33,299 nt of DNA from NCBI GenBank assembly GCA_900317425.1, contig ONGR01000021.1:1-33299 (forward strand), in the 5' to 3' direction. Source of the stretch: an uncultured Eubacteriales bacterium. Its GTDB lineage: Bacteria > Bacillota > Clostridia > Oscillospirales > Oscillospiraceae. A program made the position numbers and the translations under genes. Positions 1 to 33,299 of the stretch are shown piece after piece (the first letter of the stretch is position 1; each line of letters begins with the position of its first letter). Under the pieces are notes generated by a model. The model had not been told where the DNA came from, made no database searches, and was given only the letters and a program-made list of their open reading frames with translations.

Positions 1-58
1 AAAACTAAAGGGCCTGACACCTGCTCAACACAGATCTCAGACCCTTCTGGTCGCTTAA
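1..58 (+). CDS. IS3-family transposase, C-terminal end only
   Basis: Bases 2-58 in frame encode KLKGLTPAQHRSQTLLVA followed by TAA. The pattern K-x-K-G-L-T-P-x-Q-x-R is the usual extreme C-terminus of IS3-family OrfB transposases, just after the DDE integrase core. The rest of the gene lies upstream of the window. The reading is supported by the IS150-like terminal repeat about 13 bp further on. No catalytic residue is visible in this fragment. Confidence 0.75.
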   Translation, partial: KLKGLTPAQHRSQTLLVA

Positions 59-91
59 TATTATAATATTTTGTCTAACTTTTGGGGTTCA
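1..91 (+). mobile_element. Right end of an IS3-family (IS150-like) insertion sequence
   Basis: The window opens inside an insertion sequence. The last codons of a transposase (stop at 56-58) are followed by a short AT-rich stretch. Then comes a terminal-repeat-like sequence at about 71-91, which read inward on the minus strand begins TGAACCCCAAAAGTTAGACA. Ends of the form TG...CA with an AAAAGTTAGAC core are typical of the IS150 group of IS3 elements. The element end lies about 35 bp beyond the stop codon of the DUF523 gene, so it inserted just downstream of that gene. The other end and any target duplication are outside the window. Confidence 0.75.
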
Positions 92-125
92 CTTCACCTG
101 GAGCCGGGGCGTTTCCCGTTTCTGT

Positions 126-575
126 TCACTTATCTGCGTCCAGATTCTCCAGCAGCTCGCCGATCCGGCTCTCGCCGTAGACGGCGATGCCGTTTTGCGC
201 CAGCAGCTCCGCCATAACGCCCCAGCCGGCCGTCAACGTACCGGAAAAAGTGCCGTCGTAGATCTCCCCGGCGCCGCAGGAGGGGCTGCGCTCCTTCAGA
301 ACGGCGGCCTCACAGTCAAACAGGCGGCACAGTCGCAGAGCCTCCTCGGCGCCCCGGCGGTACTGCTCCGTCACGTCTGCGCCCTCCGCCGTGACCACGC
401 TCCCGCCCCGCCGCTCCGACGGCGTCCGGGGCGTGGGCAAGCCCCCCAACTGCTCCGGACAAACCGGCACCAGCTGATGCCGCTTCGCCAGAGCCGCGGC
501 CAGGGGATGGGCCTTACGCCGCCCGTCGTAGCGGCAGGCCGTACCCAGCAGGCACGCGCTGATCAGGATCTTCAC
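126..575 (-). CDS. DUF523 family protein
   Basis: A 149-residue protein of the DUF523 (YbbK-like) family, whose biochemical role is not established. It starts with the family hallmark K-I-L-I-S-A-C-L-L-G near residues 2-11, followed by a conserved Cys-R-Y-D-G. It carries a central K-E-R-S-P-S-C-G motif; these conserved cysteines look like metal or thiol chemistry sites, which is inference. The start is GTG at 575, chosen because GGAGGT sits just upstream and the family N-terminus begins there; a longer ATG-started frame only extends into the neighbouring gene. It overlaps the stop codon of the upstream Nudix gene, so the two are probably translationally coupled. Confidence 0.85.
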   Translation of the reverse strand: MKILISACLLGTACRYDGRRKAHPLAAALAKRHQLVPVCPEQLGGLPTPRTPSERRGGSVVTAEGADVTEQYRRGAEEALRLCRLFDCEAAVLKERSPSCGAGEIYDGTFSGTLTAGWGVMAELLAQNGIAVYGESRIGELLENLDADK

Positions 576-1051
576 CGTCCCACCTCCAGCTCCTCGCCGT
601 TGAGAACGGCCTGCCGCAGCGTCTCGCCCTCGTAGCGCAGCTTTAGAGAGAAGAAGGGCACGTCCCGGTCTAGCAGATCCAGGAAGATCCGGTCGCCCTC
701 CCAATGGGGCAGGGCCATGAGGTCCGCCTTGCCGATCCATTCCAGCACGCCCTCGTCACACTCCCGGAGCGTCCCCGTATAGCCGGTGGCGGTGAACAGA
801 TGCATATACTCCGTCTCCCACTGGTCGCTGACAAAGGTCACCAGCCCCCGGTAGCGGTATTCCGTCAGCGTCAGGCCGGTCTCCTCCAGGGTCTCCCGGC
901 ACACGCACTCCTCCGGGCTCTCCCCGTCCTCGAATTTTCCGCCGATGCCGATCCACTTGTCGTGGTTGGCATCGTTTTCCTTTTTCACCCGGTGCAGCAT
1001 CAGGTACTGATCCCGGTCGTTTTCAATATAGCACAGCGTGGATTGGATCAT
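572..1051 (-). CDS. Nudix hydrolase, MutT/8-oxo-dGTP diphosphatase type
   Basis: A 159-residue Nudix protein. The Nudix box G-x5-E-x7-R-E-x2-E-E-x-G is complete at about residues 38-60 (Gly38, Glu44, Arg52, Glu53, Glu56, Glu57, Gly59), so the Mg-binding catalytic helix is intact. The N-terminal strand (L-C-Y-I-E ... Y-L-M-L-H-R) and length match the 8-oxo-dGTP diphosphatase-like group that hydrolyses oxidised purine nucleoside triphosphates. The exact substrate cannot be read from the sequence. It lies first in a two-gene unit with the DUF523 gene, whose GTG start overlaps its stop codon. Confidence 0.88.
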   Translation of the reverse strand: MIQSTLCYIENDRDQYLMLHRVKKENDANHDKWIGIGGKFEDGESPEECVCRETLEETGLTLTEYRYRGLVTFVSDQWETEYMHLFTATGYTGTLRECDEGVLEWIGKADLMALPHWEGDRIFLDLLDRDVPFFSLKLRYEGETLRQAVLNGEELEVGR

Positions 1052-1202
1052 GTCCGCTCCTCCTCTCGTTCTGAAGAGAATTATACCCGCGGTTTCCGAA
1101 GCCGTAAAGAGTCTTTTCCGCCGCGAAGCAGTTTTCCTTTCTTTTTTCGCGGTTTTGTGCTACACTTTTCCGGAAGAGTCCCACACCGTAAAGGAGATCA
1201 CC

Positions 1203-1421
1203 ATGATGGAACCCATCCGCCCCGGCCGCTACCGCCACTTCAAGGGAAACGAATACCGCGTCATCGGCACCGCCCGCCACAGCGAAACGCTGGAGGAGCT
1301 GGTGGTCTACCAGGCCCTCTACGGTGAGGGCGGTCTCTGGGTGCGTCCCGCCTCCATGTGGAGCGAGATCGTGGACCGGAACGGCTATCACGGGCCCCGG
1401 TTCGTCTATATCGGAGAGTGA
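1203..1421 (+). CDS. DUF1653 domain protein
   Basis: A 72-residue protein consisting of one DUF1653 domain: P-G-x-Y-x-H-F-K-G-N-E-Y near the start, then E-x-L-V-V-Y-Q-A-L-Y-G and a closing W-V-R-P near residues 47-50. The function of this small family is unknown. Two ATGs lie in tandem at 1203 and 1206, preceded by AAGGAG at about 1191-1196. The first ATG is annotated; the second is equally possible. It is two bases upstream of the YgjP-like gene, so the two are probably co-transcribed. Confidence 0.85.
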   Translation: MMEPIRPGRYRHFKGNEYRVIGTARHSETLEELVVYQALYGEGGLWVRPASMWSEIVDRNGYHGPRFVYIGE

Positions 1422-1423
1422 CT

Positions 1424-1936
1424 ATGGATTATACCGTCGTTCGTTCCCGCCGCCGCACCATGGCTCTGGAGATCACCCGGGATGCCCGGGTGCTGGTCCG
1501 GGCCCCCTATCGGACCGCCGATGCGGCCATCCGCCGCTTTGTGGACGCCCATCAGCAGTGGATCGACACCCACCTGACACGGCGGCAGGACTATCTGGCC
1601 TCCCACCCCGCCCCCACGGAGGCGGAGATCGCCGCCCTGCGTGAGCGGGCCAAGACGTACCTCCCCGGCCGGGTGGCGTTCTGGGCAGAGCGTATGGGGG
1701 TCGCCCCCTCCGGCGTGAAGATCACCTCCGCCCGCACCCGTTTCGGCAGCTGCTCCGGCAAGAACAGCCTCTGCTTCTCCCTCTATCTCATGCAGTATCC
1801 GCCCGAGGCCGTGGACTACGTGGTGGTCCATGAGCTGGCCCATATCCGCCACAAAAACCACGGCCCCGCCTTCTACGCCGAGGTATCCCGCTACCTGCCG
1901 GATTACCGCCAACGGCAGGCTCTCCTCCGGAATTAA
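1424..1936 (+). CDS. YgjP-like zinc metallohydrolase (SprT/M48-like)
   Basis: A 170-residue YgjP-type (DUF45) protein. The C-terminal half holds V-V-H-E-L-A-H-I-R-H-K-N-H-G-P-x-F, that is an HExxH zinc site plus the third histidine in the N-H-G-P-x-F segment. The upstream T-R-F-G-S-C-S segment resembles the conserved R-W-G-S-C motif of the family. Members are usually annotated as metal-dependent hydrolases or metallopeptidases, and the true substrate is uncertain. The ATG at 1424 follows the DUF1653 stop by two bases. The upstream gene's own coding end (G-E-S near 1412) provides a GGAGAG ribosome site. A terminator follows at 1982-2019. Confidence 0.88.
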   Translation: MDYTVVRSRRRTMALEITRDARVLVRAPYRTADAAIRRFVDAHQQWIDTHLTRRQDYLASHPAPTEAEIAALRERAKTYLPGRVAFWAERMGVAPSGVKITSARTRFGSCSGKNSLCFSLYLMQYPPEAVDYVVVHELAHIRHKNHGPAFYAEVSRYLPDYRQRQALLRN

Positions 1937-1981
1937 CCCCTTATATTGTTTATTTAGCTTATTATCTTGTATCTTCTGTTC

Positions 1982-2019
1982 AAAAAAGCAGACCGTCCGC
2001 CTTGGACGGTCTGCTTTTT
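1982..2019. terminator. Bidirectional rho-independent terminator
   Basis: A near-perfect inverted repeat, AAAAGCAGACCGTCC, a 5-base loop, then GGACGGTCTGCTTTTT. It has A and T tracts on both sides, so it can terminate transcription of the YgjP-like gene from the left and of arsR from the right. Confidence 0.9.
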
Positions 2020-2042
2020 GATTCCGATTGAAACCGCTAGGA

Positions 2043-2381
2043 TCACTCCTCGATGTGCTCCTTGCCCATGGCGATGATGGTCTTCACGTGGTCATCCGCC
2101 AGGAAATAGATCATCTGCTTGCCCTCCCGGCGGCAGCCGATGAGCTTGGCGGTTTTCAGCAGCTTCAGCTGGTGGGAGATAGCCGACTGATTCATCTCCA
2201 GATCCTCGCAGATCTCCGTCACGTTTTTCTCCCCGCCTGTGAGGTCGTAGAGGATCTTGATGCGAGTGGAGTCGCCGAACATCTTGAACAACTCCGCCAG
2301 ATCGCTGAGTTCGTCCTCCCCGATACAGGACAGGGGATGTCCCTCCGCGGGCAGTCCGTCCGTTGCGTATTGATTTGCCAT
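2043..2381 (-). CDS. ArsR/SmtB-family metal-sensing repressor with an alpha-5 zinc site
   Basis: A 112-residue winged-helix repressor. The recognition region lies at about residues 55-80 (V-T-E-I-C-E-D-L-E-M-N-Q-S-A-I-S-H-Q-L), followed by a wing. The C-terminal helix carries Asp96, His98, His109 and Glu112. These offsets of 0, 2, 13 and 16 are the alpha-5 zinc site spacing known from SmtB and CzrA; the ELCVC-type arsenic or cadmium site of alpha-3 is absent. It is therefore probably a Zn(II) or Co(II)-type sensor that leaves DNA on metal binding. The gene has its own promoter and operator directly upstream and is followed by a terminator. No metal transporter adjoins it, so its targets besides itself must be elsewhere. 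Confidence 0.88.
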   Translation of the reverse strand: MANQYATDGLPAEGHPLSCIGEDELSDLAELFKMFGDSTRIKILYDLTGGEKNVTEICEDLEMNQSAISHQLKLLKTAKLIGCRREGKQMIYFLADDHVKTIIAMGKEHIEE

Positions 2382-2395
2382 GTGCTCACCTCCCG

Positions 2396-2419
2396 ACAGA
2401 TGAATCTGTGTTCATGTGT
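2396..2419. promoter_or_regulatory. SmtB/ArsR-type operator
   Basis: An imperfect 12-12 inverted repeat centred on ATGAA-N6-TTCAT (core TGAATCTGTGTTCA at 2401-2414). TGAA-N6-TTCA is the classical half-site arrangement of SmtB/CzrA operators. It lies between the -10 box and the ribosome site of the arsR gene, where bound repressor would block transcription; autoregulation is inferred. Confidence 0.75.
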
Positions 2420-2420
2420 T

Positions 2421-2449
2421 ATCTTATCGAATTGTTCCCGGCTTGTCAA
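2421..2449 (-). promoter_or_regulatory. Promoter of the arsR-type gene
   Basis: On the minus strand TTGACA (2449-2444), a 17-bp spacer and TAAGAT (2426-2421). The -35 box overlaps the last codons and stop of mog, showing that arsR is independently transcribed although it follows the Mo operon closely. Confidence 0.8.
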
Positions 2450-2940
2450 TCCCGGATGGCGGCGCAGTCCATGGGCTTGCCCCGCAGCATGGTCAGGCCG
2501 TGATCCAGGGCAGGCAGCACCGCCTCCAGGTTCTCCCGGGCCGCCTTGGGACTGCCGGGCAGATTGATGATGAGGCTCCGGTCCCGGATCCCCGCCGCCG
2601 CCCGGGACAGCATACCCCGGGGGGTGACGGCCATAGACGCGGACCGCATGGCCTCGGGGATCCCCGGCGTCAGCTTCCGGCACACGGCAACGGTGGCCTC
2701 CGGCGTCACGTCCCGAGGCGCAAAGCCGGTGCCGCCGGTGGTCACCACCAGCGCCACGTCCGCCTCCGCAGCGGCTATCAGCGCCTCCTCGATTTTGGGC
2801 TGTTCGTCCGGCACGATCACCACGCCGTCCACCTCATACCCGGCCTCTTCCAGAATCTGCCGCACCAGCGGGCCGCCGGCGTCGGGGCGCTCGCCCCGGT
2901 AGCTGCGGTCGCTGACGGTGATCACTCTCGCTGTAAACAT
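2446..2940 (-). CDS. mog: Molybdopterin adenylyltransferase-like protein (MogA/MoaB family)
   Basis: A 164-residue MoCF-biosynthesis domain protein. It shows the start V-I-T-V-S-D-R-S, the substrate loop T-T-G-G-T-G-F-A-P-R-D-V-T-P-E-A at about residues 67-82, and G-S-P-K-A-A-R-E-N-L near the C-terminus. Family members adenylylate molybdopterin so that molybdate can be inserted by MoeA. Mog and MoaB cannot be separated reliably by eye. ATG 2940 was chosen because the family N-terminus starts there and a GAGGAAAA ribosome site precedes it. It is the last gene of the mod-moa operon, 11 bp after the moeA-like gene. Confidence 0.88.
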   Translation of the reverse strand: MFTARVITVSDRSYRGERPDAGGPLVRQILEEAGYEVDGVVIVPDEQPKIEEALIAAAEADVALVVTTGGTGFAPRDVTPEATVAVCRKLTPGIPEAMRSASMAVTPRGMLSRAAAGIRDRSLIINLPGSPKAARENLEAVLPALDHGLTMLRGKPMDCAAIRD

Positions 2941-2951
2941 GACGCTTTTCC

Positions 2952-3971
2952 TCACTTTCCAAAGGGGCAGACGGGGTAGTGACACGCCTCGCAGCCCAGG
3001 CACAGGCCACCCTCGCCCATGTCCACGAAGTCGTCCCGGGTCATCTCCACGCCGGCGGCGATCCGGGGCAGGGCCAGATCAAAGATGGTGGCCTTGGCAT
3101 ACATGACGCAGCCGGGCAGGCCCATGACAGGCATGCCGTCCTCATAGTAACCCAGCAGGAACATGGCGCCCGGCAGCACCGGCGCGCCGTAGGTGACGAT
3201 CTGGGCCCCGCTTCTTCTGATGGCGCCGGGGGTGTTGTCGTCCGGGTCCACGCTCATGCCGCCGGTGCAGAGGATCAGCTCCACGTCCTTTGTCCGCATT
3301 TCGGTGATGGCGGCGCGGATGTTCTCCAGCCCGTCGTCCACGGTGACGTGCTCCGTCATCTCAATGCCGTATGTGTTCAGCTTTTTCACCACGGCGGGGG
3401 TAAAGGCATCCTGGATGCGGCCGTGGAACACCTCGCTGCCGGTGGTGATGACGCCGGCCTTCTTCAATTTGTAAGGCAACAGCTCCAGAATGGGCTTGTC
3501 CCCCACCGCCTTCTCGGCGGCGATCAGTTTTTGTTCGTCGATGACCAGGGGGATGCAGCGGGTGCCGCACAGCTTGTCACCGGGGCGGACGGGCACGTTG
3601 CCGTGGCGGGTGGCGATCATCAGCTCGTCGATGGCGTTCACCGCCCGCAGCCGCTTGCTGTCCACCCGGAACAGGCCCGGGATCTCCGCCTTCAGCTCGA
3701 TCTTGCCCTCCTTGACGGGGGTGGCGATCATGTGCTGGTTGCGGCACAGGGCCGCCAGCCGCTCCGCTGCCTCGTTCTCGTGGAGCATGCCCTCGGTCTT
3801 CTCCCAGACGTACAGGTTCTCCTTGCCCATGGCCAGCAGCACCGGCACGTCCTCCGCCGTGACGATATGTCCCTTGCGGAACCGGGCGTCCTTATACTGG
3901 CCGGGGATGATCTGTGTCATGTCGTGGCACAGCACGTGACCCACGGCCTCCTCCGTTTGGATGAGTTTCAT
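2952..3971 (-). CDS. MoeA-like molybdopterin-binding protein with Cys-rich tail
   Basis: A 339-residue molybdopterin-binding protein. The N-terminal part ([14 protein letters not shown] ... G-Q-Y-K-D-A-R-F-R-K-G-H) is of the MoeA-like type found in clostridial Mo-hydroxylase clusters and shorter than classical MoeA. The second half is a MoCF domain with G-V-I-T-T-G-S-E-V-F, C-T-G-G-M-S-V-D-P-D-D-N-T-P and G-L-P-G-C-V-M. The last 20 residues hold a C-x2-C-x2-C-x4-C cluster, which suggests bound metal or Fe-S. Likely role: molybdate insertion into adenylylated molybdopterin, or a hydroxylase-specific variant step. Its ATG overlaps the stop codon of the MOSC gene (ATGA). Confidence 0.85.
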   Translation of the reverse strand: MKLIQTEEAVGHVLCHDMTQIIPGQYKDARFRKGHIVTAEDVPVLLAMGKENLYVWEKTEGMLHENEAAERLAALCRNQHMIATPVKEGKIELKAEIPGLFRVDSKRLRAVNAIDELMIATRHGNVPVRPGDKLCGTRCIPLVIDEQKLIAAEKAVGDKPILELLPYKLKKAGVITTGSEVFHGRIQDAFTPAVVKKLNTYGIEMTEHVTVDDGLENIRAAITEMRTKDVELILCTGGMSVDPDDNTPGAIRRSGAQIVTYGAPVLPGAMFLLGYYEDGMPVMGLPGCVMYAKATIFDLALPRIAAGVEMTRDDFVDMGEGGLCLGCEACHYPVCPFGK

Positions 3972-4408
3972 TTTGCCGCCTCCTCGATGGTGATCTCGTC
4001 GCCGCGCTGGATGCGACCCTCCTCCAGCACCACGGCAAAGATGCCCTCGGTGGGCATGACGCATTTGCCGGTGGTCTGCTTGATGGCGCAGTCGCTGTGG
4101 CACTCCTTGCCGATCTGAGTCACCTCCAGCAGGGTTTGGCCCACACGGAGCCGGGTGCCGATGGGCAGGGTCTTCAGCTCGATGCCACGGGTGAGAATGT
4201 TCTCGGCAAAGGCGCCGGCCTCCAGCGTCAGGCCCATGGCGCGCATGGTATCCACGCTCTCGTCAGCCAGGAGGCTGATCTGGCGGTGCCAGTCCCCGGC
4301 GTGGGCGTCCCCCACGATGCCGTGGTGCTGCCTCACGTCGATATAGGGCACCGGGTGCTTTACCACACCCTTCTTCTCGCTGATACAGACAGCTATCACT
4401 CTTGCCAT
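3968..4408 (-). CDS. MOSC domain protein
   Basis: A single MOSC domain of 146 residues. Characteristic segments are [18 protein letters not shown] near residues 30-47, [10 protein letters not shown], and G-K-E-C-H-S-D-C. The last contains the conserved cysteine region that in MOSC proteins is thought to handle sulfur for molybdenum cofactor sulfuration. In this context it probably supplies the terminal sulfido ligand needed by xanthine-dehydrogenase-type enzymes; that is inference. ATG 4408 lies inside the end of moaC (13-bp overlap), and its stop overlaps the moeA-like start. Confidence 0.88.
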
Positions 4409-4881
4409 ACGATATCCTCCCTTCGGAACGTGCCGCTTTTGCCGCCGGTCTTTTCCAGCAGGCGCACGTCGGTGATCTCCATATCCTTCTGCAAAGCCTT
4501 GCACATGTCGTAGACGGTCAGCGCCGCCACGGAGGCCGCCGTCATGGCCTCCATCTCCACCCCGGTCTCCCCCTTGCAGCGGGCGGTGGCCAGGATGTCC
4601 ACCCGATCCTCCTTCAGCGCAAAGCGGATGTCCACCCCTGTCAGGGCGATGGGATGGCACATGGGGATCAGATCCCCCGTCCGCTTGGCGGCCATGATGC
4701 CCGCCACCTGGGCCACCGCCAGCACGTCGCCCTTGCTGACGCCGCCGGTGCGGATGGCCTCCGCCGTCTCCGGCGCCATTTTGACGCTGGCCATGGCGGT
4801 GGCGGTGCGCTCCGTGGGCACTTTGCCCGTCACGTCCACCATCCGAGCCCGGCCCTGTTCATTGAAATGGGTAAAGTCCAT
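4396..4881 (-). CDS. moaC: Cyclic pyranopterin monophosphate synthase MoaC
   Basis: A 161-residue MoaC. It begins with the conserved M-V-D-V-T-G-K and carries I-P-M-C-H-P-I-A-L at about residues 72-80 and [12 protein letters not shown] near residue 110. The conserved active-site region is intact. With MoaA it converts GTP to cyclic pyranopterin monophosphate, the first stage of molybdenum cofactor synthesis. The ribosome site GGAGG is embedded in the end of moaA, four bases upstream, so the genes are coupled. Confidence 0.95.
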
Positions 4882-4885
4882 GGCC

Positions 4886-5833
4886 TTATCCTCCGATCTC
4901 GTTCATATTTCTGGTGCTACGGCTGAGATGCTCCTCCGCCAGATGGTGCCGCTCCGGCTTTTCAGCCACGGCCTCCCGGATCGCCCGCTCCAGATCCGCT
5001 CCCGACAGCCCCCGCAGGGGGATCTCCCGGGCAGAGTGAAGGCAGGGCTTCAGCCTGCCGTCCGCCGTGATGCGGATGCGGTTGCAGCGATCACAGAAGC
5101 AGTGGCTCACGGGCCGGATCAGGCCCACCGTCCCGGCCCAGCCGGGCACCTGATAGACCTCCGCCACGCCATCCGTGCGCACCAATTGCAGCGCCGGCAC
5201 CTTCTCCAGCACCGTGTCAGCGCCGATAAACCGCTCTTTTGGCCAGTCGGCGCAGGGGCCCATGGGCATCAGCTCGATGAACCGCACGCCGATCGCTTTT
5301 TCTCTGGTCAACCCCACCAGAGTGGGGATCTCGTCGTCGTTGATGCCGCTCAGCAGCACCGTATTGATCTTGGTCCGGACAAACCCGGCGTCCTCCGCCG
5401 CCCGGAGGCCCTCCAATACGTCTTTCAGCTCGCCCCGCCGGGTGACGGCGCGGAACCGCTCCTCGTCCAGCGTGTCCAGGCTGATGTTCAGCCGGTCCAC
5501 CCCGGCGGTCTTCAGATCCGCCGCCATTCCGGGCAGCAGGGAGCCGTTGGTGGTAAGGGTCAGTTCCTCCAGACCCTCCAGCCCGCGGAGCTGACGGCAC
5601 AGCTCCAGGATCCCCCGGCGCACCAGGGGCTCGCCGCCGGTGAGCCGGATCTTCCGCACGCCGCAGGCCACGGCGGCCCGGCCCATCTCCGCCAGTTCCT
5701 CGATGGACAGGATCTCCCGGTGATCCTTCTTGCAGACGCCGTCCTCGCCCATGCAGTAGATGCAGCGGTAGTTGCACAAATCCGTCACCGACAGGCGCAG
5801 ATAGTCAATGGTCCTCCCTGTCTTGTCCCGCAT
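4886..5833 (-). CDS. moaA: GTP 3',8-cyclase MoaA (radical SAM)
   Basis: A 315-residue radical SAM enzyme that cyclises GTP in the first step of molybdenum cofactor synthesis. The N-terminal 4Fe-4S motif C-x3-C-x2-C is at Cys20, Cys24 and Cys27, followed by [10 protein letters not shown]. The second cluster motif, C-x2-C-x13-C, is present near the C-terminus (C-F-C-D-R-C-N-R ... L-K-P-C-L). The protein ends in the conserved N-E-I-G-G tail whose Gly-Gly is needed for catalysis. ATG 5833 overlaps the modC stop (TGATG) and has GGAGG nine bases upstream. Confidence 0.95.
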
Positions 5834-6891
5834 CACAAACCGCCTCCTGTCAATGCCATCACCTGCTCCGGTGAGACGTGGACGGTCAGCTTGTCCGGGT
5901 TTCCCAAAGCCGCCCAGTCCGACTTGTCCAGTTCCAGCCGCAGCAGGGCTTTTCCCTTTTCGCCGCCCGGCGTGGCCAGCATCACTACCGTAGAGAAGGC
6001 GTCCTCGATCACCCGCACCACGGTGCAGGGAATGTCGTTCTCTTCCGACCCGCCCGGCACAAGGTGGTGGGCCCGAACGCCCACCGCCGTCACGTTCTCC
6101 GGCACTTCCGCCGCCGTGCGGAGCACCACGACCCAGTCGATACAGCGGACGGCATGCTCGTCCAATCGCTCCGCCCGGGAATAGTTCTTGCACCCGGAGA
6201 GCAGGGCGGCGCTGACGGTGCCCGGCGACTCCATCAGACGGCGCACCGTCTCCCGGGGCTCGGATTTTCCCTCCGTCAGCACGCACACGGACTGACACAG
6301 GCGGAACACCTCGTCCCGGTTATGGCTGACGAACACCACGTCGCCGCCAAAGTCCTGCAGCGTATCCATCAGTTCCAGCTCCAGCTGCCACTTCAGGTAG
6401 CTGTCCAGCGCGGAAAAGGGCTCGTCCAGCAGCAAGATCTCCGGATCCCCGGCCAGGATCCGGGCCAGGGCCAGCCGCTGCTGCTGTCCGCCGGAGAGCT
6501 GATGGGGCCGGTGCTTCTCCAGTCCCTCCAGCCGGAAGGCCCGGATCTGCTCCGCCACCGCCGTCTGCCGCTCCCTGGGCGGCAGATGCCTCGCTCCGGC
6601 GGCGATGTTCTCCGCCACCGTCATATGGGGAAACAGGGCGTAATTCTGGAAGAGATACCCCACTCGCCGCTTCTGGGGAGGCAGGTCGATGTGCTTTTCA
6701 CTGTCGAACAGCACCCGTCCGTTCAGCACGATGCGGCCGCTGTCGGGCTTTTCCACCCCGGCGATGCACTTGAGCGTCATGCTCTTGCCGCAGCCGGAGG
6801 CGCCCAGCAGAGCCAGCACGCCGCCCTCCGTCTCGAAGCTCACGTCCAGCCGGAAGCTGCCCAGCTTCTTCTGTATGTTCACCTGCAGCAC
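5833..6891 (-). CDS. modC: Molybdate ABC transporter ATP-binding protein ModC
   Basis: A 352-residue ABC ATPase. Walker A G-A-S-G-C-G-K-S is at residues 30-37, the signature L-S-G-G-Q-Q-Q-R follows, then Walker B I-L-L-L-D-E-P-F-S-A-L-D and the switch histidine in F-V-S-H-N-R. A C-terminal region of about 100 residues with the pattern V-G-V-R-A-H-H-L is a TOBE/MOP-like domain as in ModC. It energises molybdate import through ModB. It is four bases downstream of modB and overlaps moaA by one base. A sulfate or tungstate specificity cannot be fully excluded, but the operon favours molybdate. Confidence 0.92.
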   Translation of the reverse strand: MLQVNIQKKLGSFRLDVSFETEGGVLALLGASGCGKSMTLKCIAGVEKPDSGRIVLNGRVLFDSEKHIDLPPQKRRVGYLFQNYALFPHMTVAENIAAGARHLPPRERQTAVAEQIRAFRLEGLEKHRPHQLSGGQQQRLALARILAGDPEILLLDEPFSALDSYLKWQLELELMDTLQDFGGDVVFVSHNRDEVFRLCQSVCVLTEGKSEPRETVRRLMESPGTVSAALLSGCKNYSRAERLDEHAVRCIDWVVVLRTAAEVPENVTAVGVRAHHLVPGGSEENDIPCTVVRVIEDAFSTVVMLATPGGEKGKALLRLELDKSDWAALGNPDKLTVHVSPEQVMALTGGGL

Positions 6892-6895
6892 GGGC

Positions 6896-7549
6896 TCACC
6901 TCCTCCGCTCCAGCAGATTCACCGCCAGCAGCACCACCGCCGAGATGGCGATGTTCACCAGCACCCACCGGAGGGCCAGGGCGTCGTTGCCGATGCGCCA
7001 GAGCTGATAGACCTCCGTGGCCACGGTGGCTGTCCGGCCCGGGGTATAGCCCGCCACCATGCTGGTGGCGCCGTATTCGCCGATGGCCCGGGCAAAGGAC
7101 AGCACCGCCCCGGCGATGATCCCCTGCCGGCAGCAGGGCATGCGGATCCGCCAGAAAATGTACGTATTGCTGAGGCCCAGGGTCTTTCCCGCCCGGGCCA
7201 GATCCTCGTCGAAGCTCTCGAAGGCGCCTCGGGCGGTGCGGTACATCAGGGGAAACACCACCACCGTCACGGCGAACACCGCCGACCACCACTGCATGGT
7301 GAGCCGGGTGCCGAAGGTCTCCAGCACCCAGGCGCCGACGGTACGCCGCGGCCCAAGCAGACACAGCAGCAGATAACCCACCACCGTGGGCGGCAGCACC
7401 AGCGGCAGCGTCAGCACCACGTCCAGCACGCCCTTCAGGACTCGGGGCAGCTTGGCGATATAGTACGCCGCGGCAATGCCGGCGAAGAACACGACCGCCG
7501 CCGAGATCACCGCGATACGCAGGGAGTTTAAGAGGGGATACCAGTCCAT
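6896..7549 (-). CDS. modB: Molybdate ABC transporter permease ModB
   Basis: A 217-residue membrane permease with about five hydrophobic segments. The cytoplasmic coupling (EAA) loop reads A-G-K-T-L-G-L-S-N-T-Y-I-F-W-R-I-R-M-P, and F-A-R-A-I-G-E-Y-G-A-T follows as in ModB proteins. It forms the membrane channel for molybdate entering from ModA. The start ATG 7549 is 23 bp after modA; the L-P-L-V-L-P-P-T-V-V-G-Y-L-L segment is typical of ModB. Confidence 0.93.
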   Translation of the reverse strand: MDWYPLLNSLRIAVISAAVVFFAGIAAAYYIAKLPRVLKGVLDVVLTLPLVLPPTVVGYLLLCLLGPRRTVGAWVLETFGTRLTMQWWSAVFAVTVVVFPLMYRTARGAFESFDEDLARAGKTLGLSNTYIFWRIRMPCCRQGIIAGAVLSFARAIGEYGATSMVAGYTPGRTATVATEVYQLWRIGNDALALRWVLVNIAISAVVLLAVNLLERRR

Positions 7550-7572
7550 GGCGCTCTCCTTCTGTTCAACGT

Positions 7573-8391
7573 CTACTTGTTCAGAGGCGTAAAGCCCACC
7601 GCCTCAAAGATGGCGGAGGCCTCCTCCCCCGTCAGATAGTCCAGGAAGGCCTGGGCCTCCTCCTGATGGTTGGAGATATTCAGCACCGCCGCCGGATAAA
7701 TCACCCGGCCGCACATCTCGGCGGTGGCCGTGTCCACCGGGGTGAGTCCGGCGGAGAAGGCGTCGGTGGCGTAGATGATGCCGCAGTCGGCGGTGGCCTC
7801 GGTGACGGCGGTGGTGACCTCCTTCACGTTGGAGCCGTAGGTCAGGCAGGAAGTCAGCGCTTCCTCATTCAGGTCGTAGTAAGCAAAGATCTTCTGGGTA
7901 TACTGGCCTACCGGCACGTCGCCGTTGCCCACGGCCAGCAGTACCGTGCCCGCCTGCAGGGCCTTGGCCAGATCGTCATAGGAGTGGATGTCGGCCGGAT
8001 TGCCCTCCGCCACGCACAGAGCCACCTTGTTCTCCAGCAGGTCGATGCGGCTGCCCTGGAGCACGAAATCCAGCCCGTCGGGGTTGGCATCCTTGTCCTT
8101 GGACGCGTCCAGCTGATTCATCTGTTTGGGCGCCGCGGAGATAAACACGTCGCAGGGGGCTCCCTCGGCGATCTGGGTCTTCAGCGTGCCGGAGGAGTCG
8201 AAGGTGAACACCAGGTCGATGTCCCCATGAGCCGCCTCGTATTTGGTCTCGATCTCTGTCAGCGTCTCCGTCATGGAGGCGGCGGCAAATACGATCAGTT
8301 CCGTCTTCTTCGCGGGTTTGGCGCTCCGGCCGCAGGCGGTCAGGCCCAGCGCCATCACCAGCGCCATCAGCAAAGCAAATACCTTTTTCAT
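7573..8391 (-). CDS. modA: Molybdate-binding lipoprotein ModA
   Basis: A 272-residue extracytoplasmic binding protein. It has a lipoprotein signal peptide (M-K-K-V-F-A-L-L ... L-T-A-C, lipidated Cys20), then L-I-V-F-A-A-A-S-M-T-E and F-D-S-S-G-T-L, which supply the oxyanion-binding serines of ModA. It captures molybdate outside the membrane and passes it to ModBC. ATG 8391 was chosen over an in-frame ATG seven codons upstream because GAGAGGAG precedes it at a good distance and it begins a proper signal peptide. It is the first gene of the Mo operon and is transcribed divergently from the IclR gene. Confidence 0.93.
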   Translation of the reverse strand: MKKVFALLMALVMALGLTACGRSAKPAKKTELIVFAAASMTETLTEIETKYEAAHGDIDLVFTFDSSGTLKTQIAEGAPCDVFISAAPKQMNQLDASKDKDANPDGLDFVLQGSRIDLLENKVALCVAEGNPADIHSYDDLAKALQAGTVLLAVGNGDVPVGQYTQKIFAYYDLNEEALTSCLTYGSNVKEVTTAVTEATADCGIIYATDAFSAGLTPVDTATAEMCGRVIYPAAVLNISNHQEEAQAFLDYLTGEEASAIFEAVGFTPLNK

Positions 8392-8461
8392 GGCCAAGTA
8401 CTCCTCTCGCATATTTATATCTTTATTTTACCGAAAACGCCTCCCCGTTTCCATGCCGTAG

Positions 8462-8500
8462 TTCGGTATTGCCGAATTCTTATCCAGTTATAAAGAATTC
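8462..8500. promoter_or_regulatory. Overlapping inverted repeats in the modA/iclR divergent region, candidate operator
   Basis: Two inverted repeats share bases. TTCGG-N5-CCGAA lies at 8462-8476; GAATTCTT at 8474-8481 pairs with AAGAATTC at 8493-8500. Both sit between the divergent starts of modA and the IclR regulator, close to a TATAAA sequence at 8489-8494. A TTCG...CGAA palindrome suits an IclR-type dimer, but the link to this regulator is inference from position. Confidence 0.5.
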
Positions 8501-8553
8501 CGTTGTCTTTCCCGCCGCGCCGTGGTATGCTTGAGAAAAAAGGAGGCGAGGCT

Positions 8554-9324
8554 ATGGCAACCAAAGATCCCCGCACCGTCCACTCGGTGGACAAGGCCAT
8601 GGAGCTGCTGGAGCTGCTGCTGCAAAACCGGCTGCCCATGTCCCTGCAGGAGCTGTCAGCCGCTACCGGCTATCCCAAGAGCACCGTCCACGCCCTGCTG
8701 GCCACCCTGCGCCGCCACGAGATGGTGCGCCAGGACGAGGAGGGCCGCTACGCCCTGGGCATCCGGCTTTTTGAGTGCGGCTGTGCCGTGTCCGCCGGCT
8801 GGGACGTATCCCGCCTGGCCGGGCCATATCTGGAGAAACTGGCGGCCCAGACCGGCGCCGGTGCCTTTCTCTCCGTGCTGGAGGGGGACCACGTCATCTC
8901 CTTTGACCAGTGCGCCGGGGGCGACGGGTTGGTGGTGATCCCGGAGGTGGGCAGCCGCCTGCCCCTCCACGCCACGTCCCAGGGCAAGCTGTTCCTCAGT
9001 CAGCTCTCCGACAGCGACGCCCTCCAGCGCCTTCAGCGCGCCGGACTCCACGCCTATACCCCCCACACCATCACCGACACCGGTCAACTGCTCCACGCCC
9101 TGGAGATCATCCGCCGGGAGGGCTACGCCATTGAGGACGGCGAGTACAAGATCGGCCTGCGCTCCGTGGCGGCTCCGGTCAGTGATCGGTACGGCCGGCC
9201 CCGGTACGCCCTGGGCGTGGTGGGCCTTTTTCGCCGGGTGGGCAGCGACGAGTTCCGCCACGCCGTGGAGCAGACGGTGCTCTATGCCCGCCAGCTCTCC
9301 CGGGCTCTGGGCGGGCACCTATAA
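8554..9324 (+). CDS. IclR-family transcriptional regulator
   Basis: A 256-residue IclR-type regulator. Residues about 8-65 form the winged helix-turn-helix (V-D-K-A-M-E-L-L-E-L-L ... S-L-Q-E-L-S-A-A-T-G-Y-P-K-S-T-V-H). Residues about 80-250 form the effector domain with L-H-A-T-S-Q-G-K and G-Y-A-I-E-D-G-E-Y-K-I-G-L-R-S-V-A-A-P. ATG 8554 has AGGAGG seven bases upstream. It lies 17 bp ahead of the xdhC-like gene and diverges from modA, so it may control use of a molybdenum hydroxylase substrate. The effector is unknown. Confidence 0.9.
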   Translation: MATKDPRTVHSVDKAMELLELLLQNRLPMSLQELSAATGYPKSTVHALLATLRRHEMVRQDEEGRYALGIRLFECGCAVSAGWDVSRLAGPYLEKLAAQTGAGAFLSVLEGDHVISFDQCAGGDGLVVIPEVGSRLPLHATSQGKLFLSQLSDSDALQRLQRAGLHAYTPHTITDTGQLLHALEIIRREGYAIEDGEYKIGLRSVAAPVSDRYGRPRYALGVVGLFRRVGSDEFRHAVEQTVLYARQLSRALGGHL

Positions 9325-9341
9325 AAGGACAGGAGGATGAA

Positions 9342-10274
9342 ATGATGTCAACCAAAGAGTTTCAAACGATTCTCGCTCATCTCCAAAGGGGCCATGCCGC
9401 CGATCTGATCCGTGAGGTGGACGGTCAGACATACGTCCGCCGCTTCGTGCCGGAGGAGCGGCTCATCATCCTGGGCGGCGGACACATCGCCCGGCCCCTG
9501 TGCGCCATGGGCGCTCTGCTGGACTTCTCCGTCACGGTGGTGGACGACCGCCCGGACTTTGCCAACCGGGAGCGGTTCCCCCAGGCGGCGGAGGTGATCT
9601 GCGACAGCTTCGCCCACGCCATCGACGTGCTGGATATCCGTCCCACCGACTACGTCTGCATCATCACCCGGGGCCACCGCTGGGACGGCCAGTGCCTGCG
9701 CCAGATCCTCAGCGGCGTGATGCCCTCCTATCTGGGCATGATCGGCTCCCGGCGCCGGGTGACGGCCCAGCTGCAGCTGCTGGCGGAGGAGGGTTTTGAA
9801 GCGGATCTGCTCCGACGGGTCCACACCCCCATCGGTCTGAAGATCGGCGCCATCACGCCGGCGGAGATCGCCGTGTCCATCTGCGCCCAGCTGGTGCAGC
9901 ACCGCCGTTCTCTGCCCACCCGGGAAAAGGTGCCGGGCCTGCTGGAGCAGACCAACACCGACCCCGCCCTGCTGGAATATCTTTCCGGCAATAACGAGCC
10001 CAAGGCCTTGCTGCTGGTGCTCTCCTCCACCGGCTCCACGCCGGTGAAGTCCGGCGCCGTCATGGCGGTGGACGCCCTGGGGCGGGGCTACGGCACCATC
10101 GGCGGCGGCCTGGGCGAGGCCGAGGCCATGGCACAGGCCCGCCGCATGGTGGGCACCGGCGAGCGCCGCGTCATTGAGGTGGACATGAGCAACGACGTGG
10201 CTGCCGACGAGGGTATGGTCTGCGGCGGCACCATGCGGGTGCTGCTGGAGGACGCCTCCGAACCCGAGGCGTAA
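9342..10274 (+). CDS. XdhC/CoxI family molybdenum hydroxylase maturation protein
   Basis: A 310-residue protein with both XdhC modules. A Rossmann-type half comes first (L-I-I-L-G-G-G-H-I-A-R-P near residues 41-52, then V-V-D-D-R-P-D-F and G-M-I-G-S-R-R-R). The CoxI-like half follows at about residues 225-300 (S-S-T-G-S-T-P-V-K-S-G-A-V-M-A-V, G-T-I-G-G-G-L-G-E and M-V-C-G-G). XdhC proteins bind molybdenum cofactor, promote its sulfuration and insert it into xanthine-dehydrogenase-type enzymes. No hydroxylase subunit gene is present in the window. The AGGAGG ribosome site serves either of two tandem ATGs at 9342 and 9345. A strong terminator follows. Confidence 0.88.
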   Translation: MMSTKEFQTILAHLQRGHAADLIREVDGQTYVRRFVPEERLIILGGGHIARPLCAMGALLDFSVTVVDDRPDFANRERFPQAAEVICDSFAHAIDVLDIRPTDYVCIITRGHRWDGQCLRQILSGVMPSYLGMIGSRRRVTAQLQLLAEEGFEADLLRRVHTPIGLKIGAITPAEIAVSICAQLVQHRRSLPTREKVPGLLEQTNTDPALLEYLSGNNEPKALLLVLSSTGSTPVKSGAVMAVDALGRGYGTIGGGLGEAEAMAQARRMVGTGERRVIEVDMSNDVAADEGMVCGGTMRVLLEDASEPEA

Positions 10275-10290
10275 TCTGCTTTTTGCATAG

Positions 10291-10328
10291 AAAACCGGAC
10301 GGCGGAGTACTCCGCCGTCCGGTTTTTT
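10291..10328. terminator. Bidirectional terminator between xdhC-like gene and malQ
   Basis: A perfect palindrome of 36 bases: AAAACCGGACGGCGGAGT paired with its complement, ending in a run of seven T. It ends the iclR-xdhC unit and, from the other side, malQ. Confidence 0.92.
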
Positions 10329-10339
10329 TCGTAATATTC

Positions 10340-11821
10340 TTATATTCTCCGATAAATATGGGTGTATTTTCGGAGTTTTCGGGCCAGCCTGGCGTTGATG
10401 GCATCGCTCTTCATGCGCCACTGCCAGTTGCCCTCGGTGGTGCCGGGGGCGTTCATCCGGCTCCAGCCGGGCAGCTCCAGCACGTCCTGCATCTGCATGA
10501 CGAATAGTTCCGAGGCCGTGGACATGCCGGTGCGGATCATGCCCCAGCACCAGCCCTCCGCCCGGTCGATGTGCATGTACTCCCGGGCGTAGCGGAGATA
10601 GGCCTGGCCTCTTCCCCTGCTGACCCAGCCCTTCACCGTCTCGTTGTCGTGGGTGCCGATATAGCAGACGCTGTGCTTCTGGCAGTTGTGGGGCACGTAG
10701 TCGGACTCGCACTGGGGATCGAAGCCGAACTCCAGGATCTTCATGCCCGGCAACCCGGAATCGGAGAGCAGCTTCTCCACCTCCGGCGTGGTGTAGCCCA
10801 GATCCTCGGCAATAAAGCGCAGGTTGGGGAACCAGCTGGTCAGCACGCCCACCAGATCCATGCCCGGTCCAGGCTTCCAGCAGCCCCGGCGGGCGGTATC
10901 GTCTCCATACGGGACAGCCCAATAGCTTTCAAAGCCCCGGAAATGGTCGATACGGATCACGTCGTACAGTTTGTGCGCCCCCTCGATCCGGCGGATCCAC
11001 CAGCCGAAGCCGTCGGCGCGCATGGCATCCCAGTCGTAGAGGGGATTGCCCCACAGCTGGCCGTCATCGGTGAAGGCATCCGGGGGCACGCCGGCCACCT
11101 CCTTGGGCACGTTCTCCTCGTCCAGCTGGAAAAAGGATGGGCTGCTCCACACGTCGGCGGAGTCCAGCGCCACGTAGATGGGTACGTCGCCGATGAACTG
11201 GATGCCCTTGTCATGGGCATAGCGGTGCAGGTCGTTCCACTGGCGGAAGAACAGGAACTGGGTGAAGACCCAGAAATCCACCTCGTCCCGGAGCTCCCGG
11301 TGATACCGCTCCACCGCCTCCGCTCTGTGCAGGCGGATGTCCTCCTCCGGCCACTCCGTCCAGCTCGCCATGCCGAAATGGACCTTCACGGCCATGAACA
11401 GGGCGTAATCCTCCAGCCAGCCCCGGTTTTCCCGGCGGAAGGCCGCCATCTCGCCGCCCAGCTGCTCCCGGCCCCGGGCAAAGGCCCTGCGCAGCACGGG
11501 AAAGCGGCCGGCGTAGATCTTGCCGTAGTCCACCCGCTGCTCGTTATCGCCCCAGTCGATGTCCCGGAGCTCGGCGCGCTTCACCAGACCGTCCCGCGCC
11601 AGCAGGTCCAGGTCGATAAGATAGGGGTTCCCGGCAAAGGTGGAAAAGGACGAATAGGGGCTGTCCCCGTAGCTGGTGGGGCCCAGGGGCAGCAGCTGCC
11701 AGTAGGTCTGGCCGGCAGCGCGCAAAAAGTCCACAAAACGATAGGCGGCCTTGCCCATGGTGCCGATCCCGTAGGGGGACGGCAGGGAGGTCATGGCCAT
11801 CAGAATACCGCTTTTCCGCAT
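10340..11821 (-). CDS. malQ: 4-alpha-glucanotransferase (amylomaltase), GH77
   Basis: A 493-residue amylomaltase that transfers glucan chains between malto-oligosaccharides in the cytoplasm. It shows the GH77 features S-P-Y-G-I-G-T-M-G near the start, S-P-Y-S-S-F-S-x-F-A-G-N-P-Y, the nucleophile region R-I-D-H-F-R-G-F, the acid/base region I-A-E-D-L-G and the third carboxylate in G-T-H-D-N-E-T. ATG 11821 begins the conserved N-terminus, and a weak GAGAG lies upstream; a start 15 codons earlier is less likely. The gene stands alone, with its own strong promoter at 11874-11902 and a terminator downstream. No other glycogen or maltose gene is nearby. Confidence 0.93.
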   Translation of the reverse strand: MRKSGILMAMTSLPSPYGIGTMGKAAYRFVDFLRAAGQTYWQLLPLGPTSYGDSPYSSFSTFAGNPYLIDLDLLARDGLVKRAELRDIDWGDNEQRVDYGKIYAGRFPVLRRAFARGREQLGGEMAAFRRENRGWLEDYALFMAVKVHFGMASWTEWPEEDIRLHRAEAVERYHRELRDEVDFWVFTQFLFFRQWNDLHRYAHDKGIQFIGDVPIYVALDSADVWSSPSFFQLDEENVPKEVAGVPPDAFTDDGQLWGNPLYDWDAMRADGFGWWIRRIEGAHKLYDVIRIDHFRGFESYWAVPYGDDTARRGCWKPGPGMDLVGVLTSWFPNLRFIAEDLGYTTPEVEKLLSDSGLPGMKILEFGFDPQCESDYVPHNCQKHSVCYIGTHDNETVKGWVSRGRGQAYLRYAREYMHIDRAEGWCWGMIRTGMSTASELFVMQMQDVLELPGWSRMNAPGTTEGNWQWRMKSDAINARLARKLRKYTHIYRRI

Positions 11822-11873
11822 ATCATCTACACTCTCTTTTTTCCGAAATCTGTCCGCAGCGGACACCGGTAAC

Positions 11874-11902
11874 AGTTTATCAATTCAGCGTTCAATTGTC
11901 AA
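11874..11902 (-). promoter_or_regulatory. malQ promoter
   Basis: Minus strand TTGACA (11902-11897), a 17-bp spacer and TAAACT (11879-11874), about 55 bp ahead of the malQ start. A perfect 14-bp palindrome, GGACGGGCCCGTCC (11904-11917), lies directly upstream of the -35 box and could bind a regulator. Confidence 0.8.
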
Positions 11903-11932
11903 CGGACGGGCCCGTCCCGCCCGCCGCAAAAC

Positions 11933-11964
11933 AAAAACCGTCCGGTGACACCGGACGGTTTTTT
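11933..11964. terminator. Terminator of the 74-residue small gene
   Basis: Inverted repeat AAAAACCGTCCGGT, three-base loop, ACCGGACGGTTTTTT. It sits 5 bp after the stop codon of the small gene at 11969 and separates it from malQ; it has poly-A and poly-T on both sides, so it can work in both directions. Confidence 0.88.
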
Positions 11965-11968
11965 CTCT

Positions 11969-12193
11969 TCAGCAGCGGATGTTCCGCATGATGCTCTGGG
12001 CGCTGATCTGGGGCGGAATGCTCATGGTCATGGCGCCGCTGTACTGGATGATGACGCTCTCCCCCCGGCGGAATCGCCGGGCGCGGGGCGTATTGACCCG
12101 CACCTCCTGCCGGGTGCGGCAGTCCCGCACCAGCAGATGGTCCCGGTGCACGTGGAGAACACGGCCCACCATGATGACGGAATCGGGATCCAT
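11969..12193 (-). CDS. Small conserved-looking protein of unknown function, 74 residues
   Basis: I do not recognise a named family. The product has a beta-rich N-terminal half (V-G-R-V-L-H-V-H-R-D-H-L-L-V-R-D, then Q-E-V-R-V-N-T-P), which resembles a small OB or SH3-like barrel. A segment G-E-S-V-I-I-Q-Y-S-G-A-M-T-M-S-I-P-P-Q-I follows. It is a real gene by context: a strong GGAGG at the right distance from ATG 12193 and a strong terminator 5 bp after the stop. It lies 54 bp downstream of the glutaminase gene on the same strand and may share its transcript. There is no signal peptide or membrane segment. Confidence 0.7.
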   Translation of the reverse strand: MDPDSVIMVGRVLHVHRDHLLVRDCRTRQEVRVNTPRARRFRRGESVIIQYSGAMTMSIPPQISAQSIMRNIRC

Positions 12194-12247
12194 TGCTACA
12201 CCTCCTCACAGGTACTGCTACAGCCTATGCAGGAGGGCGGCAAACCG

Positions 12248-13252
12248 CTATTCTCTTCCCTTCTCGCCGTTTTCGGGGATCGGGTGGTAGTCAAACACGC
12301 TCAGATGCATCAGGTGGGACAGGTGTTCCAACGCCGTGATGCCGGCGATGCTGTTGCCCTTCTCGTCCAGAGAGGGGCCGTAGATACCGATGCCCATGCG
12401 ACCCTTGACACCGCAGGTGATGCCGCCGCCCACGCCGCTCTTGGCGGGGATGCCCACCTTGACGCCGAACTCGCCGGAGCCGTCATACATACCGCAGGTG
12501 AACATGATGCTGTTGACGGTGCGGATATGCCTGGGGTGGACCAGCTGCTCGCCGGTAAAGGGGTTCTGCCCGTCGTTGGCCAGGATCAGGCCCAGGCCCG
12601 CCAGGCTCTTGGCCGTGACGTTCAGGGAGCACATCCTGATATAGAGGTCCAGGGTCTGCTGCGGATCCGCCTGGAGCACCCCCTTGCTCTTGAGCAGGTA
12701 GGCGATGGCCCGGTTGCGGTCGCCGGTCTCCCACTCAGACTCATAGACCGCCCGGTTGAGGGTGATCCCGTCGTCCATACAGAAGCTTTTGGTGATGCCC
12801 AGCAGTTCCTCGAAGGAGAAACGGGTGGACAGCAGACTGGCGATCTGGATGGCGCCGGCGTTGATCATGGGGTTATAGGGCAGGTTGCTGGCGGTATCCA
12901 GCTTGATGATGGAGTTGAAGGAGTCGCCGGAGGGCTCCATCTTCACGTGGGAAAAGGTTTTGGCAAACCCGAAGGACCGAAGCGCCACCGCCAGCATCAC
13001 CGTCTTGCAGATGCTCTGCATGGAAAAGCGGGTCTCCACGTCGCCGTGGGACAGGAAGCTGCCGTCCTTCTTCAAAAGGCAGATGCCGAAGGAGCGGTAA
13101 TCCGCCTTCCGCAGCTCCGGGATGTAGTCGGCCACCTTGCCGCATCCCACCATCTCCCGGCCGTTTTCATAGGCCTCGAAGAATACCTGCTTGAAGGCCT
13201 CCTCGTCGCCGTACGGGAACTCCTCCCGCCCGTATGTGGGGTATTTTGCCAC
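12248..13252 (-). CDS. glsA: Glutaminase, GlsA (serine beta-lactamase fold)
   Basis: A 334-residue glutaminase that hydrolyses L-glutamine to glutamate and ammonia. The catalytic S-x2-K is at Ser80-Lys83 (M-Q-S-I-C-K). Other family segments are P-Y-N-P-M-I-N-A-G-A-I, S-E-W-E-T-G-D-R-N-R-A-I-A-Y, T-C-G-M-Y-D-G-S-G-E-F and G-I-P-A-K-S-G-V-G-G-G-I. The start is GTG 13252, with GGGAGG upstream. It follows the ornithine operon after a terminator at 13303-13335, and no clear promoter of its own is visible. It could be fed by readthrough, linking glutamine use to amino-acid fermentation; that is inference. Confidence 0.93.
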   Translation of the reverse strand: MAKYPTYGREEFPYGDEEAFKQVFFEAYENGREMVGCGKVADYIPELRKADYRSFGICLLKKDGSFLSHGDVETRFSMQSICKTVMLAVALRSFGFAKTFSHVKMEPSGDSFNSIIKLDTASNLPYNPMINAGAIQIASLLSTRFSFEELLGITKSFCMDDGITLNRAVYESEWETGDRNRAIAYLLKSKGVLQADPQQTLDLYIRMCSLNVTAKSLAGLGLILANDGQNPFTGEQLVHPRHIRTVNSIMFTCGMYDGSGEFGVKVGIPAKSGVGGGITCGVKGRMGIGIYGPSLDEKGNSIAGITALEHLSHLMHLSVFDYHPIPENGEKGRE

Positions 13253-13302
13253 GTCGTTTTCCTCCCTCCCGCTGATCGGGTCATCTCTTTTGTATGCAGG
13301 AA

Positions 13303-13335
13303 AAACGGATCCCCCCGCGTCGGGCGGATCCGTTG
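13303..13335 (-). terminator. Terminator of the ornithine operon
   Basis: On the minus strand AACGGATCC, a 13-base GC-rich loop, GGATCCGTT and further T residues. It lies 8 bp after the stop codon of the reactivating-factor gene. Confidence 0.8.
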
Positions 13336-13342
13336 AACGTTC

Positions 13343-14707
13343 TTACGCAATGCCCAGGCTCTGCTTCATCAGATTCAGAGCCGCCTCGGGGTAGCGCTTG
13401 CTGAGCACGCCCAAAGAGGCCATGATATAGTGGTTGTCGAACAGCAGCTGCAGCTTTCCCGGCTTGGGATAGAGCATCATGCCGTTCTTGTTGCAGTCCG
13501 CCACGCGGCGGGCGATCTCCTCATGGTGGGGCAGGCGGGTCAGTGCGCCGCCGGTGCCCACGATATACTTCAGCACGGACAAATCCTTGCCCTCGGCGAT
13601 GGTCTGGCGGCCACGGGGCGTATAGATATACCGCAGATGGCCGGCGTGGCGCTCCACCGCCGTGATGCCAGCCTCCAGGCACAGCCGCTCCGTCAGCTTG
13701 AACTGATCCGCCGTATCGGGGATGGGCTTATAATTTGCCATGACGGCGTCCATGTCGATGCCCAGCTCCTGCTGCAGCTTGTCCTTGCCGATCATGTTGA
13801 TGAGGTTTCCGGCGTTGACGAACAGGCCCAAATCGCCCTCCACGGTCCGCTTGGCGAAGGGCTCCGGGGAGGTCTGCAGCACGGCGATCTCCTCGGAACC
13901 GGCGGTGACGGAGTGGACGTCGGTGGTGGCGCCGCCGATATCGATGACGGCCAGGTCGCCCAGCTCCTCATAGAGCATCTGGGACGCCTCCATCACCGCG
14001 CCGGGGGTGGGGATGATATTGCCGGTGACCATGTCCCGGATGTGCTCCATGCCCGCGGCCTTGACGATGTGCTCTTCAAACACGCTGTGGATGATCCGCC
14101 GGGCCGGCTCAATGTTCAGCAGGTCCAGCTTGGGATAGACGTTCTCCGTGATATAGCAGGGGATGTCCGCCTCCCGGAAAATCTTTTCGATGAGGTGCTG
14201 GTTCTGGACGTTGCCGCCGTAGATCACCGGGGTCTTGAGACCCATAGTGGCCAGCAGCCTGGCGTTGTACACCGCCGTCTCCCGCTCGCCGTAGTCGGTG
14301 CCGCCGGCCAGCAGGATCAGATTGGGCTGCACCAGCCTGATATCCTCCAGGTCAAACTCCGAGAGCTTGCCCGCCGTGGTCAGCTTGATGATGGCGCCGG
14401 CGCCCAAAGCCGCCGCCTGGGCCGCCTTGGCGGTCATGTCGTACACCAGACCGTGGACGGTCATGCGCAGACCGCCGGCGGCGCTGGAGGTGGCGAACAT
14501 CTCGCCGTACTCCACGGACTCCACGCCCAGATTCCTTGCCAGATCCGACACGGCACCCTGCAGGCCCACCCGGACGTCGCCCTCCAGCACGCTGGTGGGA
14601 GCCTGTCCCTGGCCGATGAAACGGGGGGAATCCGTGTTGATGCCGGCAAAACCGTTGACCAATGTGGTGGTGGAGCCGATCTCCGCCACAAGAATATCAA
14701 TATACAT
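13343..14707 (-). CDS. GlmL/MutL-type reactivating factor for the B12-dependent ornithine aminomutase
   Basis: A 454-residue actin-like ATPase of the GlmL/MutL family. The phosphate loops E-I-G-S-T-T-T-L-V (residues 9-17) and A-V-I-D-I-G-G-A-T-T-D-V-H-S-V are typical. Such proteins accompany adenosylcobalamin mutases such as glutamate mutase and are thought to release damaged cobalamin so that fresh cofactor can bind. Directly downstream of oraE, its client is most likely OraSE (inference from position). ATG 14707 follows GGAG and starts the first phosphate loop properly. The 74-bp gap to oraE holds a strong hairpin. It ends the operon before the terminator. Confidence 0.85.
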   Translation of the reverse strand: MYIDILVAEIGSTTTLVNGFAGINTDSPRFIGQGQAPTSVLEGDVRVGLQGAVSDLARNLGVESVEYGEMFATSSAAGGLRMTVHGLVYDMTAKAAQAAALGAGAIIKLTTAGKLSEFDLEDIRLVQPNLILLAGGTDYGERETAVYNARLLATMGLKTPVIYGGNVQNQHLIEKIFREADIPCYITENVYPKLDLLNIEPARRIIHSVFEEHIVKAAGMEHIRDMVTGNIIPTPGAVMEASQMLYEELGDLAVIDIGGATTDVHSVTAGSEEIAVLQTSPEPFAKRTVEGDLGLFVNAGNLINMIGKDKLQQELGIDMDAVMANYKPIPDTADQFKLTERLCLEAGITAVERHAGHLRYIYTPRGRQTIAEGKDLSVLKYIVGTGGALTRLPHHEEIARRVADCNKNGMMLYPKPGKLQLLFDNHYIMASLGVLSKRYPEAALNLMKQSLGIA

Positions 14708-14733
14708 ACTGCTCCGTCCATGAAAAACGCCGC

Positions 14734-14765
14734 GGAACGGCAATGGTGCGGCCCATTGCCGTTCC
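14734..14765 (-). promoter_or_regulatory. Intercistronic hairpin between oraE and the reactivating factor gene
   Basis: A perfect 13-bp inverted repeat, GGAACGGCAATGG, with a 6-base loop, in the only sizeable gap of the distal operon. On the coding strand it is followed by GCGGCG and five T, so it could act as a partial terminator or RNA processing/stability element that lowers expression of the reactivating factor relative to OraE. Confidence 0.6.
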
Positions 14766-14781
14766 ACGATAGGGTGAAAAG

Positions 14782-17028
14782 TTACTTGTTCTCCGCCTTC
14801 CTGGCTGCCTCGGCGGCCTCCATCTCCCATCTGCGCTTGATGAGGAAGGTGGCGTTGTGGACACCGTGGCTGCCGCGGCCGAAGCCCTCGTCGGCGCCGG
14901 CCTTGCGGGCCAGCTCCGGGGTGACCTGGGTGCCGCCGGCGATGAAGATGATCTTATCGCGGATACCCATTTCCCGGGCGATCTGGTCGATCTTGGCGAT
15001 GTTCTTGTAGTGGATATCGTCGTGGCTGATGATGGTGGAGGCCATGATGGCGTCGGCGTTCAGCTCGACGGCGGCGTTCACCAGCTTTTCCGGCGGGCAG
15101 GAGGTGCCCAGATAGAACACTTCCATGCCGTACTTCTCGATGCCGCCGTGCTTGATGTCGATGATCTCCCGGAGGCCCACGGAGTGCTCATCCTCGCCCA
15201 CGGTGGCGGCGACGATGCGCATGGGCTTGCGCTCGATATCCTTGCGGATCACGTCATCGCTGAGGACGTCGGGCTCCTTGGGGATGACCAGGGAATCCAC
15301 GTCGATGGCGAAGGGCACCTTGCCCTTGACCTCGATGCGGGTGCCCTCCTGGCCGTGCATGATCTCCCGGCTGATGACCTCCACCTCGGTGAGGTTCATC
15401 CGCTTGGCGCACTCCAGGGCGGCCGCCTCGGCGATGGGCTTGGGGGCCGGGAAGAACATGGTCAGCATGACGGTACCGTCGGCCAGCCACTCCATCTCGG
15501 GACGGATCTTCTTGCCGCCGGGGACAAACTCCTTCACTTCCTCCATGCGGACGTTGACGTTGTCCTGCTCGTCCAGCTCGTCGATATAGACGATCTTCTC
15601 GGGGCACTCCAGGGTGCAGCCGCCGATGAGGGCGGAGGGATTGTTCACGTATTCCTCGCCGTACTGGGCCACGTTGTTGTAGCCGTAGTGGGCGGTGACG
15701 GGGGCCATGTAGTCCTTGGCACGCTTGACGATGGTGCCGGCGCCGATGCCGCCGTCGATCTTGCGGGCGATGCCGTCGCCGTTGCGCTCGGGATAGATGC
15801 CGCTGTCGACGAAGAAGCCCTCCTGAACGGCGTTGAAGTAGCCGCCCAGCTCCAGCATCTCCTCCATGAACAGCACCGCCCGCTCCTTCAGCTCACGGGC
15901 CTTCTCACGGAGATAGCCGTCCTTCTTCAGCTCCACCATCTCCATCAGGCCGTCCAGACCCACCAGCGTCTGCTTGGCGGTGTCGCAGGCCTCGATGTTG
16001 TAGATGTGCCAGGGCACGTTGCGGCCTTCGTCGGGGGTGATGGTGCTCTGGATATCGGCGCTGGTCAGCTTGGAGATGACCATGTTCAGCACGTGGGTCA
16101 CGGTGGCCTCACGGGTGCTGGACTCGATATACTTGGTGTTCATCTGGGCGCGCATCCGGTACTCATGGAACAGATCGCGCAGGGCCACGGCGTAGGGCAG
16201 ATCCATGTACACGCAGGGGGCAGGAGTGGCCGTGGGGGGCACGGTGGACAGGCAGATGTTCTTCTTGTTGATGCCCACCCGGGCGGAGAAGATAGCGTTG
16301 ATGCCGTGCTGCACCATCAGCTCGGGCATGACCTTCCAGGCCTCCCGGGCGGTGGCGTTGGCGTTGTGGGCGCCGTCGATCTGGGCCATGCCGGCCCAGG
16401 CGATCAGCTTCTTGCTCTCGCAGGCGTCCACAAAGGAGCGGATCATATTGATGTTGCGGTAGATGACGTTGTACTGGGGGTCCTGATGGACACCGTTGAC
16501 GCCCTCCTCGGCGAACATGACGGCGATGTCGGGACCGGCGACGCCGGAGACGTAGCTGTGGTAGTTGATGGGCCGGCCCACCTCATCCTCGATCATGTCC
16601 AGCGCCTTGCGCTGGGCACGGACCTGCTTGCGGGTGATGGGCACGCCGCCCATACCCTGGGGGGTACCCTCGATCAGACCGTCGAAGTGGCTCTGACCGG
16701 CGGTGCGGATGACCATGATGTGGTCGGCGCCATGGTGGGCAGCCATGCGCATGCGGCGGATATCGTCCTCAAAGCGGCCGGAGGCGATCTCGGTGGTGAT
16801 CACGGGGCCGGGCTGGGGGTCGATGTCGCCGAAATAGTGGGCCGGGGGCAGGGGCACGCTGGCCTTCAGTGGCTCGGTGCAGTCATGGTACTCAAAGGGG
16901 CCCATGTGCAGGTTGGGCACCGGCTTGCGCCAGGTCCAGCCGCGGCGGCGGGGACGGTAGGATTCCAGATCCTTCAGGATTTCAGCCACGTTGATGGGCT
17001 TGTTGGGCTCCAGCTTGTAGTCGCTCAT
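14782..17028 (-). CDS. oraE: D-ornithine 4,5-aminomutase large subunit OraE
   Basis: A 748-residue B12- and PLP-dependent mutase subunit. With OraS it turns D-ornithine into (2R,4S)-2,4-diaminopentanoate. The N-terminal two thirds form the substrate and PLP barrel. The C-terminal cobalamin domain contains D-E-H-S-V-G with axial-ligand His615, and Lys626 lies 11 residues later in D-I-K-H-G-G. This is the same spacing as His618 and Lys629 of the Clostridium sticklandii enzyme, where the lysine binds PLP in the resting state. Further on are the Rossmann segments A-D-A-I-M-A-S-T-I-I-S and I-F-I-A-G-G-T-Q-V-T. The start overlaps the oraS stop (ATGA), which helps equal subunit synthesis. Confidence 0.97.
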   Translation of the reverse strand: MSDYKLEPNKPINVAEILKDLESYRPRRRGWTWRKPVPNLHMGPFEYHDCTEPLKASVPLPPAHYFGDIDPQPGPVITTEIASGRFEDDIRRMRMAAHHGADHIMVIRTAGQSHFDGLIEGTPQGMGGVPITRKQVRAQRKALDMIEDEVGRPINYHSYVSGVAGPDIAVMFAEEGVNGVHQDPQYNVIYRNINMIRSFVDACESKKLIAWAGMAQIDGAHNANATAREAWKVMPELMVQHGINAIFSARVGINKKNICLSTVPPTATPAPCVYMDLPYAVALRDLFHEYRMRAQMNTKYIESSTREATVTHVLNMVISKLTSADIQSTITPDEGRNVPWHIYNIEACDTAKQTLVGLDGLMEMVELKKDGYLREKARELKERAVLFMEEMLELGGYFNAVQEGFFVDSGIYPERNGDGIARKIDGGIGAGTIVKRAKDYMAPVTAHYGYNNVAQYGEEYVNNPSALIGGCTLECPEKIVYIDELDEQDNVNVRMEEVKEFVPGGKKIRPEMEWLADGTVMLTMFFPAPKPIAEAAALECAKRMNLTEVEVISREIMHGQEGTRIEVKGKVPFAIDVDSLVIPKEPDVLSDDVIRKDIERKPMRIVAATVGEDEHSVGLREIIDIKHGGIEKYGMEVFYLGTSCPPEKLVNAAVELNADAIMASTIISHDDIHYKNIAKIDQIAREMGIRDKIIFIAGGTQVTPELARKAGADEGFGRGSHGVHNATFLIKRRWEMEAAEAARKAENK

Positions 17029-17393
17029 TCCTCGTTCCCTCCTTCAAACAATTTCTCGGCCTGCTCCCAGAGCTTGCCCTCAGACAGGGCAACGCCCGCC
17101 TCGCGCAGCTCCATGTTCTCCGCCTTGGACAGACGGTACACCACGTTGCCGGCGCCGTGGGACATCAGCTCGTGCTCGATGCAGCCCTCCACGATGGCCT
17201 TGGCCTCGATGGAGGAAAAGCCCATGCGCAGCAGGACGGAACGCTCCACGGCGGGAGAGGTGTACTCATAGCCCATCTGCAGCAGGGGATCCACCAGCTT
17301 GTTTGCCAGTTCCCAGAACCGCTCCTCCAACTGCTTGTCGGAGAGATCGGCAAGGTGCGCTCTGCGCTCCAGATAATCGTCGTTTCTCTTCAT
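17025..17393 (-). CDS. oraS: D-ornithine 4,5-aminomutase small subunit OraS
   Basis: A 122-residue mainly helical protein matching the OraS subunit in length and in sequence, for example R-A-H-L-A-D-L-S-D-E-type N-terminus, F-W-E-L-A-N-K-L-V-D-P-L-L and the H-G-A-G-N-V-V-Y-R-L segment. It has no cofactor site of its own; in the known complex it associates with the PLP barrel of OraE. It lies 39 bp downstream of ortB and overlaps oraE by four bases. Confidence 0.95.
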   Translation of the reverse strand: MKRNDDYLERRAHLADLSDKQLEERFWELANKLVDPLLQMGYEYTSPAVERSVLLRMGFSSIEAKAIVEGCIEHELMSHGAGNVVYRLSKAENMELREAGVALSEGKLWEQAEKLFEGGNEE

Positions 17394-17432
17394 ATCTCCA
17401 TATCCTTATTGTTCAGTTTTTTTGTTGGGCGT

Positions 17433-18845
17433 TTACAGGGAGGCCAGGACCTTGCGGACAAAGGCCTCGTTGCTCTTGGTCTCCTCCACCAGATACGCCA
17501 CGTCGGCGTCGGTGAGGGGGGCGGTGGCGTTCCGGACCTGGCGCTTGATCAGAGAGGCGCGCATATGGTCCAGATCCGCGTCACGGGCCTTCAGCAGGCC
17601 GGGGTCGGCGGGGAACACGATGTTGGTGCCGGGGATCTCGTCGGCGGGATCACCGAACAGCAGCTCGATGCCGTTCTGACGGGCGAAGGCCAGCTGGGGC
17701 TGGATGTGCTTGCCGGCGCCGGTGTACTCGGTCTCCTGGGCCACGATGATCTGGTCCTGATCCATCTCCTGGGCAAGGGAGAAGGCGGCGGCCAGACTGG
17801 TGTTGCCGGCGGGGCCCTTCTCCATGCCTTCCAACGTGGCCAGAGCCTCGGTGATGTAGAACACCTCGCCCTGCTTGACGGTCACGTAGCGATCCATGTA
17901 GCGCAGAGGCCGGGCGGCGCTGCGGGGCACGTCACTGTGGTCGGGATCGGTGGCGTAGGGCACGCCGAAGCCGGTGTGGGCGGTGGTAAAGCTCTTGCGG
18001 TTGAACTGCTTGTCGGAGGCCATGCTCAGGCCCTTCAGATCCACGGAGGCAGCCACCACCTGGGCGGGGCAGCCGGCCTTGATGAGGCCGCGGGCGGTGC
18101 CGGTCAGGTTGCCGCCGCCGGCGTTGGCGCAGACCACCACGTCGGGGTGTCTGCCGTAGCGCTCCATGAACTGGTGACCCAGCTCCCAGCCCAGGGTCTC
18201 CACGCCGCCGATACCGAAGGCGGAGTACAGGGAGGCGTTGAAGTAGCCGGTCTCCTCCAGCATCATCAGCACCTCATAGAACAGCTCCGGGCCCACCGTC
18301 AGCTGCAGCACCTCGGCGCCCAGGGCCTCGCACTTGCGGGCCTTCTCGATGATCTCGGGCTGGCCGCTGGCCTTGGAGTCGTAGCACTCCTGGACGATGA
18401 TGCACTTCAGGCCCTGCATGGCGGCCTGGGATGCCACGGCGGCGCCGTAGTTGCCGCTGGTGGCGGCGATGACGCCCTTGTAGCCCATCTTCTTGGCGTG
18501 GTAGACGGAGGCGGCGGCGCGGCGCTCCTTGAAGCTGCCGGCGGGGTTGGAGGCCTCGTCCTTGACGAAGATGCGGGCGCCCTTGCCGGGAGCGGCGTAC
18601 TTCCGGGCCAGCGCGGTCAGGTTGTGCAGCTCAAAGATGGGGGTGTTGCCCACGTTGTGCTGCCGCTGGATGCGGATGTGATCTTCCAGCGTATAGCCGG
18701 TGTCGTTCATCATGGCCTCGTAGTCGAAGGCCACGCCATCGCGCTCGTACTTGCTGTAGTCCACGCCCATGGCCTTCTGGATGATCTCACCCTTGCGGCC
18801 GGTGACGGCCTGGTAGCTCTTATCGACGATCATTCCGTTGATCAT
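17433..18845 (-). CDS. ortB: 2-amino-4-oxopentanoate thiolase, PLP-binding subunit OrtB
   Basis: A 470-residue fold-type II PLP enzyme of the threonine-synthase/cysteine-synthase group. The PLP lysine is Lys106 in N-P-A-G-S-F-K-E-R-R, followed by the A-T-S-G-N-Y-G-A-A-V substrate loop and the phosphate-binding region A-N-A-G-G-G-N. With OrtA it cleaves 2-amino-4-oxopentanoate with CoA to acetyl-CoA and alanine. Its start overlaps the ortA stop (ATGA). Threonine synthase is excluded by the ornithine operon context and the OrtA partner. Confidence 0.95.
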   Translation of the reverse strand: MINGMIVDKSYQAVTGRKGEIIQKAMGVDYSKYERDGVAFDYEAMMNDTGYTLEDHIRIQRQHNVGNTPIFELHNLTALARKYAAPGKGARIFVKDEASNPAGSFKERRAAASVYHAKKMGYKGVIAATSGNYGAAVASQAAMQGLKCIIVQECYDSKASGQPEIIEKARKCEALGAEVLQLTVGPELFYEVLMMLEETGYFNASLYSAFGIGGVETLGWELGHQFMERYGRHPDVVVCANAGGGNLTGTARGLIKAGCPAQVVAASVDLKGLSMASDKQFNRKSFTTAHTGFGVPYATDPDHSDVPRSAARPLRYMDRYVTVKQGEVFYITEALATLEGMEKGPAGNTSLAAAFSLAQEMDQDQIIVAQETEYTGAGKHIQPQLAFARQNGIELLFGDPADEIPGTNIVFPADPGLLKARDADLDHMRASLIKRQVRNATAPLTDADVAYLVEETKSNEAFVRKVLASL

Positions 18846-19147
18846 GCCCGGTCACCTCCAAACAGCGCGCTGCGAAGCCGGTCCTCCATCTCCAGGATCT
18901 CCGGCACGAAGGCGCCGTAGTTCAGCTCGTAGCAGGGGTTGACCTCGATCAGCCGGCCGTGCTCGGTGCGGCCCACGGAGGTCACGATAGTCACTTCATC
19001 GCCGATCTCGGCGGTCTCATTCTGCAGACGGCCCTTGACCCACATCTCCAGAGGAACCTGCTTGGTATCCTCGGGCAGCTTGCCGGTGCGCTCCTCAGGC
19101 TCCAGCACGTTCCGGTGGATCCGGACCCAATCGTTTTTCTTTGCCAT
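18842..19147 (-). CDS. ortA: 2-amino-4-oxopentanoate thiolase, small subunit OrtA
   Basis: A 101-residue protein of the OrtA type: W-V-R-I-H-R-N-V-L-E-P-E-E-R near the N-terminus, K-G-R-L, G-D-E-V-T-I-V-T-S-V-G-R and a closing N-Y-G-A-F-V-P-E-I. It has no recognisable cofactor motif and is known only as the partner of OrtB. It lies 46 bp after ord and overlaps ortB by four bases. Confidence 0.95.
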   Translation of the reverse strand: MAKKNDWVRIHRNVLEPEERTGKLPEDTKQVPLEMWVKGRLQNETAEIGDEVTIVTSVGRTEHGRLIEVNPCYELNYGAFVPEILEMEDRLRSALFGGDRA

Positions 19148-19193
19148 GTTTGCCTCCCAGTTATTTCAGATTCCCAAAACCGGTGTTGGCGGT

Positions 19194-20240
19194 TTATTTC
19201 TCGATGTAATCCCGGAAATCGCCCATGATGGCGCGGGGCACGGGCAGATCCAGCATGGTCTTCAAGCCGGGACGGGCGTTGATGACGTGGGGGATCATGT
19301 TCACCACCATGGCGATGGTGCCGATGCCGCCGTCCACCTCGGGCTGGATGCTCATGTTGACCTTGGGGGTGCCCTCCAGGACGATGTAGTCGCCGGTGTG
19401 AGTGCCCTCCATCTCCGGCTCGATCTGCTGGGGGTGGATCATATCGATCTTCACCTGGCCGTCCACATAGCCCTGACCGGTCATGTTGACGCCGGCCACA
19501 TCACCGGCCTTGGCAAAGCCGTAAGGGGACTTGCGGTCCACGGAGGTGACGATGGGCTTCATCTGCTGCTCGAACTTCTCCACGTTCCAGCCCAGCGCCT
19601 CGGCGATCATGCCGACGGACTCGGCAAAGCCCACGTGGCCGGCCAGCGTGCCGTCCTCCACGCCCTTCATGAAGGCGTCCACGGTCAGGCCCACACCCTG
19701 CTCCTCCATAACGGCGGGGCCAAAGGGAGACAGGCTGTTGACGCGGCGGCAGGTGACCTTCTCCACGTCGGTCATGCAGCCGCTCAGGCAGACGGCCAGC
19801 AGATCCATCATCAGGCCGGGGTTGATGCCGGTACCCAGAATGGAGACACCGTTCTCCTTGGCCAGGCGGTCCATCTCGGCAGCCAGTTCGGGCTCCTGGG
19901 CCTTGGGATAGCTCATCTGCTCGGCGGTGGCAACAACGTTGACCTTCTGGCTCACAATGTACTTGATTTTATCGAAAGCCTTGCGGGTGAAGGAGTCCGT
20001 AGCCAGCACGCAGATATCGCAGTTGCCGTCATGGACGACTTCCTTGATCTCCGGGTTGACGGTCACGTCGGCACGATCGCCGCGCTCCACGCCCAGCAGC
20101 TCGAAGATGCTCTTGCCCACACGGGCGGGGTGGATGTCACACACGCCCACGATGTCAACACCCTTCTTGCCCAGAAGGACCTTTGCGATGCCGGAGCCCA
20201 TTGCGCCAAAGCCCCAGATGGCAACCTTTACATTTTCCAT
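19194..20240 (-). CDS. ord: 2,4-diaminopentanoate dehydrogenase
   Basis: A 348-residue NAD(P)-dependent dehydrogenase that oxidatively deaminates 2,4-diaminopentanoate to 2-amino-4-oxopentanoate. The N-terminal Rossmann motif is G-F-G-A-M-G-S-G-I-A (residues 10-19) in a dihydrodipicolinate-reductase-like fold, and G-T-G-I-N-P-G-L-M-M-D lies in the middle. The ribosome site is AGGAGG, seven bases before ATG 20240. It is the first gene of the operon ord-ortA-ortB-oraS-oraE-reactivating factor, behind a promoter at 20316-20344. Confidence 0.95.
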   Translation of the reverse strand: MENVKVAIWGFGAMGSGIAKVLLGKKGVDIVGVCDIHPARVGKSIFELLGVERGDRADVTVNPEIKEVVHDGNCDICVLATDSFTRKAFDKIKYIVSQKVNVVATAEQMSYPKAQEPELAAEMDRLAKENGVSILGTGINPGLMMDLLAVCLSGCMTDVEKVTCRRVNSLSPFGPAVMEEQGVGLTVDAFMKGVEDGTLAGHVGFAESVGMIAEALGWNVEKFEQQMKPIVTSVDRKSPYGFAKAGDVAGVNMTGQGYVDGQVKIDMIHPQQIEPEMEGTHTGDYIVLEGTPKVNMSIQPEVDGGIGTIAMVVNMIPHVINARPGLKTMLDLPVPRAIMGDFRDYIEK

Positions 20241-20282
20241 GAGATGCCTCCTACTTATTGAAAATATCGTTTAGAGATTCTC

Positions 20283-20302
20283 GGCACGCGCATAGCCGTG
20301 CC
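20283..20302. promoter_or_regulatory. Inverted repeat in the ord leader
   Basis: GGCACG-N8-CGTGCC lies about 15 bp downstream of the -10 box of the ornithine operon and 43 bp before the ord start. The position suits a repressor operator or a short leader hairpin; the regulator is not in the window. Confidence 0.45.
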
Positions 20303-20315
20303 ACCATACCGGACT

Positions 20316-20344
20316 ATTATATCACAGCGGATTGGCTATGAAAA
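20316..20344 (-). promoter_or_regulatory. Promoter of the ornithine degradation operon
   Basis: Minus strand TTTTCA (20344-20339), a 17-bp spacer and a perfect TATAAT (20321-20316). AT-rich DNA upstream to about 20385 could serve as an UP element. It is the only good promoter ahead of the six-gene operon. Confidence 0.75.
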
Positions 20345-20476
20345 TCCAAATTATCCGCAAAATAATTGTAAATATCCACAATGTTGCCGCAGATCCGTTT
20401 CCCGGCCTCGCTCAATTAGTGCCATGCCGCCGGATGCAGCATTTCCCTGTCCGGGGACGGACTTTGACTTTCGCCC

Positions 20477-20537
20477 GATCGCAGAAAAAAGCACCCCCAC
20501 AAGGGGGTGCTTTTTTCTGGAGCTGGATGCGGGATTC
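20477..20537. repeat. Degenerate copy of tRNA-Thr 3' end plus terminator
   Basis: 61 bases nearly identical to 20633-20694 (one gap and a few substitutions). It includes a terminator hairpin (20485-20516) and the last 20 bases of the tRNA-Thr gene including CCA, but no remaining tRNA body. Between the two copies lie 95 bases (20538-20632) without a gene. The stretch 20345-20476 shows no gene either, only AT-rich DNA with two one-mismatch DnaA-like boxes at 20351 and 20372. Confidence 0.85.
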
Positions 20538-20550
20538 TCTTCTTACTGCA

Positions 20551-20573
20551 AAAACGTGCCACCGGCACGTTTT
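20551..20573. terminator. Terminator-like hairpin between the two repeat copies
   Basis: AAAACGTGCC, three-base loop, GGCACGTTTT: a perfect 10-bp stem with A and T tails on both strands. No gene immediately precedes it on either strand, so it may be a relic. Confidence 0.6.
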
Positions 20574-20632
20574 CTGCCGAAGCTGCCGTCGCTGACACTC
20601 GGCACCTTCGGAGTTCGTTTCGAATCCCGCCG

Positions 20633-20694
20633 GATCGCAGAAAAAAACACCCCCCATAAGGGGGTGCTTTTTTCTGGAGCTGGATGCGGGATTC
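20633..20694. repeat. Intact copy of the tRNA-Thr 3' end/terminator repeat
   Basis: Functional copy of the 62-base repeat whose partner is at 20477-20537. It spans the tRNA-Thr terminator and the 3' end of the tRNA gene. The two copies are about 157 bp apart, as expected from a small tandem duplication or from attachment sites left by a deleted element. Confidence 0.85.
20638..20673 (-). terminator. tRNA-Thr terminator
   Basis: Minus strand GCACCCCC, a short loop, GGGGGGTG and seven T, starting a few bases after the encoded CCA end. It stops tRNA transcription before the ornithine operon. Confidence 0.88.
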
Positions 20695-20750
20695 GAACCC
20701 GCGACCTCATGATTACGAATCAGGCGCTCTACCAGCTGAGCTAATCCAGC
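20675..20750 (-). tRNA. tRNA-Thr (anticodon CGU)
   Basis: A 76-base tRNA including encoded CCA. The acceptor stem GCTGGAT pairs with ATCCAGC, the D arm is GCTC...GAGC, and the T arm is GCGGG-TTCGAAT-CCCGC. The anticodon loop TTCGTAA gives CGT, reading ACG (threonine). The anticodon stem CCTGA/TCATG contains a C-U mismatch at 28-42, where a G would complete the pair. It has its own promoter (20791-20819) and terminator. Confidence 0.93.
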
Positions 20751-20790
20751 GTGTCTCTCCGCATTTCCGCTTTGAAAAGACAGCTTAAAT

Positions 20791-20819
20791 ATTTTACCCC
20801 TCTTTCCCCGTTTTGTCAA
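20791..20819 (-). promoter_or_regulatory. tRNA-Thr promoter
   Basis: Minus strand perfect TTGACA (20819-20814), a 17-bp spacer and TAAAAT (20796-20791), about 40 bp ahead of the tRNA gene. Confidence 0.85.
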
Positions 20820-21281
20820 CTAAAATTATGAGTTATGGCTGCCATTTGCCAGAATAATACAAGACGTAATCAGTTGTCGAGAAAGCGGCCAATTCCTTCC
20901 CGAAATATGCGGATCGGGTTCCTTGCGCGAAACCGTCCCGGCAAAGTACCCGGGGAGAAAAATCACCCGCCGGGCCACAATTCCCCTGTTTTTTCGCACC
21001 TTTTTGCGCCGGTGCGTTTTTCGCTTACGGCCCCAAATATTTGACATAATATTTTGTCGGATAACCTTCTACAAGCAGTTATCCACATTTTCCACCGTTT
21101 TTTCCACACCTTGTTTTTCCTTATAATCAAACACTTTTCCGCTCTTTTTGCAAAAACCCCCCAAACCCGCAATCGACATTTTTCCCTTCTCTGATCTTGT
21201 CGTTTTTATTTACATAATGTGGAGCTGACGTTTTTTTGCGCATACCGTGCAGATCATGTGCACATGGACCGCACGCCCTCC
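20820..21281. other. Long stretch without a gene, AT-rich in its right part
   Basis: No convincing gene is seen here. Short open frames of 60-75 codons exist on both strands, but they lack ribosome sites and family features. The right part (about 21035-21220) is clearly richer in A and T than the rest of the window and carries the DnaA-box-like motifs listed separately. No riboswitch or known RNA could be recognised. Confidence 0.6.
21079..21108. promoter_or_regulatory. Cluster of DnaA-box-like sequences
   Basis: A perfect DnaA box TTATCCACA at 21079-21087 is followed directly by TTTTCCACC (21088-21096) and by TTTTCCACA (21100-21108), all in the same orientation. AT-rich DNA surrounds them. 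Such runs occur at replication origins and in DnaA-regulated promoters; which applies is unknown, and no dnaA or dnaN gene is near. Confidence 0.45.
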
Positions 21282-21334
21282 AAAAAACGGCAGGGACCCG
21301 CAGCTCTGATCGCCGCAGGTCCCTCACGTTTTTT
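21282..21334 (-). terminator. Terminator of polA-rimI-tsaD
   Basis: Minus strand AGGGACCTGC, a 13-base loop, GCGGGTCCCT, then GCCG and six T. It overlaps the tsaD stop region by two bases. Confidence 0.85.
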
Positions 21335-22346
21335 ATTTGGTGCTTCCCAGATCCATGGTGGCGTAGGCGTTGAGATCCAGGCCGGCCCGGCGGCCCGCCA
21401 GGTACTCGTAGTAGCCCTGGGCGCCGATCATGGCGCCGTTGTCGCCGCACCAGCGCAGGGGCGGCAGGTACAGCTTCACGCCGGCCGCTGCGCAGGCCGC
21501 CTCCAGGTCCGCCCGGATGATGGAGTTGGCCGCCACGCCGCCGGCCGCCACCAGTTTGGTGCGGCCGGTCATCTCGATGGCCCGCATGGCCCGGGGCACC
21601 AGCTCATCGCTGACTGCCTTCGTGAAATCGCGGGCCAGAGCGGCGGCGTCCAGGGGCTCCCCTTTCTGCTGGGCGTTGTGGGCCAGGTTCACCACCGCCG
21701 TCTTGAGACCGGAGAAGCTCATGTCCAGCTCCGCGCCCTCCACGTGGGCCCGGGGCAGATCGTACTCCCCCCCTGCCGACTGCCGGGCCAGCTCATCCAT
21801 GGGCTTCCCGCCGGGATAGGGCAGGCCCAATACCCGGGCTGCCTTGTCGAAGCACTCGCCGGCGGCGTCGTCCCGGGTGGCGCCCAGGATCTCCATGTCA
21901 GTATAGTCCCGCACGTCCACGATCAGCGTGTTGCCGCCGGAGATGGCCAGGGCCAGGAACGGCGGGGTCAGCTCCGGGAAGGCCAGATAGTTGGCGGCGA
22001 TATGGCCCCGGATATGGTGGACCGGGATCAGCGGCACACCCAGGGCGTAGGCCACCGACTTGGCAAAGCTGACGCCTACCAGCACCGCGCCGATGAGGCC
22101 CGGGGCGTATGTGACAGCCACGGCGTCAATGTCCTTTTTGGTCAGGCCCGCGTCGGCCAAGGCCTTGTCCGTCAGACCGGCGACAGCCTCCACGTGCTTG
22201 CGGGAGGCGATCTCCGGCACCACGCCGCCGTACAGGGCGTGCATATCCGCCTGGGACAAGATGGCGTCGGACAGGACGGTCCGCCCATCTCGCACCACCG
22301 CCACGGCTGTCTCGTCGCAGGAGGATTCAAAGGCCAGAATGTTCAT
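21333..22346 (-). CDS. tsaD: tRNA N6-adenosine threonylcarbamoyltransferase TsaD
   Basis: A 337-residue Kae1/TsaD protein. It transfers the threonylcarbamoyl group to A37 of tRNAs reading ANN codons. The N-terminus is I-L-A-F-E-S-S-C-D-E-T. The metal-binding His111 and His115 sit in V-H-H-I-R-G-H. The ATP site includes L-A-I-S-G-G-N-T, and the late segment A-A-G-G-V-A-A-N-S plus C-G-D-N-G-A-M-I supplies the final aspartate ligand. Its ATG overlaps the rimI stop (ATGA). The partners TsaB and TsaE are not in the window. Confidence 0.96.
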   Translation of the reverse strand: MNILAFESSCDETAVAVVRDGRTVLSDAILSQADMHALYGGVVPEIASRKHVEAVAGLTDKALADAGLTKKDIDAVAVTYAPGLIGAVLVGVSFAKSVAYALGVPLIPVHHIRGHIAANYLAFPELTPPFLALAISGGNTLIVDVRDYTDMEILGATRDDAAGECFDKAARVLGLPYPGGKPMDELARQSAGGEYDLPRAHVEGAELDMSFSGLKTAVVNLAHNAQQKGEPLDAAALARDFTKAVSDELVPRAMRAIEMTGRTKLVAAGGVAANSIIRADLEAACAAAGVKLYLPPLRWCGDNGAMIGAQGYYEYLAGRRAGLDLNAYATMDLGSTK

Positions 22347-22819
22347 TGGGCATCCTCCTCATAGGTGTATTCCTTCGTCAGAATGAGGGCGTCCTCTTTG
22401 GGAAGGTCGTAGTAGTTCTTCCGACGGCCCACCTCCTCGAAGCCGAAGCTCCGGTAGAGGGCGATGGCGGCGGCGTTGGAGGGGCGCACCTCCAACGTGA
22501 GGAAGGCCAGACGGTTGCCCCGGGCGAAGTTATCGAACACGGCGATGATCTGCCCGGCCACGCCGCGGCGGCGGTATTCAGGGAACACGGCCACGTTGGT
22601 GATGTAGCCCTCGTCGGCCATCACCAGCAGTCCGGCATAGCCCACCACCTCCTTTGTGCCCGGATCTTCCGCCACCAGAAAGGCGGCGCACTCATTGTCC
22701 AGTTCCTCGGCCAGCATCTTCCGGGACCAAGGGCGGGAGAAGCAGATCCTCTCCAGCCGCTCCAGTTCCTCCAGATGGTCCGCCGTCATGGGGACGATAT
22801 TCACGCGCATTTTTTCCAT
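22343..22819 (-). CDS. rimI: Ribosomal protein S18 alanine N-acetyltransferase RimI (GNAT)
   Basis: A 158-residue GNAT acetyltransferase. It has I-C-F-S-R-P-W-S near residue 30, I-T-N-V-A-V-F-P-E-Y-R-R-R-G-V-A for acetyl-CoA binding near residues 74-89, and L-T-L-E-V-R-P-S-N-A-A-A-I-A-L-Y-R-S-F-G-F. This pattern and the tsaD neighbour are typical of RimI. It starts four bases after the polA stop, with AAAGGA within the polA end, and overlaps tsaD by four bases. Confidence 0.92.
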   Translation of the reverse strand: MEKMRVNIVPMTADHLEELERLERICFSRPWSRKMLAEELDNECAAFLVAEDPGTKEVVGYAGLLVMADEGYITNVAVFPEYRRRGVAGQIIAVFDNFARGNRLAFLTLEVRPSNAAAIALYRSFGFEEVGRRKNYYDLPKEDALILTKEYTYEEDAQ

Positions 22820-22823
22820 ATTG

Positions 22824-25475
22824 TTATCCTTTCGCCTCCAGCCAGTTCTTTCCGGCGTGGGCCTCGGCCGTCAGGGGGACGGCCAGCGTCACCACCTGCT
22901 CCATCTCCTCGGTCAGCAGGTTTTTCACCGTCTCCTGCTCCGCCTCGGGACACTCCACGATCAGCTCGTCGTGGACCTGCATGATGAGGCGGGCGGCCAG
23001 CCCCTCGTCCTTCAGCCGCCGGTGGACCCGGACCATGGCCAGCTTGATGATATCGGCGGCGGTGCCCTGGATGGGCATGTTCAGCGCCACCCGCTCCCCA
23101 AAGGAGCGCATATTGAAATTGGAGGATTTCAGCTCCGGCAGGGCGCGGCGGCGGTGCCACAGGGTCTCCACGTAGCCCCGCTCCCTGGCCTCGGCCACCA
23201 CGTCGGTCATATACTGCTTCACACCCTGATAGGTGTCGAAGTACCGCTCCATATAGTCCCTGGCCTCCGCCACCGTGACGCCGATATCCTGGCTCAGGGA
23301 GAAGGCAGAGATGCCGTAGACGATGCCGAAGTTCACCGCCTTGGCGCTGCGGCGCATATCCGGCGTCACGGCCTCGGTGGGCACGTGGAAGACCCGGGCG
23401 GCGGTGACGGTATGGAAATCCGCGCCGGCGGTGAAGGCCTGCTGCATCACCGTGTCGCCGGCGATGTGGGCCAGGAGCCGCAGCTCGATCTGGGAATAGT
23501 CGGCGTCCACCAGGACGCAGCCCTCCTCCGCCGTGAACAGGCGGCGGATCTCGCTGCCCAGCTCCGTGCGAGTGGGGATATTCTGGAGGTTGGGCTCTGT
23601 GGAGCTGAGACGGCCGGTAGCGGTGACGGTCATCTGAAAACTGGTGTGGACCCGGCCGTCGTGGCCGATGGCCTTCAAGAGGCCGTCGGCATAGGTGGAT
23701 TTCAGCTTGGTGTACTGCCGGTAGGTCAGGATCTTGTCCACGATGGGGGCGTCATAGCGCAGCTTCTCCAGCACGTCTGCGCTGGTGGACCAGCCGGTCT
23801 TGGTCTTCTTCCCGTGGGGCAGATGGAGATCCTCAAAAAGGATCTTGCCCAGCTGCTTGGGGGAGTTGATGTTGAACGCACCGCCGGCGGCGGTGTAGAT
23901 CTCCTGCTCCAGTGCGCCGATCCGCTCCCGAAGCCAGTCGCCGAAGGCGGCCAGCGCCTTGCCGTCACAGCGCATACCGGTCAGCTCCATCTCCGCTAGG
24001 ACGCGGCACAGGGGCAGCTCCACCTCGGTGTAGAGCTGCCACATCTCCTGCTGGCGGAGCCGGGGCTCCTGGAACTCCCGCAGGGCGGCGATGGCGCTGC
24101 AGCGACTGTCCAGTGCCGCCTCGGCCACGGCGGTATCGCCGGAGAGGGGAGAAAAATCGGCGGCGCCCAAATGGGCCTGGCCGGTCAGTTCCTCGTTGTA
24201 ATAGGTCATGAACAGCCGGTCGACGTCGTAGCTCCCGGCGGTGGCGTCCAGCAGATAGCCGGCCAGCGCCGTGTCGAACACGAAACCCTCCGCGCTCAGG
24301 CCGGCCTCCAGCAGGGCGCGGATCAGATCCTTCACGTCGTGGGAGGTCTTCCTGATATCGGCGGCGAACAGCTGCTCCATGAGGCCGTACCAGTGCCCGC
24401 CGTAGCAGCTGGCAATGAGATTGGCGGTGAGGCTCGTCTTCTCCCCCGTCTGGCACGCCACGGCGATGGCGGACAGATCCGGCAGGGCATAGACGGTCAC
24501 CGACTCGGCGTTTCGCCACAGGCCCAGCAGTTCCGCCGCCCGGTCCGGATTGGTCACGTTCTCCACGGTGACCTCGCAGTCGGTGTCCCGCTCCGCCGTC
24601 TCATGGGCGGGGGTCAGATGGTATTTGTCGATGAGCTTCTTGAACTCCAGCTTCAGGAAAATGTCGTACAGCTCCGGACGAAAGGGCCGGCGCAAATTCT
24701 CCGCCGGGTCGAAATCCAGAGGCGCATCGGTAACGATGGTGGCCAGCCAGTAGGAGTGGCGGGCGCTCTCGGCCCCCTCCGTCAGCTTCTTGATGACGCC
24801 GGGCTTGGCGTGGAGATCCGGCAGGTCGGCGTAGATAGCGTCCACCGTCCCGTACTCCTGCACCAGGGCCATGGCGGTCTTCTCCCCCACGCCGGGCACG
24901 CCGGGGATGTTGTCGGAGGTATCGCCCATCAGAGCCTTCAGGTCGATCATGTGGATGGGATCAAAGCCGTACTGCTCCCGGAAGGCATCGGGGGTCATGT
25001 CCTTGGTGGTGGTCTGTCCCATGCGGGTGGAGACCAGCTTCACCTTGGTGTGGTCGGTGATCAGCTGGAGGCTGTCCTTGTCGCCGGTGACCACCACGCA
25101 GTCCCAGCCCGATGCCTCGCACTTGCGGGAGATGGTGCCGATGAGATCGTCGGCCTCATACCCTGCCAGCTCGTAGCGGGGGATGGACATGGCGTCCAGC
25201 ACCTGCTTCAAAACCGGCATCTGCATGGCCAGCTCCTCCGGCATGCCGTGGCGGGTGGCCTTGTAATTGGCGTCCGCCTCATGGCGGAAGGTGGGCTCCC
25301 GGCGGTCGAAGGTGACGCACAGCGCCTCCGGCCGCTCCTCATCCACCAAGCGCTGGAGGGTAGTCAGAAAGCCGTAGACCGCGTGGGTATAGAGCCCCTC
25401 CCGGGTGGTGAGGGGGCGGATACCATAAAAGGAGCGGTTGATGATGCTGTTGCCGTCCAGAACCATAAGTTTCAA
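22824..25475 (-). CDS. polA: DNA polymerase I
   Basis: An 883-residue PolA. Residues about 1-290 form the 5' nuclease (V-L-D-G-N-S-I-I-N-R-S, Y-E-A-D-D-L-I-G-T, G-D-K-D-S-L-Q-L, G-V-P-G-V-G-E-K-T-A). Residues about 300-470 are the 3'-5' exonuclease-like domain, but the D-x-E of motif I is missing (V-T-V-Y-A-L-P-D). Proofreading is therefore probably lost, as in several Bacillus polymerases. The polymerase motifs are complete: A (D-Y-S-Q-I-E-L-R), B (R-R-S-A-K-A-V-N-F-G-I-V-Y-G) and C (V-H-D-E-L). The start is TTG 25475 behind GGGAGGG; an internal ATG three codons on is too far from it. Confidence 0.96.
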   Translation of the reverse strand: MKLMVLDGNSIINRSFYGIRPLTTREGLYTHAVYGFLTTLQRLVDEERPEALCVTFDRREPTFRHEADANYKATRHGMPEELAMQMPVLKQVLDAMSIPRYELAGYEADDLIGTISRKCEASGWDCVVVTGDKDSLQLITDHTKVKLVSTRMGQTTTKDMTPDAFREQYGFDPIHMIDLKALMGDTSDNIPGVPGVGEKTAMALVQEYGTVDAIYADLPDLHAKPGVIKKLTEGAESARHSYWLATIVTDAPLDFDPAENLRRPFRPELYDIFLKLEFKKLIDKYHLTPAHETAERDTDCEVTVENVTNPDRAAELLGLWRNAESVTVYALPDLSAIAVACQTGEKTSLTANLIASCYGGHWYGLMEQLFAADIRKTSHDVKDLIRALLEAGLSAEGFVFDTALAGYLLDATAGSYDVDRLFMTYYNEELTGQAHLGAADFSPLSGDTAVAEAALDSRCSAIAALREFQEPRLRQQEMWQLYTEVELPLCRVLAEMELTGMRCDGKALAAFGDWLRERIGALEQEIYTAAGGAFNINSPKQLGKILFEDLHLPHGKKTKTGWSTSADVLEKLRYDAPIVDKILTYRQYTKLKSTYADGLLKAIGHDGRVHTSFQMTVTATGRLSSTEPNLQNIPTRTELGSEIRRLFTAEEGCVLVDADYSQIELRLLAHIAGDTVMQQAFTAGADFHTVTAARVFHVPTEAVTPDMRRSAKAVNFGIVYGISAFSLSQDIGVTVAEARDYMERYFDTYQGVKQYMTDVVAEARERGYVETLWHRRRALPELKSSNFNMRSFGERVALNMPIQGTAADIIKLAMVRVHRRLKDEGLAARLIMQVHDELIVECPEAEQETVKNLLTEEMEQVVTLAVPLTAEAHAGKNWLEAKG

Positions 25476-25513
25476 GGGCGATCCCTCCCAGTTTTGATCT
25501 GCATAATATAGGT

Positions 25514-25542
25514 ATTATAGTACATTTTTCCCGGCAAAACAA
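25514..25542 (-). promoter_or_regulatory. polA promoter
   Basis: Minus strand TTGTTT (25542-25537), a 17-bp spacer and a perfect TATAAT (25519-25514), about 40 bp ahead of the polA TTG start. Confidence 0.75.
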
Positions 25543-25552
25543 CCGTTAAGTC

Positions 25553-25581
25553 TTGACAGGGCACCTTTTCCTGTGTAGACT
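25553..25581 (+). promoter_or_regulatory. Promoter of the AEC transporter gene
   Basis: A perfect TTGACA (25553-25558), a 17-bp spacer and TAGACT (25576-25581), about 37 bp ahead of the transporter start, divergent from polA. Confidence 0.75.
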
Positions 25582-25617
25582 TTTCTGGCATGCAATGAAA
25601 GCGAGGAGGCGGAGATT

Positions 25618-26544
25618 TTGCTGGATTCCTTTTTGACGGTGGGACAGCAGGTGATATACCTGTTCGTCATCGTCTGCGTGGGCTACGTGCTGGGAAAGAC
25701 CGGACTGATGAACGATAAGGTCTCCCTGGGCATGAGCAATCTGATGCTCTACGTGGTGGTCCCCGCCATGACGATCGTGTCCTTCCAGCGTCCCCGGGAG
25801 GCGGAGGGCTTCCGCAATTTCTGCATCGTCATCGTCCTGGCCTTTGCGATCCATCTCATCAGCATCGCCATCGCCCATCTGCTGGTCCGGGACCGGGATG
25901 ACCAGCGGCGCCGCATTTTCCAGTACAGCGTGGTGCTGTCCAACTGCGGCTTCATGGGCTTTCCGTTGGAGGAGGCCATGCTGGGCCCCATCGGCATCTT
26001 TTACGGTTCGGCCTACACGGCGGTCTTCAACATCGTGGGCTGGACCTACGGCCTGCGGCTGATCTCCGGGGCAAAGGGCAAGCTCTCCCCCCGCTCCCTG
26101 CTGCTCAACCCCGGCATTTTGGGCGTGGTCATCGCGCTGGCCCTGTATCTGCCGGGGATCCGGCTGCCGGGCCTGCTGCTGACGCCCCTGACCTATCTCT
26201 CCGCGCTGAACACGCCCCTGCCCATGATCATCGTGGGCTATCAGCTCTCCCGGGTGGACTTTCGGTCCGTTCTGGGCAGCGGCTCCTTCTGGCTGGCCAC
26301 GGCGCTGCGTCTGCTGGTGGTCCCCGCCGCCGCCCTGGCCCTGTGCCTGGTCCTGGGGCTGGATCGCAGCGTGCTCATCGTCATCGTCATCGCGGCCAGC
26401 ACCCCGCCGGCGGCCCTGCTGACCATGATGGCCAACAAATACAGCGACGAATCCGCCCTGCCCGCCGGCGTGGTGGCGGCGGAGACGGTGCTCTCCGTGC
26501 TGACCATGCCCTTGGTGGTCGGTCTGGCCATGGCGCTGGCATAA
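25618..26544 (+). CDS. AEC (auxin efflux carrier) family transporter
   Basis: A 308-residue membrane protein with about ten hydrophobic segments of the AEC family: G-Y-V-L-G-K-T-G-L near residue 22-30, L-M-L-Y-V-V-V-P-A-M-T near 41-51, S-N-C-G-F-M-G-F-P-L and P-G-I-L-G. Bacterial members export or exchange small organic anions such as malate or malonate; the substrate is unknown. The start is TTG 25618 behind GAGGAGGCGGAG. The gene stands alone, divergent from polA with its own promoter, and is followed by a terminator. Confidence 0.9.
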   Translation: MLDSFLTVGQQVIYLFVIVCVGYVLGKTGLMNDKVSLGMSNLMLYVVVPAMTIVSFQRPREAEGFRNFCIVIVLAFAIHLISIAIAHLLVRDRDDQRRRIFQYSVVLSNCGFMGFPLEEAMLGPIGIFYGSAYTAVFNIVGWTYGLRLISGAKGKLSPRSLLLNPGILGVVIALALYLPGIRLPGLLLTPLTYLSALNTPLPMIIVGYQLSRVDFRSVLGSGSFWLATALRLLVVPAAALALCLVLGLDRSVLIVIVIAASTPPAALLTMMANKYSDESALPAGVVAAETVLSVLTMPLVVGLAMALA

Positions 26545-26555
26545 CAAAAAAGAAC

Positions 26556-26590
26556 GACCCGCTGAAAGGATCTCTTTCAGCGGGTCTTCA
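26556..26590. terminator. Bidirectional terminator between the AEC gene and the GerMN gene
   Basis: GACCCGCTGAAAG, five-base loop, CTTTCAGCGGGTC: a perfect 13-bp stem, with A residues before it and T residues after it. It serves the converging transcripts on both sides. Confidence 0.9.
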
Positions 26591-26593
26591 TTT

Positions 26594-27505
26594 TTATTTG
26601 GAAGGTGTGATAGGCTGGCTGACGTCCACCGTGCCGAAGGTACCGCGGATCTCGCCATCCAGCAGGATCTGCACCCTGCTCACGCCGTTGATGGAGCAGA
26701 GGGACCGGACGATGCTCTGGATCAGTGCCCCCTGCGCCGCCGCATCCGCCGGCAGCAGAGCCTCGTCCGCGCCGGGCAGGTTGAGATAGCACACGTTGTT
26801 CTCCGTCCGCAGACCCAGCACGGCAAAGTCCGCCGGCAGCAGCGGCTGCAGATCGGCGTTCTCCGGGCCGCTCAGCAGGGCGTCCATCACCACCGCCACC
26901 CGGCTCTGCCCCTCATACAGGGTCAGGAGCCGGTCCTCGCCGGTAAGCTGGCCGTCCGCCCCGGCGAAGTACAGCCAGGCCGTGAAGGATCGGACCACAT
27001 CGTCCATGCTGCTCATCAGCACGTCGCTGGCCAGGAAAGTGCTGTCGCTGCGATAGGCCAGTTCCCGGCCGTTTACCAGAATATGCACCGTGTAGATCTG
27101 CCGGATCTGGGTCAGCGTCAGGGTGACGCAATAGTCGGCGACGGTCAGGTCCATGCCGGACAGCTGTCCGTAGGCGGCGGAGAAATCCACCGTGGCCCGG
27201 CCACCGTCCACGGTGCAGCTCAACAGCTGTGTGCCCTTGGGGATGGGGCTGACGAAGTTCGGCTCCTCGCAGCCGCCCAGCAGCAGCTCCAGCGCCGCCC
27301 GGGCCTGCTCCTCCACGGAAAGGTCCGTTTGTCCGGTCCAATCCACCGAGGCTGTGGCCAGGATATCGCCGCCGCGGACGCTCTCAGGCTCTGCGGCGTA
27401 GTACACCGCCAGGGTCACGCCCTCCTGGGCTTTCTGGGCCGCCGCGCAGCCGGAGACGCTCCACAGCATAACTGCCGCCAGCAGGGTGATCATCAATCGT
27501 TTCAC
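26594..27505 (-). CDS. GerMN-domain lipoprotein
   Basis: A 303-residue secreted lipoprotein. The signal peptide ends in V-S-G-C (lipid anchor Cys20). Two GerMN-type repeats follow: about residues 30-150 (V-Y-Y-A-A-E ... G-T-Q-L-L-S-C-T-V-D-G-G-R-A-T-V-D-F-S-A-A-Y) and about 190-295 (L-T-L-Y-E-G ... V-C-Y-L-N-L-P ... V-Q-I-L-L-D-G). GerMN domains occur in the spore protein GerM and in actinobacterial LpqB. It starts with GTG 27505, overlapping the kinase stop (GTGA), so it is co-translated with the two-component system and may be its outer sensor or envelope partner. Confidence 0.85.
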   Translation of the reverse strand: MKRLMITLLAAVMLWSVSGCAAAQKAQEGVTLAVYYAAEPESVRGGDILATASVDWTGQTDLSVEEQARAALELLLGGCEEPNFVSPIPKGTQLLSCTVDGGRATVDFSAAYGQLSGMDLTVADYCVTLTLTQIRQIYTVHILVNGRELAYRSDSTFLASDVLMSSMDDVVRSFTAWLYFAGADGQLTGEDRLLTLYEGQSRVAVVMDALLSGPENADLQPLLPADFAVLGLRTENNVCYLNLPGADEALLPADAAAQGALIQSIVRSLCSINGVSRVQILLDGEIRGTFGTVDVSQPITPSK

Positions 27506-28929
27506 GATACCTCACCTCCCTCCGCCAGAGGCAGGCGCACGGTAAACACCGTACCCACGCCCGCCGGGCGGTGATGGGCCGACACGGTGCCGCCACGGCG
27601 CACCACCGTGTCCCGCACGATGGCGAGGCCCAGGCCGGTACCGCCCACCTGGCGGGAGCGATCCTTGTCCACCCGGTAAAACCGCTCGAAGATATGGTCC
27701 AGATCCTCGTCGGGGATGCCGATGCCGTTGTCCTCCACGTCGATGACCACGGCCCGATCCTCCACGCGCACCGCCGTGTGGACAAAGCCCATCCGGCCGG
27801 AGTACTTGATGCCGTTTTCAATGAGATTGTACAGGATCTGATGGATGTCGTCCTCCGTGGCCATGACCACGGCCTTCTCGTCCGCCTCGCAGGAGAGGGA
27901 AACCTCCTTCTCCCGGGCTACCATGCCCAGCATGCGCGCCACGCGCTCCAGCACCGGCGCCACGCAGACCGGCTGGGCCTGGTCCAGATTGTCGCTGTCC
28001 AGCCGGGTCAGGCGCAGCAGATCCTCGCTGATGCGGCTCAGCCGCTCCGCCTCCTGGCCGATATCGCTGACAAATTCCCGCACGGTGGCGCCGTCCATGC
28101 CGTCGGTCTGCAGGATGGAGTCCGTCAGCAGGCGGATGCCGGCCAGAGGCGTCTTCAGCTCGTGGCTGGCGTCGGACACGAAGCGGCGGCGGGCGTTCTC
28201 CGTGGTCTGGAGCCGGTCGGTGAGGCTGTTGAACTCCGCGGCGATCTGGGCGATCTCATCGCTGCCCCGGACGTTGGCCCGGTGGCTGTAGGCACCCTCC
28301 CGCACGTTGCGGATGGCCTGGAGCAGATCGCTGATCCGCCGGGTAAAGAGCCGTGACAGCACGAAGCTCAGCAGCAGGACCAGCACCCCCACCATGAGGG
28401 AGATGGCCATCAGGTTCTTCTGGAAGCTCTTCAGCAGCGCCGCCTGCTCGGCGTCGTATTCATAGGCGTAGATGGCCCCCACGATCTGGTTGCGGTAGAC
28501 CACCGGGGCGGCGGCGCGGCTCAAAAACGCCTCGCTGTCATATCGGCAGTAGAAGGCGTCGTTGCCCGCCAGGGCCTGGGCCACCTCCGTATAGAACACA
28601 AAAAGGCCCTTGGCGCTGCCCGTCTCGCGGCTGTCGTAGAGGATGCGTCCGGCGGTATCGGTGATGAGGATGCGGCTGACGCCGGTCTCCCGCAGCTCGC
28701 CCAGGGCCTGGGCAACGTTCTCCTCCGTCAGCTCCGCCAGGCCGGACAGGGACGACTCGATGACCTTCACGCTGCTGGTCATGGAGGCCTCCTTGGACCG
28801 GAACACCAGGTTCTGCGACACCAGCAGCGGATAGGAGTTCAGCAGCACCAGCACCGCCAGGATGATGACGATGTAGCTCATGCCGAACTTAAATTGCAGG
28901 CTCGTTCTCCCCCTGAAAATAGTAACCAA
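27502..28929 (-). CDS. Sensor histidine kinase
   Basis: A kinase of up to 475 residues. It has a transmembrane segment at about 17-38, an extracellular sensor region with a Cache/PAS-like look to about 170, a second membrane segment at about 173-195 and a HAMP domain. The HisKA phospho-acceptor is His256 (S-D-A-S-H-E-L-K-T-P), and the ATPase domain has the N box (N-L-I-E-N-G-I-K-Y-S), D-N-G-I-G-I-P and G-G-T-G-L-G-L. It pairs with the response regulator upstream. The start is uncertain. TTG 28929 is the longest but has GGGGAG directly adjoining it. ATG 28881, or an unusual CTG at 28899 placed well behind GGGGGAG, are alternatives. Confidence 0.92.
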   Translation of the reverse strand: MVTIFRGRTSLQFKFGMSYIVIILAVLVLLNSYPLLVSQNLVFRSKEASMTSSVKVIESSLSGLAELTEENVAQALGELRETGVSRILITDTAGRILYDSRETGSAKGLFVFYTEVAQALAGNDAFYCRYDSEAFLSRAAAPVVYRNQIVGAIYAYEYDAEQAALLKSFQKNLMAISLMVGVLVLLLSFVLSRLFTRRISDLLQAIRNVREGAYSHRANVRGSDEIAQIAAEFNSLTDRLQTTENARRRFVSDASHELKTPLAGIRLLTDSILQTDGMDGATVREFVSDIGQEAERLSRISEDLLRLTRLDSDNLDQAQPVCVAPVLERVARMLGMVAREKEVSLSCEADEKAVVMATEDDIHQILYNLIENGIKYSGRMGFVHTAVRVEDRAVVIDVEDNGIGIPDEDLDHIFERFYRVDKDRSRQVGGTGLGLAIVRDTVVRRGGTVSAHHRPAGVGTVFTVRLPLAEGGEVS

Positions 28930-28942
28930 CTCCCCACTTTGT
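28886..28942. repeat. 57-bp direct repeat, kinase-side copy
   Basis: Identical to 29163-29219 except for one C/G difference. This copy contains the kinase start region. It also still reads like the response regulator C-terminus (G-V-G-Y-Y-F-Q-G-E-N) in another frame, although the regulator gene no longer reaches it. Confidence 0.95.
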
Positions 28943-29162
28943 CACACTTCAAAAAATGGCAAACCATTTTTTGAGATGGCTTGCAGCCCACTCCGCGCAC
29001 TCACTTGCGGGAGACGCTCGCACACTTCGTGGTCTGATCAGTGTTTTTTCTGACGCGCATGTCGCCAGAAAAAACGATTGCATATCTTCGCGCCGTGCGC
29101 GGCGCGAACTCTGCGAGGCTCACCTCACAATCCGACGAAATCAGGCGGACACGCTTGACCTC
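28943..29162. mobile_element. 220-bp hairpin-rich insert between the duplicated regulator/kinase junction
   Basis: The insert separates the regulator and kinase genes and is flanked by the 57-bp direct repeat. It holds three perfect hairpins: 28950-28973 (10-bp stem), 29043-29075 (10-bp stem, 13-base loop) and 29087-29108 (8-bp stem). The first, read on the minus strand, ends in six T and resembles a terminator. No terminal inverted repeats are seen. An open frame of about 50 codons on the minus strand has no good start. Its nature as a small non-autonomous element is inferred from the flanking duplication. Confidence 0.55.
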
Positions 29163-29219
29163 AACTTAAATTGCAGGCTGGTTCTCCCCCTGAAAATAGT
29201 AACCAACTCCCCACTTTGT
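29163..29219. repeat. 57-bp direct repeat, response-regulator-side copy
   Basis: Holds the last 17 codons and the stop of the response regulator and three further bases. Its partner is 277 bp away at 28886-28942. Confidence 0.95.
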
Positions 29220-29867
29220 GATGATATACACCGGCTCGGCCGGGTTTGGCTCCAGTTTCTCCCGCAGGCGGCGGACGTGGACGTCCACCGTGCGGTAATC
29301 CCCCACGTAGGAGTAGCCCCACACCAGGTTCATCAGGTTCTCCCGACTGTAGACCCGCCGGGGATTCTTCATCAGCAGTTCGATGAGGTCGTACTCCTTG
29401 GCAGTCAGATCGATGATCCGGCCGTCCCGGATGGCCACCCGCTGTTCTGTATCCAGGCTCAGGGAGCCCACCGTCAGCAGCGCGGCGCTGCGCCGCTGCT
29501 GACGGGCGGTCCCAGCCCGGCGCAGCAGGGCCCGGATCCGGGCCTTCAGTTCCATGATGTTAAAGGGCTTGGTCACGTAGTCGTCAGCGCCGCAGGCAAA
29601 GCCCATCAGCTTGTCCGCGTCCTCGCTGCGGGCCGTCAGCATGATCACCGGCACGTTGGAGAACTCCCGGATCTTCATGCAGGCCTCGCTGCCGGAGAGG
29701 ACCGGCATCATCAGATCCAGAATGATGAGGTCGAAATTCCCCGTCCGGGCCAGCTCCACGGCGGCGGCTCCGTCGTAAGCCACCTCCACCTGATAGCCCT
29801 CGTTCTCCAGATTGAACCGGATTCCCTTGACCAGCAGCTTCTCGTCGTCAACCACCAGTATTTTCAT
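29166..29867 (-). CDS. OmpR/PhoB-family response regulator
   Basis: A 233-residue response regulator. The receiver domain has D-D-E at residues 7-9, phospho-acceptor Asp51 (I-I-L-D-L-M-M-P), the conserved Thr and Lys (M-L-T-A-R, T-K-P-F). A linker of about 15 residues follows, then a winged-helix DNA-binding domain ending in D-V-H-V-R-R-L-R-E-K-L and W-G-V-G-Y-Y-F. ATG 29867 lies inside the end of the comEA-like gene behind GGAGAGGAG. A perfect 10-bp inverted repeat (29473-29503) lies within the linker-coding DNA. The gene ends inside a 57-bp repeat shared with the kinase start. Confidence 0.95.
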   Translation of the reverse strand: MKILVVDDEKLLVKGIRFNLENEGYQVEVAYDGAAAVELARTGNFDLIILDLMMPVLSGSEACMKIREFSNVPVIMLTARSEDADKLMGFACGADDYVTKPFNIMELKARIRALLRRAGTARQQRRSAALLTVGSLSLDTEQRVAIRDGRIIDLTAKEYDLIELLMKNPRRVYSRENLMNLVWGYSYVGDYRTVDVHVRRLREKLEPNPAEPVYIITKWGVGYYFQGENQPAI

Positions 29868-30252
29868 CTGCCGTCATCTCCTCTCCCTCATTCTGCACGG
29901 TGATATAGGGGGCAATAGCCTGCACCGTCTTCTCGCCGATACCGTTTACCCGTGTCAGGTCCGCCGCGTCGGCAAAGGGGCCGTTGGCCTCCCGGTCCGC
30001 CACGATCCGCTCCGCCAGCGCCGGGCCGATACCCGGCAGCTGCTGCAGCGTCTCGGCATCCGCCGTGTTGATATCGATCCGCGTCTCCCGGGGCGGTGTC
30101 TGCTCTGTCCCCTGCCGGGCCGTCACCGTGTAGCGGCCCTGGTCGGGGCCCGTTACCGTCACAAGGTGGAGCACCGTCACCAACGCCATAAAAACCAGCG
30201 TCACCGCCAACAGGAGAACCTCGCTTTTTGTTATTTTTACCGGTCTCCTCAC
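29848..30252 (-). CDS. ComEA-like helix-hairpin-helix protein
   Basis: A 134-residue protein with one N-terminal membrane segment (about residues 10-33). The C-terminal helix-hairpin-helix pair has the pattern I-D-I-N-T-A-D-A-E-T-L-Q-Q-L-P-G-I-G-P-A-L-A (about 58-79) and V-N-G-I-G-E-K-T-V. It resembles the DNA-binding half of the competence protein ComEA, which binds incoming DNA at the outer face of the membrane. No comEB or comEC gene is adjacent, so a role in DNA uptake is only possible. The start is GTG 30252, with a weak GGTGGGG upstream. It overlaps the response regulator by 20 bp and heads that operon. Confidence 0.85.
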   Translation of the reverse strand: MRRPVKITKSEVLLLAVTLVFMALVTVLHLVTVTGPDQGRYTVTARQGTEQTPPRETRIDINTADAETLQQLPGIGPALAERIVADREANGPFADAADLTRVNGIGEKTVQAIAPYITVQNEGEEMTADENTGG

Positions 30253-30254
30253 AG

Positions 30255-30283
30255 TTGACTACCCCACCTTTTTTGCTTATAAT
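30255..30283 (+). promoter_or_regulatory. Promoter of the dacF-like gene
   Basis: TTGACT (30255-30260), a 17-bp spacer and a perfect TATAAT (30278-30283), about 100 bp ahead of the carboxypeptidase start. The AT-rich region to about 30360 has further TATA-like sequences that could serve the opposing comEA-like gene. Confidence 0.65.
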
Positions 30284-30381
30284 GTTGATATTATTATACC
30301 AAAGAATCGGGCCCCCACCGCCGGGATCGACAAGCCCGTCCGTATTTTAGATCATTATAGCATACAGGGAGAAAAAATCCT

Positions 30382-31731
30382 ATGAAAATCCGCCGTATTT
30401 TATCCGTTTTTTTGCTGGCCGCCCTGCTGAGCGGTCTGTTCTGCCTGCCCCGGGCCTACGCCATCTCCGATCCGGACATCAAGGCCAAGGCGGCCCTGCT
30501 GGTGGACGGCAATACCGGCATGGTCCTCTACGACAAAAACGCCCACACCCAGCAGTATCCCGCCAGCATCACCAAGATCATGGTCATGCTGCTGGTGCTG
30601 GAGGCCGTGGACCGCGGCGATCTGCGGCTGGACCAGCCCATCACCGCCACCGCCTCCGCCCTGGCCGATCTGACGGAGGACAGCAGCACAGCGGACATCG
30701 TGGAGGGCGAGACCCTGACGGTGGAGCAGCTGCTCTACTGTATGATGGTGGTTTCCGCCAACGAGGTGGGCAACATCTTCGCCGAAACCATCGACGGCTC
30801 CTCCGCCGCCTTCGTGGAGCGGATGAACCAGCGGGCTCAGGAGCTGGGCTGCGAAAACACCCACTTCGTCAACACCTCCGGTCTTCACGATCCCCAGCAC
30901 TACACCTCCGCCTGGGACATCTATCTCATCACCAAAGAGGCCATGAAGTATCCCCTGTTCATGACCGTCTGCGACAGCAAATCCTATACCGTTCCCGCCA
31001 CCAACAAATCCGAGGAGCGGGAGCTCCACAGCACCAACTGCCTCATCTCCAACTGGCGGGTGCTGGGTTACATCTATGACGACGCCCACGGCATCAAGAC
31101 CGGCACCACCGACGAGGCGGGCCACTGCCTGGTCTCCTCCGCCGTCAGGGGCGACCGCAGCCTCATCAGCGTGGTCCTGGGCGCCACTCTGGACAAGGAC
31201 GACCGGGTCATGAGCTTCACGGAGACCAGCCGGCTCTTCGACTGGGGCTTCGATAACTTCGCCCCCCTGACGGTGCTGGAGGAGGATAAGCTCTACGCCG
31301 TGCCGGTGTCTCTCTCCAAGGAGACGGACACCGTGATGGCCCACCCGAAGGCCACCACCCAGGTGGTGCTGCCCAAGGATCTGGATCCTGAGACCGATCT
31401 GACCTACACCCTGGATCTGCCGGAATCGGTGGAGGCCCCCATCACCACGGGTGACGTGCTGGGCAGCGTCACCGTCAGCTACGACGGGCAGGACTACGTC
31501 ACCGTTCCCCTGCTGGCTCTCAGCGACGTGTCCTCCTCCAGCTTCCTGGTGGGCAGGAACGCGGTGCAGACCTTCCTGAGCCGCACCATCGTCAAGGTGG
31601 CCATCGCAGCCCTGGTGGTTCTGATCGTGCTGCTGCTGATCTGGCTGAAGCTCATCCGCCCCAAGCGCCGTTACGGACGGGGCGGCAAGCGCTATCGCCG
31701 CACCCCCACCTACCGGGGCAGAAGAAGATAA
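30382..31731 (+). CDS. D-alanyl-D-alanine carboxypeptidase (DacF/PBP5-like)
   Basis: A 449-residue penicillin-binding protein that removes the terminal D-Ala of peptidoglycan stem peptides. It has a signal peptide of about 27 residues ending A-Y-A, then the S-x2-K motif at Ser62-Lys65, S-A-N at 125-127 and K-T-G at 239-241. A PBP5-type C-terminal beta domain follows at about 290-380, then a membrane segment at about 400-425 and a strongly basic tail. The ribosome site GGGAGAA precedes ATG 30382. DacF and DacA cannot be distinguished securely. A terminator follows directly. Confidence 0.92.
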   Translation: MKIRRILSVFLLAALLSGLFCLPRAYAISDPDIKAKAALLVDGNTGMVLYDKNAHTQQYPASITKIMVMLLVLEAVDRGDLRLDQPITATASALADLTEDSSTADIVEGETLTVEQLLYCMMVVSANEVGNIFAETIDGSSAAFVERMNQRAQELGCENTHFVNTSGLHDPQHYTSAWDIYLITKEAMKYPLFMTVCDSKSYTVPATNKSEERELHSTNCLISNWRVLGYIYDDAHGIKTGTTDEAGHCLVSSAVRGDRSLISVVLGATLDKDDRVMSFTETSRLFDWGFDNFAPLTVLEEDKLYAVPVSLSKETDTVMAHPKATTQVVLPKDLDPETDLTYTLDLPESVEAPITTGDVLGSVTVSYDGQDYVTVPLLALSDVSSSSFLVGRNAVQTFLSRTIVKVAIAALVVLIVLLLIWLKLIRPKRRYGRGGKRYRRTPTYRGRRR

Positions 31732-31743
31732 TCACGCCGTTTG

Positions 31744-31777
31744 AAAGCTGCCATCCCCATGGGGATGGCAGCTTTTC
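31744..31777. terminator. Terminator after the carboxypeptidase gene
   Basis: A perfect palindrome, AAAGCTGCCATCCCC with its complement, ending in TTTT, placed between the carboxypeptidase and the pseudouridine synthase genes. The next gene starts 17 bp later without a visible promoter, so some readthrough is likely. Confidence 0.88.
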
Positions 31778-31793
31778 CGAAAGGAGTATTTCC

Positions 31794-32462
31794 ATGCCGG
31801 ATCTGACCATTTTATACGAGGACGCCCATCTGGTGGTGGCCGTCAAGCCAGTCGGCGTTCTGTCGGAGGACAGTGAGAAGGGCGCCTCCATGCCCGCCCT
31901 CCTGCGGCAGCACTACCGGGATGCGGGGCAGAATGACTATATCGCCACCGTCCACCGGCTGGACAAGATCGTGGGCGGGGCCATGGTGTTCTCCCGCCGC
32001 CGGGAGGTCACCGGCAAGCTCACCGCCGCCATGCAGGAACACCGCTTCACCAAGGAGTATCTGGCGGTACTGCGTGGCCATCCGGAGCGGCCCAGCGACA
32101 CTCTCACCGACCTGCTCTTCCGGGACGCCGCCCACAACAAGAGCTACGTGGTGCAGCGGATGCGCAAGGGCGTCCGGGAGGCCAGCCTGGATTACCGGGA
32201 GCTGGGACGGACGGAGGATCTGTCCCTGGTCCGCGTCCGGCTCCACACAGGGCGCACCCATCAGATCCGGGTACAGTTCGCCTCCCGGCATCTGCCCCTG
32301 CTGGGGGACATCCGCTACGGCAGCAAGGATCCCCGCTGCACGGCGGCCCTCTGGTCCTGCCACCTGGCCTTTGACCACCCCGTTACCCACCGGCCGGTAG
32401 ACGTCTTCTGCCCGCCGCCGGACGCATATCCCTGGAATCTCTTCGGGGAGGCAGCGCTGTGA
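31794..32462 (+). CDS. RluA-family RNA pseudouridine synthase
   Basis: A 222-residue RluA-type synthase without an S4 domain. The catalytic Asp57 is in V-H-R-L-D-K-I-V-G-G-A-M-V-F; the usual T-S-G after the aspartate is V-G-G here. Further family segments are K-E-Y-L-A-V-L-R-G and L-H-T-G-R-T-H-Q-I-R-V-Q-F-A-S, followed by L-L-G-D-I-R-Y-G. It isomerises uridine in rRNA or tRNA; the target site cannot be told. AAAGGAG precedes ATG 31794. The stop codon overlaps the GTG start of a broken phosphatase gene. Confidence 0.92.
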   Translation: MPDLTILYEDAHLVVAVKPVGVLSEDSEKGASMPALLRQHYRDAGQNDYIATVHRLDKIVGGAMVFSRRREVTGKLTAAMQEHRFTKEYLAVLRGHPERPSDTLTDLLFRDAAHNKSYVVQRMRKGVREASLDYRELGRTEDLSLVRVRLHTGRTHQIRVQFASRHLPLLGDIRYGSKDPRCTAALWSCHLAFDHPVTHRPVDVFCPPPDAYPWNLFGEAAL

Positions 32463-32548
32463 AAAAGATCCTCTTCGTGTGCCATGGCAGGGCACAAACC
32501 AGCCCCCTTTTGCGCCGTTTCACCACGAAAATCCACGGTAAATTCTGA
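32459..32548 (+). pseudogene. Broken start of a low-molecular-weight protein tyrosine phosphatase gene
   Basis: A GTG overlapping the pseudouridine synthase stop opens a frame starting with V-K-K-I-L-F-V-C-H-G, the usual first ten residues of low-molecular-weight phosphatases including the nucleophilic cysteine. The expected N-I-C-R-S-P-M-A loop is replaced by R-A-Q-T-S-P-L-L, and the frame stops after 29 codons. Sequence similarity ends near 32490, so the gene appears cut by an insertion, rearrangement or assembly join. The arginine of the C-x5-R site is missing. The product is probably inactive. Confidence 0.6.
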
Positions 32549-32550
32549 AT

Positions 32551-32572
32551 TTTACTACCGATTTACTACTGA
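32551..32572. repeat. 11-bp tandem direct repeat
   Basis: TTTACTACCGA followed immediately by TTTACTACTGA, about 60 bp after the point where the phosphatase gene breaks off; an inverted partner GGTAAA lies just before at 32537-32543. Short repeated arms of this kind occur at integrase attachment sites, but no integrase is in the window. Confidence 0.5.
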
Positions 32573-32601
32573 ATATTGAGCCGCAGTATGACAAAGATAC
32601 G

Positions 32602-32645
32602 CCGGCGAGAGGAACCCATACAGGGATGTTCCTCTCGCCGGTCTT
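32602..32645. terminator. Hairpin downstream of glmS
   Basis: CCGGCGAGAGGAAC, 12-base loop, GTTCCTCTCGCCGG: a perfect 14-bp stem. The T tract is better on the plus strand (TCTTTT) than on the minus strand. It probably serves glmS, 39 bp away, and the plus-strand transcript. Confidence 0.65.
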
Positions 32646-32683
32646 TTGGTTTCAGATTATTTCCGCCTATTCTGTGATACAGT

Positions 32684-33299
32684 TTATTCCACCGTTACGG
32701 ACTTGGCCAGATTTTTCGGCTTGTCGATGTCGCAGCCCTTTTCTTTCGCGGCATAATACGCCAGCAGCTGCAGCGGCACGACGGCCAGCGCCGCGGAGAA
32801 GATGGTCTCGATCTGCGGGATGTAGATCACGTCGTCGGCCTGGGAGACAATCTTCCTGTTCCCGCGAAAGGCCAGCGCCAGCACCTTTGCGCCCCTGGCC
32901 TTGACCTCCACGATGTTCGACAGCGTTTTGTCACAGAGCGCCTCGTTGCAGCAGACGGCGATCACCGGCTGTCCCTCATCGATGAGCGCGATGGTGCCGT
33001 GCTTGAGCTCCCCGGCGGCATAGGACTCCGCGTGCAGATAGGAGATCTCCTTCATCTTCAGCGCGCCTTCCAGCGCCACGGCATAATCCGTATTGCGGCC
33101 GATAAAAAAGAGGGATTGGCTGGCATAGCGTCCGGCCAGGGCGGGGATCTGATAGTTCATATCGATCGTCTCCTGGAGGAGCTTTGGCAGCATTTTCAGA
33201 GAGCGTACCAGAGAGGAATACTCGGCTTTCTGCAGGCGCCCCAGCTTCTCCGCCGCATAGAGCGCGAACAGATACAGCACGGCAAGCTGTGTGGTGTAG
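32684..33299 (-). CDS. glmS: Glutamine-fructose-6-phosphate aminotransferase, C-terminal part
   Basis: The last 204 residues of GlmS; the gene continues beyond the right edge (the frame is open to the final base and reads Y-T-T-Q-L-A-V-L-Y before the first internal start-like codon). It covers the second SIS domain with F-I-G-R-N-x-D-Y-A-V-A-L-E-G-A-L-K-M-K-E-I-S-Y-L-H-A-E and the conserved C-terminus K-N-L-A-K-S-V-T-V-E, including the catalytic lysine region. It makes glucosamine-6-phosphate for peptidoglycan. The N-terminal glutaminase domain and any ribozyme would be outside the window. Confidence 0.95.
   Translation of the reverse strand, partial: YTTQLAVLYLFALYAAEKLGRLQKAEYSSLVRSLKMLPKLLQETIDMNYQIPALAGRYASQSLFFIGRNTDYAVALEGALKMKEISYLHAESYAAGELKHGTIALIDEGQPVIAVCCNEALCDKTLSNIVEVKARGAKVLALAFRGNRKIVSQADDVIYIPQIETIFSAALAVVPLQLLAYYAAKEKGCDIDKPKNLAKSVTVE

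Follow-up and report, generated by a model that had tools for sequence, protein, structure and literature searches.

How can a 220-bp insert come to lie between a response regulator gene and a sensor histidine kinase gene and leave both of them complete? This question is raised by one locus in the window, i.e., the whole 33,299-nt stretch analysed here, which belongs to a 1.87-Mb draft genome of 39 contigs (96% complete). The locus has the following parts:

27502..28929, minus strand: sensor histidine kinase, frame intact (open reading frames and NCBIfam)
28886..28942, minus strand: target duplication, kinase-side copy, 57 bp, holding the kinase start region (repeat search and empty-site comparison)
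28943..29162, minus strand: inserted element, 220 bp, MITE-like, without a gene of its own (absent in 20 of 21 relatives; core repeated in the genome)
29163..29219, minus strand: target duplication, regulator-side copy, 57 bp, holding the last codons and stop of the regulator (repeat search and empty-site comparison)
29166..29867, minus strand: response regulator of the winged-helix OmpR/PhoB type, frame intact (open reading frames and NCBIfam)

The insertion and its empty site

A repeat search of the window confirmed an earlier note on this DNA, which had described a 57-bp direct repeat with one mismatch and a 277-bp period around a 220-bp insert between regulator and kinase. The two copies (28886–28942 and 29163–29219; spacing 277) are identical at 56 of 57 nt and reach a direct-repeat score of 54, the highest score among 1,986 mismatched flank pairs being 16. 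The open reading frames bear out that the right copy encodes the end and stop of the regulator and that the kinase start is read from the left copy in another frame; both frames are intact, in agreement with the claim that each gene kept a complete copy after the insertion. The single mismatch is at position 40 of the repeat (G in the kinase copy, C in the regulator copy), where the change of the kinase codon from ACC to ACG is synonymous. The nearest named relatives of the kinase are 76–91% identical over most of its length and come from metagenome assemblies labelled Ruminococcaceae or Oscillospiraceae, which suggests an uncultured host from this group. The 220-bp insert is too short for a transposase and has no gene of its own; a plus-strand frame within it (28956–29165) had no NCBIfam match. 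Elsewhere in the window, at 29848–30252, a ComEA-like helix-hairpin-helix gene overlaps with its end the start of the response regulator gene.

Comparison of the same locus in close relatives, as proposed in the earlier note, found the empty site with overlapping genes and a single 57-bp copy: in 20 of 21 distinct relatives, the regulator-side and kinase-side matches overlap by exactly 57 bp and the insert is absent. This set includes 18 of 19 same-genus loci resolved as empty and two further named relatives (L181 and L184); the one relative without a resolved site is L016, in which the kinase start did not align, and three contigs (L182, L183, and L185) that repeat L011, L010, and L024 were left out of the count. 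The closest relative (L181) is 92% identical on both sides of the site. The mismatch position is C in 20/20 distinct relatives (23/23 with the repeated contigs included). Because 20 of 21 relatives present exactly the predicted arrangement, the ancestor can be taken to have had overlapping genes with one 57-bp copy, and the simplest reading is that the insertion would be younger than the split from the relatives compared. The target at this locus would thus have been the 57-bp regulator/kinase overlap, with a complete copy kept by each gene because the whole overlap was duplicated. An assembly artefact has next to no probability: the window does come from a draft assembly, but the same architecture is found in many genomes, including G018 (3 contigs, 97% complete), and the two 57-bp copies differ by one base with both gene frames intact.

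A dispersed element family, often flanked by duplicated hairpins

The insert belongs to a dispersed multi-copy family, and the membership of the window copy is firm. Its core has 21 other DNA matches in its own genome, where a covariance model (R1) identified 25 copies at E 0.001; R1 copies are present in 31 of 32 same-genus genomes (own genome included) and, at E 1e-5, in 26 of the 245 genomes sampled across the order, representing 15 of 127 genera, an order-wide tally that is a lower bound given stricter filters and 12 candidates scored per genome. G018 contains 76 copies, with duplications in 9 of the 14 examined. The element is best explained as a putative non-autonomous transposable element of approximately 200 bp.

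Long flanking duplications recur across this family. We compared 160 bases upstream with 200 bases downstream of each copy, for 100 of the 103 R1 matches; L109 (a weak antisense overlap, 21.8 bits) and L086 and L038 (short flanks) were left out. Mismatched flank pairs served as control for the repeat score, random flank segments for pairing, and shuffled 5′ ends for the match of both element ends. A direct-repeat score of at least 14 was reached by 46 of the 100 copies, as compared to 0.1 expected from mismatched flank pairs, which rules out chance repeats; among 40 further copies, 10 reached this score and nine were accepted as duplications, L223 being set aside for its spacers of 136 and 159 nt. 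No duplication above threshold was found in 54/100 and 30/40 copies. Pooled, 55 of 140 copies tested carry long flanking duplications, a fraction that refers to the copies with the best model scores rather than to a random sample. Other copies flanked by long, locus-specific direct repeats, which the earlier note had suggested looking for, are thus found; besides the window copy, four in the window's genome are so flanked, L042 (50 bp, exact), L035 (38 bp), L037 (33 bp), and L030 (21 bp). A T-box-leader-like match (59.1 bits, E 9.4e-11; gathering score of 93 not reached) is located shortly after the element copy of L030, at 1239–1463.

A single template-switch or repair event at the locus, with no transposition, was among the explanations that the earlier note offered. 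The window target is a poor hairpin and the 5′ end of the window copy is degraded, as such an event would allow; we nevertheless regard it as very unlikely, because 55 of 140 copies carry such duplications and the insert core belongs to a multi-copy family whose other copies have the same kind of duplication.

Most of the duplicated stretches are complete hairpins, and many have A-rich and T-rich edges as in an intrinsic terminator; judged by their form, these hairpins probably end transcription. End-to-end pairing is at least 0.6 in 41 of 46 duplications (12.5% of random flank segments), at least 0.8 in 34 (1.1%), and at least 0.9 in 27 (0.27% of 1,840 random flank segments), and five duplications fall below 0.6. 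A typical copy reads as duplication, approximately 14 bases (e.g., CAGCTTGTCAAAAA), core from AGCCTCGCAGAG, a terminal hairpin (P4) ending GACAGTCTC or similar, and again the duplication. These boundaries are mostly fixed, with a 5′ spacer of 13–15 in 34/46 copies and a 3′ spacer of 34–36 in 36/46. For one copy in genome G010, two of five relatives (L235 and L237) present one unoccupied hairpin near the downstream gene, which is only suggestive as the upstream side did not align; the other three (L233, L234, and L236) have no comparable hairpin in the stretch folded.

These results bear on two further claims. The 57-bp duplication had been considered far longer than those of known small transposons (2–14 bp); long duplications occur at other sites as well, and IS1182-type loci duplicate hairpins of 20–35 bp (10 of 27 loci). 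An element that spares host genes by duplicating an overlapping junction had also been proposed; the insertion and the wholeness of both genes stand, but the family is not specialised on junctions, its usual target being a terminator-like hairpin (34/46 pair at 80% or more).

A conserved RNA-like fold

The window copy contains the following structures:

28974..29120, minus strand: structured core P1-P2-P3, R1 match of 164.8 bits; this copy is among the 13 from which R1 was built
29087..29108, minus strand: hairpin P1, 9 bp with a 4-nt loop (alignment and covariation)
29043..29075, minus strand: hairpin P2, 13 bp with a 7-nt loop (alignment and covariation)
28984..29036, minus strand: hairpin P3, long and two-part, with conserved G-U pairs and a GA/GA internal loop (alignment and covariation)
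28949..28974, minus strand: terminal hairpin P4, sequence variable between copies, its last base shared with the core match

The test of covariation covered the three-hairpin core P1–P3, in which covariation is strong. Among the 13 own-genome seed copies, both partners changed in 22 of 37 pairs, 96.4% of cells are paired, and the covariation score is 0.446, as compared to 0.164 when shuffled; four of five covariation measures exceeded all 500 shuffles, and the fifth, the number of further pair types, was matched by 56/500 shuffles in the seed copies and by 9/500 in a set of 40 copies. The covariation score is 0.449 (0.158 shuffled) in 98 distinct copies, with 97.2% paired, and 0.617 (0.197 shuffled) in the second set of 40, both alignments being fitted to R1 and hence biased towards the model. 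Read on the minus strand, the pairs include 381 G-U cells versus 15 A-C cells (29 versus 15 when consensus G-U pairs are left out), and because G-U cells exceed A-C cells on that strand, the minus strand is suggested to be the RNA strand. Both compensatory changes and strand-specific G-U pairs, as expected of a structured RNA, are therefore present. The insert folds at −91.9 kcal/mol, as compared to −72.1 ± 5.3 kcal/mol for plain shuffles. The fold may act as single-stranded DNA instead of RNA; it could be selfish cargo, belong to the transposition machinery in the form of single-stranded DNA, or affect mRNA ends in cis.

Rfam 15 gave no gathering-level match in the window's element, and a search at E up to 5 of eight loci with copies gave no match in the core; two chance-level matches (E 1.2 and 4.2) start in L035, at its last hairpin or immediately after it.

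Two details of the fold vary between copies. One position of P3 (columns 206/322 of alignment A3) holds a non-standard pair in 61 of 98 distinct copies, whereas the rest of that stem covaries; among the 13 seed copies, those that deviate have A-G or G-A there. A second hairpin module of approximately 55 nt, ending AAGTGCCCTTGGGGT or similar, is found inside P1 or P2 of six element copies, four in the window's genome and two in G040 (L034 at 1217, L041 at 1226, L045 at 1175, L046 at 1086, L214 at 782, and L215 at 759); this module could be either a tiny mobile element targeting hairpin loops or a modular RNA extension.

Element ends, IS1182-type transposons, and known systems

Searches for IS1182-family transposases gave matches in 6 of 32 same-genus genomes, two of them above the curated cut-off (G010 and G042), and in 18 of 245 genomes of the order (E 1e-40, G010 protein as query). 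Ten of 27 IS1182-type loci have flanking direct repeats of 20–35 bp, which by inspection are all hairpins and adjoin inverted repeats that read CAGNCTGTCRAAAAA or nearly so; the other 17, including L128 of G010, have no direct repeat of at least 20 bp, several being truncated or distant. The element shares these ends: among the 55 copies with duplications, 36 5′ ends and 40 3′ ends match the IS-end consensus at 13 or more of 15 positions, a level reached by none of 1,100 shuffles of 5′ ends, with a boundary shift of a few bases allowed for real and shuffled ends alike. In G010, the element 5′ end CAGCTTGTCAAAAA and the left end of the genome's own IS1182 locus (CAGCTTGTCAAAGA) are one base apart, and both follow a hairpin. 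The family thus has terminal inverted repeats in common with an autonomous IS, and hairpin duplications, i.e., the same kind of target and duplication, are found in both. A search of nine IS1182-type loci found the RNA core in none of them, so simple internal deletion of those IS does not account for the element.

Contig C1 of genome G230 carries six IS1182-type copies with identical scores (L144, L159, L165, L167, L169, and L170); five of them have different duplicated hairpins of 20–30 bp, which makes them a clean natural data set for target choice.

The shared ends also bear on movement by reverse transcription of a structured RNA, as in a bacterial SINE-like element, with staggered nicks giving rise to long variable duplications. 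Duplications of long and variable length, the RNA-like structured core, and a 5′ end more variable than the 3′ end in own-genome copies would all fit such a route. However, both ends are fixed in most duplication-bearing copies (34/46 and 36/46), and an inverted repeat of the IS1182-type kind is found at both, making this route very improbable.

No transposase source was found in two genomes with copies: in the window's genome, searches gave neither an IS1182 transposase nor a match to the inverted-repeat pattern, and in G018 no IS1182 transposase was detected despite the 76 copies. In the window's genome, the transposase may have been lost or may lie in a missing stretch; in G018, its absence would require loss, a missing stretch, or another enzyme. 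These absences would be accounted for by another transposase family, e.g., IS1634, whose members make long variable target duplications, as the mover; the shared ends and hairpin targets nevertheless point to IS1182-type elements, and we give mobilisation by such another family very little probability.

We consider it highly probable that the element, the window copy included, is non-autonomous and MITE-like and that IS1182-type transposases which target hairpins move it in trans. It would consist of terminal inverted repeats of IS1182 type (CAGNCTGTCRAAAAA) around the three-hairpin core and would end in the fourth hairpin. The mover, judging by the ends, is probably a DDE transposase of IS1182 type supplied in trans; this enzyme would join the element ends to both target strands on opposite sides of a usually hairpin-forming sequence, normally a terminator-like hairpin of approximately 20–40 bp, and gap repair would then duplicate everything between the joining points. 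The hairpin would be left whole on both sides because gap repair copies everything between; the choice of cut sites would presumably follow the same model. A broader and more tentative reading, to which we give slightly less than an even chance, is that a structured RNA outside Rfam spreads as cargo of IS1182 ends across an order whose members are mostly uncultured, with the fold under selection, drifting ends, whole-hairpin duplication, and sparing of the host, the element being selfish or domesticated. On this tentative reading, an insertion would cost the host little because upstream genes keep their terminator and overlapping genes stay intact.

The window copy is atypical: its target is a poor palindrome, its 5′ end is degraded, and its genome has no detected IS1182 transposase. 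Remnants of the ends can be recognised as follows:

28943..28956, plus strand: remnant of the 3′ terminal inverted repeat, CACACTTCAAAAAA, compare CAGACTGTCAAAAAA (0/500 shuffles as good)
29148..29155, minus strand: possible remnant of the 5′ terminal inverted repeat, AGCGTGTC, compare CAGCGTGTCAAAAA of G018 copies (seven bases in from the duplication)

The 3′ end differs from CAGACTGTCAAAAAA by one gap and one mismatch (10/15 ungapped). Beside the duplication, the 5′ end has no clean inverted repeat (6/15); AGCGTGTC was equalled by 2/500 shuffles against CAGCGTGTCAAAAA, a comparison chosen after the fact, and by 145/500 against CAGACTGTCAAAAAA. The 57-bp target, the longest found, lacks the hairpin nature of most others, with end-to-end pairing of 0.40 versus a random mean of 0.49; the site also folds weakly in relatives, its folding energy in L182 being within one standard deviation of shuffles, though L181 gives an imperfect end-to-end hairpin. 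Given these features, we only infer that the window copy was inserted by the same route as the family.

Group IIC introns are structured RNAs that insert next to terminators; they are not known to duplicate their target, their RNA is far larger, and they encode a reverse transcriptase. Unlike these introns, the element described here duplicates its target and has a core without an Rfam match. Palindromic targets were reportedly treated by Siguier et al. in 2015. According to the available text of two reports (PMC4923244, PMC5678879), the IS1182-family elements IS1272 and TnSha1 choose hairpins as insertion sites, in many cases terminators; all or part of the hairpin is lost in the process, and the target is not duplicated. 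Non-hairpin targets do occur in this family, since 3 of 13 older IS1272 copies lack an inverted-repeat target in the accessible account (PMC5678879). In the open text of the respective papers, every insertion site of ISCbo5 except one is at a gene-end hairpin (PMC3098183), and ISPse1 has an entry of 4 bp in a column of apparent duplications (PMC3281130), indicating that the IS1182 family is not uniform. In the part of their paper that was available, Wan et al. (2017) drew an alternative pathway, by which a stem-loop is duplicated whole when joining takes place at its 5′ feet (PMC5678879); as far as that model is set out there, elements of the present family behave as it predicts.

In the literature searched, mainly openly readable papers and their accessible portions, we recognised no description of whole-hairpin duplication by a MITE or of this RNA. 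Dozens of cases of whole-hairpin target duplication are reported here from natural genomes, whereas the accessible literature draws it only as a model for IS1182-type elements, and a covarying RNA family is tied to this hairpin-duplicating route. Two questions become testable, namely by what means hairpins are read by a DDE transposase and for what reason an element without genes retains so elaborate an RNA fold, and host-sparing duplication could explain the high copy number of such elements in compact genomes. If the cargo reading set out above is true, its members would use the stem-loop-duplicating pathway drawn for IS1272, an alternative to the replacement seen there, to go by the available text.

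As far as the available descriptions go, the element resembles the IS1182 family (NF033551; IS1272, ISCbo5) in its short inverted repeats and hairpin targets, often gene-end terminators, and resembles the IS1182-type members of the order in its similar ends and in whole hairpins duplicated at 10 of 27 loci; it differs in that IS1182-family members encode a transposase of approximately 470–510 aa and that the core is absent from the nine loci searched. IS1272, in its accessible description, removes or replaces the hairpin without duplication, whereas the element duplicates it. Like the structured multi-copy motifs (mobile/repeat sequence candidates, MRSC) of a survey of ncRNAs in 50 genomes, suspected in the available text to be selfish elements (PMC11109978), the family combines structure with many copies and could be among the 250 MRSC counted there; MRSC-65-2, with UYCCGG repeats, is set apart from the element by its published description only. 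Prokaryotic MITEs (PMC10969869; Haloquadratum, PMC3119063), as portrayed in the text available, are likewise short, gene-less, and multi-copy, with IS-like inverted repeats, target duplications, and an interior otherwise unrelated to the IS; unlike them, the element duplicates whole hairpins, and its core shows strong compensatory change across many genera. There is precedent, at least in the accessible parts of these sources, for MITEs that have hardly more than their ends in common with the moving IS (PMC3119063; review, PMC10969869). Given this precedent and the behaviour drawn by Wan et al., the element is best described as a MITE-like companion of IS1182-type transposons that target hairpins; what sets it apart is its conserved RNA fold and the duplication of whole hairpins.
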